The notes under the pieces were generated by a model. That model saw only the letters and a list, made by a program, of their open reading frames with translations. It was not told the DNA's origin and did no database searches. Position numbers and translations under genes: made by a program. This document shows positions 1 through 64,000 of a stretch of 64,000 bases of DNA, in pieces (the first letter of the stretch is position 1; every line of letters starts with the position of its first letter). The DNA comes from Hymenobacter cellulosivorans. Its GTDB lineage: Bacteria; Bacteroidota; Bacteroidia; Cytophagales; Hymenobacteraceae. The DNA is taken from contig NZ_CP095049.1 of assembly GCF_022919135.1 (NCBI RefSeq), positions 620,001-684,000 on the forward strand, given 5' to 3'.

Positions 1-243
1 GTAGCCACGCCCATCACCATGGCCAACGCCTATCAGACCCTGAACTACGGCCTGATGGTGCGCCTGGGGCCGCTGGTCGTGGGTTCCAACGATATGTCGG
101 CCTACTTTGCCTCCAGCAACCCCTACGGCTTCAATGGTTACGTCGAACTTTCGCTACTGCAGCTGGCCAACAGCGGCAAAGGCAACAAAAAGCACGGCAA
201 GTCCCGACTCAAGGACAGCAACGAAATCAAGACCAAGCAATAA
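1..243 (+). CDS. C-terminal end of a probable outer-membrane beta-barrel protein (DUF5723-like), 5' truncated
   Basis: Reading frame 1 is open from the first base to a TAA at 241-243, so only the last 80 residues are present. The visible part has the alternating hydrophobic pattern of barrel strands (NYGLMVRLGPLVVGS, then YVELSLLQL) followed by a short Lys-rich tail. The phrase 'GLMVRLGPLVVGSND' resembles the end of the Bacteroidota DUF5723 outer-membrane proteins. That assignment is inference from a short fragment; the domain content upstream is outside the window. A strong hairpin follows directly after the stop. Confidence 0.6.
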   Translation, partial: VATPITMANAYQTLNYGLMVRLGPLVVGSNDMSAYFASSNPYGFNGYVELSLLQLANSGKGNKKHGKSRLKDSNEIKTKQ

Positions 244-248
244 CTCTC

Positions 249-275
249 AAAGGCGGCCCTGGGGCCGCCTTTACT
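249..275 (+). terminator. Rho-independent terminator after the truncated first gene
   Basis: AAAGGCGGCC and GGCCGCCTTT form a GC-rich stem with a short loop, followed by TACTTTTTG. It sits 6 bases after the stop of the upstream gene and overlaps the end of the convergent TPR gene, so it may serve both. Confidence 0.8.
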
Positions 276-1515
276 TTTTGTGGGTCTTCAGGTACAGCTT
301 GGCCTCGCGGTACTGCGGCGACTTACGGTCCGACTTATCGGCCACGATGCCGTAGTAGCGCCGGGCCGTTGCTACGTCCTTTTCGTCTTCCGCCATGCGG
401 CCCAGGTTCAGGTTAGCCGACAGGTAAAAGCCGCTTTCGGTGTCGCCGGTCTGCTCCGAAAACACGATGCAGCGCTGGAAATAGTCCTTGGCTTTCACTA
501 CGTCCTTGTAGCTGTTTTGCACGATGGAGCCCAGGAAATACGTGGCGTAGCGCCCACTGATACCTTCATAGCCGGGCAGGCCGCGGTTTATCTTGTCCAG
601 GATTTCGCGGCTCACCCGCTCACACTCTATCATGTCGCCCTGGTGGTAGGCAAGCAGGGCGTAGAAGCGCTGAAAGTAGGCGTTATCGGGGTAGTTGTTG
701 GCCAAATAGCGGGCCGTGGGCATAGCCGCGGTGAGGTTGTTTTCTTCCGAGTACAGAATGCGCATCAGAAAATACTTGGCTTCCAGACCAGTGTAAAACC
801 CGTTGCTGGCCACGCTCTTGAGCTGCTGCAAGCCCAGAGCGCGGTTGCCCTTGGGGAACAGCAACAGCACGGGCCGCAGCAGCGGGTAGTTTTCCGAAAT
901 CCAGACGGCGTAGTAGTTGAACAGGGCCTGGCCAAACAAAAACTCCGGGCTCAGGCCGTTGGCTTCCTTGCTTTCCTGCAGGTAGCGCAGGGCCTTGCGG
1001 CTGCTGACCGTGGCGGCCGTCCAGTTTTTGCGCTCGGCGTTGAGGTGGGCATCGAAGCCGTAGGCGGCCGAGAGGAAAAAGCAGGCTTCGTAGTTCTTGT
1101 TGTCCTGGTCGTAGAGCACTTCGGCTTTGCGCACGGTAGTGTCCATGTAGGCAAAGAAGGCTTTGTCGTACTGCTTGGCCTGCAGGTTGGTAGGCAGAAT
1201 CTTCCACCACTGGTTCAGGCCCATGAGCAGGTAGGGCAAGGGGTGCTCGGGGTAGCGGCGGCGCAGGGAGCGGAATTGCTTTTCGGCCTTGTCGTACTTG
1301 AAGTTGTAGAGGTTGTGAATGGCCCCTTCCAACTCCAGCTGAATATCCTTGTCGAGCATGAGCCAGCCTTTGCCGTCGCGGGCGCCGGGGGCAATGTCCA
1401 CGTTTTCCAGCTCGATCTTGCGGATGGGCCGGGGCAGCTTGGTCGAATCGGGACGCTGGGCAGCAGCCTGCAGTGAGCAATACACCAGGCCCAGAATAAG
1501 CAATAACTGCCGCAT
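271..1515 (-). CDS. Secreted tetratricopeptide-repeat protein
   Basis: A 414-residue protein starting at the ATG at 1513-1515, which is followed at once by a signal peptide (MRQLLLILGLVYCSLQAAAQ); a longer in-frame start 15 codons upstream would put a charged stretch before the signal and was not used. The body is all-helical with repeated TPR-like units, for example around 'YNFKYDKAEKQFRSLRRRYP' near residue 55 and 'AKDYFQRCIVFSEQTGD' and 'ARRYYGIVADKS' near the C-terminus. TPR proteins are protein-interaction scaffolds; no enzymatic motif is visible. Probably periplasmic. It is convergent with the first gene and separated by 333 bp from the next gene, so likely transcribed alone. Confidence 0.8.
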   Translation of the reverse strand: MRQLLLILGLVYCSLQAAAQRPDSTKLPRPIRKIELENVDIAPGARDGKGWLMLDKDIQLELEGAIHNLYNFKYDKAEKQFRSLRRRYPEHPLPYLLMGLNQWWKILPTNLQAKQYDKAFFAYMDTTVRKAEVLYDQDNKNYEACFFLSAAYGFDAHLNAERKNWTAATVSSRKALRYLQESKEANGLSPEFLFGQALFNYYAVWISENYPLLRPVLLLFPKGNRALGLQQLKSVASNGFYTGLEAKYFLMRILYSEENNLTAAMPTARYLANNYPDNAYFQRFYALLAYHQGDMIECERVSREILDKINRGLPGYEGISGRYATYFLGSIVQNSYKDVVKAKDYFQRCIVFSEQTGDTESGFYLSANLNLGRMAEDEKDVATARRYYGIVADKSDRKSPQYREAKLYLKTHKK

Positions 1516-1728
1516 AAAATCTACTTCGTGTAATGATTGGACGCCTTGACTAAGCCGCAATACGCGGCCCGCAGCTCGACACTCGGCTAGAATAACGTGC
1601 TAGCAGCCGCCTGGTTGGAAAGACATGGCCCGGTAGGGCCTAAAATAACGGCTTTCTTATCAATTGCCTTGGCCCACAGCGAGCAGCCGCCCGACCTCAA
1701 ACACAAATTCAAACCCGGCCCGACGTGA

Positions 1729-1760
1729 AGAAGCCCTTGCTGCGCGCAGCAAGGGCTTCC
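1729..1760 (-). terminator. Hairpin, probable terminator of the TonB-receptor-like gene
   Basis: GAAGCCCTTGCTGC and GCAGCAAGGGCTTC form a perfect 14-bp stem with a two-base loop, about 90 bp downstream of the barrel-protein stop. It lacks a clear T-run on the minus strand. The rest of the 1516-1848 gap shows no other feature. Confidence 0.55.
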
Positions 1761-1848
1761 AATAACGCATTCACCTATATTTCGGGCCGACGGTTAAGAA
1801 AGCAGGCCGCTGCACGAGCAATCAAATAAAAAGCGGGGCGCTACCAGC

Positions 1849-4284
1849 TTAGTTGTCCATGCGCGACTTTTCGGCCTCGATACCGGTGTCGCGGCGCTGG
1901 CTGGCCTTCACGGTTTTCTTACCGAATTTGTAGCTGAAGTTGAGCTTGACGAAGCGGCTTTCGGCTTTGTCCGAGTTGCGGGAATTGAGGCCGCCGGCCA
2001 GTACCTCGTAGCGGTTCTGCTGGGTGTTGAATACATCCGAGACGTTGAGCGTGAGCGTGCCGGCTTCTTTGAGCACCGTTTTGGAAATGCCCAGGCTGGT
2101 GAAGAAGCGCGACTGGAAGGCCACGCCCCCGAAGGTCATCGGCGACATGTACATGCCCGACACTTCAGCTTTGAGGCCCTTGCCCAGCGTCAGGGTGTGG
2201 TTAGAGGAAAGCATGGCCGAGGGCCGGGCGCTGCTCAGCCCCACGCTGGCAGAATTGATTTTGGCAAACGACACGCCCAACGTCGTCACGGTCATCCACT
2301 TGCCGCCCAGGTACGGCTTCATCAGGGTCATGCTGCCGTCGAGCGACTCAGCGCTGCGGAAGTTCTGGTAGGAGTTGATAACGACCTGCGTGCCTTCCTG
2401 TTTCTGGTAGCTATCCACCAGTACGTCGGTGTGGTGGCCGTAGCTGATGGACGTGGTCAGCACGTTGTTGTAGGAGTGCGTAAACTCGAAGTTGTGCGAA
2501 AACGAGGGGCGGATGTTGGGGTTGCCCTGGACGTAGCGGTACTGGCTAATGTAGGTCACGAAGGGGTTGACGATGCCGAACTGGAACCGGTCAATCTTGC
2601 GGCGGTAAGCAAAGCCCAGCTGCACCTTCTCCGACTTATTATACTGAGCCGACAGGGTTGGGAACAGGTTGAGGTAGTGGCGGCGGGTGGTTTGGTCGAG
2701 GGTGAGCGAGGTGCCGGTGGTGTTGGTTTGCTCGGCGCGCAGGCCCACTTGCAAGTCGAGCTTCTGCACCGTGCGCTGATAGGTGCCGTAGGCGGCATTG
2801 ATATTTTCGCGGTAAACGAAGTGGTTGGTTTTCCCCAAGTCTGTGGCCCAGGCCTGGCCCACGGTGGCCTGCTCCCAGCGGATGTCGTTGTCGGTGGTGG
2901 TGAAAGTCGTTTTCAGGCCGGCTTCGAGCGTGCCTTTCTGGAAGGGCTGGGAATAATCGGCCGAAACGGACTGCACCGCGTTGCGGGCCGGCGAGTCGTC
3001 GCGGCGCAGGTTGGTGGGCTGGGCGCTGCCATCCTGCTGGTTCCAGAACGTGGTGGCGTAGTCGTTCTGCCAGTTTTTCTGGTAGCCAAAGTAGTCGGCA
3101 TTCAGGCGCAGCGTGTGGTCGGGAGCCCCGACGCTGGTTTTGTAATACAGGTTGACCGAGGAATTCAGGAAGCGGGCCTGCCCCGTGGTGCGCAACTGGG
3201 ACGACTCCAGGGGCGCGGTGCCGGCCAGCAGGCGGGCGTCGTTCAGGCCGTTCCGGTCCCGGTAGTTGAGCATGCCTTTGACCAGCACGCCCACTGAGCT
3301 GGTTTTGCTCAGGGTGTAGTCGAGGCCGAGGCGGGCGGAGTTGTTCTGGCTGTGGCGCACTTCGCGGCCGGTTTCTGTGATGCTGGTTTCGGCCGTGGCG
3401 GCCCGCTCCGAGCGGACGGTGGAGTATACTTGGTTTTCGAGCCGGTCGAGGCCGCCGTACACGTTGAGCTTGGCCGTGCGGTGGTTCAGGTTCAGGCCAG
3501 CGTTGTAGCGGCCGTACTGCCCGGCGCCGATGCCCAGCGTGAGCGTACCGTTGGTGCCCAGTTGCTTGCTTTTGGTAGTGATGATGTTGACCACGGCCCC
3601 ACCCTGGGCGTCGTACTTGGCCGAGGGGTTAGCAATGACTTCGACTTTATCCAGGGTGCTGCCGGGCAGGCCGCTAAGCAGGTTTTTGAGCTCCTCGCCG
3701 CTCAGGTTGGTAGGTTTGCCGTCGAGCAGCACCATCACGCTTTTGCCGCGCAGCACGTAGCCGCTGCCCTGCTCTACCACGCCCGGGGCCCGGCCGATAA
3801 CGTCGTAAGCGGTGCCGCCGGCGGCAAGGGGGCTGGCCGCCACGTTCAGTACCAGCTTGCCAGCCTGCTGCTCGATAAAGGCTTTGGTGCCCGTCACGGT
3901 CACGCCCTTGAGCAGCTTCTGGTCGAGGGCCAGGGCTACGGCAGGAGCAGCATTCGGGCCGGCTGCTACAGTCAGAGCCGCCGGGGCCGAGGTTTTGTAG
4001 CCCACGTAATTGACCAGCAGCGAATAAGGTCCGGCGGGCACGGCCTCAAAGCGGAAGGCGCCCTGCTCGTTGGTCATCGTGCTCAGCGCGGCCTTCGACT
4101 CGCCGGCGGGGCGCAGAATGACGGTGGCAAAGGCCAGGGGTTGGCGCGAGAGGCTGTCGGCGACCAGGCCGGTTACGGCACCGGTGGCTTGGGCGGCAGC
4201 GGCGGGACTGGTTTGAGCCGAAACCAGAGCGGGAGCGGCAGCCAGAGAACCAACGAGGAGCAGGGAGGAGAAAGCGTTTTTCAT
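1849..4284 (-). CDS. Outer-membrane beta-barrel protein, TonB-dependent-receptor-like
   Basis: An 811-residue protein with a signal peptide (about 1-23), a CarboxypepD_reg-like domain (about 35-125; 'VTGLVADSLSRQPLAFATVI' and 'NEQGAFRFEAVPAGPYSLLV'), a plug-like domain (about 145-245; 'LLDGKPTNLSGEELKNLL', 'KYDAQGGAVVNI') and a long beta-barrel region to about residue 790. This order is typical of the outer-membrane beta-barrel family (OMP_b-brl_3) of Bacteroidota, which are thought to move or sense unknown ligands. No SusD partner is adjacent. It is divergent from a LytS-type kinase/LytTR regulator pair, and candidate LytTR sites lie in the 225-bp shared upstream region, so the pair may control it. 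The C-terminus is basic and ends without a sorting domain. Confidence 0.85.
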   Translation of the reverse strand: MKNAFSSLLLVGSLAAAPALVSAQTSPAAAAQATGAVTGLVADSLSRQPLAFATVILRPAGESKAALSTMTNEQGAFRFEAVPAGPYSLLVNYVGYKTSAPAALTVAAGPNAAPAVALALDQKLLKGVTVTGTKAFIEQQAGKLVLNVAASPLAAGGTAYDVIGRAPGVVEQGSGYVLRGKSVMVLLDGKPTNLSGEELKNLLSGLPGSTLDKVEVIANPSAKYDAQGGAVVNIITTKSKQLGTNGTLTLGIGAGQYGRYNAGLNLNHRTAKLNVYGGLDRLENQVYSTVRSERAATAETSITETGREVRHSQNNSARLGLDYTLSKTSSVGVLVKGMLNYRDRNGLNDARLLAGTAPLESSQLRTTGQARFLNSSVNLYYKTSVGAPDHTLRLNADYFGYQKNWQNDYATTFWNQQDGSAQPTNLRRDDSPARNAVQSVSADYSQPFQKGTLEAGLKTTFTTTDNDIRWEQATVGQAWATDLGKTNHFVYRENINAAYGTYQRTVQKLDLQVGLRAEQTNTTGTSLTLDQTTRRHYLNLFPTLSAQYNKSEKVQLGFAYRRKIDRFQFGIVNPFVTYISQYRYVQGNPNIRPSFSHNFEFTHSYNNVLTTSISYGHHTDVLVDSYQKQEGTQVVINSYQNFRSAESLDGSMTLMKPYLGGKWMTVTTLGVSFAKINSASVGLSSARPSAMLSSNHTLTLGKGLKAEVSGMYMSPMTFGGVAFQSRFFTSLGISKTVLKEAGTLTLNVSDVFNTQQNRYEVLAGGLNSRNSDKAESRFVKLNFSYKFGKKTVKASQRRDTGIEAEKSRMDN

Positions 4285-4380
4285 AACGGAGGTGAAAGGA
4301 GGTTTCGAGTGGATGGCCCGCCGCTAACCGGCTGGGAATGGGACAAAACAACTACCTCAAACTGGCTCCTATTCGCTTTA

Positions 4381-4458
4381 TTCGACTACTTCCGGCCCGG
4401 CCCCGACCAATTTCAACCCCGCGTTTTTTAGTCGAAAAAAAGCCCCCATTAGTCGAAA
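4381..4458. promoter_or_regulatory. Candidate LytTR operator: repeated TAGTCGAA boxes
   Basis: TTAGTCGAAA occurs at 4428-4437 and again at 4449-4458, exactly 21 bp apart (two helical turns), and TTCGACTA, the same core inverted, lies at 4381-4388. LytTR DNA-binding domains are known to bind pairs of short direct repeats with about this period. The boxes sit between the divergent barrel-protein gene and the kinase/LytTR operon, so autoregulation or control of the barrel gene is a reasonable inference. Confidence 0.5.
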
Positions 4459-4509
4459 GTTGGGTGGCGCAGGACGGCAAGCAGGCCGAAAAACTCCCAA
4501 CTTGCCCCC

Positions 4510-5607
4510 ATGCAACACGACGCCGCCGACCGGCCCAGCCGCTTTCCCCTGCTATTCGAAATCCTGATCTGGACCTTGTATGTGGGCCTGTATAAGTATG
4601 CCCAGTACATGGAAACCGCCATGCGCATCCACCGCCAACCGGGGCTTAGCAACTTCCCTTATCCCCAGCTCATCCTCTTTGCCTTGGTGGCTACGCTCTA
4701 CATCATTCCCTACTACCGGTGGCTGATTCCGGTGCTGGTGCGGCAGCAGCGCTACGTGGTGCTGGGCCTGGTCATGGTGCTCTACACCTGGTGGGGTATC
4801 AAGCTCAACGCGGTGCTGGCCCACGGGGTGTTCCGGTTTATGGCCCAGCCGCCAATACTAGCCGGGTTTTACGCGCGCAGCTTCACATTTGACCTGGCCC
4901 AGCTCCCGACAATTGCCAACGGCTACATCAGCCTGCTCTTCACCGACTTGCTGGCCTTTGGTTGCGTAGCCTTCGTGCGGATTGCCTTCGAGAATGAGTA
5001 CCGCCGCCGTCACCTCGAAAAAGACCACCTGGCTTTGCAGCTTGAACAGCTCAAAACCCAGCTCCAGCCCCACTTTCTGTTTAATACCCTCAACAGCATC
5101 TACGGCCTGAGTCTGGTGGGCTCCCCCGAAACGCCGCGCTTCATCCTGCTCCTCTCCGAGCTCATGCGCTACGTGCTCTACGACAGTGGCAAAGACTACA
5201 TCGGCCTGCCCGAGGAAGTCACGTTTCTGGAAAACTACTTTGAAATGGAGCAGCGCAAATACCCCGGCGCCAGCATCCGCTTCGAGGCGCACGAGCTGCC
5301 CGAGGGCCTGCAGGTGCCGCCGCTGCTGCTCTTGCCCCTGGTCGAAAACAGCTTCAAGCACGGCCGCCACCACTTTTCCGACGCGGCCAGCGTGACGGCT
5401 ACGCTCTCGGCCCGACCCGGGCAGCTCCACTTTGTCATCGAAAATGACATGCTGCCCGCCCCGCCCCCGGCTTCCCCCCGGCGCAGCGGCGGCATCGGGC
5501 TGGTCAACATCCGTCAGCGCCTCAACCTCTATTACCCCCGGGCCCACGAGCTGCACCTCACCGAACACGACGGCCGCTACCGGGCCGAACTAACCCTAAC
5601 GCTATGA
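4510..5607 (+). CDS. LytS/YehU-type sensor histidine kinase
   Basis: A 365-residue membrane kinase. The N-terminal half contains about four hydrophobic segments (roughly 14-32, 52-75, 83-105, 136-158). The His_kinase domain begins at residue 175 with the phospho-acceptor motif 'LQPHFLFNTLNS' (H188). The HATPase part carries the N-box 'LPLVENSFKHG' (about 278-288) and the G-box 'GGIGLVNIRQRLNLYY' (about 330-345). This is the standard LytS layout: membrane sensor, short linker, atypical kinase. Its stop overlaps the start of the next gene by ATGA, so kinase and regulator are translationally coupled. No periplasmic sensor domain is visible; the signal is unknown. Confidence 0.92.
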   Translation: MQHDAADRPSRFPLLFEILIWTLYVGLYKYAQYMETAMRIHRQPGLSNFPYPQLILFALVATLYIIPYYRWLIPVLVRQQRYVVLGLVMVLYTWWGIKLNAVLAHGVFRFMAQPPILAGFYARSFTFDLAQLPTIANGYISLLFTDLLAFGCVAFVRIAFENEYRRRHLEKDHLALQLEQLKTQLQPHFLFNTLNSIYGLSLVGSPETPRFILLLSELMRYVLYDSGKDYIGLPEEVTFLENYFEMEQRKYPGASIRFEAHELPEGLQVPPLLLLPLVENSFKHGRHHFSDAASVTATLSARPGQLHFVIENDMLPAPPPASPRRSGGIGLVNIRQRLNLYYPRAHELHLTEHDGRYRAELTLTL

Positions 5608-6308
5608 CCAATACGCCCGCCCCCATCCGCTGCCTGATTGTGGACGATGAGCCCCTGGCCCACCAAGTGCTTACCCAGTTTATCGGCCAGACACCAGGCC
5701 TGACACTGGCCGGTACCTGCCGCAACGCCATGGAAGCCCACGACCACCTGCTCCAGCACCCCGTGGACCTGATGTTTCTAGACATCGAAATGCCGTTGAT
5801 TTCGGGCTTACACTTCCTCAAAACGATGAAGAGCCCGCCCAAAACGGTGCTTACCACGGCCTACCGCGAATACGCCTACGAGGGCTACGAACTGGACATC
5901 CTCGACTACCTGCTCAAGCCCTTCAGCTACGAGCGGTTTATGAAAGCCATTTCCCGCCTGCCCGCCGTGCAGCCCGTACCCCCAGCCGACTCCAACGAGG
6001 AGAAGTTTCTGCTGGTGAAAGAGCGGCAGGGCTTGCTCAAAGTCAGCCACCGCGAAATCGTGTACGTGGAGGGCTGCAAGGACTACGTGAAGATCGTGAC
6101 GGCCAGCAAAACCTACCTGCTGCACCAGACGATGAAGGAAATGGTCGAAACCCTGGGCTCGGCGTTTTTGCGCGTGCACCGCTCCTTTATCGTGGCCGTG
6201 GGCCACATCAAGCTCCTGCAACCCGAAAACGTGGTGCTCAACGACGGCACCTACATTCCCATCGGCAACTCTTACAAAGCCGATTTGCTGGCCTTTTTCA
6301 AGAAGTAG
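5604..6308 (+). CDS. LytTR-family response regulator
   Basis: A 234-residue protein with a receiver domain (about 8-120: acidic pair D14/D15, phospho-acceptor D60 in 'MFLDIEMP', K105 in 'LLKPF') and a C-terminal LytTR DNA-binding domain (about 137-232: 'LLKVSHREIVYVEGCKDYVKI', 'FLRVHRSFIV', 'IPIGNSYK'). It overlaps the upstream kinase gene by 4 bp and is its cognate regulator. The likely target is the divergent outer-membrane barrel gene, where repeated TAGTCGAA boxes occur. All receiver catalytic residues are present. Confidence 0.93.
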   Translation: MTNTPAPIRCLIVDDEPLAHQVLTQFIGQTPGLTLAGTCRNAMEAHDHLLQHPVDLMFLDIEMPLISGLHFLKTMKSPPKTVLTTAYREYAYEGYELDILDYLLKPFSYERFMKAISRLPAVQPVPPADSNEEKFLLVKERQGLLKVSHREIVYVEGCKDYVKIVTASKTYLLHQTMKEMVETLGSAFLRVHRSFIVAVGHIKLLQPENVVLNDGTYIPIGNSYKADLLAFFKK

Positions 6309-6383
6309 AACGACCCGCCCTGCTGAGCATTTGACCTTCACAGGCAACGGCGTGGCATCCGGTGGGCTGCTCTTTCCTTCGCT

Positions 6384-6551
6384 TGTCATCCTGAGCTTGC
6401 GAAGCGGAACAAAGGACCTTTCTCACTTACCCCACCACAGGTTTCACCAACGTGCAAAAGCCCTTTACCAGCAGATGGCGAAGGGCTTTTGCAGTTGAAG
6501 AAGGTTTATCAGAATATGAAGGAAGGTCCTGCGCAAAGCTCAGGATGACAG
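6384..6551. repeat. Inverted-ended intergenic element A with central hairpin
   Basis: The left end reads TGTCATCCTGAGC and the right end GCTCAGGATGACA, a perfect 13-bp inverted pair. Between them lie a second inverted pair (AAGGACCTT / AAGGTCC) and a central perfect 12-bp stem (GCAAAAGCCCTT / AAGGGCTTTTGC). A related element with the same order of parts is at 33719-33892. It encodes no protein. The whole gap 6309-6699 is occupied by this and the following repeats. Confidence 0.75.
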
Positions 6552-6580
6552 ACGTAACGTGGAGTGTGGCTACGAAGCGG

Positions 6581-6680
6581 GAGAGATGCTTCGACAAGCG
6601 GACGAAAGACGAAGCATGGCAGTTACCCTTGCAACGTCAGCACGCGAGATGTCTCGCGCTGCTCGACATGACGTTCTGCT
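6581..6680. repeat. Short inverted repeats next to element A
   Basis: GAGATGCTTCG and CGAAGCAT form one inverted pair (about 6590-6617) and CGAGATGTCTCG is a near-palindrome (about 6644-6655), followed by TCGACATGACG. These resemble the small palindromic intergenic repeats common in high-GC Cytophagales. No coding potential. Confidence 0.5.
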
Positions 6681-6699
6681 GAAACCTGCAATAGAGCTT

Positions 6700-8196
6700 T
6701 TACTTCCCGGCTTTCTTTACCTCCGCGGCCGGGGCTAAACTATTCAAATACACCTCCAGCATGGTGTACCCGTTTGCGCCGATTTTGCTCCGGTCGGCGG
6801 CATCTTTGGGGTTGAGCTTCTGCTTGGTTTCCCAGGCGTCGGGCATCCCGTCGTGGTCGGTATCGGTGGGGGCGGGCTTGGATTTGAGCTCGGGCCAGGC
6901 TTTCTGCGAGATGCTGTAGGGTGTGCCGTGGGCGTAGCCGCCCTGCACGTCGATGAGGCGGCCGGTGCGGCGGCGCACGTCACGGACAATGCGCTGGTCG
7001 AGGGTGTCGCGCTCGGGGCGGGTGGCGCCGGCGCCCTGCAGCACGGCTTCGTAGGCTTCGGCGGCCGTTTGCGTGATTACCGGGCCCAGGTCAAAGGGGG
7101 CGGTGGCCTGGGCCAGGGCCGTATCGGCAGCCGAGCCGTTGTTCATCGTCACGCCCCGCCAGTTGTGGCGTGTCACCTCGGCGCTGGCGTCGGAGTAGTT
7201 GCCGCTCAGGTAGAACTTGCCGTAGGGCAGCGGGTTTTTGCCGTCCGTAATCTTGTAGGGGTTCAGCACACGCGCCTGCACGCTAGTTTTGGTGCTGGGG
7301 CCGTACTTGTAATAGTTGCCCACAATGTTGTAGTTGCCGCCCTCGCCGGCATACACGTTGTTTTCACCCCAGTTGTAGATGACGTTATTGCGGAAGTCTA
7401 CATTTTCGAAGCCGGCCGCGTGGGTGTAACGGCTGCCGTTGAAGCGGGGCGTGCGGTTGTTGCAGTGGGCAAACAGGTTGTGGTGCATGGTGGCGTGCTG
7501 CCCGCCCCAGATGCCGCCGAACCCGTGCCGCTCGAAGTCCGTGTCGCCCTTTTCGAAGTGGTAGGAATAGTTGAGCGGCTCACTCATCATATTCCACTGC
7601 AAAGTGGTACTGTCGCCTTCGTACACGCTCAGCAGCTCGTCGGTACTCCAGCTCATGGAACAATGGTCAATGATGAGGCGGGAGTTGCGCAGGCCGCCGA
7701 AGGCATCGTCGCCGCCGGCCCCGGGCACGAAGCCCTGGTTCTGGTTTTTGTCGCCCATGCGGAAGCGCACAAACCGCACGATGACGTTGTGGGCCTTGAT
7801 GCTGACGGGGTAATCGGCCAGGCAGATACCGGCCCCGGGCGCGGTCTGACCCGCAATAGTCGTGTTGGCCTGGCTGATAGTCAGCGGCGAGGCCAGGTGA
7901 ATGGTGCCCGACACCCGGAACACGATGGTGCGGGCCGCCGCCGGCTGACTCAGGGCGTAGCGCAGGCTGCCGGCTTTGGTATCGTCACGCAGATTGGTGA
8001 CTTCGAAAACCGTGGTGGGCTGCTGCTGGGTGCCCCGGCCGCCCGAGGTAAAGCGGCCCGCGCCTTCGGCCCCGGGAAAGGCTAGCTGCTGGGCCCAGGC
8101 GGGCGCAGCAGCGGCCAGCAGAGCCGTTAGCAAGAAGGTGGCGGCCGTAGCCGGGCGTAAGCCGGTCGGTTGGTTTTTCGAAATACGTGGGAACAT
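6700..8196 (-). CDS. Secreted pectate lyase (PL1-type)
   Basis: A 498-residue protein with a signal peptide (about 1-35, ending AAPAWAQ) and then the opening 'AFPGAEGAGRFTSGGRG' seen in bacterial pectate lyases. The right-handed beta-helix region follows (about 40-420), with 'IDHCSMSWSTDE', 'MHHNLFAHCNNRTPRF' and 'GENNVYAGEGGNYNIVGNYY'. 'NRTPRF' is a candidate for the catalytic Arg site. The C-terminus has a calcium-binding type repeat 'DTDHDGMPDAWE' (about 445-456). Expected reaction: calcium-dependent eliminative cleavage of polygalacturonate outside the cell or in the periplasm. No other pectin genes are adjacent, so it is not part of a visible polysaccharide-utilisation locus. Confidence 0.88.
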   Translation of the reverse strand: MFPRISKNQPTGLRPATAATFLLTALLAAAAPAWAQQLAFPGAEGAGRFTSGGRGTQQQPTTVFEVTNLRDDTKAGSLRYALSQPAAARTIVFRVSGTIHLASPLTISQANTTIAGQTAPGAGICLADYPVSIKAHNVIVRFVRFRMGDKNQNQGFVPGAGGDDAFGGLRNSRLIIDHCSMSWSTDELLSVYEGDSTTLQWNMMSEPLNYSYHFEKGDTDFERHGFGGIWGGQHATMHHNLFAHCNNRTPRFNGSRYTHAAGFENVDFRNNVIYNWGENNVYAGEGGNYNIVGNYYKYGPSTKTSVQARVLNPYKITDGKNPLPYGKFYLSGNYSDASAEVTRHNWRGVTMNNGSAADTALAQATAPFDLGPVITQTAAEAYEAVLQGAGATRPERDTLDQRIVRDVRRRTGRLIDVQGGYAHGTPYSISQKAWPELKSKPAPTDTDHDGMPDAWETKQKLNPKDAADRSKIGANGYTMLEVYLNSLAPAAEVKKAGK

Positions 8197-8452
8197 CGTG
8201 TGGTGGGTTGTCAGGACGAATGGCGGCGGAAAATTCTGGCTGGCAGCTCTTCCCGCACCCTGATATTACCCAATTGCGGAAGCAAGCTGCAGGCCCGCGC
8301 GGTATTTCTTTATGCAAACGATGTCGGCAACGTTGCCAGTCGGCTCCCGGTGTGTTTAGCCTCACATAATCGGGGGATACGCTGCAACCCGCCGAGTCTA
8401 TATTGCTCTTTTGGGATGTATAGCCAGTTTTCACCGTCCCCCTTTACTTCCC

Positions 8453-9802
8453 ATGCACGCCCGGGTACTCTTCCTGCTCGTCTTCGTCCTGACCTTCAGC
8501 TTGGCCCCGCGCTGCCCGCGGGCTCAGCAGCTGCCGCGCCGCGTGTTTATCGGCATCGATTTGCAGGGCATCACCGACAGTATTCAACAGCGCTACCACC
8601 TGCCCAACCACAACGGCATCCTGGTGCGCGGCGTGCGGCCCCAGTCCTCGGCTCAGGCCGCCGGGCTGCAAGCCAACGACATCATCCTGCAACTGGGCTC
8701 GACTGTAGTCGGTACCAACGTGGGCGAGTTTGTGGGGCAGCTCAAGCAGTACAGGGTTGGCGACAAACTACCCTTTCAGGTGCTGCGCAACGGCCGCAAA
8801 ATCCGCAAGCCAGTTACGTTTAAAGGCTTTCCTCAGGAAAGCAGCCCGTGGTACGAGGTACAGTACTCCAGCGTCAGGACCGGGGCTAACCAGCTGCGCA
8901 CCATCATCACCCGGCCCACTGCCAGCGCCAAAGCCCAGGTACCCATGGTGCTGTTTATTCAGGGTGTGGGCTGCTTTTCGGTGGACAATCCGCTGGGCCG
9001 CGCCGACGTCACCAACCGCATCATCGACTCTCTTTCGCGCCGCGGCTACGCCACTATGCGCGTCGATAAAACCGGTATGGGCGACAGTCAAGGCACACCG
9101 TGCCTGGAGTCGGACCTGCTCAGCGAGGCCAGCGGCTACAAGGCGGGCCTGGCGGCCATCCGGCAGCTGTCCTTCGTCGATCAGCAGAACGTGTTTATCA
9201 CCGGCTTCAGCATCGGGGGCGTCATGGCGCCGCTGGTAGCCCAGGGCGAAAACCTGAAGGGCGTGGTGGTATTCGGCACCGTGAGTCGCACCTTTATCGA
9301 GTACTTGCTGGAAAACAAGCGCAACCAGAGCCAGCTCCAGGGCCTGCCCGCCGACTCGGTTGACAACCTGCTACGTACCTACAGCGCGGCCCTGCACCTA
9401 CTGCTGACTGAGAAGCAGACGCCCGCCCAGGTACTGGCCCGCTACCCGGCGGCCCGGCGCGTACTCACGTTTCCGCAGCACTACACCTACATGCAGCAGT
9501 GGCAGGATCTGAACCTGCCCGCTTACTGGCAGAAGCTCAACACCAACGTATTGGCCCTACGCGGCGCCGCCGACTACATTTCCTACTCCATTGACCACCA
9601 GCTTATTGCCGACATAGTAAACCGCGCCCATCCCGGCAAGGCATCTTTCGTGCTGCTGCCCGACGTGGACCACCACTTCAACCGCGCCCACGACCTGGCC
9701 GAAGCCATGCGTCTGGATGAGCAGGCCGACCCGGAAAAGAACTTCGAGTTTATGCGCGTTATCCTGAACTGGCTCGACGATAAGCAGAAGCAGAAGGCCT
9801 AG
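8453..9802 (+). CDS. Secreted PDZ-alpha/beta-hydrolase fusion protein
   Basis: A 449-residue protein; the ATG at 8453 starts directly at a signal peptide (about 1-25, ending RAQ), whereas an upstream in-frame start adds 14 unlikely residues. Residues about 33-118 are a PDZ-like domain ('NGILVRGVRPQSSAQAAGLQANDIILQL'). Residues about 140-445 are an alpha/beta hydrolase with the nucleophile elbow 'GFSIGG' (S253) and a late 'DVDHHFN' His. Secreted esterase or peptidase activity is likely; the substrate is unknown. Its last 246 bp are overlapped antisense by the frameshifted amidohydrolase reading frame, but its own C-terminus looks normal. Confidence 0.82.
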   Translation: MHARVLFLLVFVLTFSLAPRCPRAQQLPRRVFIGIDLQGITDSIQQRYHLPNHNGILVRGVRPQSSAQAAGLQANDIILQLGSTVVGTNVGEFVGQLKQYRVGDKLPFQVLRNGRKIRKPVTFKGFPQESSPWYEVQYSSVRTGANQLRTIITRPTASAKAQVPMVLFIQGVGCFSVDNPLGRADVTNRIIDSLSRRGYATMRVDKTGMGDSQGTPCLESDLLSEASGYKAGLAAIRQLSFVDQQNVFITGFSIGGVMAPLVAQGENLKGVVVFGTVSRTFIEYLLENKRNQSQLQGLPADSVDNLLRTYSAALHLLLTEKQTPAQVLARYPAARRVLTFPQHYTYMQQWQDLNLPAYWQKLNTNVLALRGAADYISYSIDHQLIADIVNRAHPGKASFVLLPDVDHHFNRAHDLAEAMRLDEQADPEKNFEFMRVILNWLDDKQKQKA

Positions 9803-11809
9803 CCGCCCGGGCTTATTGCTGGTAGCCGGCCAGCTGCCGCAGCTGGGCGGGTCGTAAGGGCGGCCGTCTTTTATCACCAGCTTCACTTGGCGCAGGTTCT
9901 GGATTTTTTCCAGCGGGTTACCGGCTATCAGCACCAGGTCGGCCTGCTTGCCCACTTCGATAGAGCCACTTTGCTTGTCGAGCTTCATAACCCGGGCCGG
10001 CGTGATGGTGGCCGTTTGCAGGGCTTGCAGCGGGGTGAGGCCGGCCTGCACGTAGAGCTCCAGCTCCCGGTCGATGCTGGTGCCGGGAAAGCCCATATCG
10101 GTGCCGGCCACGATGGTAATACCCTGGTCGTAAAGCACTTTTACCAGCTGCACCAAACTTAGGAACTGGGGCCGAAACTGAGCCGCATCCTTCGGGTCGC
10201 CGCCCATGCTGGTGAACAGAGCTTGCAGGGGTTGGGGCAGTTTGGCAAAGGCGGGCTCCAGCGTGGTAATATCGTCCTGGGTGGAGCGGCCCATGATTTC
10301 GTAAACGCCCAGGGTGGGGTCAATGACGGTGCGGTGGGCCTTCAAGAACCGGAAAGCCCGCAGGCTGGCTGTGTCAGTGAAGTTATACGACCGGTCGGCG
10401 TTGCGCTTCAGCACCGAGCCCACATAGGGCAGGTGGTTTACCTGGTCCATGCCCGCCTGTACGCCCTGGTAAATGTTCATCCCGTCGGGAATGTGCCCCG
10501 TCACGGTCAGGCCCTGGCGGTGGGCTTCGGCGCAAATGGCCCGCACGATTTCGGGCTTCAGGGAGCTGTAGAGCTTGATTTGCGCGAAGCCGTTGGCCTT
10601 GTACTTCTGCACGGCTTGCACCGCCTCGGCCGGGGTGTTGGCCCGCACGATGCCCAAGGGCCGTGCTCCGTTGCCGTCGATAAGACCGGCCTTGAGAATG
10701 CGCGGCCCCACGCCCTGGCCCGTGTCGATGGCCTGCTGAATGGCGTTGATGTAGCTAAACTCGTTGCCACAGTCGCGCACGGTCGTGACGCCGGCAGCCA
10801 GGTAGGCGGGGCCCCACTCGGCCTGCTGGAAGTGGGCGTGCATGTCCCACAGGCCCGGCACCAAGGTTTGCCCGGCAGCCTGAATAACCTCCGCTCCCGG
10901 CGGTATCTTCACCTTGCCCACCGCCCCGATTTTGGTAATCTTCCCGTTTTCGATGAGCACCACCGCGTTGGGTCGCAGCTGCCCACTCACTACGTCGAGC
11001 ACCGCGCCCCCACTGATGGCCAGTACCTTGGGCTTGGCCGTGGCTTTGGCTCCCACCTCGGCCGAAAACAGGCGCATGCCGTGGGTAGCGGCCCGCCCGA
11101 TAAGCGTAGGCAGCAGACTTTCGTAGGGCTGCCACATCATCTCGATTTTGTCGCCTTCCCCGTCGTTGGTAATAATGCACATTAGGCGGCCCTGCTGGTC
11201 GGTCCAGAGCAACTCATTGCCCCACACCAGGCCTTTGATAACGTAGCGTTCCAGCACCAGGGGCTTGTTCTGAAACGTAAGCGTATCCTGCCCGGCCCGA
11301 CTGATTTGCACATTTCCCGCAGGCAGCGTGGCAATGTTGGCGGGCCGGCCGTGCTGCTGCCAGTAGCGCAAGAGCAGCATCTGCCCCGTAGCCGGGGAGT
11401 AGCCCGCCACCGGAAAGCTTAGCGGCCCCACGGCCGTCGTCGTTACTTTCTCATCGACCCGCACGTACGCCTGTCCGCCCCGAACCTCGACGGAGTCGTT
11501 GATGGTCGACATGCGGGAAGTGCGGCCTTTCACGGCTAGGCGCAGCGGCTCGTGGGCGGGCGTCACCATGAGGCGGGCCCGCAGCGGAACCGGGGAGCCG
11601 CGGTCCACGAACCTAAAATTCACCTCGTAGGTCAGCGCCTGGGGCGTGCGGGTCAGGTGGTAAGTTTCCTTGCCGATGGGCTGCTCAAACTTGTGCAGCA
11701 CATACGTGGCGCTATCCGGGGAAGCTGGGGTCGACGACTGGGCCAGAGCCGGGGCACCGCCTAACAAGGCTAGCAGTAACGAATAGATTTTCATCAGAAT
11801 ACGCGTCAT
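9557..11809 (-). CDS. Secreted amidohydrolase with a frameshifted 3' end
   Basis: The protein has a signal peptide (MKIYSLLLALL..., start at 11809 or 11794), an N-terminal beta-rich region of about 250 residues, and a metal-dependent amidohydrolase domain with 'WDMHAHF' (metal-binding HxH), 'VTGHIPD' and 'VAGTDMGFPG' followed by 'GSIEVGKQADLVLIAGNP'. Such enzymes hydrolyse C-N bonds, often as imidazolonepropionase- or prolidase-like hydrolases. After 'IKDGRPYDP' (near 9849) the frame runs antisense through the neighbouring hydrolase gene to 9557. One extra base there would give AQLRQLAGYQQ and a TAA at 9813-9815, a normal-looking end of about 665 residues. So the true gene probably spans 9813-11809 with a one-base deletion, real or from assembly. 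Confidence 0.8.
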   Translation of the reverse strand: MTRILMKIYSLLLALLGGAPALAQSSTPASPDSATYVLHKFEQPIGKETYHLTRTPQALTYEVNFRFVDRGSPVPLRARLMVTPAHEPLRLAVKGRTSRMSTINDSVEVRGGQAYVRVDEKVTTTAVGPLSFPVAGYSPATGQMLLLRYWQQHGRPANIATLPAGNVQISRAGQDTLTFQNKPLVLERYVIKGLVWGNELLWTDQQGRLMCIITNDGEGDKIEMMWQPYESLLPTLIGRAATHGMRLFSAEVGAKATAKPKVLAISGGAVLDVVSGQLRPNAVVLIENGKITKIGAVGKVKIPPGAEVIQAAGQTLVPGLWDMHAHFQQAEWGPAYLAAGVTTVRDCGNEFSYINAIQQAIDTGQGVGPRILKAGLIDGNGARPLGIVRANTPAEAVQAVQKYKANGFAQIKLYSSLKPEIVRAICAEAHRQGLTVTGHIPDGMNIYQGVQAGMDQVNHLPYVGSVLKRNADRSYNFTDTASLRAFRFLKAHRTVIDPTLGVYEIMGRSTQDDITTLEPAFAKLPQPLQALFTSMGGDPKDAAQFRPQFLSLVQLVKVLYDQGITIVAGTDMGFPGTSIDRELELYVQAGLTPLQALQTATITPARVMKLDKQSGSIEVGKQADLVLIAGNPLEKIQNLRQVKLVIKDGRPYDPPSCGSWPATSNKPGRLGLLLLLIVEPVQDNAHKLEVLFRVGLLIQTHGFGQVVGAVEVVVHVGQQHERCLAGMGAVYYVGNKLVVNGVGNVVGGAA

Positions 11810-11894
11810 GAATTACTACAATCACAATATACAGGGAAAGCAATATTAAGTACTTTTTACCGTTTACGAAACAATTCGTATTTATCATCAAATT

Positions 11895-11923
11895 AAAAGG
11901 CCCTTACCAGTTGGCAAGGGCCT
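11895..11923 (-). terminator. Rho-independent terminator of the lipoprotein gene
   Basis: AGGCCCTT and AAGGGCCT form a stem with a short loop; on the minus strand it is followed by TTTAATTT. It lies 24 bp downstream of the stop of the following minus-strand gene. Confidence 0.75.
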
Positions 11924-11946
11924 CTCCGCAGTAGCTAATCTAGCGC

Positions 11947-12621
11947 CTACTTGATTTTTACTTCACCGTCATCAGCGTCGCGCTTTACTTTCGTGCCACT
12001 GGGGTATTCCACTTTGGTATCACCATCGGCGTCGATTTTCACGGTTTTGCCATTGGCGTACTTAATCTTGGTTTCGCCGTTTTTGTCCCGGTCATATTTC
12101 ACGATGCGCGGACCGCGGCGGGCGGGCCGGGCGGCAGCCGGAGCCGCGCTGGTCGTCGTTTTGGTCGTGGTTTCGGTGGTCGTTACCGTCGTGCCCTCGT
12201 CGTAGCCCGAGCCATAGTAGCGGCCCCGGTTGCTCTGGTAGGTGTTGTAGCGGGTTTCATCGTTGAACACGGTCTTAATTTCGTTGTCCGTGTCGGTATC
12301 CACCTGGCGCGTAGCCACGTACTGCCCGGTCGTGTCGCTGATGTAGCGCGACTTCAGCTCGCCCAGGCGCTGGGCGCGGGTGTAGTACACGCGGCGTACC
12401 TGCCGCACCTGGGCCGTGTCGGTGATGCCCAGGTCGGTGGTTACCATGTCGGCCACACGGTTGCCCTGGTCGCGGTAAATCACGTCGTTGTCGGCCACCA
12501 CGGCCGTGTCGGCCGAGGGCGTTTGGGCCGCATCCACGGCGGCGGCTTTATCGGGGTTGCACGACGAGAGGCCGAGGGTAACGGCGGCCGCGCAGGAAAG
12601 CAGAAGCAGGGTATTTTTCAT
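11947..12621 (-). CDS. Uncharacterised lipoprotein with charged C-terminal repeats
   Basis: A 224-residue protein starting at the ATG at 12619-12621, immediately before a lipoprotein signal ('VTLGLSSC', lipidated Cys about residue 20). Longer in-frame reading upstream lacks sense. The middle has a helical segment with 'RQVRRVYYTRAQRLGEL', then a Thr-rich linker (about 150-165, many TTT runs), then a basic tail built of beta-like units: 'KYDRDKNGETKIKYANGK', 'KIDADGDTKVEYPSGTK', 'KRDADDGEVKIK'. The tail repeats a 'K-x-D-x-D-x-x-x-K' pattern. Function unknown; probably anchored in the outer or inner membrane facing the periplasm. Confidence 0.75.
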   Translation of the reverse strand: MKNTLLLLSCAAAVTLGLSSCNPDKAAAVDAAQTPSADTAVVADNDVIYRDQGNRVADMVTTDLGITDTAQVRQVRRVYYTRAQRLGELKSRYISDTTGQYVATRQVDTDTDNEIKTVFNDETRYNTYQSNRGRYYGSGYDEGTTVTTTETTTKTTTSAAPAAARPARRGPRIVKYDRDKNGETKIKYANGKTVKIDADGDTKVEYPSGTKVKRDADDGEVKIK

Positions 12622-12861
12622 CGATTCAGCGCAATGGGTGAGGAATAGGGCCAACGTAGCGCAGGGCCCTTGGGCGCTGTACGGTGGAGGTCGGGCCGGG
12701 GTTGGGTGGGTCTGCGGTTGAGCTTGGCTGAACTGGGCCAGAAATAGTCCTGAACTTTCGCTTTTATATAGCTGTAGTATGGTATATTCACCGACGCACC
12801 GCCCCCGGATGCTTATCTTCACCCGGCGAGAAGCGCAGTCATCATCTAACCCGAGACCAAC

Positions 12862-13347
12862 ATGGGGAAATCCCAAGCATCCTTTGGCAAAAAGGAAAAC
12901 GAAAAAAAACGCTTAAAAAAGAAGAACGAGAAGGCCGACCGCAAGGAGGAACGACAGGCGAATGCCAAAAAAGGTCAGAGCTTGGACGACATGCTGGCCT
13001 ACGTGGATGAGTTTGGCAACATCTCGGCTACGCCCCCGGACCCGAACCGCAAGAAGCAGGAAATCAAGGCCGAGGACATCCGCATTGCCGTGGCCAAGCA
13101 GGAAGACATGGAGCAGCCCGACCCGATCCGCAAGGGCACGGTGGCTTTCTTCAACGAGTCGAAGGGCTACGGTTTCATCAAGGATTCGGAAACCCAGGAA
13201 AGCATCTTCGTGCACGCCAATGGCCTGCTGAACCCCATCAAGGAAAACGACAAGGTGACTTTCGAGGTCGAAATGGGCCAGAAAGGTCCCACGGCCGTAT
13301 CGGTGAAAATGGCTGTCAAGCCTACGCCCGAAGCTCCCGCCGAGTAA
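12862..13347 (+). CDS. Cold-shock-domain protein with a basic N-terminal extension
   Basis: A 161-residue protein. The cold-shock domain covers about 90-152, with RNP1 'KGYGFI' (101-106) and RNP2-like 'IFVHA' (115-119), the nucleic-acid binding face. The first 40 residues are very rich in Lys and Glu (KKENEKKRLKKKNEKADRK), followed by a linker with 'LDDMLAYVDEFGNISATPPDP'. This long form is common in Bacteroidota, whereas classic CspA is only about 70 residues. It should bind single-stranded RNA or DNA; the extension may add RNA or ribosome affinity (inference). A terminator follows, so it is monocistronic. Confidence 0.9.
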   Translation: MGKSQASFGKKENEKKRLKKKNEKADRKEERQANAKKGQSLDDMLAYVDEFGNISATPPDPNRKKQEIKAEDIRIAVAKQEDMEQPDPIRKGTVAFFNESKGYGFIKDSETQESIFVHANGLLNPIKENDKVTFEVEMGQKGPTAVSVKMAVKPTPEAPAE

Positions 13348-13380
13348 TTTCCGGCCTGCGGGCCGCTCTACAATAGCTGC

Positions 13381-13413
13381 AAAGGCTGAAGCTTCCGGGC
13401 TTCAGCCTTTTTG
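13381..13413 (+). terminator. Rho-independent terminator after the cold-shock gene
   Basis: AAAGGCTGAAG and CTTCAGCCTTT form a stem around CTTCCGGG-type loop bases and run into TTTTG. It shares the GGCTGAAGC core with other hairpins in this window. Confidence 0.85.
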
Positions 13414-13456
13414 TTTGCCAACCGCTTTGCCGCCCGGTAGTCCGGCGGCGTCTTTC

Positions 13457-13464
13457 TAGCTTTG
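13457..13464 (+). promoter_or_regulatory. Bacteroidota -7 promoter box for rlmF
   Basis: TAGCTTTG matches the TAnnTTTG consensus perfectly. It overlaps a possible GTG start at 13464, which makes that start untranslatable from this promoter and supports the ATG at 13509. No good -33 TTG was found. Confidence 0.5.
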
Positions 13465-13508
13465 TGCCGCTGCCCACCCCGGGCCGGCCACTTCACCTTT
13501 CTTGCCTG

Positions 13509-14522
13509 ATGCCCCAGCTCCCCCCTACCCCGCCCGCCGAAAAAGACGGTCTGCACCCACGCAACCGCCACCGGGGGCGCTACGACTTTGCGGCCTTGCA
13601 GCAGGCCACGCCCGAGCTGGCGCAGTTCGTGGCCGTTAATCAGCACGGAACCGAAACGCTGGACTTTGCCAATCCCGAAGCCGTCAAAACGCTGAACAAG
13701 GCCTTGCTGCGGCATTTTTACCACGTGCAGCAGTGGGATATTCCGGCCGGCTACCTGGCCCCGCCCATTCCCGGCCGCGCCGACTACCTGCACTACCTGG
13801 CCGACCTGCTGGCCGAAACCAACGGCGGCGCAGTGCCCACTGGCAAGCGGGTGCGGGTGCTGGACGTGGGCGTGGGCGCCAACTGCATTTACCCCATCAT
13901 CGGGCACCACGAGTACGGCTGGCGCTTTGTGGGCTCCGACGTCGACCCGGTAGCTATTCGGGTGGCCAAGCAGATTGTGGCCGGCAACCCTGGCCTGGCC
14001 GGTACGGTGGACCTCCGCCTGCAGCCCCGCACTGCCGACATTTTCAGCGGCATCATCAAGGCCAACGAGCTGTTCGATTTGACCATGTGCAACCCGCCTT
14101 TCCACGCGTCGCAGGCCGAGGCGGAGGCAGCTACCCGGCGCAAGGCGCAGAACCTGGGCACGACGGGCGGCGGCAAGCCGGTGCTGAACTTCGGTGGGCA
14201 GTCCAACGAGCTGTGGTACGAGGGCGGCGAGGCCACTTTTACCTGGCGCATGGCCGAGGAAAGTGCCCTGCAGCGCAACAACTGCCTGTGGTTTTCGACC
14301 CTGATTTCGAAGAAGGAAACTTTGCCTGGCCTCTACAAAACCCTGCAGAAGCGTGGGGCCGTCGACGTGCGCACCATTGGTATGAGCCAGGGCCAGAAAG
14401 TGAGCCGAATCGTGGCCTGGACCTTCCTGGACCCGGTCCAGCAGCAGCAGTGGCGGCAGCGGCGCTGGCAAACCAACCAGGGCCCGGCAGAAAAAGCGTC
14501 CGAAACCAGACCAGATAAATAA
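13509..14522 (+). CDS. rlmF: 23S rRNA (adenine(1618)-N6)-methyltransferase RlmF
   Basis: A 337-residue protein that begins with the family signature 'GLHPRNRHRGRYDFAAL' (about 14-30), followed by 'LDFANPEAVKTLNKALL'. The SAM-binding loop is 'VLDVGVGANCIYPIIG' (about 117-132), and the amino-methylase motif 'NPPF' is at 195-198, preceded by 'FDLTMC'. RlmF methylates A1618 (E. coli numbering) of 23S rRNA using S-adenosylmethionine. The length is normal for the family. The start at 13509 is preferred because a promoter box overlaps the alternative GTG at 13464. Confidence 0.93.
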   Translation: MPQLPPTPPAEKDGLHPRNRHRGRYDFAALQQATPELAQFVAVNQHGTETLDFANPEAVKTLNKALLRHFYHVQQWDIPAGYLAPPIPGRADYLHYLADLLAETNGGAVPTGKRVRVLDVGVGANCIYPIIGHHEYGWRFVGSDVDPVAIRVAKQIVAGNPGLAGTVDLRLQPRTADIFSGIIKANELFDLTMCNPPFHASQAEAEAATRRKAQNLGTTGGGKPVLNFGGQSNELWYEGGEATFTWRMAEESALQRNNCLWFSTLISKKETLPGLYKTLQKRGAVDVRTIGMSQGQKVSRIVAWTFLDPVQQQQWRQRRWQTNQGPAEKASETRPDK

Positions 14523-14708
14523 ATAGCCTTTCTGCTATTTTAAGGCGCCCGGCCTGCTTATCTTGCCCCCGCCCTGCGGCTTATAATTGTGCGTATCAAC
14601 CTGATGAGCAACTCATGCTTTGCAGCGGCAGTGGAGCTCAGAACCCACTCCAAAAACGGGGCGTAACCGAAAAGCCTTACGAGTAGGAACCCTTATCCTG
14701 TAGTACGC

Positions 14709-15083
14709 ATGGAATACTTTTTACTAGCCCTGAGAAAATACGCCGACTTTAGCGGCCGTGCCCGGCGCAAGGAATACTGGATGTTCATTCTGTTCCAGAT
14801 CCTGGCCAGCATTGCCGCCGGGATTGTGGACGGGGTTTTGGGCACTGGCTTCGAGTACGGCAGCGGCATGATTTCGGTCTTGGTTTCCCTGGGGCTCTTC
14901 CTGCCCGGCTTGGCCGTGGGCGTACGGCGCCTGCACGACGTTAACAAGAGCGGCTGGTTTTGGCTGATTGTCTTCATCCCGCTGGTTGGCGCAATTTGGC
15001 TGCTAGTACTGGCCTGCACCGAAGGCACCCGCGGCCCCAACCAGTACGGTCCCGACCCCAAAGGCAGCGCCCTGGCCTTCTAG
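14709..15083 (+). CDS. DUF805 membrane protein
   Basis: A 124-residue protein with the DUF805 pattern: 'YADFSGRARRKEYWMFILF' near the start, hydrophobic segments at about 25-45, 55-75 and 85-105, the conserved 'GVRRLHDVNKSGW' (about 77-89), and 'EGTRGPNQYGPDP' at the end. DUF805 proteins (YhaH/YhaI-like) are small inner-membrane proteins of unknown function. It is isolated between a 186-bp gap and a terminator. Confidence 0.93.
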   Translation: MEYFLLALRKYADFSGRARRKEYWMFILFQILASIAAGIVDGVLGTGFEYGSGMISVLVSLGLFLPGLAVGVRRLHDVNKSGWFWLIVFIPLVGAIWLLVLACTEGTRGPNQYGPDPKGSALAF

Positions 15084-15100
15084 CCACGGCGACTTTAGCA

Positions 15101-15148
15101 ATAAAAAAGGCGGCAGCTCCGAAGTAGGAGCTGCCGCCTTTTTTATTG
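15101..15148. terminator. Strong bidirectional terminator
   Basis: AAAAAAGGCGGCAGCTCC and GGAGCTGCCGCCTTTTTT form an 18-bp stem with a 7-base loop. It separates the convergent DUF805 gene and the first of three paralogous small genes and can serve both. Confidence 0.9.
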
Positions 15149-15159
15149 CTAAGATCATT

Positions 15160-15552
15160 CTACCGGCGTTTTTTGGGTTTGCTGACCGGAGGCTTCGTCC
15201 TGCTCATTTCGGGGGCGGGCCCGGCAGGGCGGGCCTCCGCGGCTTGGGGCTCGACTGGCTCAATTGGTGCGACGGGCTCGGCCAGACTAGCCAAGGCCGC
15301 TTCGGCCGCTTCGGCGCCGGGAAGGGCCTTGTTGGCGGCTTCGTCTTCGGCGTGCTTTTTAGCCAGATACGTCAGGCCGGCCGCTAACAAAGCCACGCCA
15401 CCCACTACTTTCTGCCCGGTGCTGAGCTTGCCTACCGCACGGGTGGTTTTGCGAAACTTCCGCAGCGCCTGAAAAGCCGTGTCCAGGGCGTTGCCGGACT
15501 TTTGGTCTTTGCCTTTTTTCGCGGACTTCTTTTTGTCTTTGTCTTTAGCCAT
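15160..15552 (-). CDS. Small Lys-rich protein, paralogue 1 of a tandem triplet
   Basis: A 130-residue protein starting at the ATG at 15550-15552 (MAKDKDKKKSAKKGK). It has a very basic head (1-20), a helix ending 'LRKFRKTTRA', the core 'VGKLSTGQKVVGGVALLAAG' followed by LTYLAKK (about 40-68), and an acidic/Pro-rich tail ending in a short basic stretch (KPPVSKPKKRR). The same core occurs in the next two genes. The hydrophobic part of the core could be one membrane segment. No known family was recognised. Likely regulated alone: terminators lie on both sides. Confidence 0.75.
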   Translation of the reverse strand: MAKDKDKKKSAKKGKDQKSGNALDTAFQALRKFRKTTRAVGKLSTGQKVVGGVALLAAGLTYLAKKHAEDEAANKALPGAEAAEAALASLAEPVAPIEPVEPQAAEARPAGPAPEMSRTKPPVSKPKKRR

Positions 15553-15765
15553 AGCCGTAGGGAGAAAGGTGAAATCAGGGTGGTGAGCAGCCGGCGGGCA
15601 AGGCCATCGGCTCCCGCCGGTATTCGCAGGGCCCGCACCCAAGGTTACCCGGGTAGGCAGCTAGTCGGTTAAATTGCCTGGGGAGCAGCTCCTGCCCGCA
15701 GGGTGCTTTCCTGGCATTTTGCCTTTGCTTTCGGAGCTACGCAACCCTGTATAAGGACCTGAAAA

Positions 15766-15804
15766 GCACGCGGCTGACACTTCCGGGAAGCATCAGCCGC
15801 GTGC
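15766..15804 (-). terminator. Hairpin downstream of paralogue 2
   Basis: GCACGCGGCTGA and TCAGCCGCGTGC form a perfect 12-bp stem with a 15-base loop, about 20 bp after the stop of the following minus-strand gene. It lies in the 270-bp gap 15553-15822, which otherwise holds nothing recognisable. Confidence 0.65.
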
Positions 15805-15822
15805 GTGGGCTGTTGAAAGCGG

Positions 15823-16098
15823 CTAAATGGTAGCGCCTTCGGTGCCGCTCAAAACCTCTCCGGTATTAGCGTCCGTGTCGGAAGCAGCCGCTGGAGTCGG
15901 GGTGGTAGCTGCCGCATTGCGGCGCTGGGCCAGGTAGCCGAGGCCCAGGGCCACCAGGGCCGTGCCGCCCACCACTTTCTGGGTGGTGGTGAGCTTACCT
16001 ACGCTGTTGCGGCTCAGTTTCTTGATCGACTTGGCGGCACCGCCCAGCAAGGACTTTTTCTTGGCGGTTTTGGCTTTGATTTTCTTGTTCTTTTTCAT
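15823..16098 (-). CDS. Small Lys-rich protein, paralogue 2 of a tandem triplet
   Basis: A 91-residue protein: basic head (MKKNKKIKAKTAKKK), short helix 'AAKSIKKLSRNS', the shared core 'VGKLTTTQKVVGGTALVALG' plus LGYLAQRR (about 33-60), and a Thr/Ala/Asp-rich tail. It is the shortest of the three paralogues and lacks the long tail. One transmembrane helix is possible in 'VVGGTALVALGLGYLA'. Function unknown. It lies 80 bp from paralogue 3, and the two could be cotranscribed. Confidence 0.72.
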   Translation of the reverse strand: MKKNKKIKAKTAKKKSLLGGAAKSIKKLSRNSVGKLTTTQKVVGGTALVALGLGYLAQRRNAAATTPTPAAASDTDANTGEVLSGTEGATI

Positions 16099-16178
16099 GT
16101 TTGGGGCTAAAAGGTAAAGAGACGAAATGCGGATGGGTTAGCTATTGCGGCCCCAAACCGGCGCGGGCGACGCACAAG

Positions 16179-16592
16179 CTACAGGTCATCATCGGGGCTG
16201 GCGGCGGGCTTACGGCCGAAGGCGCCGGGAGCCTTGGTGGCTTTCGGCTTTTTGCGGGCTTTGCGGGACAGTTCGGCCCTTGCAGGGGCCGGTTCCTGGT
16301 CGTCCTCGTCCTCATCGTCGGGGGCCAGGGGCCGGGAGCCGGCCGAGGTACCGCCCGAGAGCAGGCCGCCGAGGCCGGCAAAGAGCGTATCAGGACCTTC
16401 GTTACGGACTTTATCCAGGTAGAAATAGCCGGCGGCTAGCAGCATTGCGCCGCCCACCAGCTTCTGGCCCGCGCTGAGCTTACCGATTTCGTTGGTCACC
16501 TTGCGGTACTTTTTGATGGAAACGGCAGCAACATCGAGCAGGTCATCACCGACGGTGTCTTTTTTGGAATGCTTCTTTTTATGCTTAGCCAT
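16179..16592 (-). CDS. Small Lys-rich protein, paralogue 3 of a tandem triplet
   Basis: A 137-residue protein from the ATG at 16590-16592 (MAKHKKKHSKKDTVG); a longer in-frame reading upstream would overlap non-coding sequence and remove the paralogue-like start. It has a helix 'VAAVSIKKYRKVTNE', the core 'IGKLSAGQKLVGGAMLLAAG' then YFYLDKV (about 33-60), a Gly-rich piece (LFAGLGGLLSGG), an acidic cluster (DDEDEDDQE) and a basic end. The acidic/basic tail resembles that of paralogue 1. Function unknown. Confidence 0.74.
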   Translation of the reverse strand: MAKHKKKHSKKDTVGDDLLDVAAVSIKKYRKVTNEIGKLSAGQKLVGGAMLLAAGYFYLDKVRNEGPDTLFAGLGGLLSGGTSAGSRPLAPDDEDEDDQEPAPARAELSRKARKKPKATKAPGAFGRKPAASPDDDL

Positions 16593-16762
16593 GGGCGCAG
16601 GATTTAGCGGAGCCGAAAACGAGAGGTACAGTAGCCACGGTGCCCGAGCCAGTGTCGCAGCGCCGCAGTCTAGGGTATTCGAGGGGTTGGCCCGGAAGGT
16701 TTCCGCCATTCTTCAGATTGAGTACTGCCCTGCTGCCCGCCGCGCCGGCCGAAAGGCCTCGT

Positions 16763-17191
16763 TCAGAGTCGGCCCGGTGGGCGGCGGGCCAGGCGCCGGG
16801 CCAGCACCAGCGCCCCAATTCCCCACAAGCCCAGGCTGAGTACCGTGCAGGCCAGCAGCGGGGTTAGTTCTCCAAATTCGTAGTGCATCTGGCGGGTGCG
16901 TAGAAAGCGGGTGGCAATGGCCAGAAAGTAGCACGACCAGTACTGGATATACAGGTAGCTACCCACGGCCAGCGCCACCAGGCTTACGCGGACGGCCCGG
17001 CGCTTCACCCACCCGGCCGCCAGCACCAGTAGCCCCACGTAGAGGCCGGCCCCGATGAGAATTCCCCCGACGCCGCCCACGAGCAGAAAAGACGCTTTTA
17101 CATCTTTTTCGCCGGCATACGCCAAGGCCGGCTCAGCCAGGAAGGCCACGATGAGCAGGAGGCAAAACAGATGGCGGGAAAAGCTACGCAT
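16763..17191 (-). CDS. Small membrane protein, unassigned
   Basis: A 142-residue protein with a signal-like first helix (about 1-25, 'LLLIVAFLAEPALAYA') and three further hydrophobic segments (about 33-58, 65-90, 108-130). The tail is Arg-rich. No family recognised. It sits 170 bp upstream of the paralogue-3 gene on the same strand, so a shared transcript is possible but not shown. Confidence 0.65.
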   Translation of the reverse strand: MRSFSRHLFCLLLIVAFLAEPALAYAGEKDVKASFLLVGGVGGILIGAGLYVGLLVLAAGWVKRRAVRVSLVALAVGSYLYIQYWSCYFLAIATRFLRTRQMHYEFGELTPLLACTVLSLGLWGIGALVLARRLARRPPGRL

Positions 17192-17338
17192 GACGGCCAG
17201 AACTACGGATTGCCTTACCAGACCATCCGAGCCTTGTACGAACCAGCTGGCCGGCGGCTGCGGCCGGGCTTGCCGCTGTCATAGCTCCTGGGTGGTCCTT
17301 GCCAAGCCCGTGCCCCCACTGAGCCCAGGCAAACCGCG

Positions 17339-17926
17339 TTACTCCCGGTCGAAGTTGGCCCGCTTGTTCAGGGCTGCCATGCGCACTACTTCGGCCACGC
17401 GGCGGGCCCGGGTTTCGGGGCGCTTGGCGGCCAGTACCCAGCTCAGCAGCATCTTACGGGCCGAGGGCGAAAAAGCCAGAAAGTGCTGCTTGGCAACCGG
17501 CTCGGCGGCCAGGGCTGAGGCTAAATCGTCGGGCACGGCGCCGGCTTCGGCGGCATCGAGACTTTCCCAGGCCCCGTTTTGCTTGGCCCGGGCAATGGCT
17601 GCCAGTCCGGCGGGCTCCAGCTGCCCGGCCTGCTCCAGGTGCACCAGCCGCTCCTTGTTGACCTTGCTCCACCCGCTTTTGGGCTTGCGCGGCGTGAACA
17701 GCAGGGCGCTCCGGTCGGCATCCAGGCGGCGTGGCAGCGAGTCGATCCAGCCGAAGCACAGAGCCTCTTCCACCGACTCGGCGTAGCTGACCCGCGGCTG
17801 CCCGCTTTCCTTTTTGAAGTACACCAGCCACACGCCCGGACTGCTGGCGTGGTTATCGGCCAGCCACTGCCGCCACTCGGCGCGGGTGGCGGGGTGCAGC
17901 TGGGCGTAGGTATCGGGGCGGGCCAT
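17339..17926 (-). CDS. YdeI/OmpD-associated family protein
   Basis: A 195-residue protein from the ATG at 17924-17926 (MARPDTYAQLHPATRAEW). Family features are visible: 'WLADNHASSPGVWLVYFKK', 'YAESVEEALCFGWIDSLPRRLDADRSALLFTPRKPKSGWSKVN' (given in parts: 'EALCFGWIDS', 'FTPRKPKSGWS'), and the late 'FLAFSPSARKMLLSWV'. The family is widespread, cytoplasmic and poorly understood; the E. coli relative YdeI was linked to stress and peptide resistance. Length is normal. Confidence 0.88.
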   Translation of the reverse strand: MARPDTYAQLHPATRAEWRQWLADNHASSPGVWLVYFKKESGQPRVSYAESVEEALCFGWIDSLPRRLDADRSALLFTPRKPKSGWSKVNKERLVHLEQAGQLEPAGLAAIARAKQNGAWESLDAAEAGAVPDDLASALAAEPVAKQHFLAFSPSARKMLLSWVLAAKRPETRARRVAEVVRMAALNKRANFDRE

Positions 17927-18022
17927 CCGGAAAATATAGGTTTTTCTCTTTATAAAGGACAACTGAGCTGTACTGCCCAAGCTTGCTTCTTACGGCCAAT
18001 CGAGCTTGAGCACGGCTCGAAC

Positions 18023-19276
18023 TTAGGGTTTGGCCGTTTGCAACTGCTCCAATGCCTTGACCAGGGCCGCGTCGCCGGGCGCGGCAAGGTCGGGGCGGAT
18101 GGCGGGCACAAACTCTTCCCGGGGCAGGCCGTCCACGCGGTACAGCCGCTCGGTGGGAATGTTGAAGCCGAAGCGCGAGTTGGGCAGTCGATATGACTCG
18201 ATGGAGCCATTGAGCCGGGCCATTTCCGTCCCGATTATCGTGGCCCGCCGCATGGATTCGAGCCCGATGGTGAGGCCTTCGCCCATGCTGCTGGTCCAGC
18301 GGCCGACGAGCACTACCACGGGCCGGGTGTAGGGCTGGGGCCGGGGCGCCACGAGCTCTACCCAGCTGCGCCGGATACCAAACTCCCGCACCTCGGCGGG
18401 CTGCTCGTGGCGCTGGTAGGGTTGCTCCTGGGTGATCAGGCGGCCCATCAGGGCGCGGGCCACCACCGTATTGCCGCCGCCCGGAGTTTCGCGCAAATCG
18501 AGCACCAGCCCGGTAGTGGCGCTCAGGCGGGTCAGGGCACTGTCGAAGGCGGCTATCATGGCGTTGTTGCCCAGGCTGTTATTAATACGAATGTAGCCCA
18601 CCGTCCCGATCTGGCGGCTTTCCAGTAGGCCGTTGTATTGAATGTTTTCGAGCTGGGCCGTGGGCTGGTCGGGATACAGCTCCAGCTTTTTGCCCCGAAC
18701 CCGCACGGTGAGTTTGCGGGCCTGGTTGTGGGTGCCAGCCAACGCCTGGTTGAGGGCTACTTCGCGGGCCGCTTCGTCGACGGCCTTTAAGGTACGTCCC
18801 AGCAATGGCCGCAACGCCTGCTCGATGGGAACATCATTGACGGCCACCAGCTCCATACCAGGCCGCAACCCAACCCGCTCGGCCCCGAAACCGGCCCGTA
18901 CGGCCACCACAATGGCTTTACCCTGCTGAAACTGCGCACAGACATCGGTGCCGGAGGGCAGTAGGCGGCGGGAGTCGGGCAGGTTGGTGGAGAGACCGGC
19001 GTGGTTGTCGTAGAGTTCAGCCAGGGCGTTTTCGAGCAGGCGCACAAACTGGCTGCGGCTGCGGATGTCGGGCAGCTGGGCCCCGTAGAGCGTGCGCACC
19101 TGGGCCCAGTCGGTCTGCTTCTTGTCGAAGTAGCAGTAGTTGTCGTTGACGGTCGTCCAGAAGTAGTCGAAATCCTGCTGGTACTGGGCGGCGGTAAGTG
19201 GGGTCGGCTGGGCGCGTAAAGCCGCCGGCAGGAAGACTAAAACCAGAAAAAACAGGCGCGGAATACGGCGTAGCAT
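18023..19276 (-). CDS. S41-family secreted peptidase
   Basis: A 417-residue protein with a signal peptide (about 1-22, ending ALRAQ) from the ATG at 19274-19276. An N-terminal helical region ('QDFDYFWTTVNDNYCYFDKK') is followed by a PDZ-like part ('RVGLRPGMELVAVNDVPIEQAL', about 115-135) and the S41 core: 'GYIRINNSLG', 'LVLDLRETPGGGNTV', 'VVVLVGRWTSSMGEGL' with the candidate nucleophile Ser. S41 peptidases cut proteins near C-termini using a Ser/Lys or Ser/His mechanism. It is likely periplasmic. Substrate unknown. Confidence 0.88.
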   Translation of the reverse strand: MLRRIPRLFFLVLVFLPAALRAQPTPLTAAQYQQDFDYFWTTVNDNYCYFDKKQTDWAQVRTLYGAQLPDIRSRSQFVRLLENALAELYDNHAGLSTNLPDSRRLLPSGTDVCAQFQQGKAIVVAVRAGFGAERVGLRPGMELVAVNDVPIEQALRPLLGRTLKAVDEAAREVALNQALAGTHNQARKLTVRVRGKKLELYPDQPTAQLENIQYNGLLESRQIGTVGYIRINNSLGNNAMIAAFDSALTRLSATTGLVLDLRETPGGGNTVVARALMGRLITQEQPYQRHEQPAEVREFGIRRSWVELVAPRPQPYTRPVVVLVGRWTSSMGEGLTIGLESMRRATIIGTEMARLNGSIESYRLPNSRFGFNIPTERLYRVDGLPREEFVPAIRPDLAAPGDAALVKALEQLQTAKP

Positions 19277-19454
19277 AGCAGAAAACGTGGCCACAGGAGG
19301 CCCACCGCGCATAGGTACGACTTGCGCCCGGCATTGCCGCGCCAGACTGGTTGCCGGAGCCGACTTTCAGGTTAAAGCAGAACCGTGAAATACCGCCGGC
19401 CGCTTGGCGTTAAAGCCGTACTTTGGCTCCCATCCCCTGCTTTATTTTACCCTG

Positions 19455-21119
19455 ATGCCGCGTTTATTCCGCTGTTATTTGCTGGGCCCGTTGCTGCTTT
19501 TTTTGCTGTTAACTCGGGTCGGCTTGGCCCAGACCGCCCCGAGCGGGTCCGACCTGAACGCCTTCTACGACCAGCTCAACGCCTACCGCACCGCCCAGTA
19601 CCAGCCCCTGCCCGACCTGGAAACCCTGCGCCTGCCCTCCAGCTTTTCGGGGGCCGACTTGCGTGCCCTGCGCCTGCAGGACCGCCACATCGTGCGCATT
19701 GATTTGGTGTACACTGCCTTTCGCCTCAACCCAACCTTCGACCAGCGCCAGCTCAACCTGAGCCGCATCCGCAACCTGGCCAATTCAGTGCCGGGGCTAT
19801 TGGAGGACGAGTCCATCACCTGGACGCTGGTGGAGCAAACCGGCTGCAACAGTCCCAGCGCCTGCCAGCCGTTTTTTCACGGCTTCGTGGTGTATGTGGC
19901 CAAGCACTACACCGCCGCCAGCAGCCGGGCCGAAGTCGACAGCCTGACGCGTAAGCTGCGCCTGCTGGAAAAGAAAAAGCCCAAGACGGCCAAGAAAAGT
20001 CAGGGCAAAAAAGTAGCCTGCAACCTGCCCTTCAGCCGCTATACCGTGCGCCAGATGGCCCGCCACCTGCACCGCACCTACAAGTGCACCCAGCGCGAGC
20101 CCCAGATTGTCCGGTTTCAGCTGTTGGTTGATGCCAAGGGCAATACCCGGAAAGTGCGGGTGCAACCCACCACCGGCGCCCCGTTTTGCCAGGCCGAACT
20201 GGAGGAAGCCCTGCGCCAGAACGTGACGTTTACCTCGGGCTTTCCCATCAACGGCCGCATGTTTGCTTTCCAGGTGAAAGGCGCCGTGCGTTTGCCGATG
20301 GGCCCGTTTCAACTGCTGGGCAAGCCCGATTTGGCCATTACCAGCTTTGCCCTAGCCGACTCGGCCGCCAAGCTTTACCGGGTATTTCTGAAAAAGAAAA
20401 ACAAGCGCGACTACTGCGAAGCCCGCATTACCAAGGCCGGGGAGCTGCTGGCTTCCGCCGACACGGCCACCCTGGAGCCCCAGTTGCCCGCCGATGCCAA
20501 CGTGGTAAACAAGGTGATGAGCCGCCACCCCGAGTGGAGTAAGGAAGTGGTAGTGACGGACGTGACGGGCAGCATGTTCCCCTACACCTACGATTTGCTG
20601 GCCTGGCTGCAACTAAACACGCTGCAGGACGAGAAAACCTTCGTCTTCTTCAACGACGGCAACGACACGCCCGACAAGCAGAAGAAAGTGGGCAAAACCG
20701 GTGGCCTCTACCACGTGCGCACCGACAGCTACGAGGCCACCAAGAACAAGCTCATCGAGGCCATGAAGGGCGGGGGCGGCGGCGACGCGCCCGAAAATGA
20801 CATCGAGGCCCTGCTCTACGCCCGGCAGCTCACCTCTGACTCCACCGACGTCATCCTCATTGCCGACAACTACACCTTCCCGCGCGACACCAAGCTGCTC
20901 AAGAATACCACGGCGCCCGTGCGCATCATTCTCTGCGGCGTGCACGACTACATTAACCCCAAATACCTGGCCCTGGCCCGCAAGCACGGCTTTTCCCTGC
21001 ACACCATCGAGGGCGACATTATGGACCTGAGCAAGCTACTGGATGGCCAGGTCATTACCATTCAGGGCCAGCAGTACCAGGTCACCAAGGACGGTTTCCG
21101 GCTGATTCAGAAGTCCTAG
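19455..21119 (+). CDS. Secreted protein with a VWA-like domain
   Basis: A 554-residue protein with a signal peptide (about 1-26) from the ATG at 19455; an earlier TTG is less likely. Residues about 30-190 are helical with 'VVYVAKHYT'. A middle region (about 200-290) looks like a TonB C-terminal-type fold ('IVRFQLLVDAKGNTRKVRV', 'LEEALRQNVTFTSG', 'INGRMFAFQVKG'). The C-terminal part has a VWA-like domain with a MIDAS-type motif 'VVVTDVTGSM' (D-x-T-G-S), then 'TFVFFNDGND' and 'DVILIADNY'. Such domains bind metal and partners. Function unknown. Confidence 0.78.
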   Translation: MPRLFRCYLLGPLLLFLLLTRVGLAQTAPSGSDLNAFYDQLNAYRTAQYQPLPDLETLRLPSSFSGADLRALRLQDRHIVRIDLVYTAFRLNPTFDQRQLNLSRIRNLANSVPGLLEDESITWTLVEQTGCNSPSACQPFFHGFVVYVAKHYTAASSRAEVDSLTRKLRLLEKKKPKTAKKSQGKKVACNLPFSRYTVRQMARHLHRTYKCTQREPQIVRFQLLVDAKGNTRKVRVQPTTGAPFCQAELEEALRQNVTFTSGFPINGRMFAFQVKGAVRLPMGPFQLLGKPDLAITSFALADSAAKLYRVFLKKKNKRDYCEARITKAGELLASADTATLEPQLPADANVVNKVMSRHPEWSKEVVVTDVTGSMFPYTYDLLAWLQLNTLQDEKTFVFFNDGNDTPDKQKKVGKTGGLYHVRTDSYEATKNKLIEAMKGGGGGDAPENDIEALLYARQLTSDSTDVILIADNYTFPRDTKLLKNTTAPVRIILCGVHDYINPKYLALARKHGFSLHTIEGDIMDLSKLLDGQVITIQGQQYQVTKDGFRLIQKS

Positions 21120-21234
21120 GGAGCGGCCCACGCCTGGCACTACTGCCCCTTAATGCCGTAGCAGTAAGCCGCCGGAATAGGTATCTTCACTGCTTCAGCC
21201 AATTTCCCATCTGTAGTCTTTCAGCAAACTGCGT

Positions 21235-22893
21235 ATGCGTACCGAAGCCGATGTACTGGTAATTGGGGCGGGCCTGGCCGGTCTGGTAGCGGCCTCAGAA
21301 CTGGCCGCGGCCGGCAAAAGCGTGCTGCTGCTCGACCAGGAACCCGAGCAGAATATGGGCGGGCAGGCCTTCTGGTCGTTTGGCGGCCTGTTTCTGGTCG
21401 ACTCGCCCGAGCAGCGCCGCATGCGCATCCACGACTCCTACGAGCTGGCCCTCTCCGACTGGCTGGGCAATGCCGACTTCGACCGGCCCGAAGACCTGTG
21501 GCCCCGGCGCTGGGCCGAGGCCTACGTGGGCTGGGCAGCGGGCGAAAAGCGCAGCTGGCTGCAGCAAATGGGCATCAAGCTGTTTCCGGTGGTAGGCTGG
21601 GCCGAGCGAGGCGGCTACGGGGCCCGGGGGCCCGGCAACTCAGTGCCGCGCTTCCACGTGGCCTGGGGCACGGGCACCGGCGTAGTGGCCCCCTTCTCCT
21701 ACCGGGTGCGGGAAGCCGTGAAAAAAGGCCTGGTTACGCTCAGGTTCCGCCACCGCGTCACGGAGTTGACCGTAGAAAACGGTGTGGTCGTGGGGGCTCG
21801 GGGCGAGGTGCTGGAACCCAGCGCGGCCGAACGGGGCGCGGCTACTTCCCGCGTTGTTGTTGGAGACTTTAGCTTCCGGGCCCAGGCGGTTATCGTCACG
21901 GCCGGCGGTATTGGGGCCAACCACGAACTGGTGCGCAAGAACTGGCCCACCCGCCTCGGCACCCCACCTGCCCACATGCTTTCAGGCGTGCCCGAGCACG
22001 TCGATGGGCTGATGCTGGGCATTACCCAACGGGTCGGCGGCCACGTCATCAACGAGGACCGGATGTGGCACTACGTGGAGGGCGTGCAGAACTGGAACCC
22101 GATTTGGCCCCGGCACGGCATCCGGATTTTGCCGGGCCCGTCGTCGTTGTGGCTCGATGCCCGTGGCAACCGCCTGCCCGGTCCGTTGTACCCTGGCTTC
22201 GACACGCTGGGCACGCTCCGGCACCTGCGCCAGACGGGCTCCGACTACAGCTGGTTTATTCTGACTCAGAAGATTATTCGCCATGAGTTTGCCCTCTCGG
22301 GCTCGGAGCAAAACCCAGATTTGACCAACAAAAGCTGGCGCCAGACCCTGGGCCGGGCCTTTGGCAAGGGCGCCCCGGCCCCGGTGGAAGCCTTCAAGCA
22401 GCACGGCGCCGACTTTCTGGTGCGCGACACCCTGCCCGAGTTGGTACAAGCCATGAATGAGCTGACCGGCGAAAACCTGCTCGACTACGCTCAGGTGGAG
22501 CGAGAAGTGCGGGCCCGGGACCTGCAGCTCGACAACCCTTTCAGCAAGGACGCCCAGATTACGGCCATCCGTGGGGCCCGCAACTACCTCGGCGACAAGC
22601 TCATTCGCACGGCCCCACCCCACAAACTGCTCGACCCCAGCAAGGGCCCGCTTATTGCCGTGCGTTTGCACGTCATCACCCGCAAAAGCCTCGGCGGCCT
22701 GGAAACCGACTTATCGGGCCGCGTGCTGGGCCCCGACAGCCACCCGGTTCCGGGCCTGTATGCCGCGGGCGAAATTGCGGGCTTCGGCGGGGGCGGCATG
22801 CATGGCTACCGGGCCCTGGAAGGCACCTTCCTGGGCGGCTGCCTGTACTCGGGCCGCATTGCGGGCCAGGCAGTGGCAGAAGCTTTAAAGTAA
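21235..22893 (+). CDS. FAD-binding dehydrogenase (KstD/fumarate-reductase flavoprotein type)
   Basis: A 552-residue protein with the dinucleotide-binding motif 'DVLVIGAGLAGLVAASELA' (about 6-24) and the second FAD motif near the end ('GLYAAGEIAGFGGGGMHGYRALEGTFLGGC', seen in parts 'GLYAAGEIAGFGGGG' and 'LEGTFLGG'). A long middle domain covers substrate binding. The family oxidises or reduces ketosteroid-like or other unsaturated substrates; the actual one is unknown. Cytoplasmic, no signal peptide. Followed by a Crp/Fnr gene 90 bp downstream with its own promoter box. Confidence 0.88.
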   Translation: MRTEADVLVIGAGLAGLVAASELAAAGKSVLLLDQEPEQNMGGQAFWSFGGLFLVDSPEQRRMRIHDSYELALSDWLGNADFDRPEDLWPRRWAEAYVGWAAGEKRSWLQQMGIKLFPVVGWAERGGYGARGPGNSVPRFHVAWGTGTGVVAPFSYRVREAVKKGLVTLRFRHRVTELTVENGVVVGARGEVLEPSAAERGAATSRVVVGDFSFRAQAVIVTAGGIGANHELVRKNWPTRLGTPPAHMLSGVPEHVDGLMLGITQRVGGHVINEDRMWHYVEGVQNWNPIWPRHGIRILPGPSSLWLDARGNRLPGPLYPGFDTLGTLRHLRQTGSDYSWFILTQKIIRHEFALSGSEQNPDLTNKSWRQTLGRAFGKGAPAPVEAFKQHGADFLVRDTLPELVQAMNELTGENLLDYAQVEREVRARDLQLDNPFSKDAQITAIRGARNYLGDKLIRTAPPHKLLDPSKGPLIAVRLHVITRKSLGGLETDLSGRVLGPDSHPVPGLYAAGEIAGFGGGGMHGYRALEGTFLGGCLYSGRIAGQAVAEALK

Positions 22894-22958
22894 GCGCCAG
22901 CCCGGACACTAGCGCACTACCAGCCTCCTCGGAAAATTATAGCCCAGGCCGGCCGGAC

Positions 22959-22966
22959 TATATTTG
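22959..22966 (+). promoter_or_regulatory. -7 promoter box for the Crp/Fnr gene
   Basis: TATATTTG, a perfect TAnnTTTG match, ends 17 bp before the ATG at 22984. It gives a short leader and fits a separate transcript from the upstream dehydrogenase gene. Confidence 0.55.
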
Positions 22967-22983
22967 AGCCATACAGCCTTCTT

Positions 22984-23550
22984 ATGTCCAGCTTTCTTGC
23001 CTTTATCAGCCAGCTGCAGCCCCTGAGTCCGGAGCTTACCACGGCCTTGCTGACTAGCACGGTGCGGGAAGAGATGCCGGCCCAGCACCGGCTGCTACAG
23101 CCCGGGCAGGTGGCCCGGCGGGTGTATTTTCTGGAAACCGGCCTGGTGCGGGGCTATACGCTGCTGCACGGCCGCGAAATTTCCTCCTGGTTTATGCAGG
23201 CCGGCGACTTTGTGATTTCCATTCTGAGCTTTTTTACCCAGCAGCCTTCCCAGGAATATATTGAGCTACTGGAACCTGCCGTGGTGCACTCCATCAGCTA
23301 CGACCAGCTTCAGGGCCTCTACCACGATTTCCCGGAGTTCAACTTCATCGGCCGGCGGGTGCTGGAGAAATACTACGTGCTCAGTGAGCAGCGCGCCCAG
23401 AACCTGCGCTCCCACACCGCCACCGAGCGGTATGAGCTGTTGCTGCGCGACTTTCCCACGGTATTTCAGCGGGTGGCGCTCCACCACATTGCCTCCCACC
23501 TGGGCATGGCCCCCGAAACGCTGAGCCGCCTGCGCAACAAGCTGGGCTAG
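22984..23550 (+). CDS. Crp/Fnr-family transcriptional regulator
   Basis: A 188-residue protein with a cyclic-nucleotide-binding-type beta-roll (about 20-115: 'LLQPGQVARRVYFLETGLVRGYTLLHGREIS', shown in parts as 'QPGQVARRVYFLETGLVRG' and 'GDFVISILSFF') and a C-terminal helix-turn-helix ('ALHHIASHLGMAPETLSRLR', about 165-184). No Cys cluster is present, so it is not an Fe-S sensor of the FNR type; the ligand is unknown. A TGACA-type palindrome lies 21 bp after its stop and upstream of the next gene, suggesting that it regulates that gene. Confidence 0.9.
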   Translation: MSSFLAFISQLQPLSPELTTALLTSTVREEMPAQHRLLQPGQVARRVYFLETGLVRGYTLLHGREISSWFMQAGDFVISILSFFTQQPSQEYIELLEPAVVHSISYDQLQGLYHDFPEFNFIGRRVLEKYYVLSEQRAQNLRSHTATERYELLLRDFPTVFQRVALHHIASHLGMAPETLSRLRNKLG

Positions 23551-23571
23551 GCTAGGCCGGGCAGAGCGAAA

Positions 23572-23585
23572 ATGACATTTGTCAT
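23572..23585. promoter_or_regulatory. Candidate Crp/Fnr operator palindrome
   Basis: ATGACA-TT-TGTCAT is a perfect inverted repeat, followed by a further ATGAC half site. It lies between the Crp/Fnr gene and a small membrane-protein gene, 54 bp before that gene's ATG. The link to the adjacent regulator is inference from position and symmetry. Confidence 0.45.
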
Positions 23586-23638
23586 GAAAATGACGGGCCG
23601 CCACCAGCACCTTTGAGGGCTCCTTTTTGCTACGCCCC

Positions 23639-24118
23639 ATGCCAGTTGCTGCTTCCCCTCGGCCTTTTGCGCCCCATTTTCTGCCCCTGCCTGTCGCCTT
23701 TTTGGTAGGCTTGGTCCTGCTCGGCGGCCTCAGCCTGGGCGACCATAATGGAATATTTACCTGCCTGCTGGTGGCCCCACTCTTCATCCCGGCCGCGGTC
23801 TGGCTGGTGGCCTTCTGCCGCCGGCCCAGCCCGCTGCTAAAAGCCACTTTGGCAGCAGTCCTGATTTCACTCTACGACATCAGCATCAAGCTCTACGGCG
23901 CGGGCAGCCACGATGCTGAAGGCAAGGGCCTGTTTCACTTCTTGCTGCTGCTGGGCATACTACCGGCCTTCCTGGTACTAGTGGCAGCGCTGGATCAGCA
24001 GCAAAGCGGCACCAGGCGCCGGCGCCGCGTGGCCAAGGTGCTGTTTCTGGCGCTGCTGTTTGTGCACTTGGCCCTGACGTCAGACCTAGGTATGGGCCGC
24101 TGCGTCAGCTGCTACTGA
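23639..24118 (+). CDS. Small membrane protein next to the Crp/Fnr gene
   Basis: A 159-residue protein starting at the ATG at 23639 (an upstream TTG is possible). It has four hydrophobic segments (about 16-35, 42-60, 68-90, 97-118) and a fifth after a basic loop (TRRRRRVAK), with a C-terminal CVSCY. No family recognised. Its promoter region carries a perfect palindrome next to the Crp/Fnr gene, so it may be that regulator's target. Confidence 0.68.
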   Translation: MPVAASPRPFAPHFLPLPVAFLVGLVLLGGLSLGDHNGIFTCLLVAPLFIPAAVWLVAFCRRPSPLLKATLAAVLISLYDISIKLYGAGSHDAEGKGLFHFLLLLGILPAFLVLVAALDQQQSGTRRRRRVAKVLFLALLFVHLALTSDLGMGRCVSCY

Positions 24119-24163
24119 GCAACTCACCGCCCGGACTTCTCTTTCCACCTCTTCCTGCTTCTC

Positions 24164-25573
24164 ATGCCTTCTTTTCTCCGCTGCAGTCTGCTGCTGGTGC
24201 TGGCCCTGTGGCTACGGCCTGCCCAGGCGCAGCACATTACCCTCGACAGTGTGGTGCTGGAGCACACCGTCGGATTCTATCTGCCCGCCGCCCGCCGCGC
24301 CATCGTGTCGACGGTAGCCTACGCTGATGAAGCTACCACCCTTCGGTACTACCTCTTTTCGTCTACGCTGAGCCAGCAGCGGCGGCGGCTTCGCCTGCCC
24401 GGCCATTACCAGCTCGCCAACACGGCCAGCAGCCGGGCCCACGTGCTTTACCAATTGCACCGCCGCGGTTCCGATACGCTGCTCTCCCTGGTGGTAGACA
24501 CGCTCGGAAACGTGGTAGCGCAGCGGCGCGAGTCTTCCCGCTGGATACGCTGGCAGGATATGCACGGGGAGCTGGCTCCCCAGACGGGCGGCTTCCTGAC
24601 CACCGAGTCCAGCCTGGTCGGGGGCGAAGCGCTGTTTCGCTTCACCGACCTGCAGCTCCGCCCGCTCTGGCAGCACCGCTTCCGGTCCGCCGAGGGGAAG
24701 GTGGAAGTGGCCCCGGCCATCATCGATAGTACCCACCTGTGGCTGCTGGTTACCAACAACGCCCTGAGCAGCCGGGCCGTGACGACGGCCTACTGTCTGG
24801 AGCTGGCCACTGGCAAGGTGCTGTGCCGGCTCCCGCTTGACTACCGCGGGGAGCGGCGCCGGCCCGATGTGGGTGTGATGGGGCCTGGACACAGCTTGCT
24901 GGTAGCCGGATTCTCTTCCGCCCGCAACCGCCCCAGCCGTACCCACCCGGGCCACTTGTTTTATACGCAGCTGTACCCCGACAGCACCCGCCACGACCGG
25001 CTGGTAACGGGTGCCGCCGAACCCCACTTGCCCCTGGCTCGCAACCGGCACGTGCTCTGGCATGCCCTGCGCCCGGCTCCCAACGGCAGCGTGGTGCTCG
25101 TGGGCGAAACCTATACCAGCACTTCTTTCGGTGCCCATCTGGCCCTTGACCTGGCAACGGGCCTTGCTACCGTAGGCCTGGGCCGCGTAAACAGGACCAC
25201 GCTGCGCCCTCGCGAAGTAGTAGCGCTGCACCTCTCCGCGGCTGGTCAGGTTGATAAGGCCCAGATACTGCCTCTGCCCGACAGTAGTTCGTACAGGCTG
25301 CATGGCTACTGGCCGGCCCGGCGCATAGCCCAGGCGGCCAACCGGGACGGGGCTTTTCGGATGCGAGGCTTCGGGCCCGATAGCCAGAGCATGGTGCTGC
25401 TGACCGGGCGCCGCTTGCTGACAATGAATCTGCAGTCGGGCCAGGCCCGGCCGTTGCGCCCAACTTTACCCGTCAAATATTCGGACGTGTGGCGTGTGGA
25501 GCCCGGCTTCCTGCTGCTCTACCGCCAGCAGTTCCGTCCTCAGCGCGTCGAGTTGGAGCGGGTAGCCTATTGA
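24164..25573 (+). CDS. Secreted beta-rich protein, unassigned
   Basis: A 469-residue protein with a signal peptide (about 1-23, ending AQAQ). The rest alternates short beta strands with polar turns ('LLSLVVDTLGNVVAQRRES', 'GSVVLVGETYTSTSFGAHLAL'), which suggests a beta-propeller-like fold, but I recognise no family. No sorting domain or lipobox. Its stop codon overlaps the convergent frameshifted gene by 7 bp. Confidence 0.68.
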   Translation: MPSFLRCSLLLVLALWLRPAQAQHITLDSVVLEHTVGFYLPAARRAIVSTVAYADEATTLRYYLFSSTLSQQRRRLRLPGHYQLANTASSRAHVLYQLHRRGSDTLLSLVVDTLGNVVAQRRESSRWIRWQDMHGELAPQTGGFLTTESSLVGGEALFRFTDLQLRPLWQHRFRSAEGKVEVAPAIIDSTHLWLLVTNNALSSRAVTTAYCLELATGKVLCRLPLDYRGERRRPDVGVMGPGHSLLVAGFSSARNRPSRTHPGHLFYTQLYPDSTRHDRLVTGAAEPHLPLARNRHVLWHALRPAPNGSVVLVGETYTSTSFGAHLALDLATGLATVGLGRVNRTTLRPREVVALHLSAAGQVDKAQILPLPDSSSYRLHGYWPARRIAQAANRDGAFRMRGFGPDSQSMVLLTGRRLLTMNLQSGQARPLRPTLPVKYSDVWRVEPGFLLLYRQQFRPQRVELERVAY

Positions 25574-26075
25574 CCAGGCCCCGCCAACGCTATGGCCTCC
25601 ACCGTTTGCCGCAGGCTGGCCAGGCACTCTCGGAACCGGGCGTCGTTTTGCTCCAGCCATTCGTCGAGGCGGCGGCCGCCCTTGGCGGCCAGCTCTTCCA
25701 GGCGCATGCCGTCCTGAGAGGCAGTAAAATCGGTGAGGCTGCAGCGCAGCTGCCCTTCCAGCACCTCAAACAGGAAGATGGCCCGGAAAGGCTGACTGGC
25801 CCCGGTCAGCGCCAGGCGGCCGCGCAGCTGGCCCTCTTCGGGCACCGCAATCAGGGTACCCAGACTCTGGGGCCGTTGCGGGCCGTCAGCCACTGCCGGG
25901 CCCGGCGGTAAAGGTCGGCGCGGGAAATGCCGGGCACATTGATAACCTCCACGTATCTCACTTTGCGTGTGGTGCTGTCGTAGGGAAAGTTATGCAGGCC
26001 TTTGAAATGGTATTTTTGCGCCGTACCCGAAAAAGCCAGTAACAGCAGCGTCATCAGTAGGTAGAGTTTCTTCAT
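25567..26075 (-). pseudogene. Frameshifted gene for a DUF4468-like secreted protein
   Basis: The first frame (26075 to 25851) gives a signal peptide and 'RKVRYVEVINVPGISRADLYRRARQWL', typical of DUF4468 proteins, and then stops. The second frame (25893 to 25567) continues with 'LGTLIAVPEEGQLRGRLALTG', 'IFLFEVLEGQLRCSLTDF' and a helical C-terminus, the usual rest of such a protein. The two overlap by about 43 bp. Adding one C to the run GGCCCCAGAG (near 25870) joins them as '...TARNGPQSLGTLIAVPEE...'. So this is either a sequencing/assembly error or a recent inactivation. The joined product would be about 169 residues and periplasmic. The family name is my inference from the pattern. Confidence 0.65.
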
Positions 26076-26327
26076 TATCGAAAAATAATAAAAAACTCAC
26101 TCAAACCAGCTTAAACGTATGTTTTTAGCAAAATTCTGTCAAATCCGAGTGGCTTACGCCAGTTAACCCAAGTTGAATCCAAACCAAACCTAGTGCTTAA
26201 TCAGACGGATCATCTTGCACTATGGCAAGCTTCGGTTGTTTACAGAACCCGCTTTCCGCCCGGCTGCCCGGCCAGTAAGCCGGATATGGTTTTCTTTGGC
26301 CGACCAACTTATCCTACGCCGCCTGCC

Positions 26328-27827
26328 ATGCTTCTGCGTTGCTTCCTGATCCGCCTGCTGCTGCTGCTGGCTTTGCTGGGCCCCGGCGCCCTCGTTGCCA
26401 GGGCCCAGGATGCGGAATACCTGACTCGCCTGCCCGATCCCAAAACCCTGGGCGAAAGCTACGTGAGTGACCCCGACCACCTGCTGCAGCCCGCCACGGT
26501 GCAGGAGCTCAACGCTACGCTCCGGCCCCTGGACCAAAGCGGCCGGGCCCATATCGACGTGGTGCTGACGCGCAGCATCGGGGAGGAAGTGCCTAAGACA
26601 GCGGCAACGGCACTGTTTAACCGCTGGAAAATCGGGGATAAGGAGAAGAACAACGGACTGCTGATGCTGCTCGTGGACGACCAGCACCGGGTGGAATTTG
26701 AAACCGGCTACGGCCTGGAAGCCGACGTGCCGGACGTGGTGTGTTTCCGCATTCAGCAGCGCTACATGATTCCCTACCTGCGCGGCGGGCAGTACGACGA
26801 GGCCGTGCGCCAGGGCGTGGCCGCCCTGATCCGGCAGCTCAGCACCGGCCGCCTGGATCTGCCCGATTCGCTGGAAGCCCAACTGCCCCCGGCCCTGGCA
26901 CCGGCGGATGAGTCAGCGGAAATACTGCTCAACGAAGAAGTTGAGCCAACTGACCCCACGGCCTGGAGCGGCGCGGAAGGCATAGGGGTGGCGGCGGTGG
27001 CCCTGCTGCTGCTGGTTGCGGGGCTGATGCTGGCTTTGCACAAGCATGCTCCCCGCGCCTTTACGACGAGCATGATTCTGGGCCTGGTCCTGATTTTGGG
27101 CTTAATGGTAGTAGCAGCTGGCTCCAGCTGGCCAATAGCGCCGGCCCTGCTCATGGCGTTGGGCTACGCCTGGCCGCTGCTGGGGGCTCACCTGTATCTG
27201 CGGCTAATCAACCAGCGTCTGCGCGACCAGCACGCTACCGAAAGCCGCCACGCCCGCTACACGTTTCTGCGGGAAGCTCACCACGGCCTGGGCTGGCTCC
27301 GCTTCCTGATGCCCGTGCCCCTGGCCTGGTATTGGCCCCGGTACCAGCGCCGCCTAGTGGCCCTGCGCGAGGAACCTTACGCCTGCCCGGCCTGCGCCAC
27401 GCCCATGCACCGCCTCGACGAAGCCCAGGACGACAGCGCCCTGCGGCCCGGCCAGGTTGCGGAGGAGCGTATTGAGTCCATCGACTACGACGCCTGGCAG
27501 TGCCCGGCCTGCCAGGAGCTGCTCATTCTGAGCTACCCCAACCTGAACTCCGACGCTGAAAGCTGCCCCAAGTGCCATAACCGCACCCTGCAGCCCCAGC
27601 CCGACGAGGAAATGCAGGCGGCCACCACTTCCCACGGCGGCTGGGGCTGGCACGTGCACGAATGCGCGTTTTGCCGCCACGTGAAAAAGAAGAAATACAC
27701 CACCTCCAAGCTTTCCTCATCGAGCAGCTCGTCGTCATCCAGCAGCTCGTTTTCTTCGGGCGGCTCCTCGTCTTCGTCCAGCAGCGGGGGTAGCAGTGGG
27801 GGCGGCGGAGCGGGCAGCAGCTGGTAG
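26328..27827 (+). CDS. TPM-domain membrane protein with zinc-ribbon motifs and a Ser/Gly tail
   Basis: A 499-residue protein from the ATG at 26328, which starts a signal peptide (ending VARAQ). The TPM domain (about 30-175) has 'YVSDPDHLLQPATVQELNATL', 'RAHIDVVLTRSIGE', 'NGLLMLLVDDQHRVEFETGYG'. Three hydrophobic segments follow (about 220-240, 248-275, 280-295). The cytoplasmic part carries zinc-ribbon pairs CPAC, CPAC, CPKC and CAFC. The end is a Ser run and then Gly/Ser ending GAGSSW, as in YgcG-type proteins. TPM domains are linked to membrane-protein repair or phosphatase activity. A weak promoter-like TTTCTTTG lies upstream. Confidence 0.87.
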   Translation: MLLRCFLIRLLLLLALLGPGALVARAQDAEYLTRLPDPKTLGESYVSDPDHLLQPATVQELNATLRPLDQSGRAHIDVVLTRSIGEEVPKTAATALFNRWKIGDKEKNNGLLMLLVDDQHRVEFETGYGLEADVPDVVCFRIQQRYMIPYLRGGQYDEAVRQGVAALIRQLSTGRLDLPDSLEAQLPPALAPADESAEILLNEEVEPTDPTAWSGAEGIGVAAVALLLLVAGLMLALHKHAPRAFTTSMILGLVLILGLMVVAAGSSWPIAPALLMALGYAWPLLGAHLYLRLINQRLRDQHATESRHARYTFLREAHHGLGWLRFLMPVPLAWYWPRYQRRLVALREEPYACPACATPMHRLDEAQDDSALRPGQVAEERIESIDYDAWQCPACQELLILSYPNLNSDAESCPKCHNRTLQPQPDEEMQAATTSHGGWGWHVHECAFCRHVKKKKYTTSKLSSSSSSSSSSSSFSSGGSSSSSSSGGSSGGGGAGSSW

Positions 27828-27909
27828 CACGGGTTTGATTCGGGCCAGATTGTCGCAAACAGCCCGTTGGTTGGCGCATTTGGCCTCCTAAGATGAGTCA
27901 GTCAGCGCG

Positions 27910-27917
27910 TATTTTTG
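27910..27917 (+). promoter_or_regulatory. -7 promoter box for the reductase gene
   Basis: TATTTTTG matches TAnnTTTG perfectly and lies 28 bp before the ATG at 27946. No clear -33 TTG at the usual distance. Confidence 0.5.
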
Positions 27918-27945
27918 GCTTACCACTCACGCAAGAATAACGAGT

Positions 27946-28518
27946 ATGCGCAAACTCAAGCTCCAGGTGCAAATGACCGTTGACGGCTTCATCGGCGGCC
28001 CCAACGGCGAAATGGACTGGATGACCTTCAACTGGGATGAGGCCTTGAAAAACTACGTGGCGGCCCTCACCGAGCCCGTCGACTGCATCGTGCTGGGCCG
28101 CAAGCTGGCCGAGGGCTTTATCCCTTACTGGGCCTCGGTAGCGGCGGATGAGGCCAATCCGGAACACACGGCCGGGCAGAAATTCACCGCCACGCCCAAA
28201 GTCGTCTTTACCCGCACCCTGACTGAGGCACCCTGGGACCATACGGTGCTGGCCACCGGCGACCTGACTACCGAAATCAGCCAACTCAAACAGCGGGCCG
28301 GCCAGGACATCATGGCCTACGGCGGGGCTACGTTCGTGTCGGCTCTCATTCAGGCCGGCCTTATCGACGAGCTTCACCTGTTCGTTAACCCAGTTGCCAT
28401 CGGCCGCGGCTTGCCCATTTTCCAGGACCTGAACGCCGCCCAGCCCTTGACGCTGGTCAGGTCGACGGCCTTTGCCTGCGGCATCGTGGTGCAGCACTAC
28501 GAGCCCCGGCGCGACTAA
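27946..28518 (+). CDS. Dihydrofolate-reductase-family / RibD C-terminal-type protein
   Basis: A 190-residue protein with the family pattern 'LQVQMTVDGFIGGPNGEMDW' at the start, 'DCIVLGRKLAEGF' (about 46-58), 'QDIMAYGGATFVSALIQAGLIDELHLFVNPVAIGRG' (in parts: 'YGGATFVSALIQAGLIDEL', 'VNPVAIGRG'), and the Asp-rich substrate region. It should use NADPH to reduce an unknown pteridine- or pyrimidine-like substrate; many such proteins are not essential for folate synthesis. Length and start are normal, with its own promoter box. Confidence 0.9.
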   Translation: MRKLKLQVQMTVDGFIGGPNGEMDWMTFNWDEALKNYVAALTEPVDCIVLGRKLAEGFIPYWASVAADEANPEHTAGQKFTATPKVVFTRTLTEAPWDHTVLATGDLTTEISQLKQRAGQDIMAYGGATFVSALIQAGLIDELHLFVNPVAIGRGLPIFQDLNAAQPLTLVRSTAFACGIVVQHYEPRRD

Positions 28519-28600
28519 GGCGGCAACCTGCTGACGTACCCAAGCCCCCACAACACAAGCAGCTGCTCCGGTTCCGTACTGAAAGCCCGGGAGGGGAAAG

Positions 28601-29266
28601 CTACTGCTTGGGCATTTTGGCTACGTCTTCCAGGGTCAAGACTTTATAGGTCAGGCCAAAGTGGGCAGCAGATTGCTCCACGGTGTTGGTAAAGCCGGCC
28701 TGCTTGCGGCGCTGATTCACCTGGGCCGCGTTCTGAATAGGCCACACGAAGGTTGGCTTCCCATTATAGCCCGCTACCTGGGTGCCGTAGAGTTGCTCCT
28801 TGCCTTCCGTCATCAGTTGGCGGTCCAGCATCATGGCGTAGCGCGAAAACGGCAGCTCTCCTTTCTCAGCGGCGGCTTTCATCAGTGGCAGGTACTGGGG
28901 GATAGTCGCCGGGTTGTGCTGAATGACGTGCCACGCGGCCTCGTTGGTCGGCGCGCCTACCAAGGACTTGCCCGGGTAGCCATATTGCTTCAGCAACACC
29001 TGCACCCGCCTAAGATTGGTAGCATCGGTTTGCACCATCCGCTCCATCAGGGTTTTGTTCAGCTCCGCCTTCGATACGCCCAGCACCACGGCCAGCGAAT
29101 CGGGGTTACGGTTCAGACGCGAATCAAACAACATAGCCCGGTAGCGCTGGTCCACGGCGTAGATGCTATCCAGTTCGTGCTTGAGCTGGGAATTAGGCTT
29201 GGTCATCTGGGCCACCGCGGGCAGGGCCAGCCCGCTGAGTAAGGCCACGCGCAGGAAGTGCTTCAT
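28601..29266 (-). CDS. DUF6624-type secreted protein
   Basis: A 221-residue protein from the ATG at 29264-29266 with a signal peptide (about 1-20, ending PAVAQ). The body shows the DUF6624 pattern: 'LDSIYAVDQRYRAMLFD', 'LKQYGYPGKSLVGAPTNEAAWHVIQH', 'RYAMMLDRQLMTEGKEQLYGTQV'. Function unknown; probably periplasmic. A start further upstream would add a hydrophobic stretch with two Met but no better signal. Confidence 0.82.
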   Translation of the reverse strand: MKHFLRVALLSGLALPAVAQMTKPNSQLKHELDSIYAVDQRYRAMLFDSRLNRNPDSLAVVLGVSKAELNKTLMERMVQTDATNLRRVQVLLKQYGYPGKSLVGAPTNEAAWHVIQHNPATIPQYLPLMKAAAEKGELPFSRYAMMLDRQLMTEGKEQLYGTQVAGYNGKPTFVWPIQNAAQVNQRRKQAGFTNTVEQSAAHFGLTYKVLTLEDVAKMPKQ

Positions 29267-29376
29267 CGGCATAAGGTAGGGAAAGCAGCTATGTATAAGG
29301 GAGCCAGGTAATACAGGGAGGCAAATCAGCGAGCCTAGGTGGCAGTTGCCGGCCAGTAAGTATAGAAATAACCACA

Positions 29377-29427
29377 ACGCCCAGGCAACTGAAGTACCGA
29401 AGAACTTCAGCTGCCTGGGCGTTTCTA
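29377..29427 (-). terminator. Terminator downstream of signal peptidase I
   Basis: CGCCCAGGCA-ACTGAAGT and ACTTCAG-CTGCCTGGGCG pair over about 17 bp around a small loop, 23 bp after the lepB stop. The T-run on the minus strand is weak. Confidence 0.7.
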
Positions 29428-29449
29428 TGGGTTGAACCAGAGAGTCGGC

Positions 29450-30610
29450 TTAGCTCAAGGGGTGTAGCAGGCGGTTCCAGCGCACCTTGTGCAGCAGGTC
29501 GGCGTACTGATCCAGGGAATACAGCACGAAGACGGCTTTGCCCACCAGATGGTCTTCGGGCACGAAGCCCCAGAAGCGCGAATCCTCGGAGTTGTGGCGG
29601 TTGTCGCCCATCATGAAGTAGTAGTTCTGCCGGATGGTGTAGTACGCCAGCGGCTGGCCGTGCTGATAGATCCGGCCGTTTTGCCAGCTGATGCCTTCGT
29701 TGTGCTCGTACTGAGCCACGATGGTGTAGTAAGCCGCCGCATTGGCCGGCGTCAGGGTGATGGTCTGACCCTTGCAGGGCACGGGCAGCGGGCCGTAGTT
29801 GTCCAGCTGCCCGTTCTGGGGCTGGCTGCTCAACACGGCGCTGGGGTTGTGAAAGTCAGCCACGTCCGGAAACAGGCGCGTCTGGTAGTCGGCCACGGTC
29901 AGGGCCTGCACGTAGGGCTGGCGGCGGAAGTAGGCGGCCACCGGGGCCGGGCAGCTGATGTAGAAACCGGTACGGCCTGTGGCCGGATTGGTGCTCACCC
30001 GCGGAATACCGTCGGGCTCGTAGTAATCGACCACGCCGTGCTCGTGCAGAGCCTGACGCACAGCATCATTGGGGCTGTTGACCTGCATGAAGTAAGTGTT
30101 CTGCAATTGGCCGGCCACGGCGCCGGGCTGGCCGTTGAGAAACACCTGCCCGCGGCGGATTTCGACGGTATCACCGGCCACGGCCACGCAGCGCTTAATC
30201 AGGTTGGTGCGCACGTCGGCGGGGCGCTGCTGCTCGTGCGGCACGTGAAATACCACAATGTCGTTGCGCTGCACCGAGCTGAAGCCCGGGAAGCGGAAGG
30301 TGGGCAGCTGGATAGCGTCGGAGTAGCTCTGCGGCCCTTTTTCCCAGATGGTTTGATGGGTGAGAGGAATCTGCAGGGGCGTTTGGGGCGTCTGAGGACC
30401 GTAATGTAGCTTACTGACCACCAGACAGTCGCCCACCAGCAGGGTACCTTCCATGCTGGGCGTCGGGATGGTGTAGGCTTCCACCGCCGACCATCGGATG
30501 AGCGTGGCGGCGGTAACGGCAAAAACCAGGGCGTCGCGCCATTCGCGGGCCAGGCTCTTGGGCGGCGCAGAGGTGGCGGGCGTACGGCGCCAGAATCGGA
30601 ACAGGCTCAT
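29450..30610 (-). CDS. lepB: Signal peptidase I
   Basis: A 386-residue protein starting at the ATG at 30608-30610 ([17 protein letters not shown]); the longer in-frame reading adds 41 residues with no function. A single membrane segment (about 24-44) precedes the catalytic Ser in '[11 protein letters not shown]' (S52) and the catalytic Lys in '[12 protein letters not shown]' (K139). The conserved '[16 protein letters not shown]' follows near the C-terminus. It cleaves signal peptides of exported proteins at the outer face of the inner membrane. The protein is longer than in E. coli because of a big insert of about 100 residues between the Lys and the GDNR box, as in many Bacteroidota. Confidence 0.95.
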
Positions 30611-30868
30611 GGGAGTTGGGCGGTGAAGGTGAAAGAAAAGCTGCTTACCCAGACTAGATGGGCGGCAGAAGCTGAGCGTTGCCTGAAGCGGGTGCCTTAC
30701 CCAAACAAAGACCCTCCCCGCAACATAGAACATCAGCTATACGTGAGGCCTAACGCCGATTCCCAATTCTTGGTGTGCATAGCTGCAGTGCCCGCCGGTA
30801 GCGGCGCATGGGGCTGAGTTTGGGAGAAAACGCTAGCTTAACGCCCTCACTCTCGTAGGCTACCTATC

Positions 30869-31630
30869 ATGACAGAGCAAGATCCTGAACCAGAAAAAAC
30901 GGCTTCCGGGGCCCCGGTGTACCGTTACGAAGAGGTGGAGCCGGCCCCCTTCAGCCTGGCCGCCGGCGACGAAGCTACCATCGAAGCCATATCCGACCAC
31001 ATCGAGCAGCACGTGGGCAAAATCAGCAGCGTGTTTCACGAAATCATTTCGGACAAGGTCCACCTCGACGTGCATATCGTGGAGCCCAGCAAGGACTTTC
31101 CGTTTTACACGCTCGTCACCTCGGGCATGAGCGACCTGCCCATGACGGTACCCGAAGGCGAGGAAGATGCCCGTTACGCCGAGCTGTGCATCCTGCTGCC
31201 CAGCACCTGGCCCATGGCCGAGAACGGAGACGTCGTAGGCGTGTCCGAGGATGACGACGCCTATTGGCCCATTGGCTGGATGAAGTTCCTGGCGCGGTTT
31301 CCGCACGAATACCACACCTGGCTGGGTGTAGGCCACACCATCCCCAACGGGGAAGAGGCTGCGCCCTACGCCTCTAATACCAAGCTGGGCTGCATGCTCG
31401 TGCTGCCATCCATTAGTTTACCAAAAGAATTTCGGGAGCTGAAAATCAGCGAGGATAAGACCATCAATTTCTACTGCCTGTACTGCCTCTACCCCGAGGA
31501 AATGCAGCTGAAGATGGACAAAGGACTTGATGCCCTGCTGGATAAGTTCGAAGAATACGGTATGTCCGACGTGCTGGATATAGCCCGCCCGAACGTCGTG
31601 TCGAAGAAAGGCTTTCTGGGCCTGTGGTAA
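30869..31630 (+). CDS. Suppressor-of-fused (SUFU) domain protein
   Basis: A 253-residue cytoplasmic protein. The SUFU-type core covers about 35-245, with 'SVFHEIISDKVHLDVHIVEPS', 'YTLVTSGMSDLPMTVPEG', 'YAELCILLPSTWP' and 'WPIGWMKFLARFPHEYHTWLGVGHTIPNG' (in parts: 'IGWMKFLARFPHEYHTWL', 'GVGHTIPNG'). Bacterial SUFU proteins are known as immunity proteins of polymorphic toxin systems, but many stand alone. No toxin gene is adjacent here, so the role stays open. It is divergent from lepB. Confidence 0.9.
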   Translation: MTEQDPEPEKTASGAPVYRYEEVEPAPFSLAAGDEATIEAISDHIEQHVGKISSVFHEIISDKVHLDVHIVEPSKDFPFYTLVTSGMSDLPMTVPEGEEDARYAELCILLPSTWPMAENGDVVGVSEDDDAYWPIGWMKFLARFPHEYHTWLGVGHTIPNGEEAAPYASNTKLGCMLVLPSISLPKEFRELKISEDKTINFYCLYCLYPEEMQLKMDKGLDALLDKFEEYGMSDVLDIARPNVVSKKGFLGLW

Positions 31631-31681
31631 GCCCCGAGGCCCAGAGCTAGTCGGTAGGAACCAGACCCTACCCAACGAAAC

Positions 31682-31723
31682 CAGCGGGGGCTGAAGCATC
31701 AGTTGCTTCAGCCCCCGCTGTTG
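31682..31723. terminator. Strong bidirectional terminator
   Basis: CAGCGGGGGCTGAAGC and GCTTCAGCCCCCGCTG form a near-perfect 16-bp stem with a short loop, between the convergent SUFU and NmrA-like genes. It again has the GGCTGAAGC core. Confidence 0.88.
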
Positions 31724-31747
31724 TGTAGCCCTACCCTGGCCGGCCGC

Positions 31748-32608
31748 CTACAGCTGGTAAAGCAGTTTCACGCCTTCGAGCAGCCCCGTGGGCTGGCGGC
31801 CCAGTGCCGTGGCCAGGTCGGCGCTGACCATGGATTCCTGCCCGTGCTTGATGTCGGTCATGAAGCCGATGGTGCGCGCAATGGCCACCTCGGGCACACC
31901 CCGCTCCCGCATGCGGCCGGCCAGCACCGCACTTTCCACGTCATTGTAGATTACCGGCTTGCCCGAGGCCTGGGTCAGAGCCGCCGCTACGTCGTCGAAG
32001 GAGTAGGCTTCGGTGCCGGTGAAGTGGTAGATGCGGTTATCGGGAGTGTCCTGGAGCAGCACCTTGGCAATGGCCTCCCCCATTTCACGGCGCAGGGCGT
32101 AGGCCACCCGGCCCTGCCCGGCCGGTAGGTTGATGCCCGTTTCGAACACCGTCGGCCCCGTAAACAGCGGCAGCGTATCCATGTAGAGAATGTTGCGGAA
32201 GAAGATGTAGGCCAGCCCACTAGCTTGCAGGTAGTCTTCGGTCTGGAAATGGCGCACCATCAGCTCGTTGGCCAGCGTACCGGGGTCTTGCAGGGCCCGG
32301 CTGGTATAGGCTACGCGGCGCACTCCCGCCTGCTGGGCCGCGTCGATGACGTTCTGGTGCTGCTGCAACCCATCCTCGTCGCCTCCGCCCGAGATGAGCA
32401 GCACCGTGTCGATGCCCTGCATGGCTTGGTGGAGGGAGGCCGGGTCGCCGTAGCTGCCCACACGGATACTCACACCCTGGGCCTGTAGGGTTGTGGCTTT
32501 GGCCGGGTCACGCACCAGGGCCGCTACGTTCTGGGCGGCTGTGTGCTGCAAAAGCGTATCGAGTACGGCGGCACCTAAGTGGCCGGTAGCTCCGGTTACT
32601 AAAATCAT
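31748..32608 (-). CDS. NmrA/QorB-like NAD(P)-binding oxidoreductase
   Basis: A 286-residue protein of the atypical SDR type. The NAD(P)-binding motif is 'ILVTGATGHLGAAVLDTLL' (2-20), followed by 'VAALVRDPAKATTL', 'IDTVLLISGGGDEDGLQQHQNVIDAA' (in parts) and 'YHFTGTEAYSFDDVAAAL'. This resembles quinone reductase 2 (QorB/YtfG) and NmrA-like redox sensors. It could reduce quinones with NADPH or act as a redox sensor. An AraC-type regulator gene lies 156 bp upstream on the same strand, so regulator and enzyme may be linked. Confidence 0.87.
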   Translation of the reverse strand: MILVTGATGHLGAAVLDTLLQHTAAQNVAALVRDPAKATTLQAQGVSIRVGSYGDPASLHQAMQGIDTVLLISGGGDEDGLQQHQNVIDAAQQAGVRRVAYTSRALQDPGTLANELMVRHFQTEDYLQASGLAYIFFRNILYMDTLPLFTGPTVFETGINLPAGQGRVAYALRREMGEAIAKVLLQDTPDNRIYHFTGTEAYSFDDVAAALTQASGKPVIYNDVESAVLAGRMRERGVPEVAIARTIGFMTDIKHGQESMVSADLATALGRQPTGLLEGVKLLYQL

Positions 32609-32764
32609 GGGTCTATGCGTTAGCGTGACAAGAATGCCCCCGCCTGCTGCCCCGTGTGGTGGGCGCAGCCTAAGGGTGAAGGCCGCTACAAAAGTCGACG
32701 CTACTACCCAGCGGCAGAATGGCCGGAGGGCGGCAATCTGTGGCGAAAAGGCGGCAAGCCCTGC

Positions 32765-33634
32765 TTAGCCCACCTGCCGGTAGGCCGTGGGCGAAAGGCC
32801 GGTGCTGCGCTTGAAAAATCGGCTGAACGCAAATTGGTCGGCAAACTGCAGGCCGGCGGCTACCTGGGCTACGGTCAGGGCCGGGTTTTGCAGCAGGGCC
32901 TTGGCTTCGAGGGCCACGGCTTCGGCTATCCACTCGCTGGCAGTTCGCCCGGTCACGTCCTTGACCAGTTCGGTAAGGTGCTTGGGCGTGATGCAGAGCG
33001 CAGCGGCGTAAAACTGCACGCTGCGCTCGGTCAGGCAGTGGGCCTGCACTAGGTGGCGGAAGCCGGCGGCCAGCTGCTGGGCGCGGGATTGACTCTGGGC
33101 CGGCCGGGCCGGCTGCGGCTCGTAGAGGACCCCGATTTCGTAGAGCAAGCCGGTGAGAATACTCTTGACGATGTTGTCGCGCTGGGCACTGGGGGTGCGG
33201 TATTTTTGCTGCAAAAAGCGAAACGAAGCTGCAATGCTGGCCGCCTCGGCCGGGGCCAGCGCCAGTACGTGGGTGGGCGGGTCCACGAAAAAGCGCAGCT
33301 TGCCAGTAGCCGCATTGTGGGTGGTAATGAAGTCCTGAGTGAAAAAGATGGACAACGTTTCGTAGTCCTCGGCTACCCGACCCCACTCCTTAATAACGTC
33401 GGGCGTCGCCAGCACCAAACAGCCCGGCGTCACGACATAGGGCTCCAGGTTGGCCTTGAACTCGGCCGTGCCCCGCAGGCAAAGGCTGATCTTGTAATAG
33501 TCGCCCCGGTAGGGCTGGTGCAGCGGAATCGTGGGCTTAGCGCCGCCGTAGTCGGGAAAGTACACCGCCGGCACTCCGTTGCCGTTTGCACTGGCAAAGG
33601 CCTGCAATTGATACGTGGGAATCCGCTCACTCAT
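32765..33634 (-). CDS. AraC-family transcriptional regulator
   Basis: A 289-residue protein. The N-terminal half (about 15-150) is a cupin-like sensor region ('YYKISLCLRGTAEFKANLEPY', 'CLVLATPDVIKEW'). The C-terminal half is the AraC double HTH (about 185-286): 'SVQFYAAALCITPKHLTELVKDVTGRTASEWI' and 'VAQVAAGLQFADQFAFSRFFKRSTGLSPTAYR' (in parts). It lies directly upstream of, and in the same direction as, the NmrA-like gene and probably controls it. The effector is unknown. Confidence 0.92.
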   Translation of the reverse strand: MSERIPTYQLQAFASANGNGVPAVYFPDYGGAKPTIPLHQPYRGDYYKISLCLRGTAEFKANLEPYVVTPGCLVLATPDVIKEWGRVAEDYETLSIFFTQDFITTHNAATGKLRFFVDPPTHVLALAPAEAASIAASFRFLQQKYRTPSAQRDNIVKSILTGLLYEIGVLYEPQPARPAQSQSRAQQLAAGFRHLVQAHCLTERSVQFYAAALCITPKHLTELVKDVTGRTASEWIAEAVALEAKALLQNPALTVAQVAAGLQFADQFAFSRFFKRSTGLSPTAYRQVG

Positions 33635-33718
33635 GGATAAGGTAACAACGAAGGTACTGGATAGGCTTACCGGGTTTCAAAATAGCCAGGAAACAGGCAT
33701 ACTTGTCGTCTTTTCTCT

Positions 33719-33892
33719 GTCATCCTGAGACCAACACGTGGAGTAAAGGAAGTTCTCACCTGAACAGCAAACGTTCTTCAATGCCCAAAAGCTCTGCCTT
33801 ACTTACGGCCACGGCAAAGGGCTTTTAACCCTTGGCATAAGCCGCCGCGAGGTAGAGGAGGCAGGTCCTTGGGCGGCTCCTCAGCATGACAG
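33719..33892. repeat. Inverted-ended intergenic element B, related to element A
   Basis: The left end TGTCATCCTGAG and the right end CTCAGCATGACA match with one mismatch. Inner parts follow the order of element A (6384-6551): AAAGGAAGTTCTCAC, a central imperfect stem (AAAAGCTCTGCC / GGCAAAGGGCTTTT), then AGGTCCTT before the right end. It fills most of the 350-bp gap 33635-33984 and encodes nothing. Confidence 0.7.
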
Positions 33893-33984
33893 ACGAGGAT
33901 AGGGTCGGCGGCCTGTACCGCGCTTGTTTTCTACCCGGCCCAGGCGAGCTTGTTTTGCGCAATTTCCACCCCTATTCTTAGCCC

Positions 33985-34500
33985 ATGATCCTACCCAAAG
34001 AACGAGACTCGCGCTTTATCACCATCCGCCGGGGCGGCACCCTGACCGATACCAATCACCATCTGCTGGCCTGGTGGGCGGCAGCCTGCGCCGAACACGT
34101 GCTGCCCCTGTTTGAGCAAGCCAGCCCCACCGACCAGCGCCCCCGCCAGGCCTTGGAGCTCGCCCGGGCCTGGGTGCGCGGCGAGATACCCATGCGCCAA
34201 GCTCACCAGGCCTCTTTTGCGGCCAACGCGGCCGGCAAGGGGCTGCCCGATGCCGCCCGGTTTGCCGCTCTGGCAGCCGGCCAGGCCGTAGCCGTGGCCC
34301 ACGTGGCGGCCCACGAGCTTGGGGCCGCCGCCTACGCCATTCGGGCGGCCCGGGCAGCGGCGGCCGAAACGGAGCCGGATGCCGCCGGACAGCGGGAGTG
34401 CCTCTGGCAGCGCGAGCAGCTGCCGGAGCCTATTCGGGAGCTGGTGCTCGATGACCAACGTCGGCGCAATGCGCTCTGCTGGTCGTTGTTCAATTGCTAA
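33985..34500 (+). CDS. Imm-5-like putative immunity protein
   Basis: A 171-residue all-helical Ala-rich cytoplasmic protein with the family pattern 'LLAWWAAACAEHVLPLFEQ' (about 28-46), 'RPRQALELARAWVRGE' (about 52-67), 'AAGQAVAVAHVAAHELGAAAYAIRAA' (in parts 'AHVAAHELGAAAYAIRAA') and 'LPEPIRELVLDDQRRRN'. Relatives are annotated as Imm-5-like putative immunity proteins of polymorphic toxins. No toxin gene is next to it. It could be an orphan protection gene or have another role. Confidence 0.82.
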   Translation: MILPKERDSRFITIRRGGTLTDTNHHLLAWWAAACAEHVLPLFEQASPTDQRPRQALELARAWVRGEIPMRQAHQASFAANAAGKGLPDAARFAALAAGQAVAVAHVAAHELGAAAYAIRAARAAAAETEPDAAGQRECLWQREQLPEPIRELVLDDQRRRNALCWSLFNC

Positions 34501-34589
34501 ACAGGTAGTTTTTGCAGCTGGTAAGAACTGATTTACAACACCTTCCTTACAAGGGCGTATAGTCAAATCTAACCCTAACCTAACCAGCT

Positions 34590-35894
34590 ATGCATTTCAA
34601 ACTTAACTCCCTATTCTTCGTGGCGGCCCTGGGTCTGGTCGCGTGCGATAAAGACGAAGACGCTACCGAAGAGCCCCAAAACGGAGACTTCCCTACCGAA
34701 ACCCTCACGGCTAGCCCCACCACCATTCGTGTGAGCACGCTGCCTGCACCCTTCGCCAGCCAGTCTGTCACTAATTATCCGCAGGTGCTCAATGAGCGCC
34801 CCGAAAATGCGAAGCTGAAAGTGCCCCAGGGGTATGCTGTAAACGTCTTTGCCGATGATTTGCCCCAGGGCCGCTGGATGGCCGTAGCGCCCAACGGTGA
34901 CATATTCGTGGCCCAGATGATGCTCAACCAGATTATGGTGCTGCGCGACACCAATGGTGACGGCCGCGCCGATGAGCGCACCGTGTGGGCCACCGGCGGC
35001 CCTTTGAGCCGGCCCCTGGGTATGGCCTTCAACGGCAACTATTTCTACGTGGCTACCTCCGGCGCCATCCTGCGCTACGATTACAGCAGCGGCCAGAAAC
35101 AAGCCTCCGGACAACCTACTCAGCTCGCCGAGCTACCCGGCGGGGGCCAGCACCCGGCCCGCTCCCTACTCATCTATAACAACAAGATGTACGTGGGCAT
35201 TGGCTCCTCCGAAAACGCCAGCGTGGAAAAAGACCAGCGCCGCACGACCATTCAGGAGTTTAACCTCGATGGCAGCGGCCAGACTACCTACGCCTCAGGC
35301 CTGCGCAACCCCCAGGGCATGGACGTCAACCCGGCCCGCACGGGGGAAATCTGGTCGGTGGTAAATGAACGGGATGCCCTAGGCGACGACCTCGTTCCCG
35401 ATTACGCCACGGTTGTACCCCGCGGGGCCTTCTTTGGCTACCCCTGGGCCTACCTCGCTCCCGATAAGCGCGACCCGCGCATCACCGAGCCCGCCCCGGC
35501 CCAGGTAACCAGCACCCGTACGCCCGAAGTGCTGCTGCGGGCCCACTCCGCCGCTCTGGGTCTGGCTTTCTACACCGGTACGGCTTTCCCCGAAGACGCC
35601 CGCGGCGACCTGTTCCTGGCTATGCGCGGCTCCTGGAACCGCTCTGTAGGCTCGGGCTACAAAGTAGTGCGGGTGCGTATGAACGCCGCCGGCCTGCCCG
35701 AAACTGCCGGAGCTGATGGCCGCGGGGCCAGCTATGAAGACTTCGTAACCGGCTGGCAACTCAATGAGGGCCAGGCAGCCCCACCCCAGGTGTGGGGCCG
35801 CCCCGTAGGTATCATTACCGGCCCCGACGGCTCCCTGCTCATCGCCGAAGATGGCACCGGCGTCGTGTGGCGCGTGAGCTACAAGGGCAATTAG
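34590..35894 (+). CDS. PQQ-dependent sugar (sorbosone-type) dehydrogenase, lipoprotein
   Basis: A 434-residue protein with a lipobox 'AALGLVAC' (lipidated Cys about 19). The beta-propeller starts near residue 70 ('VPQGYAVNVFADDLPQGRWMAV' in parts), with a calcium-type loop 'DTNGDGRADE', 'GLRNPQGMDVNPARTGEIWSVVNERD' (in parts: 'GLRNPQGMDVNP', 'IWSVVNERD') and 'RPVGIITGPDGSLLIAEDGTGVVWRV' (in parts). This matches the sorbosone-dehydrogenase-type proteins, in which PQQ oxidises sugars or aldehydes in the periplasm. No PQQ synthesis genes are in this window. Confidence 0.88.
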   Translation: MHFKLNSLFFVAALGLVACDKDEDATEEPQNGDFPTETLTASPTTIRVSTLPAPFASQSVTNYPQVLNERPENAKLKVPQGYAVNVFADDLPQGRWMAVAPNGDIFVAQMMLNQIMVLRDTNGDGRADERTVWATGGPLSRPLGMAFNGNYFYVATSGAILRYDYSSGQKQASGQPTQLAELPGGGQHPARSLLIYNNKMYVGIGSSENASVEKDQRRTTIQEFNLDGSGQTTYASGLRNPQGMDVNPARTGEIWSVVNERDALGDDLVPDYATVVPRGAFFGYPWAYLAPDKRDPRITEPAPAQVTSTRTPEVLLRAHSAALGLAFYTGTAFPEDARGDLFLAMRGSWNRSVGSGYKVVRVRMNAAGLPETAGADGRGASYEDFVTGWQLNEGQAAPPQVWGRPVGIITGPDGSLLIAEDGTGVVWRVSYKGN

Positions 35895-35969
35895 TATTAG
35901 GCTGCGCCCCTGCTTAAGAGTCATGGCCTAACCCTATCGATGCCCCTGGCTCCTGGCTCCCGCCGGGCA

Positions 35970-36317
35970 CTAGGGCTGCATCACAAACGCCGTGAGTTCA
36001 GCCATCTTCCCGTCGCGGAAGCGCCAGACGTCGCAGTAGGTGTATTCCACTGCTTCCCCGCTTTGGTCGGGTAAGGTAATGGTGCCCAGCGCCGTCACGA
36101 AATCATCCTCGGCAATGAGGTGCTTGACCATAAACACGGGCGGCTGCTCATAAGCCGTGGCCATCCACTGCCGCACCGCCTGCTTGCCCCGCAGGGTTTG
36201 CTCGCCCACAAAAGTCCACTCCGTGTCGTCGGTGCAGTGCGCCAGGAATCCTTCATAGTCACCGGCCGTGATGGCCGCATTGGCCGTCTGTAGTATCTGC
36301 TTGTTCGTTTCGGGCAT
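35970..36317 (-). CDS. SnoaL/NTF2-like protein
   Basis: A 115-residue protein with the SnoaL-type nuclear-transport-factor-2 fold pattern: 'ILQTANAAITAGDYEGFLAHC', 'TEWTFVGEQTLRGKQAVRQWM', 'YCDVWRFRDGKMAELTAFV'. Members are small isomerases, cyclases or binding proteins; no active site can be named here. Cytoplasmic and monocistronic. The 353-bp gap upstream (36318-36670) contains only a terminator at 36613-36646. Confidence 0.88.
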   Translation of the reverse strand: MPETNKQILQTANAAITAGDYEGFLAHCTDDTEWTFVGEQTLRGKQAVRQWMATAYEQPPVFMVKHLIAEDDFVTALGTITLPDQSGEAVEYTYCDVWRFRDGKMAELTAFVMQP

Positions 36318-36612
36318 TGGGATAATAAAGAGGTAGAAAACGCAAGGATAAAGAAGGAACAGGCCAGGCCAGGCCCTGCTGGCCCGGTAGCGGGGGCACT
36401 AGCTGACAGGTACGTTTCTCGCTTCGGGTGGTTTGTGCCAAGCCAGCAGTGGGACCATAGGATATGCCGGGTTTCTTTTTTTGAGACTACCACGTTCCTA
36501 AAAAACTCCTGGCCCTAGCGCCCCGCCAACCACCGGCTTTAAGCCTGCAACACCCTACTGGCTTGCGCTTTACTGACCCCAACTAATGTCCCTCGTCAGA
36601 GCGAGATATAGC

Positions 36613-36646
36613 TAAAAGCCCCGACCTCTTCAGGCCGGGGCTTGGG
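36613..36646. terminator. Bidirectional-looking terminator
   Basis: AAGCCCCG-ACCT and AGG-CCGGGGCTT form a stem of about 11 bp with a small loop. It is 25 bp downstream of the T9SS remnant stop (minus strand). The rest of the gap 36318-36670 shows nothing recognisable. Confidence 0.7.
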
Positions 36647-36670
36647 TATGGCGTGGCAAATCTTCAGCGC

Positions 36671-37116
36671 TTAATTCGTGACCAGCAAGCGCTGGTAGCT
36701 CACCTGGGAGCCCTGTAGGACACGGATCAGATATACCCCGTTCGGCCACTGTTGCGAGGGAATGTTCAGCGCGTGCGAGCCGCTGGTTTGGTAGGCCTGG
36801 TGCTGCAGCGTGGTGAGCGTCCGGCCCAGCGCGTCTACCACATCAATGGTCACAGGCTCGGCCGCGGCCAGCTGGTAGAACAGTGTGCTGTTGCCCGCCG
36901 TTGGGTTAGGAAACAGGCGCACGCCAGCGGCAGTAGCATCTGAATGCAGGGATAAGGGGGTAGCCACGGGGGTAATGGTAAGCAAGCCTGCCTGAGTGGT
37001 TGCCGTGCCGTAGGTGACGTTGCTACTGCCCAGCCTGCTTACCCAAGAAGAACCACCCCCACCTCCTGCCGAGCCGTTGGAAGGGGCCCCGCCGCCCCCG
37101 CCTAAAATACAGCCCT
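36671..37116 (-). pseudogene. 3' remnant of a Gly-rich T9SS cargo gene (type A sorting domain)
   Basis: The frame from 37116 down to the TAA at 36671 has no good start and begins right after an in-frame TAG. It encodes 'GGGGGAPSNGSAGGGGGSSW', a short link, then a type A C-terminal sorting domain of about 80 residues ('VRLFPNPTAGNSTLFYQL', 'VDALGRTLTTLQHQ', 'WPNGVYLIRVLQGSQVSYQRLLV'). Such domains direct export by the type IX system and occur at the end of large proteins. Here the large N-terminal part is missing, cut at a terminator-like hairpin (37117-37155). The shorter reading from a TTG at 36985 is possible but would lack a signal peptide, so a broken gene is the simplest view. Confidence 0.7.
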
Positions 37117-37155
37117 AAGCCGCCCGCCGCTGCCAAAGCGGTGGGCGGCTTTTTT
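37117..37155 (+). terminator. Orphan plus-strand terminator
   Basis: AAGCCGCCCGCCGC and GCGGTGGGCGGCTTTTTT form a 14-bp stem ending in a T-run. It points to the right, but no plus-strand gene precedes it within 1.2 kb. A near copy is at 41096-41132. Confidence 0.75.
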
Positions 37156-37242
37156 ATTCGGGCGAGGTAGGCAACAGGGAATATTCGCCCTTGCCAAGCC
37201 TGCCTGTACTACCAGCAGGACGGTATCCTGGGTCTTGTTGGG

Positions 37243-37893
37243 CTACCGGCCTCTGGCCATGGAAACGTGGGGCTGATACCACTGATACAGGAACTGCTGC
37301 ATCTCCTGCGGGGAAATTGGCTCACCGGCCTGGCTATACGCCCTCATCTTCTGCGGGACTTTGCGCTTGCTACGGTCGCTGCCCAACTCAGTATCATTGA
37401 GCACCGTGACTTGCTGCTGAAAGAGCAGCTGCCCGGTAGGATAATAGCCATATATCGTTTGGCGCAGGCTGTCGGTGCGGCTACCGACCCATTTTTCGAA
37501 CAGGTACTGGCCTAGCTTGTCCTGATTTTCATCCAGGTACTCGGCCCGGTACAGGATGTTGCCGTTGGCATCGTAGCGGGTCGAATCCAGCACGGCGGCC
37601 CGCCAGCCCCGGGCGGCGCTGCCGGTGTAGCGGTTTACCCACAGGCCGGTTTCGGTGAACTGGTAGTGGCCCTCGGGGCCCATGGTTATGATGAGCTGAC
37701 CAGTACACAGGTCGCCGTTTTTGTTGGTGCCCCGCCAGTCTTTCACCAGCCTGCCCTGCTGCTCTACCGTGGCCCGCTCGGTTTTGCTCAGGCTGTGATG
37801 GTACCAGTAGTCGTACGTGTCGTGGTAGGGACTAAAAACGGTGCAGCCCGACAAGCCAGTCAGGGCAACGAGAATACAGCAGAGAGTGCGCAC
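37243..37893 (-). CDS. Uncharacterised lipoprotein (toxin-antitoxin MORN-like repeats absent)
   Basis: A 216-residue protein. I choose the GTG at 37891-37893 because it starts directly before a lipoprotein signal ('VRTLCCILVALTGLSGC', lipidated Cys about 17). The longer reading to 38055 adds 54 Gly/Ala-rich residues that look non-coding. The mature part has short beta units such as 'YDANGNILYRAEYLDENQDK', 'IYGYYPTGQLLFQQQVTV' that loosely recall the MORN-like or 'toxin-antitoxin YwqK' antitoxin pattern (G-x-L-x-x-x). No firm family. Probably faces the periplasm. Confidence 0.65.
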   Translation of the reverse strand: MRTLCCILVALTGLSGCTVFSPYHDTYDYWYHHSLSKTERATVEQQGRLVKDWRGTNKNGDLCTGQLIITMGPEGHYQFTETGLWVNRYTGSAARGWRAAVLDSTRYDANGNILYRAEYLDENQDKLGQYLFEKWVGSRTDSLRQTIYGYYPTGQLLFQQQVTVLNDTELGSDRSKRKVPQKMRAYSQAGEPISPQEMQQFLYQWYQPHVSMARGR

Positions 37894-38161
37894 GGGAAGA
37901 AGAAAGCCAGGTGGAAAACAATACCGCCCGTGAAAGTACGGGCTGCCCCTCAACTTCTGCTCGGCTGGCCTGCCCGGGCCTCCAGCTTCTCCTCCGGCTG
38001 CCCTCCCAGCTGCCGTAACGCATGCAGGGCTGCTCCGTGCAAGTAAGGATTCCACCGGCTAGGTAAATCCGAGCAGGCATAGCCGGGCGGGTAAAGGGTA
38101 AAGCAGGAGCCGCGTTAAGAACCCGAAAAACTATTCAAGACTCAGCCCTAGCTTTAAGCCC

Positions 38162-38731
38162 ATGGAAGCGCTGTTTCACCTGGTTTTTACCTGCCTCAAG
38201 ATTGCCATCCTGGCCTCGGTGTACGCCACGCTGCTGCTGAAGCTGGTGCGCTGGTACGGCCCCCGCGCCCCTACCCACCCTATCGTGCAGGCCAGCCGCC
38301 CCGGCCGACGCTTCTGGTGGGGCAGCGGCTTTCTGATGTCGGTGGCCCTGTTCGGCTATTCCCTCACCTACTGGGGCAACCACGGCCTGGGCGACTACGC
38401 CCGCATCCCGCTGGGCCACGGCGCGGCCATGGAAGAGCTAAACGGCGTACAGGCCTATTTCGAGCCCATCCGCCAGCTCCCCGGCCACGCCGACAATGGC
38501 GAAGTCCTCGCCTACCAGGTACACGACGATATGCTCTGCGCCACCCTGGGCCCCGACACTACCTACGTAGTCTACCACCTGGGCTCTCAGTACAGCCACC
38601 TCTTTGCCGACCGGGCCGAGTACGAAACCTACGCCCGCGCCCACGAACTGCCCCGCCCCATCGAGTTCGAGGATTTCAAGCAGCACTACCGCCGCTACTG
38701 GGGCGGCTGGCGGTTCTGGCTGCTGGCCTAG
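38162..38731 (+). CDS. Small membrane protein, unassigned
   Basis: A 189-residue protein with two membrane segments (about 5-28 and 56-75), separated by a short basic loop ('RWYGPRAPTHP'). The rest is a soluble part of about 110 residues with 'YFEPIRQLPGHADNGEVLAY', 'TTYVVYHLGSQYSHLF' and a Trp-rich end (WGGWRFWLLA). No family recognised. It is 90 bp upstream of the next gene on the same strand, with a hairpin between. Confidence 0.65.
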   Translation: MEALFHLVFTCLKIAILASVYATLLLKLVRWYGPRAPTHPIVQASRPGRRFWWGSGFLMSVALFGYSLTYWGNHGLGDYARIPLGHGAAMEELNGVQAYFEPIRQLPGHADNGEVLAYQVHDDMLCATLGPDTTYVVYHLGSQYSHLFADRAEYETYARAHELPRPIEFEDFKQHYRRYWGGWRFWLLA

Positions 38732-38758
38732 CGGGCTGGGCAATGCCTCAAAATAAAA

Positions 38759-38790
38759 AGCGGCCGAAGCTCTTAGTGGCTCCAGCCGCT
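38759..38790. terminator. GAAGCT hairpin, copy 1
   Basis: AGCGGCCGAAGCT and GGCTCCAGCCGCT form an imperfect stem of about 13 bp. It is 28 bp after the preceding stop. The same hairpin design recurs at 39558 and 43775. Confidence 0.65.
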
Positions 38791-38821
38791 GCTGTATCCA
38801 CTACCACCCAAAACCTAGCCG

Positions 38822-39541
38822 ATGCCCCCGTTTATCAGTCAGCTTCAGGAACTCCGGCAGCAGCTGCCCATCGGCATCCGCCACGCCCTGCAACTGCTGG
38901 AGCGCACCCAGGGCAACGTAGCCGCCGCCGCCCAGCTATTCAAGCAGGAACTGACGGAACTGGTAATGAGCAAAACGGGCGTGGCTCGGCCAGTGGCCGA
39001 GCAGCACTTGGCCGCGGCCAAGTACGAGGTGCCCCGGGCCCTGTACAGCATCCGGGCCGAGCTGTATACCCTGACCGAACACATCCTGATCCGCTACCAG
39101 GCCGATAAATCCGAAGCGCTGTCCCGCATTCAGAGTGTTATTCAGAGAGAAACCCCACTCGTACGCAAGGAGTGGCTGGAGGTAAGCGAATTGCCGAAGC
39201 TCAACCGGCCCCAAGCCTGCGTTATACTGCTCTGCGAGTGGCTAGGCTTCGAGGACTGGGAGGATCTGACGTCCGCGCTTTACTTCCACCTCGACCTTGT
39301 GACGACCTACTTGCGCCAGGAGCTTCAGCAAGACACCCTGGCCGTTACCCTGCTCGCCATGCGCGACCGGCACGCGGCGCTGCAGGCCAAGTATGCTACG
39401 GCCTCCTTCGAGGTAGCCCTCAAGCGCATCCAAAATGATAAGCTTCTGCAAGGCTACGAGGCCGAGTACGAGCACCTAAAACCCCGGCTGCTCGACCGGC
39501 TGTATAGCTACGTGCAGGAGCACATCGGCAGCTTCCCGTAA
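38822..39541 (+). CDS. Helical protein with UBA-like N-terminal motifs, unassigned
   Basis: A 239-residue cytoplasmic helical protein. Residues 17-42 ('IGIRHALQLLERTQGNVAAA') and about 53-78 ('GVARPVAEQHLAAAKYEVPR') read like two UBA/TS-N-type three-helix units, as in EF-Ts, each with a G-N-V or Y-E-V turn before an AL. The rest is helical with 'LLCEWLGFEDWEDL' and 'AMRDRHAALQAKYA'. I recognise no family. A terminator follows. Confidence 0.65.
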   Translation: MPPFISQLQELRQQLPIGIRHALQLLERTQGNVAAAAQLFKQELTELVMSKTGVARPVAEQHLAAAKYEVPRALYSIRAELYTLTEHILIRYQADKSEALSRIQSVIQRETPLVRKEWLEVSELPKLNRPQACVILLCEWLGFEDWEDLTSALYFHLDLVTTYLRQELQQDTLAVTLLAMRDRHAALQAKYATASFEVALKRIQNDKLLQGYEAEYEHLKPRLLDRLYSYVQEHIGSFP

Positions 39542-39557
39542 GTGGCCCCAAAGGCAC

Positions 39558-39593
39558 AAAGCGGCCGAAGCTCTTGGAAGCTCCGGCCGCTTT
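39558..39593. terminator. GAAGCT hairpin terminator, copy 2
   Basis: AAAGCGGCCGAAGCT and AGCTCCGGCCGCTTT form a stem of 15 bp with one mismatch, 17 bp after the upstream stop. It lies between convergent genes and can serve both. Confidence 0.85.
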
Positions 39594-39615
39594 GTTATTA
39601 CTTTCTCGTCGGTTT

Positions 39616-40035
39616 TTAGGCGGCCAACGTGGCGCGGTGGGCTACCACGGCAGCCTTATCCTCTTCGAGGGAAGTGCTGCGGCTCTGGGTTTCCTTCAGG
39701 GCACTTTGGCCCAGCACCACTTTCACCCCACCACGCTTGCGCTGCTGGGCCAGGATGTCGCCGCGCCGGTCATCGTCCTTGCGCCGGGCATCCATGGTGC
39801 GCTCATACTCGGTGCTGCCCTCGGTAAGGGTGGCTAGGTAGCTGTCGTGGTTGGCAATGCGCACGTTGAGGCCCTTCAGCTCATCGTTTAGCTCGGTGGC
39901 CCGCTCACTGCCCACCTCGTCCTGATAATCATAATTCGACTCCTTATTGTCGAGGCGCCGAATGCGCTTGTCCAATTCGGTAGTCACGGCGTCGCACTGG
40001 GCGCGGGTGAGCAGCAATTTTACATCAATGGCCAT
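39616..40035 (-). CDS. Small coiled-coil protein, unassigned
   Basis: A 139-residue, highly charged, helical protein with no membrane segment. Heptad-like stretches occur at about 5-60 ('LLLTRAQCDAVTTELDKRIR', 'ATELNDELKGLNVRIANHDS') and 75-110 ('YERTMDARRKDDDRRGDILA'). No family recognised. The 265-bp upstream gap (40036-40300) is AT-rich around 40090-40160 and shows nothing else. Confidence 0.65.
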   Translation of the reverse strand: MAIDVKLLLTRAQCDAVTTELDKRIRRLDNKESNYDYQDEVGSERATELNDELKGLNVRIANHDSYLATLTEGSTEYERTMDARRKDDDRRGDILAQQRKRGGVKVVLGQSALKETQSRSTSLEEDKAAVVAHRATLAA

Positions 40036-40300
40036 AAATAAGGTAGTAAAAAGAAGGATAGTAAAAACGGCAGGACCACCCTGCCGCTTAATAATATTAC
40101 ATTTTTGTTATATATTATTTATGAGTTTTTAAAAATAAATATCCAAACACCCCTCATCCTTACAATACTCTTAACAACAGCCCCTCAGCGACAGTAGCGC
40201 GAGCGTTGGCTATGCCTACCTTCGGTGGTAGTTTGCGTACCCCGCGCCGTTAGCAGTAAGTCGTCTTTAAAGGATACAGGATAGTCGTGCTAGCCGCGAA

Positions 40301-40927
40301 CTACACCGTTGGCGCTACGGCATCCGGCGGCGAGCCCAGCAGGCGCAGCAAGGCAGCAACCTCATCGAGCAGCAGCTGGCGGCGCAGCGCCAGGTGGGCC
40401 CGCGCCAACGGCCCCGGCCGCGGGGGCAGCGCCGCTACATCGGCCTCGATGCGGGCCAGCCAGGTTTCTTCCTCGGCCAGGTCGTAGGTGGGTCCGGCGT
40501 CAAGGGGCGGAGTAGCCAACGCCAGGCGCAGGGCTGCCACTCCCTGCCGCCGGCGCAGCAGGGCCTCATCCTGCAAGGCCAGGGTTTCGAGCTGAAACGC
40601 AAGCTGCCGGGCCAGGTGCTCACAACGCCGCACCCGCCGCCGAAGCAGCTCGGCTTCCCGGGCTTCCTTGGCCGTGCGGGCTACCCGCGGCGGCAAGGGC
40701 GGCAGGGCCTCGGGCGCGGGCAGCTCCGGCCCCCGCGGGGGCAGCAGGTCGGAGAGCCGCCGCAGCCGGGCTTCGGCCTGGAGCGAGAAGTTGCGCCGCC
40801 CGGCTTCCACGGCTTCTACTTGGGTCTGGCTAAGGCCCAGCCACCGGCCTAGCTCGGTCTGGGTAAGGGCAAAGTGCCGCCGTACGTAGGCGGCGGTAGT
40901 CTCCGAGAAAGAGGTGGGGGTGCGCAT
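40301..40927 (-). CDS. XRE-type HTH regulator with a long helical C-terminus
   Basis: A 208-residue protein with an N-terminal HTH of the XRE/Cro type (about 10-60: 'YVRRHFALTQTELGRWLGLS', 'QTQVEAVEAGRRNFSL'). The remaining about 140 residues are Leu/Arg-rich and helical ('LRRRVRRCEHLARQLAFQLE'), suggesting a dimerising or sensor part of unknown type. The upstream region carries two interleaved inverted repeats (40929-40995), the usual sign of autoregulation. No partner enzyme or toxin lies next to it. Confidence 0.82.
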   Translation of the reverse strand: MRTPTSFSETTAAYVRRHFALTQTELGRWLGLSQTQVEAVEAGRRNFSLQAEARLRRLSDLLPPRGPELPAPEALPPLPPRVARTAKEAREAELLRRRVRRCEHLARQLAFQLETLALQDEALLRRRQGVAALRLALATPPLDAGPTYDLAEEETWLARIEADVAALPPRPGPLARAHLALRRQLLLDEVAALLRLLGSPPDAVAPTV

Positions 40928-40928
40928 G

Positions 40929-40995
40929 AGTAGGGTAGTTAAAAAAATAAATTCAAGTACCCTACTTCTGTGTAAGGCATTTGAATTTATTTTTT
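40929..40995. promoter_or_regulatory. Nested palindromes upstream of the HTH regulator
   Basis: A perfect 15-bp inverted repeat (AAAAAATAAATTCAA at 40942-40956, TTGAATTTATTTTTT at 40981-40995) encloses one arm of a second perfect 9-bp repeat (AGTAGGGTA at 40929-40937, TACCCTACT at 40958-40966). Both are directly before the regulator's start codon at 40927. An operator for its own HTH is the simplest reading. An AT-rich promoter may be included. Confidence 0.6.
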
Positions 40996-41021
40996 CGGGT
41001 GCCTTACTAGATTTGGGCTGC

Positions 41022-41132
41022 TTGGTCGCACAAGCTTCGCTTCTACGGATGGCCCACTGCCCCTTCCCGGCCTAGCCCGCCGCCGTAGTAGCTCTAAGCC
41101 GCCCGCCGCTTCTTGTGGTGGGCGGCTTTTTT
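41022..41132 (+). ncRNA. Candidate small RNA ending in a terminator
   Basis: A perfect -7 box TAGATTTG lies at 41008-41015 on the plus strand. Transcription from about 41022 would run about 110 nt to a strong terminator (AAGCCGCCCGCCGC / GTGGTGGGCGGCTTTTTT, 41096-41132). No plus-strand gene lies in between or just upstream. The transcript would be divergent from the HTH gene and share its palindromic region. This is inference from promoter and terminator only. Confidence 0.35.
41096..41132 (+). terminator. Plus-strand terminator, near copy of 37117-37155
   Basis: AAGCCGCCCGCCGC and GTGGTGGGCGGCTTTTTT form a GC-rich stem ending in a T-run. It resembles the hairpin at 37117 almost base for base in both arms, with different loops. 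Confidence 0.8.
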
Positions 41133-41169
41133 GTGGGGGAGGCTGCGGGTACTGCGCCGACGCCGTGCC

Positions 41170-41802
41170 TCAAGCCAGGCGTACGGCCGTAGCATAGGGC
41201 GTTACCACCCGCCAGCCCAGGCGCTGATACAGCGCGCAACCCGCCTCCGTAGCTACGAGCAGACGCTCCGAAACGCCGGCCTGTTCAGCCAAGGCATCCA
41301 GCGCACCCATCAGGTAGGTGGCTAACCCTTTTCGCCGGTGTGATTCCAGGGTTTCAATCCGGTCGAAAACCGCCGTGCCGCGGTGCAGCACGACGCGCCC
41401 CGTGGCTGCCGGCTGCCCCGTGGCATCCAGCAAGTGTAGCACCGAAGCCCCGTGCTCTACCGTTACGTGGGCCGTATACCCGGGCGGTGGCACGTGGGGG
41501 GCCGTCATGGCCACCGGACAATACATCAGATAGCGGGGCTCTTGCACCTGCCACGAACTCGGCAGCGCCTGCCGCAGCTGCGCCGGCGCTACGGCGGCCT
41601 TGAGAAAGATAAAGGGGGCCTGAATCTGGGCGGCACAGGCTTGCAGGGCCGCTCCCGCGTCCGCAAACACATGCCGGCGCACCTGCTCGGGCCAGCCCAC
41701 TTCCACGACTAACCCACCCCCGTGCGGCCGGGGCAGTGGTAAGCCGCGGGCCAGGCTCCACCCCATCAGCCAGCGCTCCAGAAGACTCAAATCAAGCTGC
41801 AT
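41170..41802 (-). CDS. GNAT-family N-acetyltransferase
   Basis: A 210-residue protein. The GNAT core is in the C-terminal half (about 110-208): 'GQPAATGRVVLHRGTAVFDRI' and the acetyl-CoA-binding loop 'RRKGLATYLMGALDALAEQA' (about 154-173, R/Q-x-x-G-x-A type), then 'ATEAGCALYQRLGWRVVTPY'. The N-terminal 90 residues are a less conserved extension. It transfers an acetyl group from acetyl-CoA to an amine; the substrate is unknown. It is unlinked to other genes. Confidence 0.9.
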   Translation of the reverse strand: MQLDLSLLERWLMGWSLARGLPLPRPHGGGLVVEVGWPEQVRRHVFADAGAALQACAAQIQAPFIFLKAAVAPAQLRQALPSSWQVQEPRYLMYCPVAMTAPHVPPPGYTAHVTVEHGASVLHLLDATGQPAATGRVVLHRGTAVFDRIETLESHRRKGLATYLMGALDALAEQAGVSERLLVATEAGCALYQRLGWRVVTPYATAVRLA

Positions 41803-41978
41803 AGATTGGGAAACTCAGTGGTTTGCCCGGAAAATAGGCACTATATCCTTAAATATGATGAGCAACCCAGTTACGCAGCCGTGCGCAGCAAAGCTGCTTG
41901 AGCGTAAGCGTCACTAGGCACAGCTGAGCGATTGTAGGGGCATTATAGTCATTCATCAAAAGCAACAATACTTAACGT

Positions 41979-41986
41979 TATCTTTG
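41979..41986 (+). promoter_or_regulatory. -7 promoter box upstream of the AIPR gene
   Basis: TATCTTTG, a perfect TAnnTTTG match, 89 bp before the ATG at 42075. It lies in the 272-bp gap 41803-42074, which is itself more AT-rich than the surroundings. Confidence 0.45.
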
Positions 41987-42074
41987 ATTAGCACCACTTC
42001 AGCAGTATGTTGCGATACAACACGCTTGAGTAGAGCCTGAATTTACTGACACTTCAACCTCACGATGCATTTTT

Positions 42075-43754
42075 ATGACACAAAAAACAAATGACCAAGT
42101 TATTCTTGAACAAATTGTAAAAGAAAAATGCGCTGAGTCAGGAAATGAAATATCCATTACAGAGTATTTTGAAATATATACAGCCTCTGAAATATTAAAA
42201 GACTTTGATCTATCTTATGACGACATCAAATATGGAATTGTAGGAGATGGTGGAGATGGAGGGATTGACTCAATGTTTACATTTTTGAATGGAGAGTTGG
42301 TCAAAGAAGATACAGAAATCAATATAAATCAAAAGAAAAATGACATTGAATTGATACTTATACAGGCAAAAACTTCTTTTACTTTTAAAGAAGATGCAGT
42401 CGTCAAGTTTAGAGAAACAGCAGAAGACTTATTCAATTTATCTAGTAATCCTGATAAATTTTCCAAAAGATATAATCATGACCTAATAGATAAAGTGAAA
42501 ATATTTAGAAATGTATATAGTAAACTAGCTAGAAATTTTCCAAAACTTCATATTAAATATTACTATGCAACACAAGGCGATACCGTGCATCATAATGTTG
42601 AGGGAAAAGTACCAAAGCTTCGCGAAGCTATTGCAGAAATGTTTAGCGGCTCACAATTCTCTTTTGAATTTATTGGCGCTAAAAAATTACTAGAAATGAC
42701 CCGAAATGTCCCTTCAACTTCGCGTATGTTGGAGGTATCTGAATCCCCTATTAGTACCGCTTCAGGAAGTTACGTTTGCCTAGTAAGACTCGATAAATAT
42801 TATGAATTTGTATCTGATGCAGGAGCGTTAGCCAGAAGTATATTTGAATCAAACGTACGTGACTACCAAGGTAGCATAACCGTGAATACTGGCATAAGAA
42901 CAACATTACAAAATCAGAAATCCGAAAACTTCTGGTATCTAAATAATGGAGTTACTATTATAACCCCAAAGGCTGTATTAGCAGGAAAGCAACTGACAAT
43001 TGAAGATCCTCAGATAGTAAATGGGCTACAAACTTCCCACGAAATATATAGGCACTTTTCAGAGCAAGCAATAACCGTTCTTGATGAGAGAGCCATATTA
43101 GTAAGAGTCATTTGTGAGGCCGATGAGGAAGCAAGAGACAGAATCATCCGTGCTACAAATAGCCAAACAGCAATTCCACCTGCTTCACTTAGAAGCTCTG
43201 ATGAAATACATAGGAATATAGAGGATTTCCTAAAAGCAAATGGATATTATTATGATAGAAAGAAAAATTTTTACAAAAATCAAGGAATGCCTGTAGCCAA
43301 AACTGTGAGCATACCTTACTTGGCTCAAGCGATGATGGCTATCATACTATTGAAACCAGATAGCGCAAGGGCTAGACCATCAACTTTAATAAATTCCGAC
43401 ACTGAATACAAACGAATTTTCAGCCTTGATATGCCTATAGACGTATATTTAAAAGTGATACAGATAATAAAAGAGGTAGAAAACTTTCTTAAACCTAGTG
43501 TATGCGGAATTGAATTAGAAAGGAAAATTATTACAAATATAAAATACTATGTTGCTATGGTCGTAGGAATAGAGGTTGCAGGTAGCCAGGATCAAATTGC
43601 TGCTAAAATATCAGCTTTACCGCAAATCAAAATTGCAGAAGAAATACTACACAAAGCTCTTGACACCGTTTTAGTGACATTTGAAGAGCTAGGAAACTCA
43701 GACCAAGTCGCAAAAGGCCCGAGCTTAGTATCTGCTCTTATTGGTAGATTATAA
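42075..43754 (+). CDS. AIPR-family phage-resistance protein with nuclease-like N-terminus
   Basis: A 559-residue protein. Residues about 57-100 contain 'VGDGGDGGIDSMF' (D65) and 'IELILIQAKTSF' (E92, Q97-x-K99), which fit the D...(E/Q)xK metal site of Mrr-like nucleases. The AIPR core runs from about 200 to 440: 'NVRDYQGSITVNTGIRTTL' (260-278), 'FWYLNNGVTIITP' (286-298), 'PQIVNGLQTSHEIY', 'IRATNSQTAIP'. The AIPR family is tied to abortive infection against phage. The gene is AT-rich (by eye about one third GC) in a GC-rich genome, with many AAA, ATA and TTA codons rare in its neighbours, a clear mark of transfer. No integrase or methylase is adjacent. Confidence 0.88.
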   Translation: MTQKTNDQVILEQIVKEKCAESGNEISITEYFEIYTASEILKDFDLSYDDIKYGIVGDGGDGGIDSMFTFLNGELVKEDTEININQKKNDIELILIQAKTSFTFKEDAVVKFRETAEDLFNLSSNPDKFSKRYNHDLIDKVKIFRNVYSKLARNFPKLHIKYYYATQGDTVHHNVEGKVPKLREAIAEMFSGSQFSFEFIGAKKLLEMTRNVPSTSRMLEVSESPISTASGSYVCLVRLDKYYEFVSDAGALARSIFESNVRDYQGSITVNTGIRTTLQNQKSENFWYLNNGVTIITPKAVLAGKQLTIEDPQIVNGLQTSHEIYRHFSEQAITVLDERAILVRVICEADEEARDRIIRATNSQTAIPPASLRSSDEIHRNIEDFLKANGYYYDRKKNFYKNQGMPVAKTVSIPYLAQAMMAIILLKPDSARARPSTLINSDTEYKRIFSLDMPIDVYLKVIQIIKEVENFLKPSVCGIELERKIITNIKYYVAMVVGIEVAGSQDQIAAKISALPQIKIAEEILHKALDTVLVTFEELGNSDQVAKGPSLVSALIGRL

Positions 43755-43774
43755 CCATCTCCTTAGCGCAAAAA

Positions 43775-43806
43775 AGCGGCTGAAGCTTCTCCAAGCTCCA
43801 GCCGCT
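43775..43806. terminator. GAAGCT hairpin terminator, copy 3
   Basis: AGCGGCTGAAGCTT and AAGCTCCAGCCGCT form a stem of about 14 bp with one mismatch, 20 bp after the AIPR stop and 28 bp after lpd (convergent). It is GC-rich like the host genome, so it probably belongs to the resident DNA. Confidence 0.8.
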
Positions 43807-43833
43807 GTTGCGTTACTGTCTTTCGGCTGAAAA

Positions 43834-45240
43834 TTACATGTGAATAGCCCGGTTCTCGGTGGCGGCGAGGCAGGCTTCCTTCATGGCTTCGGCGTAGGTG
43901 GGGTGGGCGTGGCTCATGCGGGCCACGTCCTCGGCCGAGGCGCGGAACTCCATGGCCGTTACGGCTTCAGCAATGAGGTCGGCGATGCGGGGGCCAATCA
44001 TGTGGACGCCCAGGATTTCGTCGGTTTCCTTGTCGGCCAGCACTTTCACGAAGCCGTCGAGGTCCATGGAGGCGCGGGCGCGGCCCGAGGCGCGGAAGGG
44101 GAAGGAGCCGGTTTTGTAGGCCTTGCCCTGCTCCTTGAGCTGCTCTTCGGTGTAGCCCACGCCGGCCACTTCGGGCCAGGTGTAGACCACGCCCGGAATC
44201 AGCAGGTAGTTCACGTGGGGCTTCTGACCGGCCAGGGTCTCGGCCACGAACACACCTTCTTCCTCGGCCTTGTGGGCCAGCATGGCGCCGCGAATCACGT
44301 CGCCGATGGCGTAGATGCCGGGCACCGAGGTTTGCAGGTGCTCATCGACCTTGATGCGGCCGCGCTCTTCCATCTCGATGCCGGCGGCTTCCAGGTTGAG
44401 GCCCGCCGTGTAGGGCACGCGGCCCACGGCCACCAGGCAGTAGTCGCCCTCGAACTTCACTTCCTCGCCCTTGGGGTTGGTCGCGGTTACGGTCACAGCA
44501 TCCCCCTCGCGGGTAGCGCCGGTTACCTTGTGGCTCAGGAAAAACTCGATGCCGATTTTGCCCAGGATGCGCTTGAGCTCTTTGCCCAGGGCGCGGTCCA
44601 TGGTCGGAATGAGGGAATCCATGAACTCCACCACCGATACTTTCGCGCCGAGGCGGGCATACACGGAAGCCATTTCCAGGCCGATGACGCCGCCGCCAAT
44701 TACAATCATGTGCTTGGGTACCTCGCGGATGTTCAGGGCCTCGGTGGAGGTGATGATGCGCTCCTTGTCCTGGGCAATGAAGGGCAGCACCGTGGGCTTG
44801 GAGCCGGTGGCGATGATGACGTGCTTGGTCTCAATCTGCTGCTCCTCGCCACCCTCAGTGGGCGTAATCTTGATGTGGTTCTTATCGACGAACGAACCCA
44901 CGCCGCGCAGCACCTCAATCTTGTTCTTCTTCATCAAGAACTGGATGCCGTCGGTGTTAGCTTTCACCACCCCGTTTTTGCGGTCGATGAGCTGGTTCAT
45001 GTTGATTTGCAAGTCACTCAGCTCAATGCCGTGCTCCTTGAAGGTGTGGCCGGCATTGTGGAAGTGCTCGGTCGAGTCGAGCAGGGCTTTGCTGGGGATG
45101 CAGCCCACGTTGAGGCAGGTGCCACCCAGGGTGGGATATTTCTCAATCAGGGCCGTCTTGAAGCCGAGCTGGGCGCAGCGAATGGCTGCTACATACCCGC
45201 CGGGGCCGGAGCCGATGACGGTAACGTCGTATTGGTTCAT
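43834..45240 (-). CDS. lpdA: Dihydrolipoyl dehydrogenase (E3)
   Basis: A 468-residue protein starting at the ATG at 45238-45240 (MNQYDVTVIGSGPGGYVAA). The FAD-binding motif 'VIGSGPGGYVAAI' is at 8-20, the redox-active disulfide 'TCLNVGCIPSKAL' near 40-52, the NAD motif 'VIGGGVIGLEMASVYARLG' near 180, and the active-site 'HAHPTYAEAMKEA' near the C-terminus. It reoxidises dihydrolipoamide in 2-oxoacid dehydrogenase complexes, here probably with E1/E2 at 55-60 kb. A longer in-frame start would add about 60 residues of non-coding-like sequence and was rejected. Confidence 0.96.
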   Translation of the reverse strand: MNQYDVTVIGSGPGGYVAAIRCAQLGFKTALIEKYPTLGGTCLNVGCIPSKALLDSTEHFHNAGHTFKEHGIELSDLQINMNQLIDRKNGVVKANTDGIQFLMKKNKIEVLRGVGSFVDKNHIKITPTEGGEEQQIETKHVIIATGSKPTVLPFIAQDKERIITSTEALNIREVPKHMIVIGGGVIGLEMASVYARLGAKVSVVEFMDSLIPTMDRALGKELKRILGKIGIEFFLSHKVTGATREGDAVTVTATNPKGEEVKFEGDYCLVAVGRVPYTAGLNLEAAGIEMEERGRIKVDEHLQTSVPGIYAIGDVIRGAMLAHKAEEEGVFVAETLAGQKPHVNYLLIPGVVYTWPEVAGVGYTEEQLKEQGKAYKTGSFPFRASGRARASMDLDGFVKVLADKETDEILGVHMIGPRIADLIAEAVTAMEFRASAEDVARMSHAHPTYAEAMKEACLAATENRAIHM

Positions 45241-45340
45241 GCTACGATGAATTCGGTGAGAATCAACTGGGGCGAAGGTACGAACGGTGAATTTGTGAAT
45301 GAGTGATTGAGTGAGTTTTGTTCGGGAAGCAGCTAAATGC

Positions 45341-45498
45341 TGGCATTGCGAGCAGCGCGAAGCCATCCGTTCTCGGCGCAGGCAGCCACGCCCTTTTACC
45401 AGAAAGCCCTGACGTTCGCACAACGTCAGGGCTTTTCACTGTAAAAGGCTTCGCACATTTTAGAGCACGGAGGGCTTCGGCTACGCCTTGCACTGACA
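45341..45498. repeat. Inverted-ended intergenic element C with central terminator
   Basis: The left end (TGGCATTGCGAGCAGCGCGA, continuing AGCCATCC) and the right end (GGAGGGCTTCGG...CTTGCACTGACA) are inverted copies with several mismatches. In the middle is a perfect 14-bp stem (AAAGCCCTGACGTT / AACGTCAGGGCTTT, 45403-45435). The design matches elements A and B, but the end sequences differ. It fills the gap between lpdA and the next gene. Confidence 0.65.
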
Positions 45499-45508
45499 AG
45501 GGAGCCTC

Positions 45509-47038
45509 TTACCGGGGGCCGCCGAGGGCCTGGATGCGCTGCCGGGCGTTTTGATTGGCGGGGTTGAGCTGCAGGGAGCGGCGGTAGTGGGTAATGGCGG
45601 CCTGGATGTCCTGGTTTTTCTCGTCGGCTTCGCCCAGACTGTCGAACAGGTTAGCGTCGTTGGGGTAAAGCTCGGTGCCGAGGGCGAAGATGGCCCGGGC
45701 GGCGGCCGGGTCGCGCGCCTCGCGCAGGAGCTGGTAGCCCCAGGTATTCAAGGCGCCTTCCGACAAAGCAAACGCTGGCTCCTGCTGCTGCAGCTGACGG
45801 TAGATTTCCGGAGCTTTATCGAATCCTTCCCGGGCCAGGGTCGCCGCAAAGCCAGCCTGCGTGGGCACGGGGCCGGAGCGGGCGGGCAGGTGGTAAAGGC
45901 GGGCCATGTGGGCCGGTACGCCATTCTGCGTGGGAGGGCGGTCCAGAAACTGGTGGCCGGTGGCGGCGTCCTTCAGGGTAGCGTTGAGGAACTCGAGGGT
46001 GTAGCGGCAGGTCCAGTGGTAGGCCGCTTCGACTTCCGCGCGGGAGTACTCCGTGAAGTGCGCCGGCTCGGCCAAGCGCAGGGCGATGGTCGAAAAGTCG
46101 GTGTGCTCCATTGGGTTCATGACCACGTGGTAGAGGTCCGAGTACTTGGCCTCGTTCAGGAGGATGCCCGTCGTTTGCATGCCTTTGACGCTGAGCTCAC
46201 GCACCGATTCGGAGCGGCGCTGCACGTACAGCCAGGGCACGGTCAGGCGCACCCGCGACACGGGCTTGGTGTCCTCCTGGGCTTTGGTACCATCAAAGCT
46301 GACAATGGCGCCAATGCGCGCGTCCTGCGTGGCGGCCAGGGCATTGGCCAGGCCGCCCCAGCTCCAGCCGGCAGCGGCCACGTGGGCCATGTCGGCCTGG
46401 GGCAGGGTGTGGGCGTAGGACAGCAGAAACTGGATATCCCGCGCCTGGGTATCGAGCCCCTCGGCGTCGAAGTTCATGTCCTTCGTGCGCGTGCCCAGGC
46501 TGCGGCTGGCCAGCACCACGTAGCCGTGGCTGGCGAGGTACTCGCACAGGTCGGCGGCTTCGTGAGCCGTGCCCCCACCACCGGCGGCATAAATCACCAC
46601 CGGAAACTTACCCGCCGCGGCCGGGGCATTGCGCACGGCCCACATGCGCTGATCAAAGAGCTGCTGCGCCTGCTTTGGGCCTACCTGGGCGGCAGCCCAC
46701 TGCAGCTTGTCGGCCAGGAAGGCGGCGGCTTCGGCATCGGTTCGGGTGAAGTTGTCGTCGGTGGCCTCGGTGCGCAGGTAATCGGCGTAGCGGAGGGGTG
46801 CCCCGCCTTTCTGGGCCGGATACCACACCAGCGTTTGGATGGGCCGCGCCAGCTCACCGGTCGTTGGCTTGCCCGTTACGGCATCGGTACGGCCTTTATA
46901 GGTCCGGGCATAATCGTACTGCTGCTGCACCCGGAAGCCCACGGTGTGCGGACCAGGTTTAAGGTCGGCGAAGCCGGAAGCCGCCCGGGCAGCCGCGGTG
47001 CAAAAGCACAGAATAAGGAATAGGACAGTTCTTACCAT
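45509..47038 (-). CDS. Secreted dienelactone-hydrolase-like alpha/beta hydrolase with TPRs
   Basis: A 509-residue protein with a signal peptide (about 1-19). The hydrolase part (about 60-340) has 'FPVVIYAAGGGGTAHEAADL' and the nucleophile elbow 'GWSWGG' within 'VAAAGWSWGGLANALA'. The C-terminal 120 residues contain TPR-like units ('ARAIFALGTELYPNDANLFDSLG' in parts, 'AAITHYRRSLQLNPANQNAR'). A secreted esterase or lactonase is likely, with the TPRs for partner contact. It is followed on the same strand by lpdA. Confidence 0.82.
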   Translation of the reverse strand: MVRTVLFLILCFCTAAARAASGFADLKPGPHTVGFRVQQQYDYARTYKGRTDAVTGKPTTGELARPIQTLVWYPAQKGGAPLRYADYLRTEATDDNFTRTDAEAAAFLADKLQWAAAQVGPKQAQQLFDQRMWAVRNAPAAAGKFPVVIYAAGGGGTAHEAADLCEYLASHGYVVLASRSLGTRTKDMNFDAEGLDTQARDIQFLLSYAHTLPQADMAHVAAAGWSWGGLANALAATQDARIGAIVSFDGTKAQEDTKPVSRVRLTVPWLYVQRRSESVRELSVKGMQTTGILLNEAKYSDLYHVVMNPMEHTDFSTIALRLAEPAHFTEYSRAEVEAAYHWTCRYTLEFLNATLKDAATGHQFLDRPPTQNGVPAHMARLYHLPARSGPVPTQAGFAATLAREGFDKAPEIYRQLQQQEPAFALSEGALNTWGYQLLREARDPAAARAIFALGTELYPNDANLFDSLGEADEKNQDIQAAITHYRRSLQLNPANQNARQRIQALGGPR

Positions 47039-47105
47039 TCAGGAATACGGATAAAATGAGCGGCAATGATACTACTTCATCAGCCCGACTGCTATCCTTG
47101 ATATT

Positions 47106-48761
47106 CTAATCGACTAATACTCCGATGTAATAGTTGAACGTGTCGACTTCGAGGTTATCCTTGGTGGCCCCAGGCAGCTCTACTACCTGAAACCGGGTGC
47201 TGGGCTGAATAAAGCCGTACTGCCCGCCCTTGACGCGCACGCGCACCGGCATGTCGAAGTCGGGCACGTCGGCTACCCAACGGGCCAGCACCTTGCCTTC
47301 CTCCTGGCGGATTTCCAGGGTCGGAATGCTGGGGTGGCGCAGGTACTGGTCGAAGACCTTGGTCAGGTTCTTGCCGCTCTGCTCACTGAGGTAGCCCACG
47401 ATTTGCTCGGTCGTGACGGTCTGGTGGTAGAACGTTTGGCCTAGGCCGCGCAGCATCTGCCGCCACTTCTGGTCGTCATTGACGATGGTGCGGACCATGT
47501 TGAGCAGGTTGGAGCCCTTGTCGTACATGTCGCCCGAGCCTTCCTGGTTTACGCCGTAGGGCCCGATGATGGGACCGTCGTTCTGGATATTGCGCCGTTG
47601 CCCGTGCAGGTATTCCTGCCCGGCCTGCTTGCCAAACTGGCTTTCCACGAACAAGGCTTCCGAGTAGGTCGTGAACGACTCGTGCACCCACATATCGGCA
47701 ATGTCCTTGCTGGTAATGTTGTTGCCGAACCACTCGTGCCCGCTTTCGTGGATGATGATAAAGTCCCACTTCAAGCCCAGGCCCGTACCCGAACGGTCGG
47801 TGCCCAGGTAACCGTTCTGGTACTTGTTGCCGTAGGCCACGGCACTCTGGTGCTCCATGCCCAGGTGGGGCGCGTCCACGAGCTTGTAGCCGTCCTCATA
47901 GAACGGGTAAGGACCAAACCACGACTCCAAGGACTTGAGCATGGGCTTCACGTTGGCGGCAAAGTGAGTTTTGGCCTTGGCCAGGTTTTCCCGCAGCACC
48001 CAGTATTCCAAGCTCAGCTTGCCCTTCTCCCCGTCGTAGCTGTCGGTGAACTTGGTGTAGTCGCCCACGTTCAGGGCCACGTCGTAGTTGTTGATGGGGT
48101 TGCGCACGGCCCAGTCGAAGCGCGTCAGGCCACCCTTGAGCGGGGTGGTTTTGCGCAGCCGCCCATTCGACACGTCCATGAGCCCCTTGGGCACCGTCAC
48201 GCTGATGAGCATGCTGTCCACCTCATCTGACTGGTGGTCTTTGTTGGGCCAGAAGGCGCTGGCGCCCAGCCCCTGCACGGCCGTAGCCACCCAGGGCTTG
48301 CCGTTGGCATCTTTGGTAAACACCAGGCCGCCGTCCCAGGGCGCCCGCTCCGCTACCTGGGGCTTGCCGGAATAAAATACCGTGAATTCGTCCCGGCTAC
48401 CTTTCTTAATAGGCTGGGTAAAGGTGACAAACACGGCATTGGCCTCCCGGGTGAAAGGCAGGTTCTGGCCTTTATACACCACTTTTTCCACCGTCAGGTT
48501 GGCAAACAAGTCGAACTGCAGGCGGGTGAAGTCCTGGGTGGCCGTGAAGCGAAACAGGTTGGAGCCGCTCAGGGAACGGTCGTCGATGTTGAGCTTAACG
48601 TCGAGGTGGTAGTAGTTGATGTCGTAGCAGGTGCGCAGCGGGGTGAGCGTGCCGCGCAGGGAGTCGGCGCGGGTGGTGCCGGGTTTGGCTTGCAGCAGTT
48701 GGGCCGCAGTACCGTGGCTCAGGCCGCATACGGCGGCGAGCAGAAAGAGAATTCGTAGCAT
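47106..48761 (-). CDS. M1-family metallopeptidase
   Basis: A 551-residue protein with a signal peptide (about 1-20) from the ATG at 48759-48761. The N-terminal M1 domain (about 45-230) leads to the exopeptidase-like motif 'GMEHQSAVAYGN' (301-312) and the zinc site HESGH (338-342), with a third ligand E361 in 'WVHESFTTYSE', the normal HExxH-18-E spacing. Expected action: removal of N-terminal residues from peptides in the periplasm or outside. The family is usually about 600 residues or more; this is the short single-domain type. Confidence 0.95.
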   Translation of the reverse strand: MLRILFLLAAVCGLSHGTAAQLLQAKPGTTRADSLRGTLTPLRTCYDINYYHLDVKLNIDDRSLSGSNLFRFTATQDFTRLQFDLFANLTVEKVVYKGQNLPFTREANAVFVTFTQPIKKGSRDEFTVFYSGKPQVAERAPWDGGLVFTKDANGKPWVATAVQGLGASAFWPNKDHQSDEVDSMLISVTVPKGLMDVSNGRLRKTTPLKGGLTRFDWAVRNPINNYDVALNVGDYTKFTDSYDGEKGKLSLEYWVLRENLAKAKTHFAANVKPMLKSLESWFGPYPFYEDGYKLVDAPHLGMEHQSAVAYGNKYQNGYLGTDRSGTGLGLKWDFIIIHESGHEWFGNNITSKDIADMWVHESFTTYSEALFVESQFGKQAGQEYLHGQRRNIQNDGPIIGPYGVNQEGSGDMYDKGSNLLNMVRTIVNDDQKWRQMLRGLGQTFYHQTVTTEQIVGYLSEQSGKNLTKVFDQYLRHPSIPTLEIRQEEGKVLARWVADVPDFDMPVRVRVKGGQYGFIQPSTRFQVVELPGATKDNLEVDTFNYYIGVLVD

Positions 48762-48914
48762 AGATGGAAAGGAACAGGGCGGTAAACAGACTCCGACGGG
48801 GCGGCATGGTTGCGCCCTAGCCGGCGCCGGAGAAGCCAAAGGTAGCGGGCCGCATGTTTCGGGTGGCCTAGTGGCGGAGTTTGCCGTAGGTTTACAGCCT
48901 CAAGCCCGATATTC

Positions 48915-49844
48915 ATGTCTGCTTCTGCTACCCCTGCTCCTTCCCGCGCCGCCATCCTGGGCGCCTTTGCCATTGTTTATATCATTTGGGGCTCTACCTA
49001 CCTGGGCATCCGCTTCGCCATTGACAGCATGCCGCCCCTGCTCATGGCCGGCTCGCGCTACCTGTTGGCGGGCCTGCTTCTCTACACCTTCATGCGGCTG
49101 CGGGGCGAAGCGGCGCCTACCCGGCAGGGCTGGGCCACGGCCGTTATTATCGGCATCTGCCTGCTCACCTTCGGCAACGGCGGCGTGACGCTGGGCGAGC
49201 AGTACATTCCCTCGGGCATGACCTCGTTGCTAGTTGCCACGGTGCCCATGTTTCTGGCCTTGCTGGGCTGGCTGAGCGGGGTGGCCGCCCGCCCTACGGC
49301 CCGCGTAGCCCTGGGCCTGGTACTGGGCTTGGTAGGCGTATACCTGCTGGCCCGCACGCCCGGAGCCAGCCACGTCGCCTTGCCCGGCCACGAAGCTATT
49401 GGTATTACCCTAGTGCTGGTAGCAGCGCTGGTCTGGGCCATTGGCTCGTTGTATTCCAAGAAAAAGCAGGCGGCCTCCTCCCCTTTCCTGGCCGGCGGCA
49501 TGCAAATGATTTGCGGCGGCCTGACTATGGTAATTCTGGGCTTGGTGCGCGGCGAAGCCACCGACTTCGAACTAGCTGCTGTGACTACCAAGTCGTGGAT
49601 GGCCTATATCTACCTGGTGACGTTTGGCTCCATCGTGGCGTTTTCGGCCTATATCTGGCTGCTGCGGGCCGTGGAGCCGGCGCTGGCGGGCACCTATGCC
49701 TTCGTCAATCCGGTGGTGGCCGTGCTACTGGGCTGGGCCTTTGCTGGCGAGCAGCTCACCACTGGCATGCTCGGCGGAGCCGCGCTAATCGTGGCAGCTG
49801 TGGTTATGGTAGTATTGGGTGGTCGTCAAAAAGCCCGTTCGTAA
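48915..49844 (+). CDS. EamA-family (YedA-type) transporter
   Basis: A 309-residue protein with ten hydrophobic segments in two EamA repeats (about 13-140 and 160-305). It begins 'IVYIIWGSTYLGIRFAIDSMPPLLMAGSRYLLAG' (in parts: 'IVYIIWGSTYLGIRFAI', 'AGSRYLLAG'), typical of drug/metabolite exporters. The second repeat has 'VEPALAGTYAFVNPVVAVLLGW' (in parts). It probably exports amino acids or other metabolites in the inner membrane. A promoter-like TAGGTTTA lies just upstream of the start, about 30 bp. Confidence 0.93.
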   Translation: MSASATPAPSRAAILGAFAIVYIIWGSTYLGIRFAIDSMPPLLMAGSRYLLAGLLLYTFMRLRGEAAPTRQGWATAVIIGICLLTFGNGGVTLGEQYIPSGMTSLLVATVPMFLALLGWLSGVAARPTARVALGLVLGLVGVYLLARTPGASHVALPGHEAIGITLVLVAALVWAIGSLYSKKKQAASSPFLAGGMQMICGGLTMVILGLVRGEATDFELAAVTTKSWMAYIYLVTFGSIVAFSAYIWLLRAVEPALAGTYAFVNPVVAVLLGWAFAGEQLTTGMLGGAALIVAAVVMVVLGGRQKARS

Positions 49845-50019
49845 AAATAGTTGGGCTGGTCGAAAGCTGGGCTAAAACGCTTTGGCAGGGTGTGCAAACG
49901 TTTTTTCATACCCTTATTCCTATTTTATATTATAAATATGCATATAAATAGAGCGAATGTGGTGTAACCTGCGTAAATTCGCTACGTATTTGGTACACCA
50001 ACTCGTTAAGACGCCGCTC

Positions 50020-50409
50020 ATGAAAACATCTGCTACTCTCCCCGACATCCGTACCGAAGGCGACATCAAGACTTTGGTTGACACGCTGTGTTCCAAAGCC
50101 ACCAATGACACCTTGTTAGGAGCACGTTTTGGAGCGGCGGCCCGTATTCACTGGCCCCATTACCTCACCACCCAATACCGCTACTGGAGCAGCACCCTGC
50201 TGGGCAAAGGTACCCAGGAAGGTGAGCCCCTGCCCGAGCAACTGGCCCTGCCCACTAGCGGCCCCCATATAGAACACTGGGTAAAGCTCTTCTCTTCTGC
50301 CGTGGAAGAGTGCTTCGCTGGCTCTAAAGCCGAAGAAGCCAAAAAGCTGGCCCGCCAGATGGCCACCCGCCTCAGCCTGAGCCGCTCCCGCGAGCTGCCC
50401 GTCGACTAA
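50020..50409 (+). CDS. Group III truncated haemoglobin
   Basis: A 129-residue protein from the ATG at 50020; a longer reading adds 21 residues with no globin fit. Family features: 'DIKTLVDTLCSKATNDTLLG' (15-34), 'IHWPHYLTTQYRYWSSTLLG' (43-62; W56 and S57-58), and 'HIEHWVKLFSSAVEECFAG' (83-101) with the candidate proximal His at 83 or 86. It should bind haem and oxygen or NO in the cytoplasm. It sits beside an FNR-like regulator locus, but a direct link is not shown. The upstream 175-bp gap is AT-rich (49910-49960). Confidence 0.85.
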   Translation: MKTSATLPDIRTEGDIKTLVDTLCSKATNDTLLGARFGAAARIHWPHYLTTQYRYWSSTLLGKGTQEGEPLPEQLALPTSGPHIEHWVKLFSSAVEECFAGSKAEEAKKLARQMATRLSLSRSRELPVD

Positions 50410-50518
50410 CTCACCCTTTCTTTCCTCTCCCACCCAACCTTTTTCTGCCAATCTGTTCTGGTTCCCTCCTTTCCCCACCCATCCCAAACCGTAGTACTCC
50501 ACACGCTGCCGGTTTAAT

Positions 50519-50566
50519 CCCAAAAAGAAACCCGTACTGGACAGCAGTACGGGTTTCTTTTTGGGC
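50519..50566. terminator. Strong bidirectional terminator
   Basis: CCCAAAAAGAAACCCGTACT and AGTACGGGTTTCTTTTTGGG pair over 20 bp with a small loop. It lies between the convergent haemoglobin and Roadblock-like genes. Confidence 0.92.
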
Positions 50567-50599
50567 ATTGTGTGGCAAGGGTAGCCCACGGTAGCTTCA

Positions 50600-51031
50600 C
50601 TATTCCAGCTCCTCCATGCTGTGGCGAAGCGCCTCGCGGGCCAGGCCCAGATTGGTGTCCTGAGCGTTGGCTACCAAATAAATGAACTGACTTCCGTCAG
50701 CAGAAAGCTTGATCAGGTGCAGCTGAGTACTTAAGCTAATCAGAATGTCGTCGATGGTTTCCCCGGTTAGCTGCAGGGCCGACATAGCCTTCTGCTTCTG
50801 CCGTACGACTTCGGCATTATAAGCGGCGGCCGTTGCCGGATTAAGCTGATCCGTAGTCGAATGCTGGGCCAGGGTGACACCCGATTCAGTTTGCACCACT
50901 GCCGCAGCCAGCAAGCCCGGCAAGGCCTGCACCAGACCCTGGATAACTTTGTTGGCCCTCGGCGCTACCTGGTCGAACGCTGCTGCTTTCTGGGCTGCCA
51001 AGACATGTTTACGGTAGGTTCTTGCTTTCAC
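50600..51031 (-). CDS. Roadblock/LC7-like protein, paralogue 1
   Basis: A 143-residue protein read from a GTG at 51029-51031; no in-frame ATG lies near. After a basic N-terminal helix (about 1-30) comes a Roadblock-type pattern: helix 'VIQGLVQALPGLLAAAVVQT', strand/turn 'ESGVTLAQHS', helix 'TAAAYNAEVVRQKQKAMSAL', strands 'DDILISLSTQLHLIKLSADG' and 'QFIYLVAN', last helix 'TNLGLAREALRHSME'. It is close to paralogue 3 and more distant from paralogue 2. Roadblock proteins regulate small GTPases; no GTPase gene is seen here. The family assignment is inference from the alpha-beta-beta-alpha-beta-beta-beta-alpha pattern. Confidence 0.68.
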   Translation of the reverse strand: MKARTYRKHVLAAQKAAAFDQVAPRANKVIQGLVQALPGLLAAAVVQTESGVTLAQHSTTDQLNPATAAAYNAEVVRQKQKAMSALQLTGETIDDILISLSTQLHLIKLSADGSQFIYLVANAQDTNLGLAREALRHSMEELE

Positions 51032-51081
51032 TTAAAGCGTAATTATTTCGGCATAGAAACCTCACAACCGGGTTTCTACGC

Positions 51082-51765
51082 TTACAATGACCACCAGCGC
51101 CGCGCCTTTTTCAGGGCTTTCTGCTCGGCTTTGTCGCGGGGCAGCAACGTCACGTTCTGGGTGCTGCTGCTGGTTACCTTCACTTCGTCGTTGGTGTAGC
51201 CACCGTAGCCGTACACGAGCGTGTTTTGGCCAATGGGCACCCGCATGGAGTAAGAGCCGTCGGCGTTGGTACTCACGCCCCGGAAAGTACCCTTCTGCAA
51301 TACCGTGGCCCCTACCAGAGGCTTACCGTTCTCGTCCAGAATCCGGCCGCGTACGGTCATGGTGAGCAGGGCGCTGGAGGCTTCGGCGGCTTCGGCAGCG
51401 GCCGGCAGCACTACTATGTTTTCCTCCAGGGGCGTATTGGGTAGGTTGGTGCCGGCAAATACGGCGCCGCCGAGCAGGGCACCAGCCACGACCATAGCCG
51501 TAGCCCGCTGCCGGAAACGCTGGGGCTCGGTCCGGATCAGCTCAAATTGCCGCTGCACCCAGCCCACGGGGCGCACCTGCTCACCCTGCTGCTTCATCTC
51601 GTAGAAGCGGTGCAGGGCCGCGTCGGCGCTGTGGCCGTTGGTTTTCAGATAGGCATCGACGGCCCGGGTGTGGGCGTGGGCCAGGTCGCCGCGCAGGTAA
51701 GCATCCCGGTACACGGGCAGCAGCTCACCGGTCTGCGGATTAAAGGGAGAAGCAGTTAGTTTCAT
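51082..51765 (-). CDS. One-TM protein with a CarboxypepD_reg-like domain
   Basis: A 227-residue protein from the ATG at 51763-51765 (MKLTASPFNPQTGELLPVYR). The first about 90 residues are soluble and helical ('RDAYLRGDLAHAHTRAVDAY', 'LHRFYEMKQQGEQVRPVGWV'), then a membrane segment at about 93-112 ('ATAMVVAGALLGGAVFAG'), and after a linker a CarboxypepD_reg-like domain (about 138-205: 'VRGRILDENGKPLVGATVLQ', 'STNADGSYSMRVPIG'). The layout is that of a cytoplasmic N-terminus tied to a periplasmic beta-sandwich, similar to anti-sigma-like signal proteins. It is between two Roadblock-like genes on the same strand. Function unknown. Confidence 0.78.
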   Translation of the reverse strand: MKLTASPFNPQTGELLPVYRDAYLRGDLAHAHTRAVDAYLKTNGHSADAALHRFYEMKQQGEQVRPVGWVQRQFELIRTEPQRFRQRATAMVVAGALLGGAVFAGTNLPNTPLEENIVVLPAAAEAAEASSALLTMTVRGRILDENGKPLVGATVLQKGTFRGVSTNADGSYSMRVPIGQNTLVYGYGGYTNDEVKVTSSSTQNVTLLPRDKAEQKALKKARRWWSL

Positions 51766-51856
51766 ACGTAAGGGAGTATAAAGGGGTAAAGGAGGAAATC
51801 CGACCGGTGACGCACCTACGGTCATCACTAGGTAAAGTCTGGCTTTTGGCACTGCT

Positions 51857-52303
51857 CTACTTCCCTTCCACACAGGCACGCATCACCGCCCGGGCCAGGG
51901 CCAGGTTCGTGTCGTGACAGTCAACCACCACGTAGAGTAGCCGCTGGCCGTCGGGCAAGAGCCGCAGCAGGTGTAGCTGCCCGCGCAGCGTAATCAGAAT
52001 GTCTTCAATCTGCTCGTCGGCCAGCTGCAGAGCCCGCAGGAGCTGGTGGGTTTGCCTGACCACCTCCGCATTGTAGCCGCACACCTTGCCCAGATTAAAG
52101 TCGCGGGAGGTGGAGTACGACGCCAGGGCTTGCCCGGAAGCCAGGTGCACCACGGCCCCGATGAGCAGCTCCGGCAAATCAGCCAGCAGCTGCTGTAGAA
52201 TGGCTTCGGCGGCCCCTCGCTCCGGCCCGGCCCCATTCGCAATAACCTTGTGGGTAGCTCCGGCTCCGGCAAACGGCAAGCGGCTAAAAAAATCAATCTT
52301 CAT
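51857..52303 (-). CDS. Roadblock/LC7-like protein, paralogue 2
   Basis: A 148-residue protein from the ATG at 52301-52303 (MKIDFFSRLPFAGAG). It follows the same layout as its neighbours: helix 'AEAILQQLLADLPELLIGAV', 'HLASGQALASYS', helix 'VCGYNAEVVRQTHQLLRALQ', strands 'EDILITLRGQLHLLRLLPDG' and 'RLLYVVVD', last helix 'TNLALARAVMRACV'. It is the most divergent of the three but keeps 'YNAEVVRQ', 'EDILI' and 'DTNLALAR'. It lies between the one-TM protein gene and paralogue 3. Confidence 0.66.
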   Translation of the reverse strand: MKIDFFSRLPFAGAGATHKVIANGAGPERGAAEAILQQLLADLPELLIGAVVHLASGQALASYSTSRDFNLGKVCGYNAEVVRQTHQLLRALQLADEQIEDILITLRGQLHLLRLLPDGQRLLYVVVDCHDTNLALARAVMRACVEGK

Positions 52304-52358
52304 GGCAGCATCCGCACCTTCCTAAAGTCAACACGGGTCCGGCGTGCAGCCCCGCAAA

Positions 52359-52402
52359 GCCTTTCCCAGGTTCTGGTTCGTAGCCAGCAGCCTGGGAAAG
52401 GC
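52359..52402 (-). terminator. Long hairpin between two Roadblock-like genes
   Basis: GCCTTTCCCAGG and CCTGGGAAAGGC form a perfect 12-bp stem, and the loop holds a further CTGG/CCAG pair. It is 30 bp after the paralogue 3 stop. It may end that transcript or only reduce readthrough. Confidence 0.6.
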
Positions 52403-52431
52403 CCGTACTCTGGTCATTGCCTGTAGTCGCC

Positions 52432-52812
52432 CTAGTTCAGCGTTGCTACGTGCGTGCGCAGCACTTCGCGGGCAATAGCCAGGTTGGTGTCGCGCGAATT
52501 CACGACCAGATAAATAAACTTGTTGCCGCTGTCGGTCAGCTTGAGCAGGTGAAACTGGTTGCTGAGCGAAATCAGGATGTCCTCGATTTTCTCGCCGGTC
52601 AGCTTCAGGGCCGACATGGCCTTCTGCTTCTGCTTCACAACTTCCGTGTTGTAAGCGGCAGCCGTGTCCGGGTTGAGGGCAGGGGAATTAGAGTGCGAAG
52701 CCAAGCTCATACCCGAACCGGCATCGACTACCGCTACGGCTACCAGACTGGGCAGATCCGAGATGATACCTTGCACTACTTTACCGGCGGGGGAATTCTC
52801 TGAGTAAGCCAT
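52432..52812 (-). CDS. Roadblock/LC7-like protein, paralogue 3
   Basis: A 126-residue protein from the ATG at 52810-52812 (MAYSENSPAGKVVQG). Pattern: helix 'VVQGIISDLPSLVAVAVVD', 'AGSGMSLASHS', helix 'TAAAYNTEVVKQKQKAMSAL', strands 'EDILISLSNQFHLLKLTDSG' and 'KFIYLVVN', last helix 'TNLAIAREVLRTHV'. It shares long identical stretches with paralogue 1 ('KQKAMSAL'). It is the first gene of the same-strand group that follows the FNR-like regulator, after a 551-bp AT-rich gap. Confidence 0.68.
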   Translation of the reverse strand: MAYSENSPAGKVVQGIISDLPSLVAVAVVDAGSGMSLASHSNSPALNPDTAAAYNTEVVKQKQKAMSALKLTGEKIEDILISLSNQFHLLKLTDSGNKFIYLVVNSRDTNLAIAREVLRTHVATLN

Positions 52813-53363
52813 TTGTGTGATTTGTAAGGGAGTATGAAGAGAAGTTGAAAAACTGAGTTGGGGTCACTACTACCAGGCTCGTCCTGGGCTGATACTAATG
52901 GGCTGGGTAAGAGAATCCGATTTGCCTAGAGCGGCCGAAACCCAGACCATACCCTGTGTTCTGATATTCTATAGGATTGGCTTATTTGGATAAATAATCG
53001 AGTATCAATTCAACATCTACCAAGTTTGCATCATGGATATATCCAAAACATATCCTAATCCTACAACTCAAATTTCCGGGGATTTATCTGGCAAAAAAAT
53101 GAGCTAGCTCATTTTCATTATTGATCCTTATCACAAATTATCAACCTAAACAGCTACTCAACTGCTCATTAGGGTATACCCATTGAATTCCCTGTCTTAC
53201 TTACCAGGCTCTATAATCAACTTAGCGAAACGGAATACTACTGGAAATTATTCAATTATATAATATATTGTATTTATACAATAAGAACACAATTACACAG
53301 CACTACCCCTTCCCTGAAGTAGCTTCCAGGTAGCTGTATTGTCCGTCAATTGTAGGGGCTCGA
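52813..53363. other. 551-bp AT-rich intergenic region
   Basis: No open reading frame of note. It is clearly more AT-rich than the surroundings, mainly from about 52970 to 53290. It contains the palindrome at 53267-53282 and, near 52824, GTAAGGGAGTAT, a 12-base string also found upstream of the 51765 start. Promoters for the Roadblock-like group probably lie here. Confidence 0.5.
53267..53282. promoter_or_regulatory. FNR-type palindrome
   Basis: ATTGTAT-TT-ATACAAT is a perfect inverted repeat. The inner TTGTA-N4-TACAA has the same 5-4-5 spacing as FNR/CRP-family sites (TTGAT-N4-ATCAA). It is 80 bp downstream of the FNR-like gene and about 455 bp upstream of the first Roadblock-like gene. Binding by that regulator is inference. 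Confidence 0.4.
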
Positions 53364-54089
53364 TTACGCGTATTGCGTACTAATTTCAACCAGCTTTTCC
53401 GACTTCAGAATCGTGATGCTGCTGCCCTTAGCCGCAATAATGCCGTCTTCCTTAAGCTCCGACAGCAGCCGACTAGCCGTTTCCTTGGCTGTGCCCACCA
53501 ATGAAGCCAGATCCTCGCGGGAAATGGCCATGCTAAAGTCGGTTTTGTCAGGCTCCTGATACGTTTCCTGAAGTAGCAGCAAAGCATCAGCCAGCCGCTC
53601 GCGCACGGGCTTATAGGCCATGTTCAGCACCCGCTCATCCGATGAATTCAGGGCCTGCGACAGTTGCTTCAGCAAGGAGCCGGCAAACTGAACGTTGGTC
53701 TGGGCCAGAGCCAGCACGTCCTGCCGGGGCAGCAGGCACACCATGCAGTCGTCGAGGGCGACGGCCGAGGTACGGTAGTTGGTTTCGCCCCAGAGCGCAC
53801 AGATACCGATTAGGTCGCCGCCCTTGGCGAGGCGAATAATCTGCTCCTTGCCATCGCCACCAATCTTGGTGATTTTGACTTTGCCCTGATACAGACAGTG
53901 CAGCCCTTGGCAAAGTCCGCCCTCGGCATAAATCACTTGCCCCTTGCTATATACCTGGCTGGTCTTGCCCGACGAGAGCAGCCCTAACTGCTCGATTTGG
54001 CAGGCTCCTAGCGCGCCGCGGGTAGCCTGCGGGCAGGAAGTACAGGTCGGGGCCTCAAAGCTTTTAATGGTCTGTAAAAGATGTTTCAT
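53364..54089 (-). CDS. FNR-like Crp/Fnr regulator with N-terminal cysteine cluster
   Basis: A 241-residue protein. The N-terminus has C16, C19 and C30 ('CTSC', then 'GAC'), with further C60 and C65, a pattern that could hold an Fe-S cluster as in oxygen-sensing FNR. The beta-roll sensor follows (about 40-140: 'VYSKGQVIYAEGGLCQGLHC', 'IIRLAKGGDLIGICALWGET'), then the dimer helix and an HTH ('REDLASLVGTAKETASRLLS', about 190-209). It probably senses oxygen, NO or redox state. The Roadblock-like group lies downstream on the same strand, and a truncated haemoglobin is 3 kb away. Confidence 0.9.
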   Translation of the reverse strand: MKHLLQTIKSFEAPTCTSCPQATRGALGACQIEQLGLLSSGKTSQVYSKGQVIYAEGGLCQGLHCLYQGKVKITKIGGDGKEQIIRLAKGGDLIGICALWGETNYRTSAVALDDCMVCLLPRQDVLALAQTNVQFAGSLLKQLSQALNSSDERVLNMAYKPVRERLADALLLLQETYQEPDKTDFSMAISREDLASLVGTAKETASRLLSELKEDGIIAAKGSSITILKSEKLVEISTQYA

Positions 54090-54160
54090 AGCTCAATGGG
54101 GCAGTTTGTGGATAGCAGCGGTTCTATAAAGCTATACAAACCAACTCAATAAAATATTCT

Positions 54161-54187
54161 GTTTTTGCACCTCCAGTTTGCAAAAAC
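54161..54187. promoter_or_regulatory. Inverted repeat upstream of the FNR-like gene
   Basis: GTTTTTGCA and TGCAAAAAC form a perfect 9-bp inverted repeat with a 9-base spacer, 72-98 bp before the ATG of the FNR-like gene. It could be an operator. It may also be part of the nearby terminator region. Confidence 0.4.
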
Positions 54188-54202
54188 AATCATTCTAACA
54201 AT

Positions 54203-54240
54203 GAAAACGCCATTTCCCATATTGAGAAATGGCGTTTTAT
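54203..54240. terminator. Strong terminator between proC and the FNR-like gene
   Basis: AAAACGCCATTTC and GAAATGGCGTTTT form a 13-bp stem followed by ATATAA and T-rich sequence on both sides. It lies 86 bp after the proC stop (minus strand). Confidence 0.88.
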
Positions 54241-54325
54241 ATAACTTTTCCATCGATTAGCTCCGCAGCAGGCCAGCTCGGCATTACCCGTTTCCCAATC
54301 CGGGAAACAAACTTTTTTTCCGCTG

Positions 54326-55141
54326 CTACTCGTCCTTGTAGAGTTTGCCCGCTTTATCGGCCGACAACCGGATGCCTTTAATCATAGCCGAGCTGAAGCC
54401 GTGGTGCTCCATTTCGTTGAGCCCGGCAATAGTGCAGCCCTTGGGTGACGTTACCTTGTCAATTTCCTGCTCGGGGTGAGAAGCCAGCTGCAGCAGCAGA
54501 TCGGCGGCCCCCTTAGCAGTTTGGGCAGCCATTCGAAGCGCATCGTGGGCGTGGAAGCCAATTTCGGTACCGCCCTGCGAAGCCGCCCGAATGGCCCGCA
54601 GGAAAAATGCTACTCCGCAGGCACAGAGGGCCGTAGCGGAGGTCATCAGCTCCTCGTTGATGCGTACTGTCATGCCCACGGTATCAAACAGCTTCTCGAC
54701 TAAAGCCAGGTCATCGTCGAGTTCCTGGTCACTGGCAATGCAGGTCATGGACTGCCCGATACCGATGGCCGTGTTGGGCATGGCCCGCACGACGCGCAGG
54801 GCGGCTCCGGCCTGATTGCGGATATCCTGGCAGCTGACCCCGGAAATCACCGAAATCAGTAGGTGCTTGTCGGGGTTAAAGGCGCTTTTGATGCTATCCA
54901 GCAGCTTGTTTAGCTGCTGGGGCAACACGGCCAGCACCACGATGTCAGCCTGCTCCACGGCGGCTAGGTTGTCGGCCGTAGTTTGAAAGCCCGCCTGCGC
55001 CAGTGGGGCCAGGGCCGCCACGTTGCGCCGGGTCAGGGTTATGGCTTCGGGTGCCGACATACCGGCTTTTACCAAACCTTTGGCTAGTGAAATTCCAATG
55101 TTGCCACTGCCCAGAATGGCAATCTTCGTTGTGTTTTCCAT
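54326..55141 (-). CDS. proC: Pyrroline-5-carboxylate reductase
   Basis: A 271-residue protein with the NAD(P)-binding motif 'KIAILGSGNIGISLAKGLV' (about 6-24), 'VVLAVLPQQLNKLLDSI', 'RAMPNTAIGIGQSMT' (about 118-132) and the C-terminal signature region 'KVTSPKGCTIAGLNEMEHHG' (about 230-249). It carries out the last step of proline synthesis, reducing pyrroline-5-carboxylate to proline in the cytoplasm. A start at 55141 fits normal length. It lies downstream of the odhB gene with a terminator between, so is separately transcribed. Confidence 0.94.
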   Translation of the reverse strand: MENTTKIAILGSGNIGISLAKGLVKAGMSAPEAITLTRRNVAALAPLAQAGFQTTADNLAAVEQADIVVLAVLPQQLNKLLDSIKSAFNPDKHLLISVISGVSCQDIRNQAGAALRVVRAMPNTAIGIGQSMTCIASDQELDDDLALVEKLFDTVGMTVRINEELMTSATALCACGVAFFLRAIRAASQGGTEIGFHAHDALRMAAQTAKGAADLLLQLASHPEQEIDKVTSPKGCTIAGLNEMEHHGFSSAMIKGIRLSADKAGKLYKDE

Positions 55142-55218
55142 ACTATCTGCGGGTTAGCTGCCAGCTGGGCAGCGGTGTAAACTAGCTGATTTTGTTCAGG
55201 TTGCTGCGGTAAGGGCAC

Positions 55219-55257
55219 AAAAAAAGGGCGGCTCCAGTATCTGGGCCGCCCTTTTGC
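55219..55257 (-). terminator. Rho-independent terminator after odhB
   Basis: AAAAAAAGGGCGGC and GCCGCCCTTTT form a stem with a CTCCAGTATCTGG-type loop, 20 bp downstream of the E2 gene stop; on the minus strand it runs into a T-tract. Confidence 0.9.
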
Positions 55258-55277
55258 AAGGTGGTAGCTGCTACCAA

Positions 55278-56966
55278 TTACACGCCCAGCAGCAGGCGCG
55301 TCGGGTCCTCAAGCAGCTCTTTCACGCGCACCAGGAACGACACCGACTCGCGGCCGTCGATGATGCGGTGGTCGTAGCTCAAAGCCAAATACATCATGGG
55401 CCGGATCACCACCTGACCGTTTTCGGCCACGGGGCGCTGAATGATGTTGTGCATACCCAGAATAGCCGACTGCGGCGCGTTGATAATTGGCGTACTCATC
55501 ATTGAGCCGAAAATACCGCCGTTGGTTATCGTGAACGTGCCACCGGTCATCTGTTCAATGGTGAGCTTGTTGTCGCGGGCCAGGCCGGCGAGGCGCACCA
55601 CTTCCTTCTCAATGCCTTCAAACGAAAGTTCCTCGGCGTTACGAATCACGGGCACCACCAGGCCCTTCGGGGCCGATACGGCGATGCTGATGTCGCAGAA
55701 GTCGTTGTAAACGATGCTGTCCCCATCGATTTGGGCGTTCACGGCCGGCCACTCTTTCAGGGCTACGCACACAGCCTTGGTGAAGAACGACATGAAGCCC
55801 AGGCCCACGCCGTTTTTCTCCTTGAACTTGTCCTTGAACTTGTTGCGCATGTCCATGATGGGCTGCATGTTCACCTCGTTGAAAGTGGTGAGCATGGCCG
55901 TTTCGTTTTTCACCGACACCAGGCGACGAGCCACCGTTTTGCGCAGGTTGCTCATCCGCTCCTTGCGCTGATTGCGGTTGCCGCTGGCAGCGGGAGCCGC
56001 CGCTGGAGCAGCTGGTTTGGCGGCCGGGGCCGCTGCTGGGGCGGCTGCCGGAGCTGGGGCCGCCGGACGAGCCTGGGCGTTCAGGGCATCTTCCTTAGTG
56101 ATACGACCATCCCGACCCGAGCCTTGCACATCGGCAGCCGAAATGCCTTTCTCACCGAGAATCTTGCCGGCTGCTGGAGAAGGCGTACCGGTAGCATAGC
56201 TGTTGGCGCTAGCTGAAGCCGGTGCCGTAGCGGCTGGAGCAGCTTGCGAAGCAGCGGGAGCAGCGGCCGGGGCTGGAGTTGCACTAGCTGCACCGTTACC
56301 GCCCTCGATGCGGGCTATAGTAGCACCGATGCCGATGGTTTCGCCTTCCTTCACGGCGTGGCGCAGGGTGCCGGCACCTTCGGCGGGCAACTCAAACGTC
56401 GCCTTGTCCGACTCCAGCTCAGCAATAACCTCGTCGCGCTGCACCTGGGCGCCGTCGGGCTTGAGCCACTTCGCTACAGTTACTTCCGTGATGGATTCAC
56501 CCACGGCCGGAATCTTCATTTCCACGGTAGCACCGCCACCAGCAGCCGGAGCTGCGGCAGGCGTAGCCGCCGTTGGAGTATCAGCCGAGCCGGCCTGGGA
56601 ACCGCCATAGCCCGACTGGTTGCTGGCTTGGGGGTTTTGCTCACCCTGCGTTACCGGGTCAGCAGCGGGAGCGGCTGGGGCCGCAGCCGGAGCGGCAGCC
56701 TGGGGCTGAGCAGCGGGAGACGCTCCGGCACCGTCACCATCGATGCTGGCAATGGTGGTTCCGATACCGATGGTTTCGCCTTCAGCCACCTTAATTTTGA
56801 GGACACCGTCGGTTTCGGCGGGCAACTCAAACGTAGCTTTATCGGACTCCAGCTCGGCAATTACTTCGTCGCGCTTTACCGTGTCGCCGTCTTGCTTCAG
56901 CCATTTGGCAATCGTCACTTCGGTAATGGATTCGCCGACGGCGGGTATTTTAATTTCCAGACCCAT
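55278..56966 (-). CDS. odhB: 2-Oxoglutarate dehydrogenase E2 (dihydrolipoyl succinyltransferase) with two lipoyl domains
   Basis: A 562-residue protein with two lipoyl domains (about 1-77 and 147-222; lipoyl-Lys K43 and K188, both in 'ESDKATFE'), Ala/Pro-rich linkers, a peripheral-subunit-binding domain (about 265-300; '[20 protein letters not shown]') and the catalytic domain (about 335-562) with the active-site '[10 protein letters not shown]' (H533, D537). It transfers succinyl from E1 to CoA in the TCA cycle. It lies 145 bp downstream of the E1 gene. The usual E2o has a single lipoyl domain, so the duplicate is notable. The name rests on linkage to the E1 of the oxoglutarate type. Confidence 0.93.
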
Positions 56967-57111
56967 GGGAAGGGAGTTAGAAGAGTTTCAAGTGAAATTA
57001 AAGCACGAAGCACTGACTTCGCGCCGCGCAGAACCACTGAGGCTCTACGAACGGAACCGGCGAACCGGCCTTTCCGCAAGCTAAGCAGAGCAGCCGGTTC
57101 GCGGTGTACCG

Positions 57112-59961
57112 CTAGTCAGTTTTTTGGGCGTTGGCCGCCGTTTCCTTGATGGTGTCGTCGGCAACGGCCTCCTTGGGCTTGTCGAAGGCGCGACCTACGA
57201 GGTCTTTCTGCTCCTTCACGTGCACCTTGTTGTAACCGGTAGCAGGCGAAGCCGAAGGCTTGCGGGCAATAACGTCTTCCAGCTCGCGGCGCATAAAGCG
57301 CAGCAGGTAGTTCCAATAGCCCATGTTCTCGGGCTCTTCCTGTACCCAGTAGAGCTTGGCTTTGGGGTACTTGGCCAGCTCAGCGTCGAGCTGCTTTTTG
57401 GGGAAGGGGTGCAGCTGCTCCAGGCGCACGATGGCGACATCAGTACGGTTAGAAGTGCGCTGTTCTTCCAGCAAATCGAAGTAGACTTTGCCCGAGCACA
57501 GCAGCACGCGCTTCACCTTCTTGGCGTCGGCATACACGTCGCCGAGCACCTCGCGGAACGAGCCGCTGGTGAACTCCTCCACCGGCGACACGCACAGCGG
57601 GTGGCGCAGCATCGACTTGGGCGACATCACCACCAGGGGCTTGCGGAAGCTCCAGGTCAGCTGCCGGCGCAGGGCGTGGAAGAAGTTGGCCGGCGTGGTC
57701 ATGTTGACTACGATGATGTTGTTCTCGGCCGCCAGCTGCAGGAACCGCTCGGGGCGGGCGTTGGAGTGCTCCGGGCCCTGGCCTTCGTAGCCGTGGGGCA
57801 GTTGCAGCACCACGCCGTTCATGCGCTGCCACTTGCTTTCCGACGACACGATGAACTGGTCAATCATGGTCTGGGCACCGTTGGCGAAGTCGCCGAACTG
57901 GGCTTCCCAGATAACCAGGGCCGTGGGGTTAGCCATGGCGTAGCCGAACTCAAAGCCCAGCACCGCATACTCACTCAAGAGCGAGTTGTAGATACTCAGC
58001 TTTTCCTGGCCTTCTCCGATATAGTTCAGCGAGTTGTAGGGGGCCGAAGTCTCGGCGTCGTGCAATACGGCGTGGCGGTGCGAGAAGGTGCCGCGCTGCA
58101 CGTCCTGCCCGCTGACGCGCACAATGTGCTTTTCGCTCAAGAGTGAGCCGTAGGCCAGCAATTCGCCGGCGGCCCAGTTGAGCACGCGGGTGTCGAAGAA
58201 CATCTTCTTGCGCTCCTCAATCAGCTTTTCAATCTGCTTCAAGGGGCGGAAGCCTTCGGGCAGCGTGGTCAGAGCCTTGCCGACCTTCTGCACGATTTCC
58301 TCGCTAATACCGGTTTCGGGTGACTGCTCGAAGTCCTCGGGCTTGGAGCGCCGCAGGCTGCGCCACTCGTTTTCCAGAGCCTGATAATTGTAAGGCAAGG
58401 GCTTCTGCTTTACCATGTCGAGGCGGGCCTGCAGGGTGTCGCGGAACTCCTTGTCCATCTGGGCCGCCAGTTGCGCATCTACGTCGCCGCGCTGCACCAG
58501 CGTCGCGTTATAGACTTCGCGCGGGTTCTGGTGCTTGCTGATGATGTTGTAGAGTGTGGGCTGGGTGAACTTGGGCTCATCCGACTCGTTGTGGCCGTGA
58601 CGACGGTAGCACACCATATCGATGAAGATATCAGCGTGAAACTGCTGGCGGTACTCGGTGGCCAGGCGCACGGCAAACACCACGGCCTCGGGGTCGTCGC
58701 CATTCACGTGCAACACCGGCGCGTCGATAATTTTGGCCAGATCGGTGCTGTAGATAGAAGAGCGGGCGTCTTCGAAGTCGGTGGTAAAACCCACTTGGTT
58801 GTTAATCACGAAGTGAATCGTGCCGCCGGTCTTGTAGCCTTCCAGCTGCGACATCTGCGTCACTTCGTAACCAATGCCTTGGCCAGCCAAAGCTGCGTCG
58901 CCGTGGATGAGGATGGGCAGAATCTGGTGGTAGTCGCCACCGTACTGGTGCTCAATCTTGGCCCGCACGAAGCCTTCCACTACGGGGTTTACCGCTTCGA
59001 GGTGAGACGGGTTGGGGGCCAACTTCAGATTCACCTTGCGGCCACCTTCGGTGTCGACTTCCGACGAGTAGCCCATGTGGTACTTTACGTCGCCGTCGCC
59101 CATGGTCAAATCCGGTACGGCCGTGCCCTCGAATTCCGAGAAGATCTGCTCGTAGGTTTTGCCCATGATGTTGGCCAGCACGTTGAGTCGGCCGCGGTGG
59201 GCCATGCCAATCATGACCTCATTCACGCCCAGCTCCGACGCCTTATTAATGATGGCATCGAGAGCAGGAATCGTGGTTTCGCCGCCTTCCAGGGAGAAGC
59301 GCTTCTGGCCCAGGAATTTGGTATGCAGGAAGTTCTCGAAAACCACGGCTTCGTTGAGCTTCTTCAGGATGCGCTTCTTGTACTCTACGCCGGGGTTGAA
59401 GGCCAACGAGTCTTTCTCGACCTTGGCCCGGAACCAGTCTAGAATCTGGGGGTCGCGGATGTACATATACTCGAAGCCAATGCTGCGGGTATAAATCTTC
59501 TCCAGGGCGGCAATAATGTCGCGCAGCTTGGCACCGGTGCCGAGGCCCAGCACTTCGCCGGTCTTGAACGTGGTGTCCAGGTCAGCTTCGCTCAAGCCGA
59601 AATCGGCAATATCGAGACGGGCTTTGCGGTCTTTGCGCTCCCGCACCGGGTTGGTTTTGGCGCGCAGGTGGCCGCGGCTGCGGTAGGCGTGAATCAGGTT
59701 GCTGACCTGGGTCTCCTTGTCGGCCGCTACCGTATCCACGGCCCGAATCTGGCCGGCACCGTCGGTCGAGGCCGAGGTGCTCAGCACCCCGGAGCCTGCG
59801 GGCTGGGCTTCGCCATCAGCGGGGTATTGCTGGGAGAAATCGAAGCCTTCAAAGAATTTGCGCCAGCCAAAGTCTACCGACTCGGGGTCGGCCTGATACG
59901 CTTTGTAAAGCTGGTCGATGTAGTCGCCATGGGCGTTGGCGATATAAGAGTAAGCGTCCAT
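57112..59961 (-). CDS. odhA: 2-Oxoglutarate dehydrogenase E1
   Basis: A 949-residue protein from the ATG at 59959-59961 (MDAYSYIANAHGDYIDQLYKA), preferred over a GTG 45 bp upstream because the ATG is at the usual start of the N-terminal binding helix. Motifs: 'GWRKFFEGFDFS', 'YRSRGHLRAKTNPV', 'IGMAHRGRLNVLANIMGKTYEQIFSEFEG' (in parts: 'GMAHRGRLNVLANIMGK'), 'GDAALAGQGIGYE', 'MVCYRRHGHNESDEP', 'NMGYWNYLLRF'. It decarboxylates 2-oxoglutarate with thiamine diphosphate and passes the succinyl group to E2. It is upstream of the E2 gene in an operon-like arrangement. Confidence 0.96.
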   Translation of the reverse strand: MDAYSYIANAHGDYIDQLYKAYQADPESVDFGWRKFFEGFDFSQQYPADGEAQPAGSGVLSTSASTDGAGQIRAVDTVAADKETQVSNLIHAYRSRGHLRAKTNPVRERKDRKARLDIADFGLSEADLDTTFKTGEVLGLGTGAKLRDIIAALEKIYTRSIGFEYMYIRDPQILDWFRAKVEKDSLAFNPGVEYKKRILKKLNEAVVFENFLHTKFLGQKRFSLEGGETTIPALDAIINKASELGVNEVMIGMAHRGRLNVLANIMGKTYEQIFSEFEGTAVPDLTMGDGDVKYHMGYSSEVDTEGGRKVNLKLAPNPSHLEAVNPVVEGFVRAKIEHQYGGDYHQILPILIHGDAALAGQGIGYEVTQMSQLEGYKTGGTIHFVINNQVGFTTDFEDARSSIYSTDLAKIIDAPVLHVNGDDPEAVVFAVRLATEYRQQFHADIFIDMVCYRRHGHNESDEPKFTQPTLYNIISKHQNPREVYNATLVQRGDVDAQLAAQMDKEFRDTLQARLDMVKQKPLPYNYQALENEWRSLRRSKPEDFEQSPETGISEEIVQKVGKALTTLPEGFRPLKQIEKLIEERKKMFFDTRVLNWAAGELLAYGSLLSEKHIVRVSGQDVQRGTFSHRHAVLHDAETSAPYNSLNYIGEGQEKLSIYNSLLSEYAVLGFEFGYAMANPTALVIWEAQFGDFANGAQTMIDQFIVSSESKWQRMNGVVLQLPHGYEGQGPEHSNARPERFLQLAAENNIIVVNMTTPANFFHALRRQLTWSFRKPLVVMSPKSMLRHPLCVSPVEEFTSGSFREVLGDVYADAKKVKRVLLCSGKVYFDLLEEQRTSNRTDVAIVRLEQLHPFPKKQLDAELAKYPKAKLYWVQEEPENMGYWNYLLRFMRRELEDVIARKPSASPATGYNKVHVKEQKDLVGRAFDKPKEAVADDTIKETAANAQKTD

Positions 59962-60115
59962 GCGGGTAGGAGCTAAGTGAAGTGGCGTAAATGTATTACG
60001 CTTCACAGTAAGGCAAAAACCTAAATTCGGTTACACAAATATGCCTGTATTTCACAAGCTTATTTTTCGCAACGCCTCATTTAGAATATTGGTGCCAGCC
60101 AATCTATTCAAAATA

Positions 60116-60156
60116 AAGCGCAAAGCTTTCCGCTATTACTGGAAAGCTTTGCGCTT
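60116..60156 (-). terminator. Strong terminator after the royal-jelly-type gene
   Basis: AAGCGCAAAGCTTTCC and GGAAAGCTTTGCGCTT form a perfect 16-bp stem with a 9-base loop, 11 bp beyond the stop of the minus-strand gene at 60167. On the minus strand it follows directly on the stop region. Confidence 0.85.
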
Positions 60157-60166
60157 CAGACGGTTA

Positions 60167-61354
60167 TTATTTTGGCAGAGCCATTTTAAAAATCCGGTAG
60201 GGCTGATCCTGCTTGCCGACTCCTTTATTCCAGGTGGGCGTTTTATGAATAGCGGAAGCCGTGACGTACATCGTGCCATCGGCGGTGAAGGCAAACGTAT
60301 CCGGCCACTCAAGCCGCGGGTCCTGCACTACAACTTCGATTTTACCCGCTGGCGTCCGGCGTTTGATAGAATGATCCTCAAAAGTGGTCATGTACAGATT
60401 ATTGGCAGCATCGATTTCCATTCCGTCGCAGGCCGGCACCTGACCTAAATCTTCGATCTGCTGGGCTAACTGCGCATCGGTCAAAGCAGCATTGCGCAGA
60501 ACTTCGGTCTTGATGCGGTAGAGCTTGTAGCTGGTCAGCGGCTTCCAGTAGAGGTACTGCGCATCCTGGCTCAGGGCAATTCCGTCGGCGTTGAAGCGGG
60601 CCCGTTTGCCAGTGGCATCAATCATTTCGTGGCCGTCGGCTTTGATATTGAGCGTCGTGTCGCCCATCATAGAGGGATGCATAGCCAACAGTTTACGCGC
60701 CTTGCCCGATTTTAAATCAACCACCACCAGACTGCCAACCCCCGACTCGGTGACGTAGGCGTAGTTGTTCTGGGTGTCGATGCGCACGTCGTTGAGGTAG
60801 GACTTGCGTGAGGCCACGCTTTCGGGGATGCTGATATTTTGCACCACCTTATTCGTCTTGGGGTCAATCTTAACCAGCTTCGGCCCACCAGGCACTGTGG
60901 CTTTCAAACCGGGCGAGGCGGGGTCGAGAACCCAGAGCATACCGGTTTTGTCGGCGTGGACGCTCTGGGGGCAAATCCAGTGTTTCTGGGGCTCGTTGCG
61001 GGTCGTTTCGTTCCACAGGCACCAGTTGGCATCCGGATAAGGCTTCACGGAGCCGTCCGTCCCGATTTCAGCAATGGGTGCTACGGGATTGTCGTCCCAA
61101 CGCGGGAAGTCGCCAAACACGCGGCCATCGGGCAGCACAGCGACACCTACAATCTGGGGCTCCCGAAACTCGGCTACTACCTGCAGGGGAGAGTTGGCCG
61201 GAGTGGCCACCGTACCAGTTGCCGTCGAATCGGTAGCAGTAGCGTTGGTTGAGCTACCGTCGGATGCGCTGGGGGAAGAACAACTGGCAGCTAAGGTAGC
61301 CAGTAAGAGCGTACAGCTCCAAGGCCGCAGTGTGCGGTACGAAAAAGTGGACAT
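60167..61354 (-). CDS. Major royal jelly / Yellow-type lipoprotein
   Basis: A 395-residue protein with a lipobox 'LATLAASC' (Cys about 25) and a Ser/Thr-rich linker (about 28-55). The beta-propeller of the MRJP/Yellow type follows: 'IVGVAVLPDGRVFGDFPRWD', 'CPQSVHADKTGMLWVLDPAS', 'YLNDVRIDTQNNYAYVTESG', 'GIALSQDAQYLYWKPLTSYK', 'CDGMEIDAANNLYMTTFEDH', 'WPDTFAFTADGTMYVTASAI'. In insects the family includes dopachrome-conversion proteins; bacterial members are lipoproteins with no known substrate. Likely periplasmic. Confidence 0.9.
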   Translation of the reverse strand: MSTFSYRTLRPWSCTLLLATLAASCSSPSASDGSSTNATATDSTATGTVATPANSPLQVVAEFREPQIVGVAVLPDGRVFGDFPRWDDNPVAPIAEIGTDGSVKPYPDANWCLWNETTRNEPQKHWICPQSVHADKTGMLWVLDPASPGLKATVPGGPKLVKIDPKTNKVVQNISIPESVASRKSYLNDVRIDTQNNYAYVTESGVGSLVVVDLKSGKARKLLAMHPSMMGDTTLNIKADGHEMIDATGKRARFNADGIALSQDAQYLYWKPLTSYKLYRIKTEVLRNAALTDAQLAQQIEDLGQVPACDGMEIDAANNLYMTTFEDHSIKRRTPAGKIEVVVQDPRLEWPDTFAFTADGTMYVTASAIHKTPTWNKGVGKQDQPYRIFKMALPK

Positions 61355-61685
61355 AAAAAAGAATTCTAGGGTTTTGGTAAGGAATAAGAGCAGCCTAATC
61401 GGCTTAAGAACTGAACTATTACTTACGACTGGCTGCCTCCGGGGTTTATCTTCTGGCAGGTCAGGATTGGTACTTTTTGCAGTGCAGCTTGCTTAAGCGC
61501 TTATCTTTTATTTGTTTTACAATACTATTTATTACTTTAGTCTATATTCATACCCCATTTGCTGAGCTTATTCTCTCAAGCGGCAACCTTTTTGCCCCAA
61601 TGGGAGTTAACCCCATCTTGCCCGCCTTCCATATAGGCAACCCATTCTCTTCGGGTCTGAAGAAGAGTCCACCAACCTAACCGTC

Positions 61686-62195
61686 ATGTCTATTGCGTTA
61701 GTCCTACTGACCCTCCTGTTTCCCCCGCGGCCCATACCCATGTTTTCCGCAGCTCTCCCTTCTACTGTTGCTCACCTAAGCCCCCGTACAGTAGCGTTCG
61801 TTTCGGCCCCGGTTATTGCCCAGCGTCCTCCCCGGCGCTTGCCGGTTTACACGGTTACAGCCACCATTTACGAAGCCGAGGCCCGGCAAACCGACTCCGA
61901 GCCCTTCGTTACCGCCGATAATTCCCGCATTCCGCGACGACATTCCAGCAAGATGCGCTGGATGGCCTTGTCCCGGGACCTGCTTAAGAAGTGGGGTGGC
62001 GAGTTTGACTTTGGCGACTCGGTCCGCGTAACCGGAATTTCCCCTCAACTCGACGGTAACTACATCATCCACGACACGATGAACCGTCGGCACCGCCACT
62101 GCATGGATATCCTGGCCGCCAAGTCGGAAAACCTGGACGAAATGTGGAAAAACGTCAAAATCACCAAGGTCGTGCCCCAGTGGCGCGCCAGCTAA
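61686..62195 (+). CDS. Secreted 3D/RlpA-like double-psi beta-barrel protein
   Basis: A 169-residue protein with a hydrophobic N-terminal signal (about 1-25). Residues about 55-165 have the 3D-type pattern: 'YTVTATIYEAEARQTDSEPF', 'VTADNSRI', 'RWMALSRDLLKKWGGEFDFG' and 'SVRVTGISPQLDGNYIIHDT' with 'HRHCMDILAAK'. The double-psi barrel is found in lytic transglycosylase-like and RlpA/MltA proteins, acting on cell wall; the metal-chelating Asp pair is visible. The 331-bp gap before it (61355-61685) is AT-rich and shows no other feature. Confidence 0.82.
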   Translation: MSIALVLLTLLFPPRPIPMFSAALPSTVAHLSPRTVAFVSAPVIAQRPPRRLPVYTVTATIYEAEARQTDSEPFVTADNSRIPRRHSSKMRWMALSRDLLKKWGGEFDFGDSVRVTGISPQLDGNYIIHDTMNRRHRHCMDILAAKSENLDEMWKNVKITKVVPQWRAS

Positions 62196-62278
62196 ACGGC
62201 TTATTAGCTGTAGCTTTAGTCCCACCTAGGCAACTCAATTGAGTGGTAGTCCCTGGTGGTGTTTGCCCTGTTCCGGGC

Positions 62279-63292
62279 TTATTTCTCAGTCAGACCTTCC
62301 CAGCGTTCCAGCACTAGTGGCTCCCCATCCTGGTCGTACAGGTAACTTAGGGGCTGCCGGGCATCACGCATGATTTCGGTATACGGAATCTGCCACCGTT
62401 TCCACATTTCCTGCAGCGAGGTACCGTAAGCCGAGTTTTCCCAGGGGTTGAAAATCTCGCGGGTCACGTCGTCAATCAGCGTATCGAACACCAATTCGGT
62501 GTCGCCGGGCTGTACGGGGCGCGGAAAATAATCGGGCACGACGTTCAGCAAATACGCCCCGTAGTAGACCCGAGCCTTAAACTCGGCAATCTGAATGGGG
62601 TGCAGGGGCCGCTGGGCATCCCGGTACACCCGGCCCATAGCCTGCCGTAGTAAGCCATTGTCGATCAGGCAGCTGACCAGCACCGTCTCGTCGAGCTTGA
62701 TGCTGAAGGTCATCGTGCTCAAGTCGTCGTCGTATTCGAAAGGAATCGTGTCTTCGAGCGGGGCGGTTTCGAGGATAAAAATTGAAGCCGGCGTGAAGTC
62801 TTCGTACACAATAGGGACGCGCAAGGCCTGAAACACCTGGAAAAAGCACTGCAGTTTGCGTAGCAGCTGGGTGTTTTCGGCCAACGGATACAACGGCTTC
62901 ACCAGTGGGTCCAGCTCATTGAGGATTTCCAGCAGCATCACGCCGTAAAACATCTTGCCCAGCCACAGAAACAGCGTTTTCTCATCGAGGCTGCGCAGGG
63001 CTACCGCGCCGGTCTGCACGGCCTGGGCCACGGTTTGCTCCAGCGGCTCCACGTACTGCTGCCGGCACTCGGCGCAGCAGGGCATACGCAGCTCGGGGTA
63101 AGCCAACACACTCTGGTCGAGCAGCTTGATCTGCAGATCCGTCAGCTGGTAGCGCTCCAGCAACCACCGGTCAAATACCAGCACCGAGTCGGACGGGGCG
63201 GGCGTGGGCGTGCCGCACAGGAAGCAGTGCTGGGCGAAGCGCATGCCCGTAAACGGGTCGTAGAGCGAGAGGTCGGGCGTGGTGGCAGACAT
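62279..63292 (-). CDS. Uncharacterised protein with a four-Cys zinc-site motif
   Basis: A 337-residue protein from the ATG at 63290-63292 (MSATTPDLSLYDPFTG); the longer reading to 63571 reads through the terminator region and is rejected. Near the N-terminus are two CxxC pairs, C23/C26 ('HCFLCG') and C73/C76 ('CCAEC'), a spacing seen in HNH-type or treble-clef zinc sites, but no HNH catalytic His was found. The rest is a helical and beta mix ('LWLGKMFYGVMLLEILN', 'VVPDYFPRPVQPGDTELVFD'). Function unknown; cytoplasmic. Confidence 0.72.
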   Translation of the reverse strand: MSATTPDLSLYDPFTGMRFAQHCFLCGTPTPAPSDSVLVFDRWLLERYQLTDLQIKLLDQSVLAYPELRMPCCAECRQQYVEPLEQTVAQAVQTGAVALRSLDEKTLFLWLGKMFYGVMLLEILNELDPLVKPLYPLAENTQLLRKLQCFFQVFQALRVPIVYEDFTPASIFILETAPLEDTIPFEYDDDLSTMTFSIKLDETVLVSCLIDNGLLRQAMGRVYRDAQRPLHPIQIAEFKARVYYGAYLLNVVPDYFPRPVQPGDTELVFDTLIDDVTREIFNPWENSAYGTSLQEMWKRWQIPYTEIMRDARQPLSYLYDQDGEPLVLERWEGLTEK

Positions 63293-63382
63293 AAGCGGCA
63301 CGAAAGAATGAAGGCGCAAAAGTACGGGGTCCCCGTCTGGTATTGGCCATTGCCGAGCAACTTTGCCGGGGGTGCGCCTAAC

Positions 63383-63424
63383 AACCAAAAGCCTCCGCCA
63401 GTGTTTGGCGGAGGCTTTTGGTTG
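63383..63424 (-). terminator. Strong terminator after the last gene
   Basis: AACCAAAAGCCTCCGCCA and TGGCGGAGGCTTTTGGTT pair over 18 bp with a small loop, 17 bp downstream of the minus-strand gene at 63441. On the minus strand it is followed by a T-containing run. Confidence 0.88.
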
Positions 63425-63440
63425 GGGTAGCAATCCGGAA

Positions 63441-63842
63441 CTAGCGGGAAAGTGAAGAACCCATTTTAATGAGGAGCTTGCCCAGCTGGGTGAGCGGGCC
63501 GCTGTAGTCGTCGGAGGTTTCGTCAGCCACCTTAACGGTTTCGGCTCCCAGCGTAGCCAGGGTTTCGGCAATGTCGTGGGCGGCAGTATCGGGGGTGCTA
63601 AGCTGCTCGTTCAACGTAGCCAATTCCTGGATAATTTTGGCCAGCCCCGGCCGCTCGGAAGCGCGCAGTACTTCTTGCCACCGGTCGATTTCGCCTAGTC
63701 CGCGCTGGTCAGCCTTCTCGGGCACGCCGTTGTTGAGCAACGCTAGCGTATCGTCGAGCAGGGCAGAATTTTGCTGGTCGGTCACGTCCAGGGGAACCGT
63801 GGGCGTGGGAGTATTCTGGGGCGTGGGCGCAGTGGAGTCCAT
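63441..63842 (-). CDS. Small acidic helical protein, unassigned
   Basis: A 133-residue protein from the ATG at 63840-63842 with a Thr/Pro-rich head (STAPTPQNTPTPTVP) and an amphipathic helical body ('IIQELATLNEQLSTPDTAAH', 'LTQLGKLLIKMGSSL'). No membrane segment or signal. No family recognised. The last 158 bases of the window (63843-64000) show no further gene. Confidence 0.7.
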   Translation of the reverse strand: MDSTAPTPQNTPTPTVPLDVTDQQNSALLDDTLALLNNGVPEKADQRGLGEIDRWQEVLRASERPGLAKIIQELATLNEQLSTPDTAAHDIAETLATLGAETVKVADETSDDYSGPLTQLGKLLIKMGSSLSR

Positions 63843-64000
63843 GGGTAAAGCGAATAAAGCGGAAGATATTCCCTGCTATACTGGCTTTTTTCCAGAAAAG
63901 TTAAGTCACCAAGGTCGAGCCGGCTGCGTACAACCCGCCCGGCCCTGTATTTGGCTTGGCCAAGCCGCTTTCCAATTTATGCTGCACGTTTTCCTTCTGG

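Follow-up and report, generated by a model that had tools for sequence, protein, structure and literature searches.

Roadblock domains are regulatory modules common to bacteria, archaea and eukaryotes; the roles known for them mainly involve small GTPases. In Myxococcus xanthus, MglC is described as a Roadblock adaptor that is recruited by RomR and itself recruits MglB, with the MglC dimer sitting between two MglB dimers (PMC7949163, PMC10329633, PMC12719032). MglB and MglC are reported as homodimers (PMC7949163), and the RomR bound by MglC is a response-regulator protein (PMC10329633, PMC12719032). In Ragulator, a membrane-anchored protein (p18/LAMTOR1) is described as gathering Roadblock heterodimers (LAMTOR2-3 and LAMTOR4-5) head to tail (PMC5696360). 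Orphan MglB-type Roadblocks are common, 328 of 749 being reported as not coupled to a GTPase, and such uncoupled proteins are given as experimentally uncharacterised in 2014 (PMC4316618). HGbRL of Methylacidiphilum is presented as a globin-Roadblock fusion (PMC4476040).

The window analysed here is a 64,000-nucleotide stretch of Hymenobacter cellulosivorans (contig NZ_CP095049.1, positions 620,001 to 684,000), whose genome is a single contig of 6.1 Mb. The initial annotation had picked out three Roadblock-like reading frames of 143, 148 and 126 residues on one strand with a membrane protein in their midst. All were found, on the minus strand, with a CarboxypepD_reg protein carrying a predicted transmembrane (TM) segment between the Roadblock genes. 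The order of transcription is a Crp/Fnr-type regulator (53364..54089; PF00027 at 1.9e-19, HTH_Crp_2 at 2e-17), which is the upstream neighbour of the module, then paralogue A (52432..52812; 126 aa, core only), paralogue B (51857..52303; 148 aa, starting MKIDFFSRLPF, of the conserved MxIPFLxRL type), the membrane anchor candidate F2 (51082..51765; 227 aa) and paralogue C (50600..51031; 143 aa, start codon GTG, basic N-terminal tail MKARTYRKH). The start of F2 is likely the ATG at 51765 rather than the GTG at 51879, because most homologues share the same MKLTA-like start. The gaps are 551 bp between the regulator and A, 128 bp between A and B, 91 bp between B and F2 (with the corrected start) and 50 bp between F2 and C; A-B-F2-C therefore looks like a single predicted operon, with the regulator as a separate unit. 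The reading preferred here, to which we give a probability of roughly 0.5, is that A, B, C and F2 may form a membrane-tethered, GTPase-free heteromeric Roadblock adaptor working like MglC or the subunits of Ragulator.

The four genes are under purifying selection: against two close relatives, dN/dS is lowest in A (0.03-0.04), followed by C (0.06-0.11), F2 (0.12-0.15) and B (0.14-0.17). Because of these values and a layout that is conserved in the genus, the arrangement is more than chance. The upstream regulator keeps Cys16, 19, 30, 65 and 118 in 27/27 homologues; its best PDB matches are a Crp/Fnr regulator (2.5e-24) and an FNR-type protein (1.7e-17), in alignments that begin at residue 27 or later and so leave the first cysteines outside the comparison. 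A group III truncated haemoglobin (49957..50409, plus strand; PDB 2ig3, E 1.3e-5) is the convergent neighbour, outside the core module. Its family occurs near some but not all module loci. Unlike in HGbRL, the haemoglobin in the window is a separate gene with inconstant linkage; a parallel to that fusion is a protoglobin gene lying between a GTPase gene and a Roadblock subfamily gene in another genome of the phylum (G388). The module was also considered as a defence system and as phage genes; it gave no PADLOC match at E<=1, and its best PHROG E values were 0.16-0.25.

The YNxEVV, DILI and DTNL motifs read by eye in the three paralogues are real in the alignment, where the cores of A, B and C share 46 invariant columns and the other two are 42% and 60% identical to C. 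The AlphaFold2 model of A (pLDDT 92.5) shows a Roadblock/LC7 fold, with the alpha-beta-beta-alpha-beta-beta-beta-alpha order of elements, and matches MglB at E 2.9e-7. Relationship to Roadblock/LC7, which the initial annotation had proposed and which the lack of any structural match would have counted against, is thus borne out by the fold but not by the family profile: PF03259 is absent from the matches of A, B and C at E<=10, A giving only DUF6981 at 0.15, and none of the three matched any curated profile searched. Since the Roadblock fold is present, the missing match reflects the reach of the Pfam model. On the structural model, A, B and C would be members of a Roadblock/LC7 subfamily unmodelled by the profile libraries searched, and many of their relatives carry the label hypothetical protein.

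Among described Roadblock proteins, MglC (PDB 7ct3) resembles the trio in its fold and in a link to response regulators, and relatives of the trio adjoin MglB-like Roadblocks. MglC was the top PDB sequence match for two of three subfamily profiles (E 7.9e-4 and 0.026), although in the search that ranked it first at 7.9e-4 a viral spike, a chance match, came within a factor of four of its score; a profile weighted towards Hymenobacter gave no MglC match. By hhalign, the subfamily scored 26.4 and 32.7 against MglC, and canonical Roadblocks 34.2. Orthology of the subfamily with MglC was considered and drew no specific support, hhalign not favouring MglC over canonical Roadblocks. Unlike the MglC system, the genome of the window has no PF03259 protein or MglA-type GTPase that could be found. 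The module likewise recalls MglB/MglA pairs and the Streptomyces conservons (CvnA-D) in combining a Roadblock fold with a membrane protein in the locus; it differs from them in that no GTPase, kinase, other conservon protein or PF03259 match appeared among the six window genes scanned. Orphan MglB types were collected by similarity to MglB or PF03259, whereas the proteins of the window escape PF03259 and have a conserved anchor gene of their own.

Do the paralogues act with a GTPase encoded elsewhere? The initial annotation saw none in the locus, and the ORF list of the region agrees. Across the phylum, the Roadblock subfamily occurs in 25/395 genomes, and 15 of these 25, none of them Hymenobacter, have a PF03259 match. 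In the Flavobacterium group there are 13 such matches in 11/15 genomes, and each of the 13 has a co-directional subfamily match within 200 bp (from coordinates, by eye). In three genomes (G005, G280 and G388), a subfamily gene is grouped with those for a Ras-like GTPase and a canonical Roadblock, and one subfamily copy in G005 is fused to a receiver domain, an echo of the RomR-MglC pair as described in M. xanthus (PMC10329633, PMC12719032). At one locus (L110), a ParA/MinD-like ATPase gene lies between two subfamily genes. In the window's own genome PF03259 has no match at E<=0.001, nor has it any in G166, so no MglB-like Roadblock partner was found in either.

A GTPase of the type linked to the subfamily (query from L106) was found in none of 99 near-relative genomes, 61 of them Hymenobacter, a search for which the phylum survey supplies the positive control, the same type being present in 4/25 subfamily-bearing genomes. 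PF03029 exceeded the cut-off in 0/12 Hymenobacter genomes and matched below it in four (G403, G417, G420 and G432); it also missed G328, where the linked-type query had a match. PF00025 exceeded the cut-off in the window's own genome only in two long frames, of 462 and 1076 aa, and in no short one. A GTPase scan of named genomes returned one partial match, in Emticicia, with no module genes near. The linked-type GTPase is so probably absent from Hymenobacter. These searches bear on the strongest alternative, an ordinary Roadblock-NTPase pairing in which the NTPase controlled by the paralogues, unrecognised or housekeeping, has its gene at another place in the genome. Most Roadblock proteins whose function is known do work with NTPases, and the two long PF00025 frames, the four sub-threshold PF03029 matches and the ATPase gene of L110 all leave room for such a partner. 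The searches see only the GTPase types queried, yet the linked type is missing from 99 genomes where the same query finds it in 4/25 elsewhere, and no short PF00025 frame passes in the genome itself; we regard an unlinked NTPase partner as unlikely.

The preferred reading of a tethered adaptor draws in part on the linkage of the Roadblock genes and F2. The near-relative set comprised 61 genomes of the genus and 38 of the order. The Roadblock subfamily was present in 47/99 and the F2 N-domain in 46/99, all of the genus; the 61 Hymenobacter genomes divide into 45 with both, 14 with neither and one each way, though the genomes are related, and these counts, like any co-occurrence test, overstate independence. 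Since 15/61 genomes of the genus have no Roadblock subfamily match, the family is dispensable. Besides the three copies in the window, its genome holds the subfamily at three more places, two of them paired near 0.92 Mb and the third at 5.13 Mb, which makes six in all. Of the 78 strong F2 places (81 less three weak), 72 lie within 2.5 kb of one of the 150 Roadblock places listed (of 211 in total); 119 of those 150 are near F2 and 31 are not. In G444, an F2-like match adjoins a rhodopsin-like gene and not a Roadblock gene.

Two layouts recur among the fetched loci, which were picked from search matches and are not a random sample. In the first, seen at 29 loci, Roadblock genes directly precede F2 and share its orientation, with the Crp gene upstream in 27/29 and a further Roadblock gene downstream of F2 in 26/29; L100 and L101 are without Crp and C, and L098 is without the downstream Roadblock gene. 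The 27 Crp-bearing loci have two Roadblock genes before F2 in 19 cases, three in 4 and one in 4, and the genes outside the Crp/Roadblock/F2 core differ between loci. In the second layout (14 fetched loci), the order is F2-B-A in 11, F2-A in 2, and in 1 the pair is on the other strand. Linkage to the CarboxypepD_reg and FNR-like genes, which the initial annotation proposed to look for, is accordingly kept in the genus, and the contrary outcome named in the initial annotation, genes unlinked in all related genomes, was not what was found.

F2 consists of an N-domain of about 87 residues, a predicted TM segment at 88-108, a CarboxypepD_reg domain at 138-208 (PF13715 at E 5.8e-15, PF13620 at 2.5e-11) and an aromatic C-terminus; the outer part resembles the CarboxypepD_reg domain of SusC-type receptors. 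Residues 88-108 are its most hydrophobic stretch, and in 42/43 homologues this stretch begins at residue 87-111, the L158 homologue having its hydrophobic peak near the N-terminus instead. In 16/43 the stretch lies under the usual mean of 1.6 and is borderline as a TM segment. Two to five net positive charges precede it, and because of these charges and the position of the stretch, the sequences suggest an N-in, C-out anchor. Phenylalanine is the last residue in 40/43 homologues, and tryptophan occurs in the last six in 42/43. The N-domain found no known family among the Pfam matches of 14 members. An anti-sigma domain, an idea formed by eye, drew no support: those matches include no anti-sigma family, and hhalign gave a probability of 0.2% against the single clear zf-HC2 protein compared (L166), three further templates (L167-L169) being poor translations that were discounted. 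The single-sequence model of F2 reached a pLDDT of 40.7, and no conclusion is drawn from it.

The three Roadblock positions differ at their N-termini: A has no extension, B begins with the MxIPFLxRL peptide, and C has a basic tail with YRK. Across the fetched loci, under patterns written after the sequences had been inspected, the first copy of two-copy loci opens its core with M[AS]YS in 19/19, the B peptide is present in 39/41 B-position copies (18/19, 4/4, 3/4, 12/12 and 2/2 by group) and in no other group, and the basic YR tail is found in 25/26 downstream copies. Because the positions carry different N-termini, the three copies appear from sequence not to be simple repeats. The B N-terminus was also considered as an amphipathic membrane helix and rejected as such, the moments of seven B-type sequences being no higher than those of shuffles (0.33-0.88 of shuffles at least as high); it is best taken as a conserved peptide, with nothing more shown.

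The Roadblock tree, built on 126 columns and with many open forks, agrees with these classes in part. The B copies of the second layout form one supported group (100/99), and the A copies of that layout group with tandem and single copies (98/96). A well-supported set of 59 rows unites B-like copies with 14/26 downstream copies, including the C of the window. A, B and C as three clean clades were rejected, since the downstream copies require 7 changes on the tree. At loci such as L075, L076, L084, L086 and L089 the core of the downstream copy is A-like, and an internal M[AS]YS start is held by 10/26 downstream copies. N-termini and partial tree agreement thus suggest that F2 is repeatedly accompanied by an A-like and a B-like copy, and that C is a third, basic-tailed member with a core that is sometimes A-like. 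The A-like cores are what duplication or conversion would produce, and MglB and MglC are reported as homodimers (PMC7949163), so that the paralogues could be tandem duplicates acting as independent homodimers that differ in dosage or expression, with F2 merely co-transcribed. This second alternative is distinctly improbable, given that position-specific N-termini are kept, that other places, too, have A- and B-position copies alongside F2 and that F2 lies beside Roadblock genes in 72/78.

Subfamily genes also occur apart from F2. In 8 of 14 fetched F2-free loci, they adjoin a histidine kinase-receiver hybrid and a LytTR response regulator, as judged by membership of the same two families, with the domains verified in L094; an H. 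tibetensis plasmid record agrees, having a Roadblock gene beside both. Altogether, 27 plasmid records hold a subfamily match, five of them Hymenobacter. Relatives in Deinococcus, Streptomyces, Methylomagnum and Acinetobacter share 39-41% identity with A, an eight-row alignment with relatives beyond Bacteroidota keeps 18 invariant columns, and the gene in Acinetobacter wuhouensis is two genes from an annotated Roadblock/LC7 gene. That the Roadblock proteins are docking modules of a histidine kinase/response regulator pathway, with F2 as a separate input, draws on these eight loci, on the receiver-Roadblock fusion of G005 and on the reported binding of MglC to RomR (PMC10329633, PMC12719032), but the window locus has no such pair next to it (ORF list by eye; six genes scanned). 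Frames of that kinase's BLAST family do appear, several kb away, at the edges of four second-layout regions (L156, L160, L162 and L164). This is the least probable alternative.

As the module has a likely TM anchor and three specialised subunits, and as the searches returned no cognate GTPase, we propose that it forms an adaptor complex of Roadblock proteins tethered to the membrane. A and B would be the recurring pair, and C a third subunit with a basic tail, in a cytosolic heteromer that F2 would tether to the inner membrane. The F2 N-domain may hold the Roadblock subunits in the cytosol, while its CarboxypepD_reg domain may have a binding partner on the periplasmic side. Without a Ras-like GTPase, the complex would serve as adaptor or scaffold in the manner of MglC, which links RomR to MglB, or of Ragulator with its p18 anchor. 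The FNR-like regulator might tie expression of the module to oxygen. The anatomy of the trio is well supported; its assembly and function, including the mutual binding of A, B, C and F2, their topology and their output, we infer.

The likeness to Ragulator, one membrane-anchored protein with several Roadblock paralogues (PMC5696360), holds at the gene level only. The Hymenobacter anchor differs in being a TM protein, one of whose domains is presumed to be periplasmic; no counterpart of the Rag GTPases was found, and the assembly is putative. A bolder and rather doubtful version of the adaptor reading would make the module a bacterial Ragulator-like device, in which a TM protein with a periplasmic domain nucleates a heteromer of three distinct Roadblocks at the inner membrane face and passes envelope information to the cytosol without any GTPase, the phylum-crossing subfamily having ancestrally partnered canonical Roadblock-GTPase pairs.

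An orphan Roadblock by itself is not new, because GTPase-uncoupled MglB types are already reported as common (PMC4316618). What is new here is a subfamily that the searched profiles do not model, a trio whose members differ by position, and a membrane partner conserved with them. A full-text literature search found no paper combining Hymenobacter with roadblock, and broader ones, with most subscription journals outside their scope, had no title or abstract describing the module among the matches listed (20 of 571, 10 of 81 and 15 of 61). Position-specific N-termini, the second layout, the canonical Roadblock and GTPase neighbours and the MglC and Ragulator parallels go beyond the initial annotation.

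A conserved Roadblock trio and anchor for which no cognate GTPase is found would suggest that a Roadblock module can serve purely as a scaffold, and would offer a bacterial case with which to compare the origin of Ragulator-type platforms. The Flavobacterium relatives paired with canonical Roadblocks, including members in F. johnsoniae, make these ideas testable in a genetic model. Together, the Hymenobacter set suggests an ancient Roadblock module that bacteria have reused for other signalling or scaffolding.

The C-terminus of F2, the CarboxypepD_reg protein and candidate membrane anchor encoded beside the window's Roadblock paralogues, is aromatic (window 51085-51102) and conserved among 43 homologues (e.g., RHWWQF and KHWLFF), the last residue being phenylalanine in 40 of them and leucine in the window's own F2. 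The N-domain of this protein also serves other uses, since F2-like genes adjoin rhodopsin genes in two loci with no Roadblock gene nearby (L150:6240-8025 in genome G443, PF01036 E 2.6e-34; L151:6384-7630 in G444, where rhodopsin is called by resemblance only). In both, the rhodopsin gene lies directly 5' of the F2-like gene.

Upstream of the Roadblock genes, the Crp/Fnr-type regulator (window 53364-54089) has homologues that all retain Cys 16, 19, 30, 65 and 118 (27/27), while Cys 115 is present in 26/27. FNR holds an iron-sulphur cluster, and the conservation of this cysteine set is the reason to consider that the window regulator may carry one in a similar manner.

Two further copies resembling paralogue A are found on contig C1 of the same genome, near 0.92 Mb (L071:7548-7910) and 5.13 Mb (L072:7734-8105). 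Their proteins, encoded far apart, differ by one residue over the 120 aa in common, suggesting a recent duplication or conversion.

Other members of the subfamily, a Roadblock/LC7 group that the profile libraries searched do not model, occur in diverse company. One is fused to a receiver domain (L106:8680-9501; PF00072, 2.1e-21), adjoining a canonical Roadblock gene with a GTPase gene close by. In another locus, a protoglobin gene (L146:7789-8544; PF11563, 2.6e-30) is flanked by a GTPase gene and a subfamily gene; the comparison here is HGbRL, the globin-Roadblock fusion of Methylacidiphilum. An Acinetobacter wuhouensis plasmid carries a three-gene row (L187:47-1924) of an annotated Roadblock/LC7 gene, a middle gene for a 321-aa protein matching no known family, and a subfamily gene. 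Finally, two subfamily genes flank a ParA/MinD-like ATPase gene in genome G219 (L110:7743-10668; AAA_31, 4.5e-21). It is possible that this ATPase is a non-GTPase NTPase partner of subfamily Roadblock proteins.
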